A DNA stretch of 44,487 bases, taken from Hyphomicrobiales bacterium (GTDB lineage Bacteria; Pseudomonadota; Alphaproteobacteria; Rhizobiales; Methyloligellaceae). Below, piece by piece: positions 1-44,487 of the stretch (positions within the stretch are counted from its first letter, which is position 1; every line of letters begins with the position of its first letter). A program made the translations under genes and the position numbers. The notes below the pieces were generated by a model. It ran no database searches and was not told the origin of the DNA. It was given only the letters and a program-made list of their open reading frames with translations. The stretch spans positions 1 through 44,487 of the forward strand of contig JAJFHN010000001.1 in assembly GCA_021775595.1 (NCBI GenBank), given 5' to 3'.

Positions 1-254
1 CCAGGCAATGTGGCTGGCGGTGTAACGATGATCGCCAAATCAACCTCGTCGCCGATATCGACGAGGCGCGGATAAGCTTTCTTCCCCAGTATCTCCGCTT
101 CCTTTGGATGGATGGGGATCACCTCGCCCGCAAAAGCCGGATCGGCGCCCAGCAAGTTGCTCATGGTGATGTATCCGGCCTTGCCTTTTTTTGGCGTGGC
201 GCCGACGACCGCCAGGCGGCTTGGGTCGAACAGCGCCTTGGCCCAGCCGGTCAT
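1..254 (-). CDS. ADP-forming acyl-CoA synthetase, CoA-binding N-terminus (partial)
   Basis: Only the first 84 codons are present and the gene runs off the left edge. Translated from the ATG at 254, it reads MTGWAKALFDPSRLAVVGAT, then a Rossmann-like CoA-binding domain with the GEVIPIHPKEAEILGKKAYP stretch and DLAIIVTPP. This pattern is typical of the N-terminus of NDP-forming acetyl/acyl-CoA synthetases, in which a phosphohistidine enzyme joins an acid to CoA with ATP to ADP. The ATG overlaps the TGA of the upstream PLP-enzyme gene by 4 bases (ATGA), so it belongs to the same transcript. In this context it may activate a carboxylate made or released by the epoxide pathway; that is inference. 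The ATP-grasp part, if present, lies outside the window, and the substrate cannot be told. Confidence 0.8.
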   Translation of the reverse strand, partial: MTGWAKALFDPSRLAVVGATPKKGKAGYITMSNLLGADPAFAGEVIPIHPKEAEILGKKAYPRLVDIGDEVDLAIIVTPPATLP

Positions 255-1270
255 GCCAGCGCGCCTTGACCGACAAAGAGACTTGGTTCGCCGCCCGAGT
301 GCAGGAAAACCGCATTCGAGATGTCTTTGAAGCGTCCGGCATCGACGTGGTGCATGTAGCCGGCGAAGGCTTTGCCGGTATAGACGGGATCGAGAAAGAC
401 GCCGCAGGCGCGCGCTGTGGCAGTGATCGCGGCGTTGCCGGCCGGCGAGGCCTTGCCATAGCCCTCGCCAATAAAACCGTCATGAATGGTGATTTCGGCG
501 GCGCTGATTTCGTGGCTCAGTCCAACCAGCGCGGCGGCATCGCGGGCGAACATGGCGGCGCGATCGCGTGCCTCTTCGGCAGGCCGGCTCACCGTATAAC
601 CTTCGATTTGCCAAGGCGCGCCGATGAGACGCGAGCCCAACAGCCAGCCCGCGAGTGTTGCGCCCGAACCGACCGCGAGCACCACGAGGTCGGGTGTCAG
701 CCCTTTTTCCTCGCACTGGGCGGCGAATTCGGCCACCGCGTGAACGTGTCCCACGACGCCGAGCGGACATGCGCCGCCGCGTGGAATCACATAAGGCGCG
801 CGCCCGGCCTCCCGCAGCTCGGCCTCAACGGCATCAAGCGTGGTGTCGACCGATGCGCGGTCCATGTCGCGGGTGAAGCGCGTTTGCGCGCCAAGCATTT
901 GCACCAGGCGGAAGTTGCCCTGGATCTCCTCCGGCGGATCGCCCCAATACACGGCGACCATATCCAGCCCGCCGGCCCGAGCGGTGGCCGCGCTGGCGCG
1001 TACGTGATTGGAGAGCGAGCCGGCGCCCGTCACCAAGGTGTCGGCGCCCTTGGCGAGCGCATCGGCAAGCAGAAATTCGAGGCCGCGCACTTTGTTGCCG
1101 CCAAATCCAAAAGGAATCAGATCGTCGCGCTTGAACCAGAGTCCGGGCCCGCCGATTGCCTTTGCCAAGCGGTCTTGCTCAATCAGTGGTGTCGGCGCAC
1201 CGATCAAATTGTGCCTGGGCACGTCGGCGAACGGTCTCAGAGCCTCGGGCAATGCCGCTTTTGTGCTCAT
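251..1270 (-). CDS. xcbE1: PLP-dependent enzyme of CoM biosynthesis (XcbE1-like)
   Basis: A 339-residue fold-type II PLP enzyme of the D-cysteine desulfhydrase / ACC deaminase family. The likely Schiff-base lysine is K60 in FGFGGNKVRGLEF. GAGSLSNHVRASAA matches the substrate-carboxylate loop (GGIQSNH in relatives) and AVGSGATLAGW the PLP-phosphate loop. In Xanthobacter autotrophicus Py2 a member of this family is encoded last in the CoM biosynthesis cluster (xcbB1-C1-D1-E1) and acts in the late steps that bring in the thiol sulfur. The same gene order here supports that role over D-cysteine or ACC catabolism. The ATG directly follows the TGA of the preceding lyase (TGAATG), which indicates translational coupling. 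The exact reaction is taken from the family and context and is not visible in the sequence. Confidence 0.8.
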   Translation of the reverse strand: MSTKAALPEALRPFADVPRHNLIGAPTPLIEQDRLAKAIGGPGLWFKRDDLIPFGFGGNKVRGLEFLLADALAKGADTLVTGAGSLSNHVRASAATARAGGLDMVAVYWGDPPEEIQGNFRLVQMLGAQTRFTRDMDRASVDTTLDAVEAELREAGRAPYVIPRGGACPLGVVGHVHAVAEFAAQCEEKGLTPDLVVLAVGSGATLAGWLLGSRLIGAPWQIEGYTVSRPAEEARDRAAMFARDAAALVGLSHEISAAEITIHDGFIGEGYGKASPAGNAAITATARACGVFLDPVYTGKAFAGYMHHVDAGRFKDISNAVFLHSGGEPSLFVGQGALA

Positions 1271-2626
1271 TCAATTCCCGGCCTTCAAAACCGCGTCGAC
1301 CAACGGTCCACAAGCGCCGGTGTGGTTCGCGTAGTCGAACAAAGCCTCGATTTCCCCGGCGCTGAAGTGAGCCATGATGGCGCTTTCAGCGAGCACGGCA
1401 TCCTTCAACAATACGCCTTGGTCGTGGGCGCGCATGGCGGTCTCGTAGACGAGCTTGTGAGCGCTCTGTTTGCCGATGCGCGCGGCCAGCGCCAGCATCA
1501 CGGCCTCGGACAAGGTGTAGCCCTTGCTGGCCGCAAGGTTGTCCAGCATGCGGTCATCGTGGACTACCAAATTCTCTACCATGCTGAGCAGCAGCTCCAA
1601 GGCTTTGCCGGCGGCCATGGTGAGCTCGGGTATGGCGTGCCATTCGGTTTTCCACGATCGCCCATCGCGCTCGTGGTCGTGCACCAAGCTCTCATTGACG
1701 ATTTGCGCGTTGGCGCGCACGACGCGCGAGAGTGAGCCCAAATGCTCAGACGTTTCCGGATTGCGCTTGTGCGGCATGGTTATGCTGCCGACGGTGCCGG
1801 CGACGAACCCCTCGCTCAATTCGGCTAATTCGCTGCGCTGCAGGTTGTAGACCTCGTGCCCAATGCGGTCGGCGGTGGCGCTGATCAGCACCAGGACGTT
1901 GGCCCACTCGGCGAATTGATCACGTGAAACCGTCCAGGAGCTCTCAGGCGGGGCGAGGCCCAAGCGCTCACAAAAGTGGCGCTGAACCACGAGCGCGTCC
2001 ACGCCCAGCGACGACAGGCTGCCCACGCCACCGCACAGTTGGCCTACGTCCATGCGCGACGACAAATCGACAAGCCGCTGCCGATGGCGGCGAACTTCGC
2101 ACAGCCACCCGGCCACCTTGAAGCCAAAGGTGATTGGCAGGCCTTGTTGTCCATGGGTGCGCCCGGCCATCAGCGTATCGCGATGTGTTTGGGCGAGGCC
2201 GGCCAAGGACGTCTCGAGCTTCGCAAGATCCGCCTCGAACAGCCCACGCGCCTCTTTCAGCGCCATCATCAACCAGGTGTCGGTCAGATCTTGGACGGTG
2301 GCGCCATAGTAAAACCATTCGCCGCTCTCGCCTGGACAGCGGGTCTGCGCCGCTTTGATCAGTCCGACCGTGGAGTGGCCGCTTTCGCGATAGCCCTGGG
2401 CAACCTCATCGAGAAACGCGTCATCGACCGTAATCTCGCGGCAGGCCTTTGACACCTGCGCGGCCTCGGGTTTTGGAATAAGGCCAGCATCGGCCTGAAC
2501 CTCAGCGAGCACGGCGAGTATTTGCAGCCAGGCGGACGTGCGGGGACCGTCATCGAAGATGGCCCGCAGAGCCGGTGTCGTCCAGGCGCTGCCAAAGACG
2601 CGCGAATTCTGCGTCCAGCTCGACAT
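1271..2626 (-). CDS. xcbD1: Aspartase/fumarase-superfamily lyase of CoM biosynthesis (XcbD1-like)
   Basis: A 451-residue protein resembling adenylosuccinate lyase and 3-carboxy-cis,cis-muconate cycloisomerase. It shows the three superfamily regions: YGATVQDLTDT (about 107-117), GRTHGQQGLPITFG with an intact Thr-His pair (about 155-168), and the flexible active-site loop GSITMPHKRNPETSE (about 280-294). Such enzymes usually eliminate or add across a C-C bond next to a carboxylate. The neighbours (ComA-like synthase, second lyase, PLP enzyme) match the bacterial CoM pathway, where two members of this superfamily work on sulfonated intermediates. The start ATG at 2626 shares one base with the upstream TGA (TGATG). 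The long open frame upstream of this ATG lies inside the preceding gene and was not used. Purine biosynthesis (purB) is unlikely in this setting. Confidence 0.8.
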   Translation of the reverse strand: MSSWTQNSRVFGSAWTTPALRAIFDDGPRTSAWLQILAVLAEVQADAGLIPKPEAAQVSKACREITVDDAFLDEVAQGYRESGHSTVGLIKAAQTRCPGESGEWFYYGATVQDLTDTWLMMALKEARGLFEADLAKLETSLAGLAQTHRDTLMAGRTHGQQGLPITFGFKVAGWLCEVRRHRQRLVDLSSRMDVGQLCGGVGSLSSLGVDALVVQRHFCERLGLAPPESSWTVSRDQFAEWANVLVLISATADRIGHEVYNLQRSELAELSEGFVAGTVGSITMPHKRNPETSEHLGSLSRVVRANAQIVNESLVHDHERDGRSWKTEWHAIPELTMAAGKALELLLSMVENLVVHDDRMLDNLAASKGYTLSEAVMLALAARIGKQSAHKLVYETAMRAHDQGVLLKDAVLAESAIMAHFSAGEIEALFDYANHTGACGPLVDAVLKAGN

Positions 2627-4152
2627 CAGGCAATACCCGCGGCGGATTGCGCCTTGCCGACGAGCTTGGTCTGGGCGCGCGCTATTGCGCCCGCGCGCTT
2701 GTCTATGGTCCGCCGAAGAGCGCTGATCTCGGCGCTGAGCGACTTGATGGCTTCGTCGACCCGTTGGGGCGATGCGCCGCCAATGCACGAGCGAGCAGCG
2801 ACGCCCTGGCGGGAATCAAGCGCGCGGGCGATGAGATCGTCGTCGACGTCCAAAGCGTGGCCAATCGCCTGGTGCGCCGCCGTATCGAGATCGACCGCGG
2901 TGGCCGTGGCCAGGTTGCGGCCATCGGTTTCCAGTTGACGAATCATCAAGCCGATCACCTTGTGCGCCTGGCGGAAGTCGAGGCCGGTCGCCAGCATCAC
3001 GTGCTCGGCCATATCGCTGGCGGCCAGTTTCCCCTCAGCCAGCAGCGCTTTGGCGCGCGTCTTGTCGACCTCAAGTTCGGCCATAACGTCGGCCATCAGG
3101 TGAGCGCCTTGGGCGGCTTGGCCTAGGGAAGTTGGAATTTCTGCATAAGCGGCCAGGCGATTGTCCATCTGGCCGCTTGGCGTTCGCATCGATGCCGAAA
3201 TGGTCGTTTGGAGGCCGAGCGCTTGGTTGGCGAGCGAGCGCAGATAACTCAGGGCAAACGGGTTCTTCTTCTGCGGCATGATCTTGCTGGCGCGCGAATG
3301 ACCGTCACTCAATTTCACAAGGCCAAACTCTTGCGTTGCGAAGGTCATCAGGTCTTCTGCCAACCGGTCGATCGTAATGAGCGCGTTTGCGATCAGTGCA
3401 GCGGCCTCGATCGGCAAATCGGCTTGCCACATGGCGTCGCGGGTGTTGGCGGCCGGCGCGTCAAAGCCCATCAAGCGGGCAAGTGCGGCGCGGTCTTGGG
3501 GCGCAATCGAGCCATTGGCGCTGCCGCCGCCGGCGGGCGAGCTGTTGAAGCGGTCGAATAGGATCAGCGCGCGATCGACGTGGCGTGCGATCGGAAAGGC
3601 GAAGCCCAACAGATAGTGGCCGAAGGTGGTGGGCTGGGCGGCCTGCAGGTAAGTGTAATCGGGAAACAGCGTGTTGCGGTGGGCGCGCGCGGTCTTGGTC
3701 AGCGTGTCGGCGAGCGTGGCAAGCCCGTCGGCCAAGGTGAGCAGCTGGCTGCGCGTGGTCATATGGAAGCCGCAGGTGATGGCTTCGCGCCGGGCGCGTG
3801 AAACGCCAAGCCATCCGGCCGCATCGCAATGGGCGTTCAGCCAGGCTTCCCGGTTCGTGTAAATATCGCCGAGCGCGGGATCGAGCTCGAAGTCGTCGGG
3901 CCAGGCGTGGAGCTCGAGCAGCGCATGCAACAATTTGGCGGCGGCCTCGCGCGGGATCGGTCCCGACTTGCTCATCATCAACGTATGAGCCAGGTCGGCA
4001 TGGCTTACGGATTCAAAAAGCTGCTGCTGATTTTTGAGGTCTTCGGCGAACGCCGTGTCGATCAAGCGTTGCGAGGGTGCGGCACTGAGCCTGCCGCCGA
4101 CTTCGAGTACATCGTGATATGCCCGCGGCGCTTGCCCGTCAGGCGTGCGCAT
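2626..4152 (-). CDS. xcbC1: Aspartase/fumarase-superfamily lyase of CoM biosynthesis (XcbC1-like)
   Basis: A 508-residue protein closest by eye to argininosuccinate lyase. The signature loop SKIMPQKKNP lies at about 289-298 and the LQAAQPTTFGHYLLG region at about 169-183. In argininosuccinate lyases that region begins with Thr-His; here it reads TYLQ, so the usual general-acid/base histidine is Tyr168. The flexible loop has ASK in place of GSS. These changes argue against a genuine argH and fit a repurposed enzyme. In Xanthobacter, XcbC1 removes phosphate from phosphosulfolactate to give sulfoacrylate. The chosen ATG at 4152 overlaps the end of the synthase gene by 14 bases and has GAGG 9 bases upstream; ATG 4161 is an alternative. 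A large upstream extension of the frame is antisense to nothing useful and only shadows the synthase gene. Confidence 0.78.
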   Translation of the reverse strand: MRTPDGQAPRAYHDVLEVGGRLSAAPSQRLIDTAFAEDLKNQQQLFESVSHADLAHTLMMSKSGPIPREAAAKLLHALLELHAWPDDFELDPALGDIYTNREAWLNAHCDAAGWLGVSRARREAITCGFHMTTRSQLLTLADGLATLADTLTKTARAHRNTLFPDYTYLQAAQPTTFGHYLLGFAFPIARHVDRALILFDRFNSSPAGGGSANGSIAPQDRAALARLMGFDAPAANTRDAMWQADLPIEAAALIANALITIDRLAEDLMTFATQEFGLVKLSDGHSRASKIMPQKKNPFALSYLRSLANQALGLQTTISASMRTPSGQMDNRLAAYAEIPTSLGQAAQGAHLMADVMAELEVDKTRAKALLAEGKLAASDMAEHVMLATGLDFRQAHKVIGLMIRQLETDGRNLATATAVDLDTAAHQAIGHALDVDDDLIARALDSRQGVAARSCIGGASPQRVDEAIKSLSAEISALRRTIDKRAGAIARAQTKLVGKAQSAAGIA

Positions 4153-5050
4153 CGACGACATCCTCATCATCAGCGGCTTCTTCGCTCCCATTGTCGCCGT
4201 CTTCGACCTTGGCCGGATCCCATTGACCGGTTTGAACCGAAATTTGGGCGATCGGGGCAAATGTCTCAAAGCGCAAGCCCGAGCGCAGAGCCTCAAGAGC
4301 CAGGCAATCGTTGACGTCGATATTGCCCAGATTGACGTTGACGCCGATCTTCTTGATGAGCTCGGCCTGCTGCGGTTTCTGGGGCGCTTCCCAAATGAGC
4401 CAGTCGAGCTTGTCACCGGCGATGCCGGTGATCTCATCGAGCAGGTCTTGGCGAATACCGCCTTCGTCGTCGTAAATACCGACGCTGGCGCCGGATTCGC
4501 GCCCCTCGATGATCACCCAAGAAGCGCCGCCCTCCAGATCTTCCAGCGCCTGCTCGGCCATCTCCGTCGGCGATTGCTGATTGTTGGGGTCTTTGCGACC
4601 AACTTCGGTGATGGCGACGAGGTCGGCGTTCAGCGCACAATCGATGACGCGCTGACGGCGCCCGTCGGCCAGATTGATCGTGCCTTCGGATATTTCGACA
4701 GCCTTGAATCCGAGCGCCTTGGCGCGGGACATATAGACCCGGCAGTGCTCCTGCACGATCGAAGCTTCAAGCATGGTACCGCCGGGATAGGTGAGGATGT
4801 CGCAGGAATTGAGCGCTTCAATCTTGCGCTCTAAAACGTGTGCCGGCGTCAAAGCCGATGTGCCGAAGCCAAATTTCCAATGGTCGACATGGCCGCCGAT
4901 CACATCGAGCAAGTCTTCGGTGGCCTGCGCGCCAAGACCGGTATCGATCACCATCGTGACGCCGGTGCTCCGGGGCCGGCGCGAACGCCGGTCGATGGCC
5001 TTATCAAGGCCCCAGACGCCGCGCCAGGGCGACTTAAATGACCTCCACAT
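4139..5050 (-). CDS. xcbB1: Phosphosulfolactate synthase (ComA/XcbB1 type)
   Basis: A 303-residue TIM-barrel protein of the ComA family, which adds sulfite to phosphoenolpyruvate to form (R)-phosphosulfolactate, the first step toward coenzyme M. Family-like segments in order are TMVIDTGL, DHWKFGFGTS, YPGGTMLE, VEISEGTI, EVGRKDP, IIEGRESG, LIWEAPQKPQQ and VNVNLGNI. The C-terminus has an added acidic tail (about 280-303, rich in Asp and Glu). The start at 5050 has AAAGGAG 10 bases upstream and overlaps the previous gene by 17 bases. ComA homologues also occur in sulfolactate and spore metabolism, but the adjoining lyases and CoM-using enzymes make CoM biosynthesis by far the best reading. Confidence 0.9.
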   Translation of the reverse strand: MWRSFKSPWRGVWGLDKAIDRRSRRPRSTGVTMVIDTGLGAQATEDLLDVIGGHVDHWKFGFGTSALTPAHVLERKIEALNSCDILTYPGGTMLEASIVQEHCRVYMSRAKALGFKAVEISEGTINLADGRRQRVIDCALNADLVAITEVGRKDPNNQQSPTEMAEQALEDLEGGASWVIIEGRESGASVGIYDDEGGIRQDLLDEITGIAGDKLDWLIWEAPQKPQQAELIKKIGVNVNLGNIDVNDCLALEALRSGLRFETFAPIAQISVQTGQWDPAKVEDGDNGSEEAADDEDVVDAHA

Positions 5051-5999
5051 CTTTGGTGAGCTCCTTTAGCGCCTGTTCCACCATTTGCAGATCGGTGCCC
5101 CACGGCACGACCGCTACGTTGCCGTCCTGTTCGATGCCGAATTCAAGCAGACAACATTTCAGCATGGTGAATTCGTCGCGATCGCCTGCGATCTTGCGGG
5201 GACACATTTCGACGCGAGGCGGTTCATCACCATAATAATGGCGATGGAATTGAAGGGACCGTTCGCAGCCGATCAGCGTCCAGTCCTTGCGCTCGGGGGG
5301 GCGTTCGTCGAGGAAGTAGACCGGCGCCCCCAAGTCATCGAGCCCGCCTGAGCGGCAGGGCACCAAATAGGCTTTGGGCTTCACCTGGGCCGCCAAATCG
5401 CGCACCTCGATGCGTTCGAGCTCCAGCAAGATCGGCGGTAGATCGGCATAGGTCAGCACATGCTCGATCAAGTGGAAGAGCTTTGGCGGCTCGGGCGGTG
5501 CAACCTCGACCACGCGAATGACGAGCGGGTCGGGATGATGAATGAAGTTGATGTGGTCGAACAGACCTTCGCAGATCAGCGTACGATCGGGACCAACACC
5601 AATCTTCTTCGCCAGTTTGGCCAGGTCGGTGCGGTTGGCGCAGTCGGTTTCTTCGTCCTTGGCGTAGACGCATGTATCGGGAAGGGCCAGCACTTCGATG
5701 TGTTCGATCGGCGCGAACAGGGGTTCCCGGTCTTCGGCGTGAATGGCGACCAAGGCGCGCTCGTCGCCTTCACCCTCAAGCACAATAAAATTTGTGCGCC
5801 GATAGGCTTCGCGGCCCATAAAGTGGGAGACAATACCCTCTTCGCTCATCTCGCCGTCATATGGCTGACAGCTCACACCGCGATAAGGGATCTGAATGAC
5901 GTTCTTGCGGTCGCGGTAACTCGGCCACTTGGACGCAGACGCCTTGGCAGCGTTGCCGTCGTGCTTTGCTTCGTCGCGTGTCAGAACCTTTGTCGTCAT
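5034..5999 (-). CDS. Conserved-looking protein of unknown function in the CoM/epoxide operon
   Basis: I do not recognise this family. From the ATG at 5999 it is 321-322 residues with no signal peptide or membrane segment. It is rich in Cys and His: CVYAKDEETDC, LFDHINFIHHPDP, a short proline run VAPPEPPKLFHLIEH, YLVPCRSGG, LQFHRHYYGDEPP and a C-terminal MLKCCLLEFGIEQD. These suggest a metal- or ligand-binding fold but do not prove one. It lies between the CoA-transferase B subunit (35 bases upstream) and phosphosulfolactate synthase (17-base overlap), inside an otherwise fully assignable pathway. Start choice is uncertain: AGGAGG lies about 20 bases before this ATG, and a TTG at 6029 or a GTG immediately before the ATG would also be in frame. 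A role in CoM synthesis, CoM recycling or acetoacetate handling is inference. Confidence 0.75.
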   Translation of the reverse strand: MTTKVLTRDEAKHDGNAAKASASKWPSYRDRKNVIQIPYRGVSCQPYDGEMSEEGIVSHFMGREAYRRTNFIVLEGEGDERALVAIHAEDREPLFAPIEHIEVLALPDTCVYAKDEETDCANRTDLAKLAKKIGVGPDRTLICEGLFDHINFIHHPDPLVIRVVEVAPPEPPKLFHLIEHVLTYADLPPILLELERIEVRDLAAQVKPKAYLVPCRSGGLDDLGAPVYFLDERPPERKDWTLIGCERSLQFHRHYYGDEPPRVEMCPRKIAGDRDEFTMLKCCLLEFGIEQDGNVAVVPWGTDLQMVEQALKELTKDVEVI

Positions 6000-6034
6000 C
6001 ACAGGTCTGCCCAGTGGGCACCTCCTCAAGCAGT

Positions 6035-6868
6035 CTACCCGAAACCACGCTTGCGGTCGCCGGGTTGAAGCTCGCGTTCGTGAATCCTCATCGGATCGAG
6101 CCGGCGAATGAGTTCCACGACCTCCGGCTCGGGCAGGGGAATCGTAGCGACGTCATCGGCGAGCTTCGGCTCGAATTGCGTGCTTTCCATCACGTCGTCA
6201 ACAGACGTGTCGGAATACAAGCCAGTGAGTCTCATATGGCCATCATCGTCGAAATCGAAAACCCCTAGGTCGGTCACCAGGCTGTCGGGACCGCCACCGC
6301 GATGGCCCAATTCAGCTGGCCGCCGGCCATCGAGCGTACGATGGCCGAGATTGGTGATGAAGTCGCATTTCTCGACCAACCGGTAACGCCGTTTGCCTTG
6401 ATCGTTGGCCGGCGCGCGGTGCGCGGCGGTCCACAGCGTCATGGCGCCGACGTCGCAAGAGAGATTGCAGCCACCGCCGCCGCCTGGAAGCTTCAGCTTC
6501 AATTCGTTGGCGCCGAGCCGCGTGACGTTGCAACTGCCCCATTTGTCGATCTGCAGGCCGGAGAGAAACATGCGGTCCATGCGGCCGGCTGCCGCCAGAT
6601 CGAACAGTTCCTCGATGTCGAGTGCGGCTTCCGATCCCCGGTCCATCACCCAGTCGTTGGATGTCGGCGCCAGGAACGGCGGATTGGGATTGATGCCGTA
6701 GGTGGCGCCGGCCACCAGCACCAGGTCGGGTGCGTGGGTCCGTTTGGCCACGTGCAAGGCGAGCTGCACGAGCGGCGATCCGAATCCGTGGAAGGCGGCG
6801 GTTCCATCGTCAATGGTGCGGGCAATCGCCGCGATCATCGTTTCGCCGAGAGTTACTTGGCCACTCAT
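6035..6868 (-). CDS. CoA-transferase family I, subunit B
   Basis: A 277-residue protein of the GctB/IpdB-like CoA-transferase family, paired with the A subunit just upstream through a 4-base ATGA overlap. Visible features are FHGFGSPLVQLALHVAK near the N-terminus, AGATYGINPNPPF, the glycine-rich KLPGGGGGCNLS, and VEKCDFITNLGHRT. Family I CoA-transferases move CoA between acyl groups through a glutamyl-CoA thioester on this subunit; I cannot place the glutamate with certainty. In this operon the obvious acceptor is acetoacetate, or the homologous 3-oxoacid, made by the carboxylase, which would yield acetoacetyl-CoA for thiolysis. That substrate is inferred. A much longer in-frame extension across the A-subunit gene is not real coding sequence. 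Confidence 0.85.
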   Translation of the reverse strand: MSGQVTLGETMIAAIARTIDDGTAAFHGFGSPLVQLALHVAKRTHAPDLVLVAGATYGINPNPPFLAPTSNDWVMDRGSEAALDIEELFDLAAAGRMDRMFLSGLQIDKWGSCNVTRLGANELKLKLPGGGGGCNLSCDVGAMTLWTAAHRAPANDQGKRRYRLVEKCDFITNLGHRTLDGRRPAELGHRGGGPDSLVTDLGVFDFDDDGHMRLTGLYSDTSVDDVMESTQFEPKLADDVATIPLPEPEVVELIRRLDPMRIHERELQPGDRKRGFG

Positions 6869-7851
6869 GCCGGCGTACTCCCATAGAGCGACATCCATGC
6901 CTCGTCGCCATCTTTCCAAGAGCCCAAATGGCGCGCGGTGTCTTCGCCGCCGACCTTTTCCAGATAAGCCTCGTGGCTGGTGCAACCAAAGACGAAGGGA
7001 TCGAGATAGCCCGATTTGAAGGCCTCGGCGCCCTGCTTGGCTTGATCGTAGTAGTCTTTGGTGTGTGGCCGGTCGTAGGCATAGAAGGGGTAGCACGCGG
7101 TCGGGTGCGCGCCCATCGGCACTTCCGCCAAGGCGGTGACGTAAAAATAGGGGATGTTGGCGCCGCCCAGTTCCTTCAACCGTTCGTTGGAGACAATCTC
7201 TTCGACCGAGGCGACAACCTTCTTCGACGCCTTGGCGAACAGAATGTCGGCCACCGGCGGTCCTTCGATGCGCAAATTGCCGTGCGCGTCGCCATATTGG
7301 GCGTGAATGATCGCGACATCGGGTTGCACAGCGGGCACCAAGGTCAGCTCCTCGCCCGTGTAGGGGCAAGTCATGGTCTTGTATTCGGGATGCATGTCGA
7401 ACACCGAGGTGCCGCGGATCGAGCGCACCGGCATGAACGGCAATCCCATGATTGTGGCGCGTAACTGCTGGACCACCGTATAGCAGCAGCTGTCGTTGAC
7501 TTTCACATCGCCGGATTCGCACGCCCGCCGGTAGTTGGGGGCCATGCCGAAATCCTGCTCGAAACCGACATAGCTTTCGCTCGATTCCGAGACGCAGCCG
7601 CCGGCGCACAACAAATCGATATCGATGCCATGGGCCGAACCAACGACGTTGAGGTCCTTCACGCCCTTGCGGATGAGGGCGCGGATGATCGCCATCGGCT
7701 CGCGTGAGGAGAGCCCGCCGCCGACGGCAACGGTGTTGCCGTTTTCGACGTGACCTATCAGCTCGTCGAGTTCGGTGCGCTTGTCGCCAGCTGTGTGAAC
7801 GGGCGCGCCGGGCCAATCGGATCCATTTCCATTGGTTGGTGCGTCGGTCAT
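6865..7851 (-). CDS. CoA-transferase family I, subunit A
   Basis: A 328-residue protein of the glutaconate/3-oxoacid CoA-transferase alpha type. Key stretches are [20 protein letters not shown] (about 37-56), [48 protein letters not shown] and the conserved [10 protein letters not shown]. Its ATG overlaps the TGA of xecE by 4 bases, and its own TGA overlaps the B subunit start by 4 bases, so the two subunits are made in step. The pair most likely forms an alpha-beta enzyme that activates the product of CoM-dependent epoxide carboxylation. The N-terminal 20 residues look disordered. Confidence 0.87.
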
Positions 7852-8603
7852 ATCGCAGTCATGCCTCCGTCGACAGCAAACAGCGAACCGGTGACAAAGG
7901 CCGCTTGATCGCTCAGTAGAAAAACAACCGCCTCGGCGATGTCTTTTGGCTCACCAAACCGGCCGATGGGATATTTGGACAGGCGTTTGGCCAAAGTCTC
8001 GGGATCCATATCGCTGCCGAGAAGCTGTTTGCCCATGCCTGTCGAGGCCACGGTGCCAGGATTGACGGCGTTCACGCGCACGCCCTTGCCGGAATAGTCG
8101 GCCGCCATTTGCCGCGTCATATTGACGATGGCGCCCTTGGCGGCACAATAGGAGGCCATGGTTGGGATGCCTACCATGCCGGCCACCGACCCGAAATTGA
8201 CGATCGCACCCGTGCCGCGCTCGAGCATGCCGGGCAACACGGCGCGCGAGGCCAAGAACGTTCCGGTGACGTTGACCGCCATCATTCGCTCCCAGCCCTC
8301 GAGCGTTTCTTCATGCATCGGCGCGAATCCGGCGATGCCGGCATTGTTCACCAACCCATCGATCTGACCGAAGTCCTTCAAGATGGCGTCAAAGGCAGTT
8401 GTCATCGCCGCTTCGTCGGTGACGTTGCCGGCATAGCCTTTGGAGTCCTTGAGCTTGGCGGCTGACGCTTCGGCGTCGGCGCCGTTGAGGTCGATCAAGG
8501 CCAGCTTGGCGCCTTCGCGGGCGCAGGCCTCAGCCGTCGAAAATCCAATTCCGGCTGCTCCGCCGGTTATCGCCACAACTTTTCCGTTCAAACGGTCTGC
8601 CAT
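7848..8603 (-). CDS. xecE: S-2-hydroxypropyl-CoM dehydrogenase
   Basis: A 251-residue classical short-chain dehydrogenase with TGGAAGIG cofactor loop (13-20), NNAG (86-89) and catalytic Ser139, Tyr152 and Lys156. It carries RLSK at 207-210, matching the Arg/Lys pair that binds the CoM sulfonate in the S-specific enzyme of Xanthobacter Py2. The stretches [15 protein letters not shown] and [17 protein letters not shown], and the C-terminal AFVTG...AVDGGMTAI, agree with what I remember of that enzyme. It oxidises the S-alcohol made by epoxide opening to 2-ketoalkyl-CoM with NAD+. A ribosome site GGGGAA lies just before the ATG; the 71-base spacer after xecD is the main gap in this part of the operon. 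Confidence 0.9.
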
Positions 8604-8674
8604 TTACTTTTCCCCAACTGAGTGTTCACGAATTTCCATCACAAGATTCCAAAATCCAAATTGCCCGAAACCGC

Positions 8675-11052
<2,378 letters not shown>

Positions 11053-11059
11053 TTAGTCT

Positions 11060-11088
11060 GTTGCAGGGGCCGGCGCGGCGCCTGCAAC
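11060..11088. other. Intergenic hairpin between the zinc-ribbon gene and xecC
   Basis: GTTGCAGG at 11060-11067 pairs perfectly with CCTGCAAC at 11081-11088, with an inner GCC/GGC pairing and a 5-base loop. No T-run follows on the minus strand, so an intrinsic terminator is unlikely. An RNA processing or stabilising element in the operon message is a reasonable guess. Confidence 0.5.
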
Positions 11089-11133
11089 GAAACGATTATG
11101 ACGTAATACGTAATGTCGGAGTCTTGATCTCGA

Positions 11134-11358
11134 TCACCGTCCGGCGTTGCTGCGTGCGCCTCCGCCGCAGCACAGACATCCAGATCCGTGGGCACCGTCG
11201 TCCCAGGGATGAGGCTCTGGCTCACGGTCCGTGATCGGTTCTGCTTTTTCGCTGAGACAATTCGAGCAGACCCAGATTTCCGGGGGCTTGGTATAGGCGA
11301 GCACCATGCCTTTGAACTCGTGCGAGCAGTCGGGACATCGCAGCGTGTAAACGGGCAT
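11134..11358 (-). CDS. FmdB-like small zinc-ribbon protein
   Basis: A 74-residue protein starting MPVYTLRCPDCSHEF, with CPDC at 8-11 and CSNC at about 32-35: two CxxC knuckles that form a zinc ribbon, as in the FmdB family. The C-terminal part adds GCLCCGGG, a further cysteine cluster. Family members occur near formamidase, amidase and alkene/solvent metabolism genes and are usually called regulatory without firm proof. It stands between xecA and xecC, with a hairpin in each flanking spacer. Its role could be regulation, metal delivery to the zinc-dependent transferase upstream, or redox protection. None of these is shown by sequence. Confidence 0.78.
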   Translation of the reverse strand: MPVYTLRCPDCSHEFKGMVLAYTKPPEIWVCSNCLSEKAEPITDREPEPHPWDDGAHGSGCLCCGGGARSNAGR

Positions 11359-11388
11359 TGCAAAGCGTCCTGTGCGAAAGAAAGCGGT

Positions 11389-11414
11389 GGAGGGCGGCCC
11401 GAGAGCCGCCCTCC
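11389..11414. other. Strong intergenic hairpin downstream of xecA
   Basis: GGAGGGCGGC (11389-11398) and GCCGCCCTCC (11405-11414) form a perfect 10-bp GC-rich stem with a 6-base loop, 16 bases after the xecA stop on the minus strand. The following bases on that strand are only mildly T-rich. It may act as a partial terminator or 3' stabiliser that raises xecA transcript over the downstream genes. Confidence 0.6.
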
Positions 11415-11430
11415 GCGCATTTGAAACCGC

Positions 11431-12558
11431 TTAGGCGGCTTTTTTCTGCTTTTGCTCTTCGCGGAAGATCTTGGTGCCTTCCACCATCGCATGCAGCTTG
11501 TCCTGGCAGATGTAGCGCTGCAGCAGGATCAGGCCGCAGTCCGTCGTCACGCCAAGCCGGTCGGCCGGGATAACAGACGCCAAATGGCGAATGCGCTCAG
11601 CAACCTCTTCTGCGGTCTCGGTGATCGTGCTCTTGACGTCGATCACGCCAGCCCAGAAGTCGACATTGTCGGGAAGCGGATTGTCTTTGAAGACGTCGAG
11701 GCCCCCGAAATCGTCCGAGCGCCGGCCGCAGCTTTCCAGGTTGATGACGTCCATCGTGGCTTCGTAGGACTTCGGAATGACCGAAGCCGTGGCCGTCGGC
11801 GCGTCGGCGTCTTCGGCGCGTTTGGTGAGATCGAAGATCTCGCCGGCCTGTGCCGTTTCGTCCGGGTAATAGGCCGGCGTGCCGCCCCAGTTGCCCCAGC
11901 AGATGTGGCAAATGATCTTGGCGTTCTTGACGCCTTCGACGGCCGTGTTGAAGGCCTCGATCGCCCAGTCCTCGTAGAAGTAAGGCCAGGTGAACTCGTC
12001 GAGCTGAATAAAGTCGATACCGAGTGAATCAACTTCCAGCAGATCTTCGTTGATGGCTTTGGCGACGGCCAGTGCGCGATCGCGCGGGTTGGAGTAGTGC
12101 AGGTCGTTGGTGCACTGGGCCAGAACCTGGATGCCGGTATACTGGATCTTGGTGGCCTTCGTGGTCGCCCGCCTCAGCGCTTTGGCCTGCTCGACCATGA
12201 TGGCGCCATAGCGTTTGATTTCCTTTTCGGCCGTTCCGGCGTGCAGACGGCTGTAGATCGGGAAACCAAGATAGCCGCCCTTCAAATTGTAACCCAGGCG
12301 CTTCAGATAATAGTAGACGGCGGCATCGGCGTAGTTGTCGCTGTGCAGACGGCCGTCGGAGATGATGTCCAGACCGGCGATCTCCTGGTCTTTGGCGATC
12401 GCGCACATGGCGTCTTCGAGGGCCTCGCGATTCATCGAATCAGGCGGCTCCTGGTCACCGGTGAAATGGCGGCCAAAGGATGCGTCCCACCAGCGCGGGT
12501 TGGGATAGTTTCCAACCATACTGGTCGGGACCAATACGTCCTTACCTTGAATTTTCAT
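11431..12558 (-). CDS. xecA: Epoxyalkane:coenzyme M transferase
   Basis: A 375-residue zinc enzyme related to the C-terminal half of cobalamin-independent methionine synthase. It adds the CoM thiolate to the epoxide, the entry step of the pathway. Likely zinc ligands are His218 and Cys220 in ICHICWGNWGG and Cys341 in VTTDCGL, the HxC...C pattern of the family. IDFIQLDEF and NLESCGRRSDDF are further family-like segments. The start at 12558 (MKIQGKDV) has GGAGG 6 bases upstream; an earlier in-frame codon 8 residues upstream lacks this. It is the first gene of the run and directly faces the regulatory spacer. Length agrees with XecA of Xanthobacter (about 376 residues). Confidence 0.93.
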   Translation of the reverse strand: MKIQGKDVLVPTSMVGNYPNPRWWDASFGRHFTGDQEPPDSMNREALEDAMCAIAKDQEIAGLDIISDGRLHSDNYADAAVYYYLKRLGYNLKGGYLGFPIYSRLHAGTAEKEIKRYGAIMVEQAKALRRATTKATKIQYTGIQVLAQCTNDLHYSNPRDRALAVAKAINEDLLEVDSLGIDFIQLDEFTWPYFYEDWAIEAFNTAVEGVKNAKIICHICWGNWGGTPAYYPDETAQAGEIFDLTKRAEDADAPTATASVIPKSYEATMDVINLESCGRRSDDFGGLDVFKDNPLPDNVDFWAGVIDVKSTITETAEEVAERIRHLASVIPADRLGVTTDCGLILLQRYICQDKLHAMVEGTKIFREEQKQKKAA

Positions 12559-13087
12559 ATACTTCCTCCCATTACAAATCACTCTTTTTGCAAATCTAAA
12601 TTCTTGACGAACCGCCGAATTTCTCCGGCGAGATGCCGAGTGTGCGATGCGCGCTCAGCCGGTCCTCGAATCGATTTCGGCCTGGCATGACCCGATTGGC
12701 CGTTTTCCACTTTGATCCAGTCCTCGCAGCTGGCCAAGTGGGTAAATCGACGCGGTCATTTGCCTTGTTCTCAATCGACCCGAGTTGCGAATCCTTCGCA
12801 GACTTGCTAGTTCTCTTTTTGCTTGCATCTGAAATGGTCTTAGTTGACCATAATTAGTCACTTTACACCGATCCCCGGGGTGCGAGTCAAGCGGTTCCAA
12901 ACCTTGCTCGGCGTCACTGGGTGGTAGAGGTCCAGACGAGCATTGTAGAGGCGCGGACGAGCATTAGAGTGCTCGAAATTTGCCGAACAGTATGGTAGGG
13001 CTGCGGCGGTCCGGTCTATCCACAGGGGTCAAGTGACGGCTGTATTTGGTTTGCGTTACAGGTCGAAACAAAGAATTGTGCTAAGCG
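12559..13087. promoter_or_regulatory. Divergent control region between xecA operon and MEDS regulator
   Basis: No gene is visible in these 529 bases. They are less GC-rich than the flanking genes in parts and hold several symmetric sites: CGCCG...CGGCG (12613-12630) in the probable xecA leader, TGCGAATCCTTCGCA (12786-12800), an imperfect CAAGCGGTTCCAAACCTTG (12888-12906), and the CGAGCA/TGCTCG cluster listed separately. I could not place convincing -35/-10 or -24/-12 promoters by eye. The region must carry promoters in both directions. Confidence 0.6.
12905..12975. promoter_or_regulatory. Candidate operator: repeated CGAGCA/TGCTCG half-sites
   Basis: GACGAGCATT occurs at 12935-12944 and again at 12956-12965, exactly 21 bases apart (two helical turns). 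The second copy forms a perfect inverted repeat, CGAGCA-ttagag-TGCTCG, at 12958-12975. A further TGCTCG lies at 12905-12910. The same-face spacing and symmetry suit binding of a dimeric or multimeric regulator, most simply the product of the gene at 13088. No binding data are implied. Confidence 0.5.
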
Positions 13088-13873
13088 ATGGATAAAGCAA
13101 AAGGATTGCTGACGCTCGAGGAAGCCGCCCGCTATTTGGGGGTGAGCAAGACGTCGTTGCGGCGCTGGACGAACGAAGGCCGCTTGGCCTGCCACAGGGT
13201 TGGCGTGCGGCGCGAGCGGCGGTTCGATATTCGGATGCTGACCGAGTTTTTGTCCGGCGACGAATCGCAGACGACCAAGGCGCAGATCAGCAGCGGTGAT
13301 GTCGCGCTCGGCTTGTCCGATATGGCCAGCAGGGGTGCGCAGCGCCACGTTTGCTTGTTCTACCGCGACGCAGCCGAGCAATGGGCAAACTTCAAACCCT
13401 ATTTCCTCGACCATTTCAACGCCGGCGCGCCGACCGTCTATCTCTATGATTCTTCGACGCCCGATGAGATCTCGGCGCGGTTGGCCCAAGAGGGGATTGA
13501 TGCCCAAGCGGCTCAGGACAGTGGCCTGTTGCGGCTTTTCTCGTCGCGTGAATCCTATTTGAAGACCGGCCGCTTCAGCGCCGAGCAAATGATCGAGACG
13601 ATGCGTGGATTTGCCATGGGCCTGATCGATCGCGGTAGCAAAAAGCAATTGCTGGTGGGTGAGATGAGCTGGTTTTTCACTGGCGCTGAAGGGGTTGAGG
13701 AGATTCACGACTACGAGTCGCGCCTCAACGAATTGCTCGATCAACTGCCAAGCGTCACCATCGTTTGCCATTACGACGTAACGCGGTTCGATGCGGAAAA
13801 CGCCTTGCAGGCGTGTTGCTCGCATCCCGTGGTGCAGCTTGGCGAACGGCTGCAGTCGGGCTTTTACGTCTAG
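13088..13873 (+). CDS. MerR-type HTH + MEDS-domain regulator (DcmR-like)
   Basis: A 261-residue protein. Residues about 7-56 form an excisionase/MerR-like helix-turn-helix (LTLEEAARYLGVSKTSLRRW followed by a basic GVRRERRF wing). Residues about 86-258 match the MEDS domain (methanogen/methylotroph DcmR sensory domain), beginning RHVCLFYRDAAEQW and containing PTVYLYDSS, LLVGEMSWFF and a VTIVCHYDVTRF strand. MEDS proteins are thought to sense small hydrocarbon derivatives; DcmR controls dichloromethane dehalogenase in Methylobacterium. Being divergent from xecA, it is the likely regulator of the epoxide/CoM operon. The ribosome site is weak. Activator versus repressor cannot be decided. Confidence 0.85.
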   Translation: MDKAKGLLTLEEAARYLGVSKTSLRRWTNEGRLACHRVGVRRERRFDIRMLTEFLSGDESQTTKAQISSGDVALGLSDMASRGAQRHVCLFYRDAAEQWANFKPYFLDHFNAGAPTVYLYDSSTPDEISARLAQEGIDAQAAQDSGLLRLFSSRESYLKTGRFSAEQMIETMRGFAMGLIDRGSKKQLLVGEMSWFFTGAEGVEEIHDYESRLNELLDQLPSVTIVCHYDVTRFDAENALQACCSHPVVQLGERLQSGFYV

Positions 13874-13893
13874 GCTCGCTGCCGTCAAAGTGC

Positions 13894-13921
13894 CTTGATT
13901 TGGACGGGCGCAGACCCATAT
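13894..13921 (+). promoter_or_regulatory. Sigma-32-like heat-shock promoter for hsp20
   Basis: CTTGAT at 13894-13899 and CCCATAT at 13915-13921, separated by 15 bases, resemble the RpoH consensus (CTTGAA with CCCATNT). Transcription would begin near 13928 and leave a leader of about 145 bases before the hsp20 ATG, long enough to fold. The spacer between the regulator and hsp20 contains no other gene. Confidence 0.55.
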
Positions 13922-14072
13922 TAGCAGTAAGGATATAACCCGGTGCCAGAGTGGGCTGGGCAGTTATGCGCGCTGACGCTGATGTGTATTGCGGACGTGG
14001 TCGTCCGGGTGCAACGGGTCGCGCCAAGTCAAGACATGACATGTGCAGTCGCTTTTGTGAGGGCTCGGAACG

Positions 14073-14501
14073 ATGTCAAGGAATTCGCTACTCAACAGCC
14101 CGCTGTTGCTCGGTTTCGATCAGATCGAGCAGGTTTTGGACCGAGTCGCCAAGGCGTCCGGCGATGGCTATCCACCTTACAATATCGAGCAGGTCAGCGC
14201 GGCCAACGGCGAAGGCGACATGCTGCGTATCACGCTCGCGGTCGCTGGTTTTACGCGCGACCAACTCGACGTAAAGCTCGAAGACAACCAGTTGATGGTG
14301 GCTGGAAAGCAGGAAGACGACAAGGCGCGAACCTATCTCCATCGCGGCATCGCGGCGCGACAGTTTCAGCGCTCATTCGTTTTGGCCGATGGCATAGAGG
14401 TGAAGGGCGCAGATTTGAAGAATGGTTTGCTGTCGATTGATTTGTCGCGGCCCGAACCGGAGCATTTGGTACAGCGGGTCGAGATCAAACAAAGCGAGTA
14501 A
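14073..14501 (+). CDS. Small heat-shock protein, Hsp20/IbpA family
   Basis: A 142-residue ATP-independent chaperone that holds unfolding proteins. An alpha-crystallin domain spans about 35-125: YNIEQVSAANGEGDMLRITL, VAGFTRDQLDVKLEDNQLMV, and the RGIAARQFQRSFVLADGIEV segment with LKNGLLSIDL near its end. The C-terminal I-x-I anchor is weak (VEIK). It is followed by a DUF1150 gene, the usual alphaproteobacterial partner. A sigma-32-like promoter lies about 175 bases upstream, and UCGCU followed by AGGG just before the start could form a ROSE-like thermometer stem, though this needs folding. Confidence 0.93.
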   Translation: MSRNSLLNSPLLLGFDQIEQVLDRVAKASGDGYPPYNIEQVSAANGEGDMLRITLAVAGFTRDQLDVKLEDNQLMVAGKQEDDKARTYLHRGIAARQFQRSFVLADGIEVKGADLKNGLLSIDLSRPEPEHLVQRVEIKQSE

Positions 14502-14576
14502 ATCGGCTGAATGGCTGGGCTTACTGCCGGGCTGAGCGGTGAATTTGTTGGGGGCGAGTGTTAGGAGGTCAGGTCG

Positions 14577-14852
14577 ATGAACTATGAGATAGAGAACGAC
14601 AACGACAATATTGCCGAAGCTATGAGTGCGCTCGATTTCGCGCGGCTCGGCGGCGGTGAATACGCCTATATCCGACGGCTTGCCAGCGACGAAGCGCACG
14701 CCATGTTTCCGGCGCTCAAGGGGTTGCCGGCGGGCATAGACCTGTTTGCATTGGTTGCGGCAGACGGCACGCCGCTGTCGATCTCAGACAGCCGCACATC
14801 GGCCATCGCCACGGCGATCGAGAACGATCTCGAACCCGTTTCCGTTCACTAG
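14577..14852 (+). CDS. DUF1150 family protein
   Basis: A 91-residue acidic protein, with GGGEYAYIRRLASDEAHAMF and the C-terminal ADGTPLSISDSRTSAIATA typical of DUF1150. It follows hsp20 by 75 bases with a good AGGAGG ribosome site, an arrangement common in alphaproteobacteria. The family has no established function; co-expression with the chaperone suggests a stress role. Confidence 0.88.
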   Translation: MNYEIENDNDNIAEAMSALDFARLGGGEYAYIRRLASDEAHAMFPALKGLPAGIDLFALVAADGTPLSISDSRTSAIATAIENDLEPVSVH

Positions 14853-14865
14853 AAAAAAGGGCTGA

Positions 14866-15330
14866 TTAGGCCGCGTGCGAGGTGGTGGCTTCGGTCAGCA
14901 CCGAGTAGAGCGCGGCCTCGTCTTTTGACGTGCGCAGCTTTTTGACCGCCTTGGGCTCCCGCAGCAGCCGCGAAATGCGCGCTAGGGCTTTGAGATGGTC
15001 GGCGCCTGCGCTTTCGGGCGCCAGCAGCAGGAACACGAGATCGACCGGTTGATCGTCGATGGCATCGAAATCGATGGGCTCGTCCAGGCGGACAAACAGG
15101 CCGGTGATGCTCTCCAGGGCGGCGAGTTTGCCATGAGGAATGGCGACGCCGTGGCCGACCCCGGTTGAGCCCAATCGCTCGCGCTGCAGCAGGGTATCGA
15201 AGATATCGCGTTCCGACAGACCGGTGTGGGCGGCTGCGCGGCTTGAGAGCTCTTGCAGCACCTGCTTCTTGCTTTTTGCCTTGAGCATCGCGGTGACGCC
15301 TTCCGGGCTGATAAGATCGCCTAAATCCAT
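14866..15330 (-). CDS. ptsN: Nitrogen-regulatory PTS protein EIIA(Ntr)
   Basis: A 154-residue EIIA-type phosphocarrier. The active histidine is His66 in GVGHGVAIPHGKL; FDAIDDQPVDLVFLLLAPE is the family core. It receives phosphate from NPr and modulates potassium, stringent and nitrogen responses by binding partners. The start at 15330 (MDLGDLISPEG) was chosen because the family begins here; an in-frame GTG at 15369 lacks a ribosome site. It lies downstream of hpf and rpoN, the classic order. Confidence 0.93.
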   Translation of the reverse strand: MDLGDLISPEGVTAMLKAKSKKQVLQELSSRAAAHTGLSERDIFDTLLQRERLGSTGVGHGVAIPHGKLAALESITGLFVRLDEPIDFDAIDDQPVDLVFLLLAPESAGADHLKALARISRLLREPKAVKKLRTSKDEAALYSVLTEATTSHAA

Positions 15331-15417
15331 GACAGAACAGAAGTCCTCATCTCTCAACCCCGCGGCCACTTTGACCGGATGAGGGGATCCAACCCGACTC
15401 AGCAGTACGCGTGTTCA

Positions 15418-15996
15418 TTACGTCTTGGCAGCCGGCGGTAAATCGCCGGGATCGATCCAGCCGATGTTGCCATCGGAGCGCCTATAGACAACGTTGAGCC
15501 GGCCATGACTGGCGTTCCGAAAAACCAAGAGGGCCCTTTGGGACAAATCCATTTCCATGACGGCATCGCTGACTGCAAGCTCATGAATCTCCGTTTCGGT
15601 TTCAGCCACGATGACCGGATTGTCTTCGCCTTCCGGAGTCACCTCGGCGTCTGCTTCAATCACATAATCGGGCGCGAAAGTCGCGTCCTGGCGGGCCGGG
15701 CCATGGTGTTTCTTGAGGCGGCGGCGGTATCGGCGAAGCCGCTTCTCAAGGCGTTCCAAGGCCAAATCGGCACTGGCATAAGCGTCTTGTGCTTCTCCGT
15801 GTGATTGCAGCGCCAAGCCCGATCGCAGCTGAATGGAACAATCGGTTCGAAACTGGGTGCGCTCCTTCTCGATGCGCACATGACCGGACATGCTGTTGCC
15901 CACGTATTTATCGATCGTCTGCTCGACACGATCGGTGACGTAGGTTCGAAGCGCTTCACCGATATCCAGGTTCTTACCGGTAACTTGCAACGTCAT
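15418..15996 (-). CDS. hpf: Ribosome hibernation promoting factor, long form
   Basis: A 192-residue protein. Residues 1-100 are the ribosome-binding HPF/YfiA domain (LQVTGKNLDIGEALRTYV, with the basic stretch LERLEKRLRRYRRRLKKHHG at its end). A linker follows, and residues about 140-190 are the dimerisation tail (AVMEMDLSQRALLVFRNA, VVYRRSDGNIGWIDP). Long HPF dimerises 70S ribosomes into inactive 100S particles in stationary phase. It sits between rpoN and ptsN in the same direction. Confidence 0.95.
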   Translation of the reverse strand: MTLQVTGKNLDIGEALRTYVTDRVEQTIDKYVGNSMSGHVRIEKERTQFRTDCSIQLRSGLALQSHGEAQDAYASADLALERLEKRLRRYRRRLKKHHGPARQDATFAPDYVIEADAEVTPEGEDNPVIVAETETEIHELAVSDAVMEMDLSQRALLVFRNASHGRLNVVYRRSDGNIGWIDPGDLPPAAKT

Positions 15997-16220
15997 TACC
16001 GCACCTGAAGTTCCAACGGTTCGACACCCGCCAGTGAACGCTTTGGACCGTGAACATCATATCATTCGTTGGGCGGGTCACAGGTAAAATTCCTGCCATT
16101 CGCCGCAAATTTCACCGGCCTTCAATTGTGGGCGGGGACCCTAGACCACGACGCCAAACGCTGTCAAACGCAAAGCAAAACGCTCGAACAAGGAGTGGAC
16201 AGCATAGGCACGATGGTAGA

Positions 16221-16260
16221 ACAACCGCAGCGATATTTGCCTGCCTAAGGCAGGCGGTTG
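16221..16260 (-). terminator. Nested hairpin downstream of rpoN
   Basis: GCCTGCC (16239-16245) pairs with GGCAGGC (16249-16255) across a 3-base loop, and an outer CAACCGC (about 16222-16228) can pair with GCGGTTG (16254-16260) as an alternative or extension. It lies just after the rpoN stop on the minus strand. There is no clear T-run, so it could be a processing or attenuation site rather than a full terminator. The rest of the rpoN-hpf spacer (15997-16277) shows no gene. Confidence 0.45.
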
Positions 16261-16277
16261 AGCCAGCGGTTGGCCGA

Positions 16278-17837
16278 CTAAGTGGCTTGTTGAAGTGGAC
16301 TGAGCGCGGCTTTTTTGTCGCGCCGGCGTTGCACGGAGGATGCAATCCGCATCGCTTCGCGGTACTTGGCCACGGTGCGCCGGGCAATATCGATGTCGTC
16401 GAATTTCAGCAACTCGACGATCTTGTCGTCGGAGAGCACCTTGTCTGGCGACTCATTGTCGATCAGTTGTTTGATGCGATGGCGAACCGCCTCCGATGAG
16501 TGGGCTTCGCCGTCATGCGACGACGAGATGGCTGAAGTGAAGAAATATTTGAGCTCGAAGATGCCGCGACTTGTCGCCATATATTTGTTGGACGTGACGC
16601 GGCTGACGGTCGATTCGTGCATGCTGATCGCATCGGCGACGGTTTTCAAATTGAGCGGCTTCAAGTGTTGGATGCCGTGGGTGAAAAAACCGTCCTGCTG
16701 ACGAACGATCTCTTGCGAGACCTTGAGAATGGTGCGGGCTCGCTGATCCAGACTCTTGACCAGCCAATTCGCGGTCTGCAGGCAATCGACCAAATAGGTC
16801 TTGTCCTTGTCCGACGTTGCCGTCTTGCTCACGCGTGCATAATAGGTCCGGTTGACGAGCACCTTGGGCAGCGTCTCGGTGTTCAGCTCGACAAGCCAAC
16901 TGCTGTCGGGAAGCTGGCGCACGAAAACGTCGGGGATCACCGGCTGAACGGTGGTTTTACCAAAGCGCAATCCGGGTTTGGGATTGAGCGTCTTGATCTC
17001 GGCAATCATGTCGGCGAGATCCTCGTCATCGGCTCTGCTCAAGCGGCGCAGAGCAGCATAATCGTGGGCTGCGACCAGGGGCAGATTCTCGACCAAGGCG
17101 GCGATCGCCGGATCGTAACGGTTTGTGTCTTTAAGCTGCAGGGCGAGACACTCACCAAGGTCGCGGGCAAAAACGCCGGCGGGATCGAATGTCTGTAGCG
17201 TCGCCAGCGTTTCTTCGATGAGCTCCATTGGCGCGCCAAGCCGCTCTGCCAAGCCTTCAAGGTCGCCGCGCAGATATCCGGCTTCATCGACGAAATCAAT
17301 CAAGTGATTTGCGATCAGGCGCTGGGCCGGGTCGGTGACCGCCAAGTGGAGTTGTTCGGTCAGGTGGTCCTGCAGAGAGATCTCCTCGGCGACGTAGGCT
17401 TCCAAATTAGGTGCCTCGTCTCTCGTGCCACCTGATTTGCCGGAAACGGACGACCAGCTGTCACCGACGGGTGCGCTGACTTGCGGATCGCCGGCGTCGG
17501 GGTCGACCGCGTCGGCTTCGGTGTCGATGGCGCCGTTTGGATCGCGTTCCGCCGCACCGTTTTCCAGGTCCAGCCACTCTTCCTTGGTCTCGCCCTCTGC
17601 CGCCTCCGGTGCCTCTTGATCGCGCGAGCGGGGCTCTGGATCGTCGGAGGCGCGGGTCTCAGGTCCCCCGGCGTTGGCGTCGGCCATTTCGAGCAGCGGA
17701 TTGCGTTCGAGCTCGGCATCGACGAATTCACCAAGCTCGAGGTTGGAGAGTTGCAGCAGCTTGATGGCCTGCTGCAGCTGAGGCGTCATCACCAGGCCTT
17801 GCGATTGTCTCAGCTCTAATTTGGTCGAAAGCGCCAT
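16278..17837 (-). CDS. rpoN: RNA polymerase sigma-54 factor
   Basis: A 519-residue sigma-54. Region I is at the N-terminus (LRQSQGLVMTPQLQQAIKLL, Gln/Leu-rich, binds enhancer-activators). An acidic region II spans about 50-130. The core-binding part follows, with the HTH near SMHESTVSRVTSNKYM and the diagnostic RpoN box ARRTVAKYREA near the C-terminus. It directs transcription from -24/-12 promoters in nitrogen, carbon and other programmes. It follows lptB by 33 bases and precedes hpf and ptsN. Confidence 0.97.
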   Translation of the reverse strand: MALSTKLELRQSQGLVMTPQLQQAIKLLQLSNLELGEFVDAELERNPLLEMADANAGGPETRASDDPEPRSRDQEAPEAAEGETKEEWLDLENGAAERDPNGAIDTEADAVDPDAGDPQVSAPVGDSWSSVSGKSGGTRDEAPNLEAYVAEEISLQDHLTEQLHLAVTDPAQRLIANHLIDFVDEAGYLRGDLEGLAERLGAPMELIEETLATLQTFDPAGVFARDLGECLALQLKDTNRYDPAIAALVENLPLVAAHDYAALRRLSRADDEDLADMIAEIKTLNPKPGLRFGKTTVQPVIPDVFVRQLPDSSWLVELNTETLPKVLVNRTYYARVSKTATSDKDKTYLVDCLQTANWLVKSLDQRARTILKVSQEIVRQQDGFFTHGIQHLKPLNLKTVADAISMHESTVSRVTSNKYMATSRGIFELKYFFTSAISSSHDGEAHSSEAVRHRIKQLIDNESPDKVLSDDKIVELLKFDDIDIARRTVAKYREAMRIASSVQRRRDKKAALSPLQQAT

Positions 17838-17870
17838 ATGAAGCTGTGTCCTTACCCAATCTGCCTGTGG

Positions 17871-18707
17871 TTAGAGGGTGAACTGGTCGCCCAGATAGAC
17901 GCGGCGAACGTCCTCGTTGGCGATGATTTCTTCGGGAGAGCCTTCGGTCAAAACCTCGCCGTCGGCGATGATGTAGGCGCGGTCGATCAGCTCGAGCGTC
18001 TCACGCACATTGTGATCGGTGATCAAGACGCCGATGCCCCGAGCCGTCAGGTGCCAAACCAGCGAGCGAATATCGCCGATGGCAATCGGATCGATGCCGG
18101 CAAATGGTTCATCAAGCAGCATGTAGGAAGGTTCGCTGGCCAGCGCGCGGGCAATCTCGACGCGCCGGCGCTCACCACCCGATAGCGCGATCGAAGGCGA
18201 TTTGCGCAGCCGTTCGATGTTGAATTCATTCAACAGCGATTCGAGCTTGGCGTCTCTGGCCTGTTTGTCTGGTTCAACGATCTCAAGCACGGCGCGAATG
18301 TTCTCCTCGACGGTCAAACCGCGAAAGATGGATGCTTCCTGGGGCAAATAGCCGATGCCGAGGCGCGAACGGCGGTACATCGGCAGCCAGGTAATGTCAT
18401 TGCCATCAATCTCGATCTTTCCCTTATCCACCGGAACGAGACCGGTGATCATGTAGAATACGGTCGTCTTACCCGCGCCATTGGGACCCAACAGCCCCAC
18501 GGCTTCGCCGCGTGAAAGCGACAACGAAACTCCACGCACAACGGGACGCTTTTTGAAACTCTTGTACAGCGAGTGAACCGCAAGCCGCCCTACCGAGGCG
18601 CTGGGCTGCACGTCTTCCTCGCGGTCGGGACTCGTCTCTGCCGGCTCGTCGGGCTCATCGAGCGCCGGACCGGTCGGGAGTCCAGGAAATGAAAACAACT
18701 TGACCAC
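17871..18707 (-). CDS. lptB: LPS export ABC transporter ATPase
   Basis: A 278-residue ABC ATPase with Walker A GPNGAGKTT (74-82), Q-loop in YLPQEASIFRGLTVEENI, signature LSGGERRR, Walker B YMLLDEP and H-loop ITDHN. It powers extraction of lipopolysaccharide from the inner membrane with LptF/LptG. The first 38 or so residues form a Pro/Glu-rich extension absent from E. coli LptB; no internal start with a ribosome site was seen, so it is kept. Located with lptA and lptC upstream. Confidence 0.96.
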   Translation of the reverse strand: MVKLFSFPGLPTGPALDEPDEPAETSPDREEDVQPSASVGRLAVHSLYKSFKKRPVVRGVSLSLSRGEAVGLLGPNGAGKTTVFYMITGLVPVDKGKIEIDGNDITWLPMYRRSRLGIGYLPQEASIFRGLTVEENIRAVLEIVEPDKQARDAKLESLLNEFNIERLRKSPSIALSGGERRRVEIARALASEPSYMLLDEPFAGIDPIAIGDIRSLVWHLTARGIGVLITDHNVRETLELIDRAYIIADGEVLTEGSPEEIIANEDVRRVYLGDQFTL

Positions 18708-18801
18708 GAAGCCTTCCGCTCACAGTTGAAGCGTGTGCCGGTTAAAATTCAATGAAATACGGGATTTCGCCGCGCGGGCATATGCCGCGATTGGCGCTGG
18801 C

Positions 18802-19413
18802 CTATTGACCGGCGCCGGCGTCGGACTGTGCGGGTTTTTCAAGCTGTTTGGGTTTGAAAATCCCGCGCACACGCTTTTTGGCAGCCACTTGACCTTCATT
18901 TTCGAACCGGCTGCGACCCGTTTTCAAATCGATGACGAGCCGATCACCCTTTATCACATTTTCGCCCTGCGATAACACAACATTACCGCCAATCGTGACC
19001 AGCTGGGCTGTTACATCGAACAAAGCCCAGTCGCTCGTTGCCGTCTGGTTCTTCTCGGTCGTGATCATAACCTTGCCGTCGGCGCGAATATTCGTGATGC
19101 GCGAATTGGATCCCGACAAGCCCTCGCCGCCGCTGTAATTCACTAGAAGCTCGCGCGATCGCAGCGTCATTCCGCCCTGCATGGCCTTCACATTGCCCTT
19201 GAAAACAGCGCGTTTCTCGTCGTCGAGCACTTCGAGCGTATCGGATTCGATGTCGATCGGCTGATCGGTCTTGGCAGACAGGCCGGCGATGTTATCGCTC
19301 AGGCTTTGGGCGCGCAGGGGGGCGGAGTGACAGAGCACGATGGCTGCTAGGACCCCGGCAAAAAATCCGGCGGTTAGGCGGCCCGCTGCGTTGGATGTGA
19401 GGAACACCATCAT
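18802..19413 (-). CDS. lptA: LPS transport periplasmic protein LptA
   Basis: A 203-residue OstA-like protein. An N-terminal signal segment (AGFFAGVLAAIVLCHSA) ends at APLRAQ, followed by the beta-jellyroll: PIDIESDTLEVLDDEKRAVF, GNVKAMQGGMTLRSREL, ANNV-like repeats and a basic C-terminus. It bridges LPS from inner to outer membrane. The ATG overlaps the lptC stop by 4 bases. Confidence 0.92.
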   Translation of the reverse strand: MMVFLTSNAAGRLTAGFFAGVLAAIVLCHSAPLRAQSLSDNIAGLSAKTDQPIDIESDTLEVLDDEKRAVFKGNVKAMQGGMTLRSRELLVNYSGGEGLSGSNSRITNIRADGKVMITTEKNQTATSDWALFDVTAQLVTIGGNVVLSQGENVIKGDRLVIDLKTGRSRFENEGQVAAKKRVRGIFKPKQLEKPAQSDAGAGQ

Positions 19414-20123
19414 TGTGACACCACAGCCGCGGGCTCGGCGGCCTCATCCTTGGCGGCGCGATCGATATGGACGCGGACATCGCCGGAAAAAAGGATTCGT
19501 TTTTGTGTCGTCTTAATTTCGAGCGTCTGGGCGGTCAAGGTGCCCTCGGTCGCCTCGACTTTGACCGGAACATTCGAGCTGATGACCTGGGTCTTGAGAT
19601 CGATATCGGCGCGTTCGAGTTTGGCGGACATGCCCGTGCTCGTTGAGATATTTATGCCGCCATAGAGCTCGAGAGATTCTTTTTTGGAGTCAAACGTGCC
19701 CTTCGGCGCGGTGAGTTTCGACCAGGCATCCTTGGGTTGGGAGAGCTGAGCCTTCACAACGTGCAGACGCAGCGTCTGCATGTTGCCGACCTCTTGTTCG
19801 GCATAATCGGCGGTCAGCTCGTAGGCGCCGTCATCCTGTGTAACGCCTTCGAGCTTGGGATTGATCATGCGCAGACTGTCGCGGCTCAATTGAACGTCGC
19901 CGACGCTCGCCTGCATGTCTCCAATCGAAATGCTGATTTTGGACGACAGAAAATAGAGGCCAAGGGTTGCCAGCGCGCAAATGGGCAACATCAGCCGCAA
20001 AATGCGCACCATGCGCGAATGACGGCGGGCTGTGGCAACCGCTTTGATGCGATCGGGCGCAAGCGCCACGGCCAACGACCGGCGTCGGCGGCGCGGTAGT
20101 CCGTCGCTGGTTTGGATGTTCAT
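19410..20123 (-). CDS. lptC: LPS export membrane protein LptC
   Basis: A 237-residue single-pass protein. A basic cytoplasmic start (GLPRRRRRSLAV) leads to a transmembrane helix at about 40-62 (ILRLMLPICALATLGLYFL). The periplasmic OstA-like part contains GVTQDDGAYELTADYAEQEV and GTLTAQTLEIKTTQKRILFS. It links the LptBFG complex to LptA. Sequence conservation of LptC is low, and the call rests on topology and position before lptA/lptB. Confidence 0.9.
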   Translation of the reverse strand: MNIQTSDGLPRRRRRSLAVALAPDRIKAVATARRHSRMVRILRLMLPICALATLGLYFLSSKISISIGDMQASVGDVQLSRDSLRMINPKLEGVTQDDGAYELTADYAEQEVGNMQTLRLHVVKAQLSQPKDAWSKLTAPKGTFDSKKESLELYGGINISTSTGMSAKLERADIDLKTQVISSNVPVKVEATEGTLTAQTLEIKTTQKRILFSGDVRVHIDRAAKDEAAEPAAVVSQ

Positions 20124-20252
20124 GCCGTGTCGGCCGCCCTTTTGTTGCGCAGGCCAATTCTCGCTCGGTCCGGAGGGATCGCGTAACTATCGAGTCAAAT
20201 ATTGATCAGATTGCGACCGTCCTGCACGCCCAGCGTGTATGTCAAAGTACCT

Positions 20253-20864
20253 TCAATGACTAAAAATATCCTGCTCGGGCCAGCCCGATAAGTCCAGCCG
20301 TGCGCGATTTGGCAAGAATGCGAAGCAGGATTGCGCCAATTCGCTGCGTCCCTCACGCGCCAGCAGCTGATCCAATTCGGCCTTGAGCGCGTGCAGATGC
20401 AGCACATCAGAGGCAGCATAAGCGAGCTGCGCATCGCTCAGATCAGCCGCGCCCCAGTCGGACGATTGCTGTTGTTTGGAGAGATCGACGTTGAGGATGT
20501 CCTTGCACAGGTCCTTGAGACCGTGCCTGTCGGTGAAGGTGCGCGTCAGCCGGGATGCGATCTTGGTGCAGTATGCCGGTTGCGGCATGACCCCCAGATA
20601 ATGCTCGATGACGGCCAGATCGAACCTGGCGAAATGGAAAATCTTCAAAACTTTGCTGTCCGCCATCAGAGATTTGAGATTGGGGGCGTCATACTGACCG
20701 GCGGCCAATTGCACCAGATGGGCCGTGCCGTCGCCGCTTGAGAGCTGTACCAGGCAGAGCCTGTCGCGCAACGGATTGAGCCCGAGGGTTTCGGTATCGA
20801 TCGCCACGGCGTCGCCGAATGTCACTGTGTCGGGCAAATCGCCCTTATGGAGCGTCACGCTCAC
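20253..20864 (-). CDS. rnd: RNase D-like 3'-5' exonuclease (short form)
   Basis: A 203-residue DEDDy exonuclease: Asp23/Glu25 in VAIDTETLGL, second Asp in FHFARFDLAVIEHYLG, and Tyr/Asp in AYAASDVLHLH. It lacks the HRDC domain of E. coli RNase D, as is usual for alphaproteobacterial short forms. The start is a GTG at 20864 with GGAG 7 bases upstream; the longer open frame upstream reads through the tRNA-Leu gene and is not protein coding. It likely trims structured RNA 3' ends. Confidence 0.9.
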   Translation of the reverse strand: MSVTLHKGDLPDTVTFGDAVAIDTETLGLNPLRDRLCLVQLSSGDGTAHLVQLAAGQYDAPNLKSLMADSKVLKIFHFARFDLAVIEHYLGVMPQPAYCTKIASRLTRTFTDRHGLKDLCKDILNVDLSKQQQSSDWGAADLSDAQLAYAASDVLHLHALKAELDQLLAREGRSELAQSCFAFLPNRARLDLSGWPEQDIFSH

Positions 20865-20954
20865 TCGTTTTCTCCCGCAGTCTGCCGCCGGATGGCCAAG
20901 TCGCAGTCGACTCTGGCGGGCCCTGTGAGACGAGATCGTGGTCGGCGCTCGATT

Positions 20955-21041
<87 letters not shown>

Positions 21042-21189
21042 GACCGGCTATTGAGTTACGACCGGGCGCTGGCCTTGTCAATTGCCGGTGCTCTTCACAG
21101 CGGCAGGAGAGCTGTGTATTGCTGAGACAACAAGAGGCACACACTGCCCGGCCGTGCGCCAGGGCGGGAATTGACGAGGTATGAGGGAT

Positions 21190-22164
21190 ATGGCGGTTCC
21201 CTTGGACAGCTCGAAACTGATTACGATTTACGGCGGCTCGGGCTTCGTTGGGCGCCACGTGGTGCGTGCGCTGGCCGAAACCGGCTGCCGCATGCGCATT
21301 GCCGTGCGCCGGCCCGATCTGGCCGGTCATTTGCAGCCGATGGGCGGCGTTGGCCAAATTCACGCGGTGCAGGCCAATGTGCGCGATAAGGATTCGGTGC
21401 GCCGGGCGGCCATCGGCGCTGATGCGGTGATCAATCTAGTCGGGATCCTGCACCAAAGCGGACGTCAAACCTTTGCCAAGGTGCATGATGAGGGCGCCGG
21501 GCACATCGCCAAGGCAGCCACTGCGGCTGGCGCGCGCGCAATGGTCCATCTCTCGTCGATCGGGGCTGACTCGAAATCTCCGTCGCTCTATGCCCGTAGC
21601 AAGGGTGCTGGCGAAAAGACGGTTCTGAACGCCTATCCGGAGGCGTCAATTCTGCGCGCTTCGCTGATCTTCGGGCCGGAGGACGACTTCTTCAACCGCT
21701 TTGGCGCGATGGCGCGGCTGTCGCCGATGCTGCCATTGATCGGCGGCGGAGGGACGCGGTTTCAGCCGGTTTATGTGGGCGATGTGGCGAAGGCCGTGAT
21801 TGCCGCCATCGAGGGCAAGGCGCGGCGCAGCGGTGCTTACGAATTGGGTGGTCCGCAGATCCTCACCTTCAAGGAATTGATGGCGTGGATTTTAAAAGAA
21901 ACCGGCCGCCGCCGGCTGCTGGTCCCGATCCCCTTCTGGTTGGCGCGCTTTAATGCGGCATTGGCCGAGTGGTTGCCGAACCCGCCCATCACGCGCGATC
22001 AAGTCCTCTTGCTCGAAATCGACAATGTGGTGAGTGACGAAGCGCGGCGTCAGCGCCGCGATCTGGAAGCGCTCGGCATAGAGCCGACTGCGATAGATTC
22101 GGTTGTGCCATTTTACATGGAGCGCTTCCGCGCCAAGGGCCAGTTTTCGCGCCTGCCCATCTAA
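21190..22164 (+). CDS. NDUFA9-like NAD(P)-binding protein (complex I-associated SDR)
   Basis: A 324-residue atypical short-chain dehydrogenase. The Rossmann motif is YGGSGFVGRHVVRAL, followed by DAVINLVGIL, the HLSSIGAD strand, YARSKGAGE with Tyr/Lys, and ILRASLIFGPEDDFFNRF. These match the NDUFA9/39-kDa subunit family, common in alphaproteobacteria, where a role in complex I assembly or quinone biology is suspected. The ATG at 21190 has GAGG at suitable distance; ATG 21181 is too close to it. Confidence 0.85.
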   Translation: MAVPLDSSKLITIYGGSGFVGRHVVRALAETGCRMRIAVRRPDLAGHLQPMGGVGQIHAVQANVRDKDSVRRAAIGADAVINLVGILHQSGRQTFAKVHDEGAGHIAKAATAAGARAMVHLSSIGADSKSPSLYARSKGAGEKTVLNAYPEASILRASLIFGPEDDFFNRFGAMARLSPMLPLIGGGGTRFQPVYVGDVAKAVIAAIEGKARRSGAYELGGPQILTFKELMAWILKETGRRRLLVPIPFWLARFNAALAEWLPNPPITRDQVLLLEIDNVVSDEARRQRRDLEALGIEPTAIDSVVPFYMERFRAKGQFSRLPI

Positions 22165-22184
22165 GCCGGGGCTTGTCCGCCGCC

Positions 22185-22985
22185 TCAGGCCGTGTAGACC
22201 AGCACCAGCAGAAATCCACCGAGTGCAAATCTGTAGAGTACGAAGGGCAGGAAGCTGAAACGCTTCAGGACGGCCATCAAGAATGCAATCGCCGCAAAGG
22301 CCGAAACAAATGTGAGGGCCGCAGCGAGCAGCGCGTCATTGGAGATCGCTTCGCCGCTGGCGCTGGCGTCAAGCGCCGTGAGCAGGCCGGCGCCGGCGAT
22401 CGCTGGAATGCCGAGCAGAAATGAAAAGCGCGCCGCTTCAGGCCGCGTGAAGCCCATAAAGCGCGCAGCCGTCATGGTGATGCCGGAGCGGCTTGTGCCC
22501 GGCACCAGCGCCAAAGCTTGGGCCAGCCCAATGATCATCGCCGGCATGAAAGTCATTTGCTCCATCGATTTGAGTTGCGGTCCCAAGCGGTCGGCGGCCA
22601 GCAGCAGGGCGCCATAGACAATTGCATTCCAGGCAATCAGCTCGGTGCTCCGCATCGCTTCGGTCAATCCGCTCTCCTTGAGTGCGAAACCGACAATGAC
22701 GGCCGGGATGGTTGCGGCCAGGATGAACAGGGCGAGACGCGCGCGCGGCGTCACATTGAGCCGCACCAGATCCACGCCCCCCAAGATGAGCTGCCAAACG
22801 TCGCGCCAGAAATAAGCCAGAATCGCAAACAACGATCCGACATGGACCATGACGTCAGTCACCAATCCCTGGTCTTGCCAACCCGAGAGCGCCGGCACGA
22901 GGATCAAATGACCCGAAGAGGAGATCGGCAAAAACTCTGTGATGCCTTGCACAAGGGCAAGGACGATGATTTGCTCGATCGACAT
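22185..22985 (-). CDS. uppP: Undecaprenyl-diphosphatase
   Basis: A 266-residue polytopic membrane protein of the BacA family. The active-site motif EFLPISSSGHL begins with Glu17, and the second motif PGTSRSG lies at about 164-170; about seven hydrophobic helices are visible. It recycles undecaprenyl pyrophosphate for peptidoglycan and other envelope polymers and gives bacitracin resistance. It is divergent from the glutathione S-transferase-like gene. Confidence 0.96.
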   Translation of the reverse strand: MSIEQIIVLALVQGITEFLPISSSGHLILVPALSGWQDQGLVTDVMVHVGSLFAILAYFWRDVWQLILGGVDLVRLNVTPRARLALFILAATIPAVIVGFALKESGLTEAMRSTELIAWNAIVYGALLLAADRLGPQLKSMEQMTFMPAMIIGLAQALALVPGTSRSGITMTAARFMGFTRPEAARFSFLLGIPAIAGAGLLTALDASASGEAISNDALLAAALTFVSAFAAIAFLMAVLKRFSFLPFVLYRFALGGFLLVLVYTA

Positions 22986-23098
22986 GGCCGATTTCCCTCC
23001 CGCTCGTCGGCTTGTCGGCCGACCGGTCAGGTTCTATACCCAACCCGCACCGCGGTGTGAAAGTTCAAATGCGCGGGCCAAGGCCCCGGACCACGCCG

Positions 23099-23788
23099 AT
23101 GATTGATCTGATACATTATCCGCTCGATCCGTTCTGCCGCTCGATTAGACTGGCGTTGGCGGAATGCGAAATCGATGTGGAGCTGCAGGAAGAGCGCCCC
23201 TGGGAGTGGCGCGCCGACTTTCTGCGCCTTAATCCGGCCGGCAGCCTCCCGGTCTATCGCGACGAGAGCGACCTGGTGTTGTGCGGCGTATATGCGATTT
23301 CGGAATTTCTGGCTGAGAGCGGCGCGGATAAGCAAAGCCGGAGCTTCCAGTTTTTACCGGGTGGCGAGGAAGAGCGCGCCGAGGTTCGCCGGCTCATCGA
23401 CTGGTTCCACAACAAATTCAACTCTGAAGTGACGTCGTATTTGCTGGAGGAGAAGGTGATGCGGCGGTTCGATGAGAAAAAGGCCGGCGCGCCGGACATG
23501 GAGCTGATGCGTGCGGCGCGTGCCAATCTACGGCATCATTTGAGCTATATCGGCCATCTGGCCGATGCGCGAAACTGGCTGGCGGGCGAGGTGCTCTCCT
23601 TTGCCGACATCGCGGCCGCGGCGCACATTTCGTGCATCGATTTTCTGGGTGACGTGCCCTGGGAGGAGAACGAATCCGCGAAGAACTGGTATGCGCGGAT
23701 CAAGTCACGGCCATCGTTTCGCGTTCTGCTCGACGACCGCGTGCCGGGCTTCGCGCCGCCAGAGGCCTATGCCGATCCGGATTTTTGA
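23099..23788 (+). CDS. Glutathione S-transferase-like protein
   Basis: A 229-residue protein with an N-terminal thioredoxin-like domain (IDLIHYPLDPFCRSIRLAL, then NPAGSLPVYRDESDLVLCG with the cis-Pro turn) and a helical C-terminal domain containing LSFADIAAAAHISCIDFLGD, the family N-capping-like segment. The substrate is unknown. The gene is often next to uppP in alphaproteobacteria. The start ATG 23099 was chosen for homology with the domain start; upstream frame has no typical sequence. Confidence 0.85.
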   Translation: MIDLIHYPLDPFCRSIRLALAECEIDVELQEERPWEWRADFLRLNPAGSLPVYRDESDLVLCGVYAISEFLAESGADKQSRSFQFLPGGEEERAEVRRLIDWFHNKFNSEVTSYLLEEKVMRRFDEKKAGAPDMELMRAARANLRHHLSYIGHLADARNWLAGEVLSFADIAAAAHISCIDFLGDVPWEENESAKNWYARIKSRPSFRVLLDDRVPGFAPPEAYADPDF

Positions 23789-23829
23789 GTCTGCCGGCGC
23801 TGCAGCGCGTGCCGCGTTGAGGAAAAACC

Positions 23830-24978
23830 GTGAGTGACGTCAGTCCGAGCGACACGATCCCGCGCGACCTAAAGTCCGAGCTGCGCGAGCGCGCCAGCGC
23901 CGAAGGCTTCGATGCCGTGGCCTTCACCACGCCCGATGCCATCCCGCACGCCGCAGAGGGGCTCACGGCCTTTTTGGCAGCCGAGCGGCACGGCGACATG
24001 GGTTGGCTCGAGGCCAACCAAGACCGCCGCGGCGATCCCCACGTGCTTTGGCCGGAGGCGGCGAGCGTCGTCGTGTTCGGCTTGAATTACGGTCCCGACG
24101 GTGATCCGCTCGAGGCGCTCGCCAAAACATCGAACGGCGTCGTCTCGGTCTATGCCCGCGGCGGCGACTATCACGACATCATCAAGGCCAAGCTGAAACG
24201 GCTCGGCCGATGGTTGGCGGAGGAGACCGGCGCCGGCATCAAGGTTTTCGTCGACACCGCGCCCGTTATGGAAAAACCGCTGGCGCAGGCCTCGGGCTTG
24301 GGCTGGCAGGGCAAGCACACCAACCTAGTGTCGCGCGAGTTCGGCTCATGGCTCTTTCTGGGCAGCATCTTCACTGAATTGAAGATTCCACCCGATGAGG
24401 CCGAAACGGACCATTGCGGCGAGTGCACGCGGTGTTTGGAGATCTGCCCGACGGATGCCTTTCCGCGGGCCTATGAGCTCGATGCCAGGCGCTGTATCTC
24501 CTACCTCACAATCGAGCACAAGGGACACATCGGGCGCGAATTCCGGCAGGCGATGGGCAACCGGATTTTCGGCTGCGACGACTGCCTCGCCATTTGCCCA
24601 TGGAACAAGTTCGCCAGCACGGCGCGTGAGATAAAACTCGCCGCTCGTGCCGAGACGGCCAATCCGGCGCTGGGCGAGCTACTCGGTCTTGACGATGCGG
24701 CCTTTCGCGCGCGCTTTGCCGGCACGCCGATCAAGCGCACCGGGCGCGACCGGTTCCTGCGAAATGTGCTGGTCGCGGCGGGCAATTCCGCCGACACCGC
24801 GCTGCTGCCCAGAATCGAAGCGCTGCGCGCCGATGGCTCAGCCCTGGTGCGGGCGATGGCCGTTTGGGCGAGCACACAGCTGATGACGGCAAGCGCATTT
24901 GAGCGCGTGCGCGCAACTGAAGCCGCGCGCGAAGGCGACGGCGCCGTCCTGGCCGAATGGCGGGAAGGGGCGTCATGA
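23830..24978 (+). CDS. queG: Epoxyqueuosine reductase
   Basis: A 382-residue cobalamin- and iron-sulfur-dependent enzyme that reduces epoxyqueuosine to queuosine in tRNA. The 4Fe-4S motifs are CGECTRCLEICPTDAFP and CDDCLAICPWNKF; the N-terminal part has FGLNYGP and VFVDTAPVMEKPLAQASGLG. A HEAT-like tail follows. The start is GTG. The stop overlaps the next gene by 4 bases. Confidence 0.95.
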   Translation: MSDVSPSDTIPRDLKSELRERASAEGFDAVAFTTPDAIPHAAEGLTAFLAAERHGDMGWLEANQDRRGDPHVLWPEAASVVVFGLNYGPDGDPLEALAKTSNGVVSVYARGGDYHDIIKAKLKRLGRWLAEETGAGIKVFVDTAPVMEKPLAQASGLGWQGKHTNLVSREFGSWLFLGSIFTELKIPPDEAETDHCGECTRCLEICPTDAFPRAYELDARRCISYLTIEHKGHIGREFRQAMGNRIFGCDDCLAICPWNKFASTAREIKLAARAETANPALGELLGLDDAAFRARFAGTPIKRTGRDRFLRNVLVAAGNSADTALLPRIEALRADGSALVRAMAVWASTQLMTASAFERVRATEAAREGDGAVLAEWREGAS

Positions 24979-25847
24979 GCATGCTGTTTTGTTTTGGGCT
25001 GGGCTATTCGGCCAAGACCCTGGGCCGGCGCCTTTTGGCAGATGATTGGCGCGTGGCGGGCACGGCGCGTTCGGCCGAGGCCTGCGCGCAGGCAGGCCAT
25101 GAGGGTTTCGAGTGCGTGCTCTTTGACGGTCAAAGCCGGTCGGTCGAGGCCGCCGAATTGCTGAGTGAAGCGAGCCATGTTCTGGTTTCCATTCCACCCG
25201 GCGAAGCGGGCGATGCCGCGCTCGGCCTGCATGGCGATGATCTGGCGGCTTCGCAAAAGCTCAAATGGATCGGCTATCTCTCGACCGTCGGCGTCTATGG
25301 CGATTGGGGTGGCGATTGGGTGGACGAGACGAGCGCAACGCGCCCCATTGGCCCCCGTGGCCAAAGGCGGCTCGCGGCCGAGCGGGCTTGGCTCGCATTT
25401 GGCGAAACCCACGCCTTGGCGGCGCATATTTTTCGATTGCCCGGCATTTACGGGCCTGGCCGCAATGCGCTCGCCACGCTCAAGTCTGGCAGGGCGCGGC
25501 GCGTCGTCAAGCCGGGCCAAGTCTTCAACCGCGTTCATGTGGCCGATATCGCGAGCGCCCTGGCGCTGTCGATGGCTCAACCCCGGGCCGGTGCGATCTA
25601 CAATGTCTGCGACGACGAGCCCGCTCCGCCCCAGGACGTGATCGCCTATGGAGCGGAGTTGTTGGGGGTCGAGCCGCCGCCGGAAATCGCCTTCGAAGAG
25701 GCTGACCTCAGTCCCATGGGCAAAAGCTTCTACGGCGAATGCAAGCGGGTCTCGAACGCGCTGATCAAGGCCGAGCTCGATTTCGCGCCTGAATTCCCCA
25801 ACTACCGGGATGGGCTCAAGGCGTTATTTGAGGCAGATGGTGCCTAG
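24975..25847 (+). CDS. NAD(P)-dependent epimerase-like SDR (YeeZ type)
   Basis: A 290-residue extended-type short-chain dehydrogenase. The N-terminus LFCFGLGYSAKTLGRRL is the dinucleotide motif; later come IGYLSTVGVYGDWGGDWVDE, FRLPGIYGPGRNAL and NRVHVADIASAL. The classical YxxxK is replaced by RRLAAERAW, as in YeeZ-like proteins, so redox activity is uncertain. It is coupled to queG by ATGA, with GGAAGGGG before the ATG. Its 3' end is duplicated at 27569 and, in pieces, at 31858. Confidence 0.87.
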   Translation: MSMLFCFGLGYSAKTLGRRLLADDWRVAGTARSAEACAQAGHEGFECVLFDGQSRSVEAAELLSEASHVLVSIPPGEAGDAALGLHGDDLAASQKLKWIGYLSTVGVYGDWGGDWVDETSATRPIGPRGQRRLAAERAWLAFGETHALAAHIFRLPGIYGPGRNALATLKSGRARRVVKPGQVFNRVHVADIASALALSMAQPRAGAIYNVCDDEPAPPQDVIAYGAELLGVEPPPEIAFEEADLSPMGKSFYGECKRVSNALIKAELDFAPEFPNYRDGLKALFEADGA

Positions 25848-25951
25848 TTTGCATTGAAGTTTTGAATTAGCGGGATTGGCGCCAGTTAAGTGGCGGAAGC
25901 AGACAATCGGCGGCGTGTGGCAAGGCGTCCGCTCATAGCCATAAGCAGACA
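25807..25951 (+). repeat. 145-bp repeat, copy A (3' end of SDR gene and flank)
   Basis: Covers the last 41 bases of the SDR gene and 104 bases beyond. Copy B at 27569-27713 has the same length and by eye differs at 7 positions. It ends with GTCCGCT (25927-25933) and AGCAGAC (25944-25950), an imperfect hairpin that is perfect in copy B. Confidence 0.9.
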
Positions 25952-26046
25952 TTACTGATTCAGACGAGCTTGTTTTAAGTCATTGCCACGGCTTGGTTGC
26001 TTGCTCCATGCTGTCGATCTATGACGCAAGGCAGGAGTACGCCACG

Positions 26047-27522
26047 ATGAGTACGTTTCTTCGCATAAAGTCATATGTCGTCCTACTGGCGGCTTTGATC
26101 CTGTTCCAGTGGACAACGCTGGTCGTGGCTCAGGATGCCACTCCCGAAGACGCACGCGCGATCGCCAAGGAGGCCTATATCTATGGCTATCCGCTGGTCG
26201 AGAACTACCGCATCCAATACGCCTATTTTGCCGACAAGGGCGGCCCGCAATACAAGGGTCCGTGGAACACAATGATCAATATCGGCCGTGTCTTTACGCC
26301 GAAGGACACGGCGATTCAAACCCCGAATTCCGACACGCCCTATTCGTTCGTGGGCGCCAATCTGAGGACCGAGCCGATTGTGCTCACCGTGCCGCCAATC
26401 GATAAAGGGCGGTATTATTCCCTACAGTTCATAGACGCCTACACCTTCAATTTTCACTATGTCGGAGTCCGCACGACCGGCAGTGATGGCGGAAAATATC
26501 TGCTGGCAGGGCCGACCTGGAAGGGTGACAAACCGTCAGGCATCGACGAAGTCATAAAATCAGAAACCGAGTTCGTTTTTGTTGCCTATCGAACCCAGCT
26601 GTTCAATCCCAGCGACATCGATAACGTCAAGAAGATCCAGGCTGGCTACAAGGCGCAGCCCTTATCGGCATTTCTCGGTCAAGATGCTCCTGCTGCGAAA
26701 AATGAACCAGCACTGAAGAAGCCTTTGGGCCCTGCACCGGCGATATCCCAGGAGGTTACGGCGCCCAAGGCGATCAAACCGCTGACGCAGGAAGAAGAAA
26801 AGACTTCGCTCGAATTTTTCCAAATCTTGAATCTGGTTCTGTCTATCGCGCCGACACCGCCCGAAGAAAAGGATCTGAGGGCGCGCTTCGCCAAGATCGG
26901 TATCGGTGGCGGTCTCGATTTCGATCCAGACAAGCTATCGCCCGAAATGAAGACTGCTATCCAGCAGGGCATGGCCGACGCATGGACAGCGTTCGACAAA
27001 TTCAAGAAGACGAAGATCGATACTGGTGAGGTCACTGCTGGTGACTTGCTTGGTTCACGGCAGTTGATCGATGGCCGCTGGATCTACCGCATGGGCGGCA
27101 CGATCATGGGTATCTACGGCAATTCCAAACAGGAGGCCATGTATCCATTGCTCACCGTCGATTCGGAAGGCAAGCCCTTTGACGGCGCCAACCGCTACAC
27201 GCTGACCTTTGAGGCCGGCCAGTATCCGCCCGTCAACGCCTTCTGGTCGGTGACCATGTACAACCTGCCGCAGAGTCTGCTCGCGGCGAACCCGATCAAA
27301 CGCTATCTGATCAATTCGCCCATGCTTCCGAATCTGACGAAGAATGCCGATGGAGGCCTGACAATCTACATCCAGCACGAATCGCCCGGCAAGGAGAAGG
27401 AATCGAACTGGTTGCCCGCGCCCGAGAAAGGGTTCTGGATGCCAATCCGCATGTACTGGCCAAAGGAAGACGCGCTGAATGGCAAATGGAAAGCGCCCAC
27501 AGTTGAACGCGTGACCGACTGA
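26047..27522 (+). CDS. Secreted DUF1254/DUF1214 protein
   Basis: A 491-residue protein with a signal peptide (SYVVLLAALILFQWTTLVVA, cleavage near VVA-QD). The DUF1254 part starts at AYIYGYPLVENYRIQY and includes TPNSDTPYSF and KGRYYSLQFIDAYTFNF; the DUF1214 part near the end includes YTLTFEAGQYPPVNAFWSVT, MYNLPQSLLAANP and RYLINSP. Function unknown; such proteins are often in accessory regions. AGGAG lies 9 bases before the ATG at 26047. It is flanked by the 145-bp direct repeats, so it looks like an inserted module. Confidence 0.9.
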   Translation: MSTFLRIKSYVVLLAALILFQWTTLVVAQDATPEDARAIAKEAYIYGYPLVENYRIQYAYFADKGGPQYKGPWNTMINIGRVFTPKDTAIQTPNSDTPYSFVGANLRTEPIVLTVPPIDKGRYYSLQFIDAYTFNFHYVGVRTTGSDGGKYLLAGPTWKGDKPSGIDEVIKSETEFVFVAYRTQLFNPSDIDNVKKIQAGYKAQPLSAFLGQDAPAAKNEPALKKPLGPAPAISQEVTAPKAIKPLTQEEEKTSLEFFQILNLVLSIAPTPPEEKDLRARFAKIGIGGGLDFDPDKLSPEMKTAIQQGMADAWTAFDKFKKTKIDTGEVTAGDLLGSRQLIDGRWIYRMGGTIMGIYGNSKQEAMYPLLTVDSEGKPFDGANRYTLTFEAGQYPPVNAFWSVTMYNLPQSLLAANPIKRYLINSPMLPNLTKNADGGLTIYIQHESPGKEKESNWLPAPEKGFWMPIRMYWPKEDALNGKWKAPTVERVTD

Positions 27523-27528
27523 TCAGTC

Positions 27529-27559
27529 AAAAAAATGGGGGTACCGCATCCGATGCGGT
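27529..27559 (-). terminator. Terminator facing the DUF899 gene
   Basis: On the minus strand ACCGCAT (27553-27559) pairs with ATGCGGT (27543-27549) over a 3-base loop, with a further C-rich stretch and seven T residues (27529-27535 on the complement). It would stop minus-strand transcripts before they enter the DUF1254 gene, and can also protect that gene's own 3' end. Confidence 0.6.
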
Positions 27560-27568
27560 GCTCCCGCT

Positions 27569-27713
27569 GGGATGGGCTCAAGGCGTTATTTGAGGCAGAG
27601 GGTGCCTAGTGTGCATTGAAGTATTGGATTAGCGGGATTGGCGCCGGTTAAATGGCGGAAGCAGACAATCGGCGGCGTGTGGCAAGGCGTCCGCTCATAG
27701 CCATAAGCGGACA
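27569..27713 (+). repeat. 145-bp repeat, copy B
   Basis: About 95% identical to copy A, including the last 12 or so codons and stop of the upstream SDR gene, now without the gene. Contains the perfect hairpin GTCCGCT (27689-27695) and AGCGGAC (27706-27712). The 303-base stretch 27523-27825 holds this repeat and the terminator, and no gene. Confidence 0.9.
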
Positions 27714-27825
27714 ATTGAACACAGGCGCAACGGCGCTTTGATTTTTCACTTTTTTTTTGGCGACGTCTGGTGCTTTGGCCAGACCCTATCCAGGCGGTTG
27801 GCGGTCAGACGTTCGACGAAGCGTC

Positions 27826-28530
27826 CTAGTACTCATCGTGCCGTTTCACCCAGGCCATCCCGTATGGCAAATCGTCTTCGTTGCGGCCTTTGGGCGTCAG
27901 ATCGATATAGGCATAGGCTGCGTTCATGCGATCCAAACCGCGCGCGTAGGTTGAATAGGTGTGATAGAGCGCGCCATCAACGTCGCGTTCGAAGACGCTG
28001 ATGACCGGTAATTCAGTACTGTCGACCGGCACTTCTACATAATTGTATCTCATCTTCCCGGCTTCAATCTGTTCCGCCGACGCGCTCGCGCCATAGGAGA
28101 TGTTGAAATTGTTTTTGAACGACGACACCCAAGTGAAATTCCAGCCCATGCGCTTGCGGTAGGCTTGCAGCTTGTCGATGGGGCCTTGCGACACAACGGC
28201 GAAACTCACATCGCGTTGGTTCATATGAACGATCATCGGATCATATCCGTCTGCCCAGAATGAGCAGCTTGGACAACCGGCCTCCCAATCCGGGCCGAAC
28301 ATAAAATGCTGAATGATGAGCTGACTGCGACCCTCAAACAGATCGGACAGCTTTACATCGCCGTCGACCCCCTCGAAGACGAAATCCTCATCAAGCTTGA
28401 CCCTTGGCAATGCCCTGCGGGCATCAGACAGTTCGTCGCCTGCGCGCTGGTAAGCTTTCTCTTTTTCTAAAAGCGCCAGCCGCTCCTTCACCCATTCTTT
28501 TCGACCAACGATTTTTGCATCTTTTGCCAT
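27826..28530 (-). CDS. DUF899 thioredoxin-fold family protein
   Basis: A 234-residue protein with the family marks LPRVKLDEDFVFEG, QLIIQHFMFGPDWEAGCPSC, SFWADGYDP and FAVVSQGP, and the C-terminal AYIDLTPKGRNED. The CPSC pair lies in a thioredoxin/peroxiredoxin-like fold. Biochemical role unknown; a redox function is only suggested by the CxxC. It lies alone in the accessory patch. Confidence 0.9.
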   Translation of the reverse strand: MAKDAKIVGRKEWVKERLALLEKEKAYQRAGDELSDARRALPRVKLDEDFVFEGVDGDVKLSDLFEGRSQLIIQHFMFGPDWEAGCPSCSFWADGYDPMIVHMNQRDVSFAVVSQGPIDKLQAYRKRMGWNFTWVSSFKNNFNISYGASASAEQIEAGKMRYNYVEVPVDSTELPVISVFERDVDGALYHTYSTYARGLDRMNAAYAYIDLTPKGRNEDDLPYGMAWVKRHDEY

Positions 28531-29195
28531 GGCGGCCTCCCCCAGTTCGCAGAAGCACTTTTACAGATTTCGGCTAGTTATAAAATGGCGATGGCACCTC
28601 ACGCGGCGCCAAAATTTTGCTGCATCAATCAATAGACTGCGCTGGCTCAGCCAAATGAGATCGGAGTGAGAGTTGATCAGACCATTGTTGGCTGGATGAT
28701 TTGCGCTTTCGCTGGCCCTTAGCAGCCTTGGATTATTTGAAGCCCAACCTGATAGTCTGCCGATCTGGTTCGGTCTTGCAGTGACCGGCCCCCCCGATTG
28801 CCTTCTGTGATCCGCTTCCACCCTCTCTCAAGTTGCCAAGCGCTTAAAGTAAGATTGGCCGACATCAAAATTGCTGAGGCAATTGATGCTGGCCCAGTTT
28901 TTGGTCCGCTTTGGGTCATGAGCTGACCAAAATGCGGTGCACGATAGACTTCCGCTTTCCATCGATGAGCGGACATTGGTTCACGCAATTTCCGGTGGGC
29001 ATTCTAAAGCGGACGTGCCGCGGGGCACGACTGTTGGCTGCTCCCAGTCAGCAGCGGACGTTCGCAGAGAAAAGGCGGGCGCTCCGCCATGTCGAAGCAG
29101 AACGCCCTGGGAATAATCTCTGAAATAGTGAAAATGGTCGGCAGAACTCTGTGGTCTCCAGCCATCGGAAGCGTTTCAGTCGAGAAGGACGGGCA
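28531..29195. other. Gene-poor spacer with relic sequence
   Basis: No convincing gene in these 665 bases. The motif AGCGGAC recurs at 28968-28974, 29008-29014 and 29053-29059; the first pairs with TCCGCT at 28951-28956 over 11 bases, echoing the hairpin in repeat B. Short open frames here have low-complexity or intergenic-relic character. Confidence 0.55.
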
Positions 29196-29651
29196 GTGGT
29201 CAAGCTCAATGTAAACGGTGAAGCGGTCGATTTGGACGTCGAAGAGGACACGCCACTCCTCTGGGCGCTGCGCGAACACCTAGACCTTACCGGCACCAAA
29301 TATGGCTGCGGCATCGCACAGTGCGGCGCCTGCGCCGTGCACATCGACGGTGAGGTTGTGCTCTCCTGCGCGCTGCCGATCGACTCGATTCCCAAGGGGG
29401 CGAAAATCGTCACCATCGAGGGCCTCTCGCCAAAGGGTGATCATCCGATCCAAAAAGCATGGGTCGAGCTCGATGTGCCGCAATGCGGCTATTGCCAGCC
29501 TGGCATCATCATGACCGCAGCGGCTTTGCTCGCAAAAAACCCCAAACCCAGTGATGCCGAGATCGATGAGGCCATCACGAACATCTGCCGCTGTGGCACC
29601 TATGCGCGGATCCGCCAAGGCATCCATCGAGCTGCTGGTCGGAGAGTGTGA
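29196..29651 (+). CDS. Molybdenum hydroxylase small (2Fe-2S) subunit, IorA-like
   Basis: A 151-residue protein carrying a plant-type [2Fe-2S] cluster ([21 protein letters not shown] with four cysteines, about 44-64) and a second xanthine-oxidase-type cluster (CGYCQPGI and CRCGTYARI). It passes electrons from the large molybdopterin subunit encoded 12 bases downstream. The start is GTG at 29196 with AAGGA 6 bases upstream; an earlier in-frame GTG at 29151 would add 15 residues of poor fit. Confidence 0.9.
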
Positions 29652-29663
29652 GGTGGGCACGTC

Positions 29664-31841
29664 ATGACACACACCCACGACATCACCCGCCGCAATTTCA
29701 TTGTCGGCACCGCCGCTGCCGGGGCCGGCCTCACGCTCGGGTTCTATGCGCCGCTTGGCGGGACCGCACCCCTCGCTGCTGAACAAGCGCACGAGGTGAA
29801 CGCCTGGGTGGTTGTCAAACCTGACGACACGGTGGTCATCCGCATCGCCCGCTCGGAGATGGGACAGGGCACGCTTACCGGCCTTGCCCAGCTCGTGGCC
29901 GAGGAACTCGAATGTGATTGGTCGAAGGTCACAACGGAATATCCGACGCCGGGCCAGAACCTTGCGCGGGGACGCGTCTGGGGCAGCTTCTTCACCACCG
30001 GCAGCCGGGGTATACGCGGCAGCCACGAATATGTCCGCCAAGGCGGCGCGGCAGCCCGCCAACTTCTGATCGAGGCCGCCGCCATACGCTGGAAGGCCGA
30101 GCCCGCGGAATGCCAGACGGCGGCCAGCGTCATCACCCATGTGCCTACGGGCCGGACAACGACCTACGGCGCCGTGGCGGGGGAGGCAGCCGATCTCGCC
30201 GCGCCCTTCGACGTCGCCCTGAAAGATCCCAAGGACTGGAAAATTGCCGGCAAGCCGCTCCCCCGGCTTGATACGGCAGACAAGGTCACGGGCAAACAGG
30301 TCTATGGCACCGACATCAATTTGCCGGGGATGCTCAATGCCGCGATCAAGGCTTGCCCGGTGTTCGGCGGCACGCTGAAAAACTACGACGAAGCCAAGGT
30401 CTCCCGCATGCCCGGCGTCCGCAAGATCGTGCCTGTCGGTGACGACGCGGTGGCCGTCGTCGCCGATACTTGGTGGAGGGCGCAGAAAGCCCTAGATGCG
30501 CTTCCCGTTACATGGGATTTCGGCCCAAACGCAAAAGCCTCGAGCACCGATAGCGCTCAGACGCTAAGGCAAGGCCTGGAAGCGAAAGACGCATACATAG
30601 GCAACAGGGCAGGCGACATCGATGCAGCGCTCGCAAACGCGGCGACGAGGGTCGAGGCCGACTACGCCTACCCCCATCAAGCCCACGCGACCATGGAGCC
30701 GATGAACGCAACGGCGTTGTGGACCAAGAACAAATGCGAGGTTTGGTGTCCGACCCAGAGTGGCGAAGCGGCGCTCGCCGCCACGGCTAGGGCAGCTGGA
30801 CTGCCGCGGTCGCGGTGCGACGTTTACAAACTCCATCTGGGTGGCGGCTTCGGGCGACGGGGCGCCTTTCACGATTTTGTCGAGCAGGCGGTGACTATCG
30901 CCAAAGAGCTTCCTGGCACGCCGGTCAAGCTAATCTGGTCGCGCGAAGAGGACATGACCCACGACCATTATCACCCTCTCACCCAAGCGCGGCTTGTCGG
31001 AGCGCTCGACGAGAACGGCGATCTCACCGGCTTGCGCGTGCGTATTTCGGGTCAGTCGATCATCGCCTCGGTGATGCCCGGGCGGATGTCGAGCGGCGCC
31101 GACATGTTCGTCTTCCAATGTCTGGCCAAGGGCGGCGATCACGCGATCAGCTATGACATCCCAAACCTGCTGTTCGATCACGCCATGCACAATCCACACG
31201 TGCCGCCTGGCTTTTGGCGCGGCGTCAATGCCAACCAGAACGTCGTCTATATGGAATGCTTCATCGACGAGCTTGCCCACGCCGCCGGCAAGGATCCGCT
31301 GGCGTTTCGGCGAAAATTGCTGAGCAAGAATCCAAAGAGCCTCGCGGTGCTCGATGCGGTGGCCGAGCGGGCCGGTTGGGACAAGCCGGCGCAGGCGGGT
31401 GTTGGCCGTGGTCTGGCGGTTTGCAAGGCCTATGGCAGCTATGTCGCGGCTTGTGCCGAGGTTTCGTTGAAGGACACGCGAGACCTCAAAATCCATCGCA
31501 TCGTGGCGGCGACCGATCCAGGTGTTGCGGTCAACCCGCGCCAAATCGAGATGCAGATGGAGGGCTCCTTTGTTTACGGTCTCTCGGCGCTCCTTTACGG
31601 CGAGTGCACCGTGAAGGAGGGGCGCATCGAGCAGCAGAACTTCGATAGCTACGAGGTGATGCGTTTGGCCGAGATGCCCCAGGTCGAGACGATCGTGATG
31701 CCCTCAGGAGGGTTCTGGGGCGGGGTCGGCGAACCGACCATCGCGGTCGCTGCGCCCGCGGTGCTCAACGCCATCTTCGCTGCGAGCGGCAAACGCTTCC
31801 GTCAGGTGCCGCTCAAAAACGCCGGCTTGAGGCCAACCTGA
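29664..31841 (+). CDS. Molybdenum hydroxylase large subunit, IorB-like
   Basis: A 725-residue subunit of the isoquinoline 1-oxidoreductase/aldehyde oxidase type. The N-terminus has a Tat signal (RRNFIVGTAAAGAGLTLG). Family features are SEMGQGTLTGLAQLVAEEL, LHLGGGFGRRG (cofactor loop), ATMEPMNATA, and near the C-terminus GGFWGGVGEPTIAVA with the expected catalytic Glu. The substrate is unknown: an N-heterocycle or aldehyde is likely. No cytochrome subunit or maturation gene lies beside it, so electron transfer and cofactor insertion must rely on genes elsewhere. Confidence 0.9.
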   Translation: MTHTHDITRRNFIVGTAAAGAGLTLGFYAPLGGTAPLAAEQAHEVNAWVVVKPDDTVVIRIARSEMGQGTLTGLAQLVAEELECDWSKVTTEYPTPGQNLARGRVWGSFFTTGSRGIRGSHEYVRQGGAAARQLLIEAAAIRWKAEPAECQTAASVITHVPTGRTTTYGAVAGEAADLAAPFDVALKDPKDWKIAGKPLPRLDTADKVTGKQVYGTDINLPGMLNAAIKACPVFGGTLKNYDEAKVSRMPGVRKIVPVGDDAVAVVADTWWRAQKALDALPVTWDFGPNAKASSTDSAQTLRQGLEAKDAYIGNRAGDIDAALANAATRVEADYAYPHQAHATMEPMNATALWTKNKCEVWCPTQSGEAALAATARAAGLPRSRCDVYKLHLGGGFGRRGAFHDFVEQAVTIAKELPGTPVKLIWSREEDMTHDHYHPLTQARLVGALDENGDLTGLRVRISGQSIIASVMPGRMSSGADMFVFQCLAKGGDHAISYDIPNLLFDHAMHNPHVPPGFWRGVNANQNVVYMECFIDELAHAAGKDPLAFRRKLLSKNPKSLAVLDAVAERAGWDKPAQAGVGRGLAVCKAYGSYVAACAEVSLKDTRDLKIHRIVAATDPGVAVNPRQIEMQMEGSFVYGLSALLYGECTVKEGRIEQQNFDSYEVMRLAEMPQVETIVMPSGGFWGGVGEPTIAVAAPAVLNAIFAASGKRFRQVPLKNAGLRPT

Positions 31842-31857
31842 GCTGGCGGGAGACAGC

Positions 31858-31937
31858 GAGCCCGCCCCGCCCCAGGTCGTGATCGCCTAAATTCCCCAAC
31901 TACCGGGATGGGCTCAGGGCTTTGTATTTGGCGGAGA
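31858..31937 (+). repeat. Degenerate third copy of the SDR gene 3' end
   Basis: Bases 31858-31889 resemble 25617-25649 of the SDR gene and 31889-31937 resemble 25792-25840, so about 140 bases in between have been lost. The downstream 104 bases of copies A and B are absent. It closes the accessory patch on the right. Confidence 0.8.
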
Positions 31938-31976
31938 AAATCTAGTATTAGTACACAAGCATATCGGGGGATTGAA

Positions 31977-32204
31977 TTATGCAGGGTCCACACCGTTCCA
32001 GCGCTTGATGGCTAGAACGAGCTTGGTCATTCGGTCATTCAAATCTAGAATTTGAGACGCGTTCTCGCGACTAATCGATGGCAGCAGCTTTTCAGTTTGA
32101 ACGAATTTGTTTCGCTCAAATTTACGCCCTTGCCCCTGTCCTGCGTGATGCTCAAGATAATCGACGATATCGTCATACTGACCTATTGGCTCAGGCGCTT
32201 GAGG
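31977..32204 (-). pseudogene. Start-less gene remnant, 75 codons
   Basis: An open frame from just after a TAA (32205-32207) to TAA at 31977, reading PQAPEPIGQYDDIVDYLEHH, then a basic stretch and ILDLNDRMTKLVLAIKRWNG near the end. There is no ATG until two-thirds through and no ribosome site. The lower GC and helix-like composition look like the 3' part of a foreign gene. I do not recognise the family. It lies between the degenerate repeat and the hydrolase gene; the rest of 31842-32218 shows no gene. Confidence 0.45.
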
Positions 32205-32218
32205 TTATATTGCAAATA

Positions 32219-33019
32219 CTAGTGATTTGCCTCCGACAATACCTCGATTTCGCGCAGCAAGAGCTCCAGGTCTTGCGGCCGCGACATGCGGTGTTCGCCG
32301 TCCTTCACCAGCGTGAGCGTGACGTCATCGCGTTCGATGTGATCCATCAGCCCGAGCACGTGTTCGTGCGGCACGTCGGGATCGCGCATACCCTGGATGA
32401 TGCGGATGGGCGCGCCGGGGTCGAAGGGTTGATCCTTGAAGAGATGCTGGCGGCCCTCCTCGATGAGCTTGGCCGAAATAATATAAGGGTCGTCGCCGTA
32501 AGCCGAAGGCCGGTGGTAGGCGCCGTCTTCTTCGACCGCGCGGCGCGCCTCGACGCTGAAGCGCTGCCACATCAGAGTTTCGGTCATGTCCCAGGCCGGT
32601 GCGATCAAGACCGCGCCGGCGACGGAATATGGCAGCTTCGGTTTGTCGTGCGCCAGATGACGCATGGCGAGCAATGTCAGCCAACCGCCCATGCTGGAGC
32701 CGACCAGAATCTGCGGACCCTGGCAGTTATGCGCCAGGACCGCGAGGCTCTCTCCGAGCCAATCGCCAATGGTGCAATCCTCAAAGGCGCGCTCAGAGCG
32801 GCCGTGGCCCGAATAATCAAACCGCAGATAGGGCCGCGCCTTCGCCTGCGCCCAGTCGGCCAGTGCGGTCGCCTTGGTGGCGAACATGTCTGATTTCAGC
32901 CCGCCGAACCACACAACGCCCGGCCCATTGGCCCGGTCGTCGGTCTCGCGCAGATAAGCGATGCGGCGGCGCCTCTCGCCCTCGCCCACCTCCAGGAATT
33001 GCGGTTGTTGGTCGGTCAT
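32219..33019 (-). CDS. Alpha/beta hydrolase
   Basis: A 266-residue protein with the nucleophile elbow VGSSMGGW (Ser about 105), acid in PIRIIQGMRDPDVP and His in DGEHRMSRP. RFDYSGHGRSE and VVWFGGLKSDM form the oxyanion side. Similar proteins are thioesterase- or ABHD10-like serine hydrolases. Substrate unknown. Divergent from the glycosyltransferase gene. Confidence 0.87.
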   Translation of the reverse strand: MTDQQPQFLEVGEGERRRRIAYLRETDDRANGPGVVWFGGLKSDMFATKATALADWAQAKARPYLRFDYSGHGRSERAFEDCTIGDWLGESLAVLAHNCQGPQILVGSSMGGWLTLLAMRHLAHDKPKLPYSVAGAVLIAPAWDMTETLMWQRFSVEARRAVEEDGAYHRPSAYGDDPYIISAKLIEEGRQHLFKDQPFDPGAPIRIIQGMRDPDVPHEHVLGLMDHIERDDVTLTLVKDGEHRMSRPQDLELLLREIEVLSEANH

Positions 33020-33123
33020 ACTATGTAGCGGCGCCCCTTTAACGCTCCCATCGGGCGTTTCTTGTACACTCTCGCGCCGATGCGCAAGTGTTGGGCGCCA
33101 GAGTTTTTCTAGGGAGTCGCCGC

Positions 33124-34317
33124 TTGGCCGCCACCATCCTGCAGATCATACCGCGCCTGGATACCGGCGGCGCCGAACTCGCGACGCTGGAGATCAGCCA
33201 AGCGCTGGTCAAATCGGGTGCGCGGGCGCTGGTGGCGAGCGAGGGCGGTCGGCTCAGCCAAGCGATCAGCGAGGCGGGCGGTGAACTCATTGCCTTCCCG
33301 GCCGCAACCAAGAGCCCGCTGAACCTGTGGACCAATGGGCGCGCGTTGGCGCGGCTCATCGCACGCGAAGGCGTCGATCTCATTCACGCGCGCAGCCGCG
33401 CACCGGCCTGGAGCGCACTCAGCGCGGCGCGGGCGAGCGGTATTCCTTTCGTCACTACCTATCATGGTGCCTATGGCATCGGCGTTCCGCTCAAGAACGC
33501 CTACAATTCGGTGATGGCGCGGGGTGATCTGGTGATCGCCAATTCACATTTCACCGCCGATCTGATCCGCGCCCGGCATGGCATTGGCGCCGAGCGGTTG
33601 CGCGTCGTCCATCGCGGCGTCGATCTCGCCGCTTTCGACCCGGCCGATATTCAGCCCAAGCGCGTTACGGCGCTGCGCAAGGCGTGGGGCGTAAAGGATC
33701 GCGCGCGGGTGGTATTGCACGCCGCCAGGCTGACCGGCTGGAAGGGTCAGCGCGAGGTGATCGAGGCGGCACGGCAATTGTCCGCGCGCGGCGGGCTCGA
33801 AGACGTCGTCTTCGTCCTGGCTGGCGACGCTCAAGGGCGCGAAGACTATGCCAATGAGCTCTCGGCCATGATCAAAGGCTACGATTTGGCTGATGTGGTG
33901 CGACTGGTGGGTCATTGCGGTGACATGGCGGGTGCCTTCGCTGCCGCTCATATCGCGGTGGTCGCCTCGAATGAGCCCGAAGCCTTTGGCCGCGCGGCGG
34001 CCGAGGCTCAAGCCATGGGCTGCCCGGTGGTTGCGACTGATCTTGGCGCGGTGCGCGAAACCGTGATGGCGGCCCCGCGGGTCGCATCCGAGGCGGCGAC
34101 GGGTTGGCTTGTCGAAGCGGGCGACGCTGCGGCGCTGGCGCGAGCCCTCGGCGAGGCGTTGTCGCTCGGTAAGAGCGCGCGCGCAGCCATGAGCGCGCGT
34201 GCCAGGGCGCACATCGCCGAGAATTTTTCGCTTCAACGCATGCGGGCCGGGACGCTCCAGGTTTATGACGAACTTCTGGACGCTGGCCTGGCGGCGGCAT
34301 TCGAGCGCGCGCATTGA
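33124..34317 (+). CDS. Glycosyltransferase family 4
   Basis: A 397-residue GT-B enzyme. N-terminal acceptor part has IIPRLDTGGAELATLE; C-terminal donor part has VVLHAARLTGWKGQREVIEA, DVVRLVGHCGDM and the EX7E motif in EPEAFGRAAAEAQAMGCPVV. It probably adds a sugar to a lipid-linked envelope glycan. A TTG start at 33124 with AGGGAG upstream fits the domain start (LAATILQIIPRL); an earlier GTG at 33088 has no ribosome site. Confidence 0.88.
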   Translation: MAATILQIIPRLDTGGAELATLEISQALVKSGARALVASEGGRLSQAISEAGGELIAFPAATKSPLNLWTNGRALARLIAREGVDLIHARSRAPAWSALSAARASGIPFVTTYHGAYGIGVPLKNAYNSVMARGDLVIANSHFTADLIRARHGIGAERLRVVHRGVDLAAFDPADIQPKRVTALRKAWGVKDRARVVLHAARLTGWKGQREVIEAARQLSARGGLEDVVFVLAGDAQGREDYANELSAMIKGYDLADVVRLVGHCGDMAGAFAAAHIAVVASNEPEAFGRAAAEAQAMGCPVVATDLGAVRETVMAAPRVASEAATGWLVEAGDAAALARALGEALSLGKSARAAMSARARAHIAENFSLQRMRAGTLQVYDELLDAGLAAAFERAH

Positions 34318-34484
34318 GGCAAAGCGAGCCGGGAGAATTCTGCGGGTTCGCCTTGACTTCAGCGCGCTTCCACTCAATCCTATGGCCACGCATGGAGCCA
34401 TCGGCAAGGGAGCGGGGGCAGGCGTGCGCGTAGAGGTAGACGGGAGATAGGCAGATAGGACGCCGACCGATCAGGGCAACGGCA

Positions 34485-34997
34485 ATGCCCACAAAGGAGG
34501 GACCTCGGTCGAACGACGACATCGAGGCCACCGAAGTTCAACTCATAGCAGAAGACGGCGATAATCTTGGGACGGTTAGTCTCGAGGACGCCTTGGAACG
34601 CGCGGTAGAAGCGGGGCTCGACTTGGTCGAGATTTCACCCCACGCAAAGCCGCCCGTTTGCAAGATTCTGGATTTGGGCAAATTCAAATATCAGTCGCAA
34701 AAGAAGGCGGCTGAAGCGCGCAAAAAGCAAAAGACCTTCGACGTGAAGGAAATAAAAATGCGCCCAAACATCGACACCCACGACTACGATGTGAAGATGC
34801 GCAACATGCGCAAGTTCTTCGAGCATGGTGACAAGGTGAAGGTGACGCTCCGGTTCCGCGGCCGCGAGATGGCCCATCAAGAACTCGGCGTGAAGCTTCT
34901 CGATCGCGTCAAGGGCGAAACAGAAGCGATCGCCAAGGTCGAATCCCAGCCGAAGCTCGAAGGGCGCCAGATGGTTATGGTGCTGGCGCCGCGATAG
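34485..34997 (+). CDS. infC: Translation initiation factor IF-3
   Basis: A 170-residue IF-3. The N-terminal domain includes [20 protein letters not shown] and [20 protein letters not shown], the linker is Lys-rich ([15 protein letters not shown]), and the C-terminal domain has [20 protein letters not shown] and [16 protein letters not shown]. It prevents early 50S joining and checks the start codon. The start is an ordinary ATG, with AGGG 8 bases upstream, not the rare ATT that allows self-control in E. coli. Confidence 0.96.
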
Positions 34998-35069
34998 CGC
35001 AGGCCCCGAGGCGAAGCCTCAAGTCCAGCCGTGGGCGAAATGAATTTCTGAAAAAACGTCGCGGTTCGA

Positions 35070-35097
35070 CAGGCGAAGGGCCCTAGCCCTCTGCCTG
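35070..35097. terminator. Terminator between convergent infC and DUF4242 genes
   Basis: CAGGC-ga-AGGGC at 35070-35081 pairs with GCCCT-ct-GCCTG at 35086-35097 over a 4-base loop. A run of six A bases precedes it on the plus strand (T-run for minus transcripts). A smaller GAGGC/GCCTC hairpin lies near 35008, just after infC. Confidence 0.6.
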
Positions 35098-35109
35098 CCG
35101 TAACAGCGT

Positions 35110-35385
35110 TCAGCCCCGCTCGGTGGTGGGGTCGATTATCTTGCGAACTTCGGTGATCTTTGTCGCCGGGAAACCGCTGATCTCGGCGTGCTTGTTGATG
35201 ATGTCCTCATCCTTGGCGAGATAAATGCAAAACGTCTTGTCGCCCGCCACATAGGAATTGACCCACTGAATATCGGTACCGAGCTCTGCCAGAGCTTCGT
35301 TCGATTTGGCAGCGGCTGCGGCCAGTTGTTCTCTCTCGAGTGTACCCACTTCGGGAATATCCCGCTCGATGACATACTTGCGCAT
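35110..35385 (-). CDS. DUF4242 domain protein
   Basis: A 91-residue protein: [20 protein letters not shown] at the start, then [20 protein letters not shown] and [20 protein letters not shown], the typical DUF4242 ferredoxin-like fold (nickel-responsive relatives exist, role unproven). GGAGG precedes the ATG at 35385. It lies between infC and rpmI in the opposite direction. Confidence 0.9.
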
Positions 35386-35716
35386 ACTTTTCCTCCACAC
35401 TTCAATTGACGCCTTCAGCGCGACACGGACTGCCCTGGTTTCGGGCGGCGGACGTCTTACTGTTTCCAGCGCCTGGCCCAACTCTCCTAGCTATCGAGAG
35501 AAAAATCAATGGCGCCGATCGGGCCGGGCCCACTGGCTGTCAACCACGGGCCGAAAAGGGGCTGTTGCGGCAGGCGTTGTTTATGGGATATATGCCACCC
35601 TGCAAGGAGCCGCCCGGCGGGGCATGCCGTGGCGGCTCGAAATGCTTCCAGCACCCGTTCGCATCTGGTGCGGACCATGGCCGAGGGGCCGTGGCGAATT
35701 CATAAGGAGAAGCAAA
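35386..35716 (+). promoter_or_regulatory. Leader/promoter region of rpmI-rplT
   Basis: No gene. The main structure is GAGCCGCC (35607-35614) and GGCGGCTC (35631-35638), a strong stem 80 bases before rpmI, followed by another GC-rich pairing near 35680. In other bacteria L20 represses this operon by binding a leader structure; whether this stem plays that part is a guess. The rpmI promoter must lie here because infC is cut off by a convergent gene. Confidence 0.5.
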
Positions 35717-35917
35717 ATGCCCAAGCTCAAGACCAAGAGCGGTGCCAAGAAGCGATTCAAGGTGACCGCATCTGGCAGGATCAAATGCCAATCGGCGGGT
35801 AAGCGCCACGGCATGATCAAGCGCACCAAGAAATTCATTCGCAACGCGAGGGGCATGAAGGTCCTATCGGACGAGGATACGCGCATTGTGCGTCAGTTCC
35901 TGCCCTACAGCCGCTGA
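35717..35917 (+). CDS. rpmI: 50S ribosomal protein L35
   Basis: A 66-residue basic protein: [34 protein letters not shown] and [11 protein letters not shown] all match L35. AAGGAGA lies 7 bases before the ATG. Followed by rplT after 48 bases. Confidence 0.97.
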
Positions 35918-35965
35918 GTTCTCGCGAACCGGCGTTCAGCAGCATAATTTCTTGGAGAGTTCATC

Positions 35966-36322
35966 ATGTCCCGTGTGAAACGCGGCGTCACCAAACACGC
36001 CAGACACCGTAAGGTCATTGGCCGGGCCAAGGGCTATTACGGTCGACGTAAAAACACCTTCCGTGCCGCCAATCAGGCGGTCGAAAAATCCGGCCAATAC
36101 GCCTATCGCGACCGCAAACAGAAAAAGCGGGTGTTCCGCGCTCTGTGGATCCAGCGCATCAATGCGGCGGCGCGCATGCACGGCCTCACCTATGGGCGAT
36201 TTATCAACGGTCTTGGGCGCGCTGGCATTGAGGTCGATCGCAAAATGCTTGCCGACATCGCCGTGCACGAGCCCGAGGCCTTCAAATCTTTGGTGGACCA
36301 GGCGCAAGCCGCCCTCAAGTGA
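35966..36322 (+). CDS. rplT: 50S ribosomal protein L20
   Basis: A 118-residue protein: [40 protein letters not shown] and [21 protein letters not shown] are typical of L20. It helps early 50S assembly and in other bacteria represses its own operon. GGAGAG lies just upstream. Confidence 0.97.
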
Positions 36323-36389
36323 TCCATGCCGCTCAGCGCCTGGATCGGGTCTTGAAGGTTCGATTTTTTGCCCCGTGAGGTGACTGGGC

Positions 36390-37472
36390 ATGTCTGATTT
36401 GAAAACGCTTGAAACCGAATTGTTGGCGGCGGTGGAGGCCGCGGCCGACCTGTCGGCGCTTGAAGAAGTGCGCGTCAGAGCGCTCGGCAAAAAAGGGCAG
36501 GTGAGCGGTCTGATGAAGGGCCTGGGCGATATGGCCCCGGAGGAACGCAAATCCTACGGCCAGAACATCAATGGGCTTAAGGAGCGTATCGGCGAGGCGC
36601 TGGGAGAGCGGCGCGCCGGGCTGGAAGCGGAAGACATGGCGCAGCGGCTCGCAAGCGAGCAGGCCGACATTTCGCTGCCCGTGCGCGTGGGTCCGTTGGC
36701 CGAGGGACGCGTTCATCCGGTCTCGCAGGTGATGGACGAAATAGCCGAGATATTCGGCGACATGGGCTTTTCGATTGCCGAAGGCCCCGACATCGAGACC
36801 GACGAAAACAACTTCACGGCACTGAACATCCCGCCCGAGCATCCCGCGCGCCAGGAACACGACACGTTCTATTTCGGCGGACAGCCCGATGGCTCGCGGG
36901 CGTTGCTGCGCACCCATACGAGCCCGGTGCAAATCCGCACGATGCGCAAGGAGAAGCCGCCAATCCGCATCATCGCGCCCGGGCGCGTCTATCGCTGCGA
37001 TTCAGATCAGACCCACACGCCGATGTTTCACCAGGTCGAAGGCTTGGTGATCGACGAGGAGACACATCTGGGCCATCTCAAATGGGTGCTGGAAGAATTC
37101 TGCAAGGCGTTCTTCGAGGTCGATGCCATCAAGATGCGGTTCCGGGCGAGCCACTTTCCTTTCACCGAGCCATCCCTGGAAGTCGATATCGGTTATGCCA
37201 AGGTGGGCGATGAGCTGCGCATTGGTCAGGGTGAAGAATGGCTGGAAATTTTAGGCTGCGGCATGGTCCATCCCAATGTGCTGGCCAATGTCGATCTTGA
37301 TCCAAACGTCTATCAGGGCTTTGCCTTTGGCGTCGGCATCGACCGTTTGGCCATGCTGAAATACGGCATGCCGGATTTGCGCGCCTTCTTTGCAGCCGAC
37401 CTGGCCTGGCTCAAACACTATGGCTTCAGTTCGCTTAATGTGCCGACGCTCTCGGGAGGGCTCTCATCATGA
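36390..37472 (+). CDS. pheS: Phenylalanyl-tRNA synthetase alpha subunit
   Basis: A 360-residue class II synthetase subunit with an N-terminal coiled coil (about 1-90), motif 1 around [19 protein letters not shown], motif 2 in [20 protein letters not shown] and motif 3 in [21 protein letters not shown]. It charges tRNA-Phe with the beta subunit. The stop overlaps the next small gene by 4 bases. Confidence 0.97.
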
Positions 37473-37828
37473 ATGACACAGTTCGAAAAACCTTGGCGAT
37501 CGTGCTGGCTGGCATCTCCGGCACGCTGGTTAATTCGGCTGCCGCGGCGGCGGTGCTGGGTGGCGACAAATTCCTGCCGTTCGCGCTCTCGCCCGGCCGT
37601 CACGCGGTCGCGATTGCCGTTGCCGCGCTGATCCCGCTTTCCTTCGTCCTGCTCGATGGCGCGGCCGCGTTGGGTCTGGCTGGCGTGCTGTTGACGGTCG
37701 TACCGTCCGTGCTGGCCAAGATGATTTTCGGTTCGGGCGCCCCGTGGACCATGGTTCTTCTTCTGAACCTGGTCTATGCGGTGACGGCCATCGTGGTGTA
37801 TCGGCTGGTTGCGGGTTCGCGGGCCTAA
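37469..37828 (+). CDS. Small integral membrane protein between pheS and pheT
   Basis: A 119-residue protein with four hydrophobic helices: [53 protein letters not shown] and [19 protein letters not shown]. No conserved motif that I recognise. It overlaps the pheS stop by 4 bases (ATGA) and ends 11 bases before pheT, so it is made with the synthetase. Function unknown. Confidence 0.8.
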
Positions 37829-37839
37829 GGGGAACTGCG

Positions 37840-40254
37840 ATGAAGTTCACGCTGGCCTGGCTCAAGGACCATCTGGAGACTGACGCGCCGCTCGATGAGA
37901 TCCTCGACACGCTCACCATGATCGGGCTCGAGGTCGAGGACGTGGCCGATCCGGCCGCGTCGTTGGCGGGCTACGTGGTGGCCGAAGTCGTCAGCGCCGA
38001 AAAACATCCCGATGCCGACAAGCTTCAGGTGTGTCGCGTCACAACCGGCAAAGAGGAGCTGCAGGTGGTCTGCGGCGCGCCAAACGCGCGCGCCGGCATG
38101 AAGGGCGTCTTTGCGCCCGTTGGCGCTTACGTTCCCGGCATTGATCTCACGCTGAAGAAGGTCAAGATCCGCGGCGTCGAATCCAATGGCATGCTGTGTT
38201 CGGAACGCGAACTCGAACTCTCCGACGAGCACACCGGTATCATCGAGCTTTCTGACCAAGCCAAGGTAGGTGTATCGGCGGCCGATGCGCTTGGCTTGGA
38301 TGACCCCGTCATCGATATTGCGATCACGCCCAACAGACCCGATTGCCTGGGTGTGCGGGGTGTCGCGCGCGATTTGGCGGCGGCCGGTCTGGGCACCCTT
38401 AAGGACGATACGGTCAAAGCAATCGAGGGCAGCTTCGAAAGTCCGATTGGCATCGAGTTGCGTTTTGATGCGGACGAAGCCGACGCGTGTCCCGTCTTCG
38501 CCGGGCGGCTGGTTAGAAACATCAAGAACGGCCCAAGCCCCGATTGGCTGCAACAGCGCTTAAAAGCGATAGGGTTGCGGCCGATCAACGCGCTGGTGGA
38601 TATCACCAATTACATCTCTTACGACCGTGGCCGGCCGCTGCATGTCTATGACGCGGACAAGCTGTCGGGCACGGTGTGTGCGCGGCTTGGCAAAAAGGGC
38701 GAGTCCTTTCTCGCGCTTGATGGCAACGAGTATGAGGTAACCGAGCGGATGTGTGTCATCGCCGACGACGCGCAAGTGCTGGGTCTGGGCGGCGTCATGG
38801 GCGGCGAGGCGACGGGCTGCACCGAGGCGACCAAGAACGTTCTGATCGAATCCGCCTATTTCTCGCCGCTGCGCACGGCTGCCACGGGACGCGCGCTCAA
38901 CATTCTCTCCGACGCGCGTTATCGCTTCGAGCGTGGCGTCGATCCAGCCTTTGTGCTGCCGGGCCTAGATATGGCGAGCGCCATGGTCATCGAGCTCTGT
39001 GGCGGCGAGGTCTCCGAACCAACGCTTGCGGGTGCGCCGCCGGAGGCCGAACGGGTCATCGAATTCGATCTGTCGGAAGTGGCCCGCCTGACCGGGCTCG
39101 AGCTTGGCGAAAAGCGCATCAAGCAAGTCTTGGGCGCGCTCGGATTTTGGCTGTCAGGCCACGGGCCGACGTTCAAAGTGGCCGTGCCGCCTTGGCGTCC
39201 GGATGTTGGCCAAGCGGTCGATTTGGTCGAGGAAGTGATGCGCATCGTCGGCGTCGACCAAGTCGAAGCCAAGGCCATGAGCCGCGCGAGCGGCATCGCC
39301 CGGCCGGTGCTGACGCCATTGCAGAAGCGGGTGCGCCGCGGGCGCCGGACGCTGGCGGGCCGTGGTCTCGTCGAAGCGGTGACTTGGTCATTCATTCCGC
39401 GCAACGAGGCCAAGCGCTTTGCCGGCGGTGGCGATGAGCTTGAGCTCGCCAATCCGATTTCCACGGAAATGTCGAGCATGCGCCCGAGCCTGTTGCCGGG
39501 CCTGGTCGCAGCAGTACAGCGCAACCATGACAGGGGCCACCGCGATTGCGCTTTGTTTGAGATTGGCCAGGCCTATCGCGGCGCGAAACCGCAGGACCAA
39601 TACACGGCGGCAGCCGGCGTTCGTGCCGGAAGCGCCAAATTGGAGGGCGCTGGGCGCGATTGGTCGGGCGCGGCAAAGCCCGCCGACCTCTATGACGCCA
39701 AGGCCGACGCGCTCAGTCTGCTGGCGGAGCTGGGCCTCGACGCAAAACAAGTGCAGATCAAACGGCTAGCGCCCGATTGGTACCATCCGGGACGCTCGGG
39801 CGTGCTGCAACTGGGCCCCAAGATTGTTCTTGGAACCTTCGGCGAGCTGCACCCGGCGACGCTGCGCGCCTTCGGCGTGGACGGCAGTGTGTCGGCGTTT
39901 GAAATCGATCTCGACAGTCTTCCGCAAGCACGGCGCAAATCCACCTCGCGCGGGCCGTTGGTCCATAGCGACCTGTTGCCCGTGACCCGCGATTTTGCCT
40001 TTCTGCTGGATCAAGCAGTGGCGGCGGGCGATGTCGTCCGCGCCGCGGCGGGCGCCGATAAGGCGCTGATCAGCGATGTCTCCGTGTTCGATGTGTTCGA
40101 AGGACAGGGCGTGGCCGAGGGCAAGAAATCGCTCGCAATCGAAGTGACGCTGCAGCCGCGTGATAAAACGCTGACCGACAACGAGATCGAGGCTGTGGCG
40201 GACAAGGTCGTCGCCGAGGTCGTCAAGGCGACAGGCGGCGAACTGCGCGGCTAG
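37840..40254 (+). CDS. pheT: Phenylalanyl-tRNA synthetase beta subunit
   Basis: An 804-residue protein. Residues 39-150 form the EMAP-like tRNA-binding domain (VVAEVVSAEKHPDADKLQVC, VVCGAPNARAGMKGVFAPVG). B3/B4 editing and B5 domains follow, with the catalytic-like core (NPISTEMSSMRPSLLPGLV), and the C-terminus is the FDX-ACB anticodon domain (RDFAFLLDQAVAAGDVV). The ATG at 37840 has AAGGGGA upstream; an earlier ATG at 37744 lies in the membrane-protein gene. Confidence 0.97.
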   Translation: MKFTLAWLKDHLETDAPLDEILDTLTMIGLEVEDVADPAASLAGYVVAEVVSAEKHPDADKLQVCRVTTGKEELQVVCGAPNARAGMKGVFAPVGAYVPGIDLTLKKVKIRGVESNGMLCSERELELSDEHTGIIELSDQAKVGVSAADALGLDDPVIDIAITPNRPDCLGVRGVARDLAAAGLGTLKDDTVKAIEGSFESPIGIELRFDADEADACPVFAGRLVRNIKNGPSPDWLQQRLKAIGLRPINALVDITNYISYDRGRPLHVYDADKLSGTVCARLGKKGESFLALDGNEYEVTERMCVIADDAQVLGLGGVMGGEATGCTEATKNVLIESAYFSPLRTAATGRALNILSDARYRFERGVDPAFVLPGLDMASAMVIELCGGEVSEPTLAGAPPEAERVIEFDLSEVARLTGLELGEKRIKQVLGALGFWLSGHGPTFKVAVPPWRPDVGQAVDLVEEVMRIVGVDQVEAKAMSRASGIARPVLTPLQKRVRRGRRTLAGRGLVEAVTWSFIPRNEAKRFAGGGDELELANPISTEMSSMRPSLLPGLVAAVQRNHDRGHRDCALFEIGQAYRGAKPQDQYTAAAGVRAGSAKLEGAGRDWSGAAKPADLYDAKADALSLLAELGLDAKQVQIKRLAPDWYHPGRSGVLQLGPKIVLGTFGELHPATLRAFGVDGSVSAFEIDLDSLPQARRKSTSRGPLVHSDLLPVTRDFAFLLDQAVAAGDVVRAAAGADKALISDVSVFDVFEGQGVAEGKKSLAIEVTLQPRDKTLTDNEIEAVADKVVAEVVKATGGELRG

Positions 40255-40397
40255 CGCGATAAAGTGCAGTCGCAAACAATTGAGGCCTGCGTGACACGCC
40301 AATCCGCTAAAATTAGAACCATGAAGGCGCACAATCAGCCAGCAATGGAATTTGACGCATTGGCCGCAGCCGGCAGCAGCGGCGCGCGGGTGGCGCC

Positions 40398-41246
40398 ATG
40401 ACGTTCGCCGACCGGGTAATGGACCGGTTTGGCCGTTGGCTGGCCGAAATCTTGGAAGCGGAGACCAGCGGTTACGAGCCCTTCACGCCGTCGGATACGA
40501 TCACCATGCGGCGGGTGCTGCAGCCGGGCGATATCGTGCTGGTCGAGGGCAACCAAAAAGTCTCCGTAGCGATCAAATACCTCACCCAGTCCACCTGGTC
40601 GCACGCCGCGCTCTATATTGGCGATGCGCTCAGCCCCCAATCTAAGGATGGCGAACACCTGACGCTGATTGAATCGAATTTGGGCGAGGGCTGCGTTGCG
40701 GTGCCACTGTCGAAATACCGGACCTACAACACGCGCATATGCCGGCCTGTCGGTTTGACTGTGGCCGACCGCAAGAAGGTGGTCGAGTTCATGATCAACA
40801 GCATCGGCACGAAATACGACACGCGTCATATTCTCGATCTTGCGCGTTATTTGCTGCCGACGCCGCCGGTGCCGGTGCGCTGGCGCCGCCGCATGATTGC
40901 GCTTGGCTCGAGCGATCCGACGCGCGCGATCTGCTCGTCTCTGATTGCTCAGGCCTATCAGATCGTGCGCTATCCCATTCTGCCGATCATCAAGGCGATC
41001 GATCACCATGAGCGGGTCGCCAGCCCGTTTTCGCGGCGGGAAATCCTGCATATCCGTCATCACAGTCTGTACACGCCGCGCGACTTCGACCTCTCGCCCT
41101 ATTTCACCGTGATCAAGCCGACATTGGAGAGCGGCTTCAATTACAAGTCGCTCAATTGGAGTGACTTGGCTCATGATGAAGGCTGGTCGGAAGAGACGAA
41201 CCCATCGCCCAAGCAGCCGAAAGGCGATAAAGCGCTGACCGGCTGA
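40398..41246 (+). CDS. YiiX/YebB-like NlpC/P60 cysteine hydrolase
   Basis: A 282-residue protein with a permuted papain-like fold: LQPGDIVLVEGNQKVSVAIK, STWSHAALYIGD with the likely His, ESNLGEGC, GTKYDTRHI, and the Cys in AICSSLIAQAYQ. Such proteins act as lipid- or amide-bond hydrolases; the substrate is unknown. No signal peptide, so probably cytoplasmic or membrane-associated. Confidence 0.85.
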   Translation: MTFADRVMDRFGRWLAEILEAETSGYEPFTPSDTITMRRVLQPGDIVLVEGNQKVSVAIKYLTQSTWSHAALYIGDALSPQSKDGEHLTLIESNLGEGCVAVPLSKYRTYNTRICRPVGLTVADRKKVVEFMINSIGTKYDTRHILDLARYLLPTPPVPVRWRRRMIALGSSDPTRAICSSLIAQAYQIVRYPILPIIKAIDHHERVASPFSRREILHIRHHSLYTPRDFDLSPYFTVIKPTLESGFNYKSLNWSDLAHDEGWSEETNPSPKQPKGDKALTG

Positions 41247-41264
41247 GTTCGATTGGAGGCAAGC

Positions 41265-41948
41265 ATGCTCAATCTCATGGTAGCGGCCGCGATGTTTCTG
41301 GTCATTCACCTTGTGCCATCGAGCCCGCTGCGGGCCTGGGCCGTCGAACGCATCGGCGCGCCGGCTTACATGGCTGCATTTGGCGTCGTTTCGCTGAGCA
41401 TTCTTGTTTGGCTGGTTATGGCGTTCGGCGCCGCCCCGGTCTCCAGTCCGCTCTATGTCACCGGCGCTCCGCTGCGTCTGTTGAGCGCATTTGTCATGCT
41501 GGTCGCCTTCATTTTGCTGGCCGTGGGCGTCACGTCGCCCAATCCAAGCATGCCCGGTGGCGAAGGCGTGCTCGAGCGGGCCGAACCTTGGCGCGGTGTT
41601 TTTTCAATCACCCGCCATCCAGTGATGTGGGGCATCGGGCTCTGGGCGCTGGTGCATGTGCTCAACCGGCCCGATTTGTCCGGGCTGATATTTTTCGGCG
41701 CGCTGGCGTTGCTGTCGATTGGCGGCGCGAAAATTCAAGAAAACCGCAAGCGCACCGAATTGGGCCAAGCCTGGTCGGCCTTTGCCGCGCGCACCTCGTT
41801 CGTGCCCTTCGTCGCGCTTGCGCGCGGCCGGGCGCAGTTTGATCTCTCGGATTTTTCGCTCTGGGGGGTGATCGGCGGCGGTGTGGTGTGGGCGATCGTG
41901 CTCAGCCAGCACGCGCTGATATTCGGCGTCTCGCCGCTGTCGTTTTGA
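41265..41948 (+). CDS. NnrU family membrane protein
   Basis: A 227-residue protein with about six membrane helices (MVAAAMFLVIHLVPSS, MAAFGVVSLSILVWLVMAFG and so on) and the family core ITRHPVMWGIGLWALVHVLN, whose relatives include isoprenylcysteine methyltransferase-like folds. NnrU is linked to denitrification in Rhodobacter but occurs widely without it. GGAGG precedes the ATG at 41265. Confidence 0.87.
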   Translation: MLNLMVAAAMFLVIHLVPSSPLRAWAVERIGAPAYMAAFGVVSLSILVWLVMAFGAAPVSSPLYVTGAPLRLLSAFVMLVAFILLAVGVTSPNPSMPGGEGVLERAEPWRGVFSITRHPVMWGIGLWALVHVLNRPDLSGLIFFGALALLSIGGAKIQENRKRTELGQAWSAFAARTSFVPFVALARGRAQFDLSDFSLWGVIGGGVVWAIVLSQHALIFGVSPLSF

Positions 41949-41950
41949 CA

Positions 41951-41993
41951 AAAAAAGAGCTGCCGCTCGCGGGGGCATAAGAGCGGCAGCTCC
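41951..41993 (-). terminator. Intrinsic terminator for the secreted Gly/Tyr-rich gene
   Basis: GAGCTGCCGCTC (41958-41969) and GAGCGGCAGCTC (41982-41993) form a perfect 12-bp stem. On the minus strand it is followed by seven T residues (41951-41957), the classic form. It also sits 9 bases after the NnrU stop. Confidence 0.88.
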
Positions 41994-42037
41994 TGGACGT
42001 CACGGACTCGCAGGGCGAAGTCCGGACACGGATGTTC

Positions 42038-42436
42038 CTAGTGACAAATCTGATAGGGGCGGCGAACGACCTTGTATTCCCAACAGCCGTTGTATTCGTC
42101 CCAATAGCGGATGCGCTTCTTGCGGTAGCGCGTGGTGCAATGGGGTTGGTTGTAGGCGCGGCGATAGCTGTGCCGCTTTGGCTTGTAGGGGCGGTAAGTG
42201 TCGTAGTTGTAGCCGGCCGAGCCGTAACCGTAGCCTGAGCCATAGCCGGATGGCGCGTAGCCGTTTCCGCCGTAAGAATAGGAGTTGTATCCCCGGTTGC
42301 CGCCGATCTCGACGTAACCCCAGTCTCCGCCCACGCGGACGCCGCCTTGGGCTTTGGCCTCATTTGGGGCGAGGAGCGCAGCACCAGCCGTCAATGCAAT
42401 TGCGGCGGCAGCGCCAATTAGAAGCTTTTTCAACAT
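42038..42436 (-). CDS. Secreted Gly/Tyr-rich small protein
   Basis: A 132-residue protein with a signal peptide (LKKLLIGAAAAIALTAGAAL, cleavage near AKA-QG). The middle is Gly/Tyr/Ser-rich (YNSYSYGGNGYAPSGYGSGY) and the C-terminus is basic with two or three cysteines (PHCTTRYRKKRIRYWDEYNG, then a final ICH). It resembles small alphaproteobacterial exported proteins of unknown role. GGGAGG precedes the ATG at 42436. Confidence 0.82.
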   Translation of the reverse strand: MLKKLLIGAAAAIALTAGAALLAPNEAKAQGGVRVGGDWGYVEIGGNRGYNSYSYGGNGYAPSGYGSGYGYGSAGYNYDTYRPYKPKRHSYRRAYNQPHCTTRYRKKRIRYWDEYNGCWEYKVVRRPYQICH

Positions 42437-42664
42437 GATCGACCTCCCACTGGTCAATTCTTGCGTGGTGTTGGAACCACTTCCGAGGGTCGCGCCGAAC
42501 CACCAGGCGGCCATCGTGGGACCAGTTGTAGCGCCGAGCGGCTGAACCAACTCTGAGGCCGCCGTTCATCTGGCGTTCATGTTGGGAGCGGGGCCCGAAA
42601 ATGCTGGTGGATACGGTGCAGAAGGCTGATTGTTCGCCTTGGCGCGCGGTGCTAGAAGCGCGCC

Positions 42665-44482
42665 ATGGCCGAACCCAAAACCGTTCCACTGGCGCTGATC
42701 CGCAATTTTTCGATCATCGCCCATATCGATCACGGCAAGTCGACGCTCGCCGACAGGTTGATTCAAACCTGCGGCGGTTTGAGCGCGCGAGAAATGCGTG
42801 AGCAGGTTCTCGATTCCATGGAACTGGAGCGCGAGCGTGGCATCACCATCAAGGCTCAGACCGTGCGCCTCGACTACACCGCGAAGGATGGCCAGACCTA
42901 CCGGCTCAATTTGATCGATACGCCGGGCCACGTCGATTTTGCCTACGAGGTCAACCGCTCGCTGGCGGCCTGTGAAGGATCGCTGTTGGTTGTCGACGCG
43001 AGCCAAGGGGTCGAGGCGCAGACACTTGCCAATGTCTATCAGGCGCTCGACAACGACCACGAGGTCATCCCCGTCCTCAACAAGGTGGATTTGCCGGCCG
43101 CCGAGCCCGAGCGCATCCAGCAACAGATCGAGGACGTCATCGGGCTCGATGCGAGCGGCGCGCTGCCCATCTCGGCCAAGACCGGCGAAGGCGTCGCCGA
43201 CGTTCTGGAAGCGATCGTCACGCGGCTGCCGGCGCCCAAGGGCGATGAGGCCGCGCCACTGAAAGCGTTGCTGGTGGATTCTTGGTACGACGCCTATCTC
43301 GGCGTCATCGTGCTGGTGCGTATCATCGATGGGCACCTGAAAAAGGGCCAGAAGGTCAAACTGATGGCGAGCGGCACCAGCCATCTGATCGAGCGCGTCG
43401 GTGTGTTCCGCCCCAAGCAAGAGATGACCGGACATCTTGGCCCGGGCGAGATCGGCTTTTTCACTGCCGCCATCAAGCAAGTGGCCGATACCCGTGTCGG
43501 CGATACGGTGACGGACGATAAGGCGCCCTGCGCTGCGCCCTTGCCGGGCTTCAAGGAAGCCCAGCCGGTCGTCTTTTGCGGACTGTTCCCGGTCGATGCG
43601 GCGGAATTCGAAGACCTGCGCGAAGCCATGGCGCGGCTGCGGCTCAATGACGCCAGCTTCTCATTTGAAATGGAGACCTCCGCGGCGCTTGGATTTGGTT
43701 TCCGCTGCGGCTTTTTAGGCTTGCTGCATCTGGAGATCATCCGCGAGCGGCTGGAGCGCGAATTCGACATCGATCTCATCACCACCGCGCCCAGCGTGAT
43801 TTACAAAATCCACATGACCGACGGCGCAGAGATCGAGCTGCACAATCCGGCCGACATGCCCGATCCGGTCAAGATCGAACGCATCGAAGAGCCGTGGATC
43901 GAGGCGACGATTTTGGTGCCGGACGAACATTTGGGCGCGGTGTTGAAGCTGTGTGAGGATCGCCGCGGGCGCCAGCAAACGCTGACCTATGCCGGGACCC
44001 GCGCCATGGTGGTCTATGAGCTGCCGCTGAACGAGGTGGTGTTCGATTTCTACGACCGGCTGAAGAGCGTCTCGCGCGGTTACGCGTCATTCGATTATCA
44101 CATCGTCGGTTACGAACCTGGGCCGCTCGTTAAAATGTCGCTTCTTGTGAACGCGGAACCGGTCGACGCGCTCTCGATCATCGTCCATCGCGACCGCGCC
44201 GAGGCGCGCGGCCGCGCAATGTGCGAGCGGCTCAAGGACCTCATTCCCCGACATCTCTTCAAGATCCCGATCCAGGCGGCGCTGGGGGGCAAGGTGATCG
44301 CGCGCGAGACCATCGCCGCGCTGCGCAAGGACGTCACAGCCAAGTGCTACGGCGGCGACGTGACGCGCAAACGCAAGCTGCTCGACAAGCAGAAGGCGGG
44401 CAAGAAGCGCATGCGCCAGTTCGGCCAGGTCGAGATCCCGCAAGCGGCTTTCATCGCCGCGCTGAAGATCGAGGAGAATTAG
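42665..44482 (+). CDS. lepA: Elongation factor 4 (LepA)
   Basis: A 605-residue translational GTPase. G1 is AHIDHGKST (19-27), the DTPGH G3 and NKVD G4 motifs follow, and the C-terminal LepA-specific part has [20 protein letters not shown] and [20 protein letters not shown]. It aids ribosome function and initiation under stress. Separated from the secreted-protein gene by about 230 bases of divergent spacer. Confidence 0.98.
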
Positions 44483-44487
44483 GGCGC

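Follow-up and report, generated by a model that had tools for sequence, protein, structure and literature searches.

A chromosomal coenzyme M-dependent epoxide-carboxylation operon in an alphaproteobacterium, probably fed by a copper monooxygenase encoded elsewhere

Described epoxide loci and the architecture of the operon

Coenzyme M (CoM) is rare in bacteria. The closest counterpart of the locus analysed here lies on plasmid pXAUT01 of Xanthobacter Py2, where a divergent MEDS regulator, xecA, a small zinc-ribbon gene, xecC, two SDR genes and xcbA-E stand in the same order as in our window, the whole 44,487-nt stretch of DNA under study. The plasmid carries three copies of this unit, two full and a third decayed, the last sharing with the window both CoA-transferase genes and a CoA-binding ligase. 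Py2 differs from the window in that the plasmid is conjugative, in a LysR gene that follows xcbE in two copies, and in a six-gene soluble diiron monooxygenase beside one copy, located on the regulator side of the operon, where the window has none.

Other bacteria resemble the locus in part. According to the available text of one report, methanotroph clusters, including that of Methylohalobius crimeensis, unite epoxide, CoA-transferase, acyl-CoA synthetase and CoM genes with a MEDS regulator in a single cluster; M. crimeensis is described there as having a CuMMO in its genome without an alkene monooxygenase, and ethylene detoxification is proposed (PMC11507031). The window host shares with these bacteria a CuMMO and the lack of a detected alkene monooxygenase, but the M. 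crimeensis cluster, as given in the same text, belongs to a methanotroph, lies in a genomic island and contains one hydroxyalkyl-CoM dehydrogenase (PMC11507031). Halieaceae strain PE-TB08W, a marine propylene user, has a Py2-like EaCoMT and CoM genes and, unlike the window, genes for a soluble monooxygenase clustered next to those for epoxide conversion, as far as the available part of its description goes (PMC6440738). Haliea sp. ETY-M and ETY-NAG, as described in the accessible portion of their report, oxidise alkene by a pMMO-like CuMMO without a soluble monooxygenase, as proposed below for the window host; they differ from it in being gammaproteobacteria that grow on ethylene only, and that portion does not mention a CoM operon (PMC4036023).

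In the window, a run of 13 genes, all on the minus strand and with the named genes intact, extends from position 12558 to the left contig edge (Table 1) and encodes EaCoMT, 2-KPCC, R- and S-HPCDH, a two-subunit CoA-transferase, XcbA-E, a zinc-ribbon protein and the start of a ligase. The junctions from xecA to the ligase measure, in order, 72, 138, -4, 71, -4, -4, 35, -17, -32, -1, 0 and -4 bases (the 138 shrinks to 135 when the zinc-ribbon gene is taken to include its stop codon, and the -32 depends on the choice of xcbC start), a tight spacing compatible with a single transcription unit. Together with structure and profile matches, they confirm the proposal of the first-pass annotation that all four xec functions are present, co-directional and tightly packed. 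Its claim of a complete CoM biosynthesis set likewise stands, with five genes (xcbA-E) instead of the four counted, and the product activation it placed within the gene run is supported by the CoA-transferase pair.

The same annotation set the locus apart from Py2 as one unit with built-in activation, a contrast that the copies on pXAUT01 remove. Gene-order comparison gave the same answer: in the betaproteobacterial MAG loci L014, L021 and L023 the 13 genes that run from xecA to the CoA ligase stand in exactly the order seen in the window (xecA of L023 is truncated by a contig end). Their hosts differ from that of the window, and PF02332 is absent from G387 and G388, the two of their genomes that were searched. 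Novelty of the one-unit organisation is ruled out by Py2 and these three loci; the gene set is known from other bacteria, and a chromosomal cluster is already in print.

Table 1. Features of the operon and its upstream region (window coordinates)
Feature	Position	Strand	Support
Divergent regulator, HTH_17 + MEDS (DcmR-type sensory) domain	13088..13873	+	PF14417 9e-40, PF12728
Possible operator/promoter element TGACTAANNATGRTCAACTA, tentative, upstream of xecA	12841..12860	-	Present ahead of the two intact Py2 xecA copies as well
xecA, epoxyalkane:CoM transferase (EaCoMT)	11431..12558	-	76% to Py2 enzyme
GC-rich stem-loop between xecA and zinc-ribbon gene, without U-tract	11389..11414	-	RNA fold, z -2.93
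Small zinc-ribbon protein, FmdB-like, 74 aa, unannotated	11134..11358	-	PF09723 E 2e-7
xecC, 2-ketopropyl-CoM carboxylase/oxidoreductase (2-KPCC)	9424..10998	-	1mo9 E 5e-253
R-specific 2-hydroxypropyl-CoM dehydrogenase	8675..9427	-	2cfc E 1e-96
S-specific 2-hydroxypropyl-CoM dehydrogenase	7848..8603	-	4gh5 E 7e-101
CoA-transferase subunit A	6865..7851	-	PF01144 E 8e-25; 71% to Py2 third-cluster gene
CoA-transferase subunit B	6035..6868	-	PF01144 E 2e-5, just above cut-off; 67% to Py2
xcbA (DUF7714, CoM biosynthesis)	5034..5999	-	NF052538 486 bits, cut-off 150
xcbB, phosphosulfolactate synthase (ComA)	4139..5050	-	TIGR03849 306.9 bits, cut-off 280
xcbC, aspartase/fumarase-superfamily, CoM synthesis	2626..4170 (start may be 4152)	-	NF052535 634.5 bits, cut-off 575
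xcbD, second aspartase/fumarase-superfamily enzyme, CoM synthesis	1271..2626	-	NF052536 659.1 bits, cut-off 600
xcbE, PLP-dependent (PALP) enzyme	251..1270	-	PF00291 E 2e-41; about 62% to two Py2 copies
ADP-forming acyl-CoA ligase, start only (truncated by contig end)	1..254	-	PF13380

Enzyme assignments, the zinc-ribbon protein and regulatory elements

Alignment of XecA with the Py2 enzyme showed His218, Cys220 and Cys341 to be aligned and conserved, residues which we take to be the zinc ligands of EaCoMT (His-x-Cys...Cys). XecC is 68-69% identical to Py2 2-KPCC, and its C85, C90, F502 and H507 align with C82, C87, F501 and H506 of that enzyme, presumably the redox pair Cys82/Cys87 and the Phe501/His506 that replace a His/Glu dyad. 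The top solved-structure match of the first SDR is R-HPCDH (2cfc), with the next chain far behind, and R-HPCDH Ser142, Tyr155, Lys159, Arg152 and Arg196 are conserved in the alignment; the second SDR matches best 4gh5/4itu, presumably the S-HPCDH entry, and conserves the aligned Arg and Lys ahead of YPIGRFG, so that dehydrogenases for both hydroxypropyl-CoM enantiomers are encoded in the operon. XcbA, XcbB/ComA, XcbC and XcbD exceed their NCBIfam cut-offs, XcbE is assigned by PALP family and Py2 similarity, and relatives of the ligase at full length combine PF13380, PF13607 and PF13549. With EaCoMT, 2-KPCC, both dehydrogenases and xcbA-E all present, sequence comparison identifies the locus as a predicted Py2-type CoM-dependent epoxide-carboxylation operon.

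Between xecA and xecC lies the zinc-ribbon gene, missed by the first-pass annotation. Its product scores 31.2 bits against PF09723, under the cut-off of 34.4, and is 55% identical to Xaut_4866 over 53 residues; Cys8, 11, 31, 34, 61 and 63 are invariant across 31 aligned rows. The gene accompanies 30 of 44 Py2-type xecA loci and none of 13 etnE-type loci and, wherever found, always adjoins xecA. The structure model is fair (pLDDT 80.1, pTM 0.59), and no PDB counterpart reached an E value of 0.001. It is conceivable that the protein has a zinc-handling role as a partner of XecA.

The divergent MEDS regulator is 46% identical to Xaut_4864, which occupies the same divergent position in Py2. The TGACTAANNATGRTCAACTA pattern, itself derived from the window-Py2 match, is expected 0.01 times in the window; the match (18/22) barely exceeds those of 25 shuffles (14-17), and another word links the window to L019 just as well, so that an operator shared between window and Py2 is at most weakly suggested. 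A search for a sigma-54 promoter gave nothing convincing, promoter and terminator scans yielded no more than shuffles, and the Rfam scan returned tRNA only. The predicted stable stem-loop directly after xecA may set xecA expression apart from that of the remaining genes; runs of at least 9 paired bases occur in 11 of 13 loci with a gap of at least 40 bases.

Candidate sources of the epoxide

The genome encodes four CuMMO subunit-A genes (PF02461), all on contigs other than that of the operon. Searches with PF02461, PF04744 and PF04896 found complete A, B and C sets on C57 and C101, contigs that could in principle be mis-binned; on C73, where a thiolase-family gene adjoins the CuMMO, subunit C is truncated at the contig start, and C75 holds A and B with no subunit C on its 7.1 kb. 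Among 30 genomes of the family, CuMMO occurs in this one only. None of the CuMMO genes is close to the operon, and the link between the two is their co-occurrence in one draft genome. PF02332, the soluble diiron monooxygenase family, was not found in this draft genome, which has a gap at the operon; the search was positive in 7 of 15 genomes or records (the Py2 plasmid and six others). Such absence alone is not a sign of CuMMO, because at least four other cluster-bearing genomes (G387, G388, G390 and G397) also lack PF02332.

On balance we favour, with moderate confidence, a propene-type operon whose epoxide is supplied by a CuMMO encoded elsewhere in the genome. From the enzymes and their order, the pathway steps follow by analogy with known Py2 chemistry; the copper-enzyme supply and the fate of the product as acetoacetyl-CoA are inferred. 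The CuMMO would epoxidise propene-like alkenes, the xcbA-E products would make CoM, and XecA would open the epoxide with it; the R- and S-dehydrogenases would oxidise the two hydroxyalkyl-CoM enantiomers, and XecC would carboxylate the ketone and free CoM. The CoA-transferase, perhaps also the ligase, would then activate acetoacetate to acetoacetyl-CoA, both epoxide enantiomers being used. More tentatively, with somewhat less than even confidence, the locus may combine a two-enantiomer CoM pathway fed by CuMMO, in a family whose 29 other searched genomes lack that enzyme, with a dedicated zinc-ribbon partner of XecA that is unstudied in Py2 too.

An unlikely alternative is that the operon serves detoxification only: the CuMMOs would act on other substrates and co-oxidise trace alkenes, the operon clearing the epoxides without growth. 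M. crimeensis, in which the available text of the report describes the same gene set with a CuMMO and no alkene monooxygenase, is the precedent for this view (PMC11507031), and one CuMMO of the window host lies within a benzoate (box) region. Dehydrogenase content argues against it: in a table of 26 author-chosen loci, R and S SDRs occur together in 11 of 12 non-methanotroph loci (window and Py2 included) vs none of 14 methanotroph loci, of which 13 have one SDR and L027 has two S-like ones, so that the window, with both, is like the propene-growing type.

It is improbable that the operon serves a conventional alkene-degradation route whose soluble diiron alkene monooxygenase is absent from the assembly. 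Because the assembly ends within the operon and the remainder of the ligase did not turn up in it, a monooxygenase could lie in the missing stretch; the Py2 enzyme, moreover, adjoins a matching operon. The regulator side, its position in Py2, is however fully assembled here and carries hsp20, ptsN and rpoN, and the genome is 97.8% complete. The first-pass annotation suggested that an alkene monooxygenase may lie to the left, but the gene at that edge is the acyl-CoA ligase, and what follows it in relatives is a disulfide reductase, an aldehyde dehydrogenase or a NitT/TauT-type transporter, with no monooxygenase seen on that side. Relatives were used since the leftward extension it suggested is not in the assembly: in two genome searches, the first 200 window bases occurred only in C1, and the Succ_CoA_lig domain expected in the rest of the ligase gave one weak match, on C38. 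An external epoxide, or one from another oxygenase such as either of the two P450s in the genome, is very improbable, for although XecA enzymes act on several epoxides according to the available text (PMC6440738), neither P450 showed a link to the operon, and the P450 on C3 scores highest in the PDB against LUT5 and P450-BM3-like chains.

Genomic setting, ancestry and implications

The contig also carries rpoN, ptsN, lptB, pheS, pheT, lepA and tRNA-Leu and is chromosomal, in keeping with the core neighbours (rpoN and ptsN, right of the operon) already pointed out from the sequence. LepA of this contig is 77-78% identical to those of six alphaproteobacteria vs 59-61% for five beta/gamma genomes, which identifies the host contig, as judged by this marker, as alphaproteobacterial chromosome. 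A search of 397 genomes of the order found XecC in this one only. In the XecC tree, built by a quick method, the window sits in an open fork with Py2 and falls outside a supported clade formed by five loci from alphaproteobacteria, of which four belong to methanotroph genera or to a methanotroph family; this placement counts in favour of the propene-type reading. Composition gives no sign of recent transfer, GC being 0.58-0.65 in the operon vs 0.56-0.63 in its flanks and GC3 0.68-0.79 vs 0.64-0.80; transfer is suggested by the distribution and the XecC tree, the only observations pointing to it.

These results add an alphaproteobacterial lineage with a complete CoM and epoxide pathway on its chromosome, and the zinc-ribbon gene leaves a question that lends itself to direct testing in a pathway under study for decades. 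If a copper enzyme feeds the operon, two gas-oxidising enzyme families would converge on one CoM pathway, which would bear on short-alkene consumers where copper enzymes dominate.

Gene content and known relatives

The minus-strand gene run reaching the left contig edge comprises xecA, a small zinc-ribbon gene, xecC, two SDR genes, CoA-transferase A and B genes and xcbA-E; an ADP-forming acyl-CoA ligase gene comes next, cut short after its start by the edge. Gene calls, curated models and similarity to Xanthobacter autotrophicus Py2 bear out the complete xec and coenzyme M (CoM) gene run of the first-pass annotation; its count of four CoM genes was too low, as five (xcbA-E) are present, and it had missed one small gene. 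XcbA, ComA/XcbB, XcbC and XcbD score above the cut-offs of curated models. XecA is 76% identical to its Py2 counterpart and keeps the three zinc ligands. XecC (68-69% identity to the solved Py2 enzyme) keeps both redox cysteines of that enzyme and its Phe/His pair. The two SDRs match R- and S-hydroxypropyl-CoM dehydrogenase, one each.

This gene organisation is already known, since it is found in Py2, in environmental relatives and in methanotrophs. On Py2 plasmid pXAUT01, copy 1 runs from a divergent MEDS regulator through xecA, a small orf, xecC, two SDRs, xcbA sequence and xcbB-E, and differs in adjoining a soluble diiron monooxygenase (SDIMO). Farther along come another full copy and a third that has decayed. 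The decayed copy holds a pair of SDRs, both CoA-transferase genes (A and B), xcbA-D and a CoA ligase, beyond which lie a disulfide reductase and a transporter of sulfonate type. The first Py2 xcbA occupies two reading frames in the deposited record; the other two copies are in one stretch. Among the best 80 of 87 relatives found, 78 were loci from genome contigs, and three of these (L014, L021, L023) share the 13-gene order of the window. Available portions of PMC11507031 describe a 13-gene cluster in Methylohalobius crimeensis with CoM genes, glutaconate CoA-transferase, acyl-CoA synthetase and a MEDS regulator, and similar clusters in other methanotrophs.

The SDR complement was tabulated for 26 loci, 12 non-methanotroph (window and Py2 included) and 14 methanotroph. 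Both R- and S-like SDRs occur in 11 of the 12 former (L031 has one SDR), and a single SDR in 13 of the 14 latter, the exception, L027, carrying two S-like ones. Because it has both, the window looks like the propene type, despite the copper membrane monooxygenases (CuMMOs) in the genome. The pattern speaks for the breakdown of chiral epoxides more than for detoxification of ethylene, without being proof of growth.

The zinc-ribbon gene and the stem-loop beside xecA

The unannotated zinc-ribbon gene encodes 74 amino acids and matches PF09723 below cut-off. Profile searching of the fetched loci gave 33 such ORFs, 31 of them distinct (L001 repeats the window, L096 repeats L013). Six cysteines do not vary across 31 rows. 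In 30 of the 31, a same-strand xecA lies 12-218 bases away, measured between matched ranges; at L016, xecA is absent from that contig stretch. With Py2-type xecA defined by at least 65% identity, the gene occurs at 30 of the 44 such loci; it is absent from all 13 etnE-type loci. The 14 Py2-type loci without it comprise ten of Acidimicrobiia type, plus L017, L066, L077 and L034, the last with xecA starting at the contig edge. Where xecA and xecC are widely separated (L013, L015, L057, L059, L067), it remains with xecA, and an independent search of 72,556 plasmid records found it in pXAUT01 only, at two places, both holding xecA. This association suggests that the protein may partner the transferase XecA specifically, in zinc handling or in assembly. 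A literature search combining zinc ribbon or FmdB with epoxyalkane transferase returned no paper, and PMC11507031 makes no mention of zinc.

A stable stem-loop separates xecA from the zinc-ribbon gene. The zinc-ribbon gene follows a complete xecA at 21 loci. The gap between them is 40 bases or more in 13, and in 11 of these (not L022 or L083) it folds with at least 9 paired bases in a row; the median folding z is -2.57 (range -5.87 to +1.1). Since the stem-loop sequences are unrelated between loci, though similar in shape, and no U-tract follows that of the window, a 3'-end stabiliser or partial attenuator is more likely than a terminator. Its presence qualifies the earlier view of a single, uniformly expressed unit.

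Candidate sources of the epoxide

An alkene monooxygenase had been expected farther left; relatives instead show a disulfide reductase, an aldehyde dehydrogenase or a NitT/TauT-type transporter after the ligase. The SDIMO profile PF02332 has no match in the host genome; of the 15 genomes and records put through the identical search, 7 gave a match, including the Py2 plasmid. Four genes for CuMMO subunit A (PF02461) are present, in four operons of differing type within the 2.9 Mb genome; C73 also carries part of a fifth amoB-like gene. The A-B-C order is reported for pxm operons (PMC6215863, in part). The operon on C57 lies within a benzoate (box) degradation region with benzoate-CoA ligase family, BoxA, BoxB and 3-oxoadipyl-CoA thiolase genes; that on C73 neighbours a thiolase-family gene, an acyl-CoA synthetase and an enoyl-CoA hydratase family gene. 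Subunit A of C75 has no match in the other 29 of 30 family genomes, and its top PDB matches are ammonia and gammaproteobacterial, not alphaproteobacterial, methane monooxygenases, by what we take to be the lineages of those chains.

Co-occurrence in one genome suggests that a CuMMO may supply epoxide to the operon, and Haliea CuMMOs oxidising short alkenes are known (PMC4036023, in part). Against such coupling, the epoxide could come from an SDIMO lost in an assembly gap, there being one at the operon, or from a P450, of which the genome encodes two; four other cluster genomes lacking SDIMOs may also count against it. One P450 gene lies near a contig edge and is followed by a weak Meth_synt_2-family gene.

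Coordinates and arrangement of the features discussed
Feature	Location	Strand	Remark
xec/xcb operon	window 12558 to left edge	-	
Zinc-ribbon gene	window 11134-11358	-	between xecA and xecC
Stem-loop	window 11389-11414	-	
Upstream element	window 12841-12860		common to upstream regions of both intact Py2 xecA; weak statistical support
Xanthine dehydrogenase-like molybdenum hydroxylase	window 29664-31841		under all curated cut-offs
First Py2 xcbA	L003 (pXAUT01 stretch):19311-20185		
CuMMO, C57	L104:4514-15876 (with box region)		C-A-B
CuMMO, C73	L105		C-A-B, C truncated by contig start
CuMMO, C75	L102		A-B; no C found on short contig
CuMMO, C101	L103		A-B-C
P450	L097:294-1646		
P450	L098:7424-8863		

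Chromosomal setting and lineage

The host genome is a 2.9 Mb draft of 103 contigs, 97.8% complete, and the window is one entire contig. Because rpoN, lptB, pheS, pheT, lepA and tRNA-Leu share that contig, the operon is chromosomal, as first proposed. LepA from the contig is 77-78% identical to that of six alphaproteobacterial genomes, 59-61% to five beta-/gammaproteobacterial ones and 52-56% to three others, with no match in one. Searches for XecC in 385 genomes of the class and in 397 from the order, with E 1e-100 as the limit, found it in the host alone. The base composition of the operon is not distinct. A quick XecC tree leaves the window outside a supported clade with five alphaproteobacterial loci, and groups it with Py2, two gammaproteobacterial MAGs and ten Acidimicrobiia-type loci (SH-aLRT 87) at an open fork. 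Lateral acquisition of the operon is the simplest reading, which we infer. By identity, the closest XecC proteins (67-70%) are those of Acidimicrobiia-type MAGs (L007-L011, L024, L036, L064, L075, L076, L084), with rearranged clusters and the zinc-ribbon gene absent; isolate names suggest that several presumably derive from sponge metagenomes.

The first reading of the genes is correct and the operon is ordinary in kind, though rare; its interest lies in the possible CuMMO coupling, the putative zinc-ribbon partner and the lineage.
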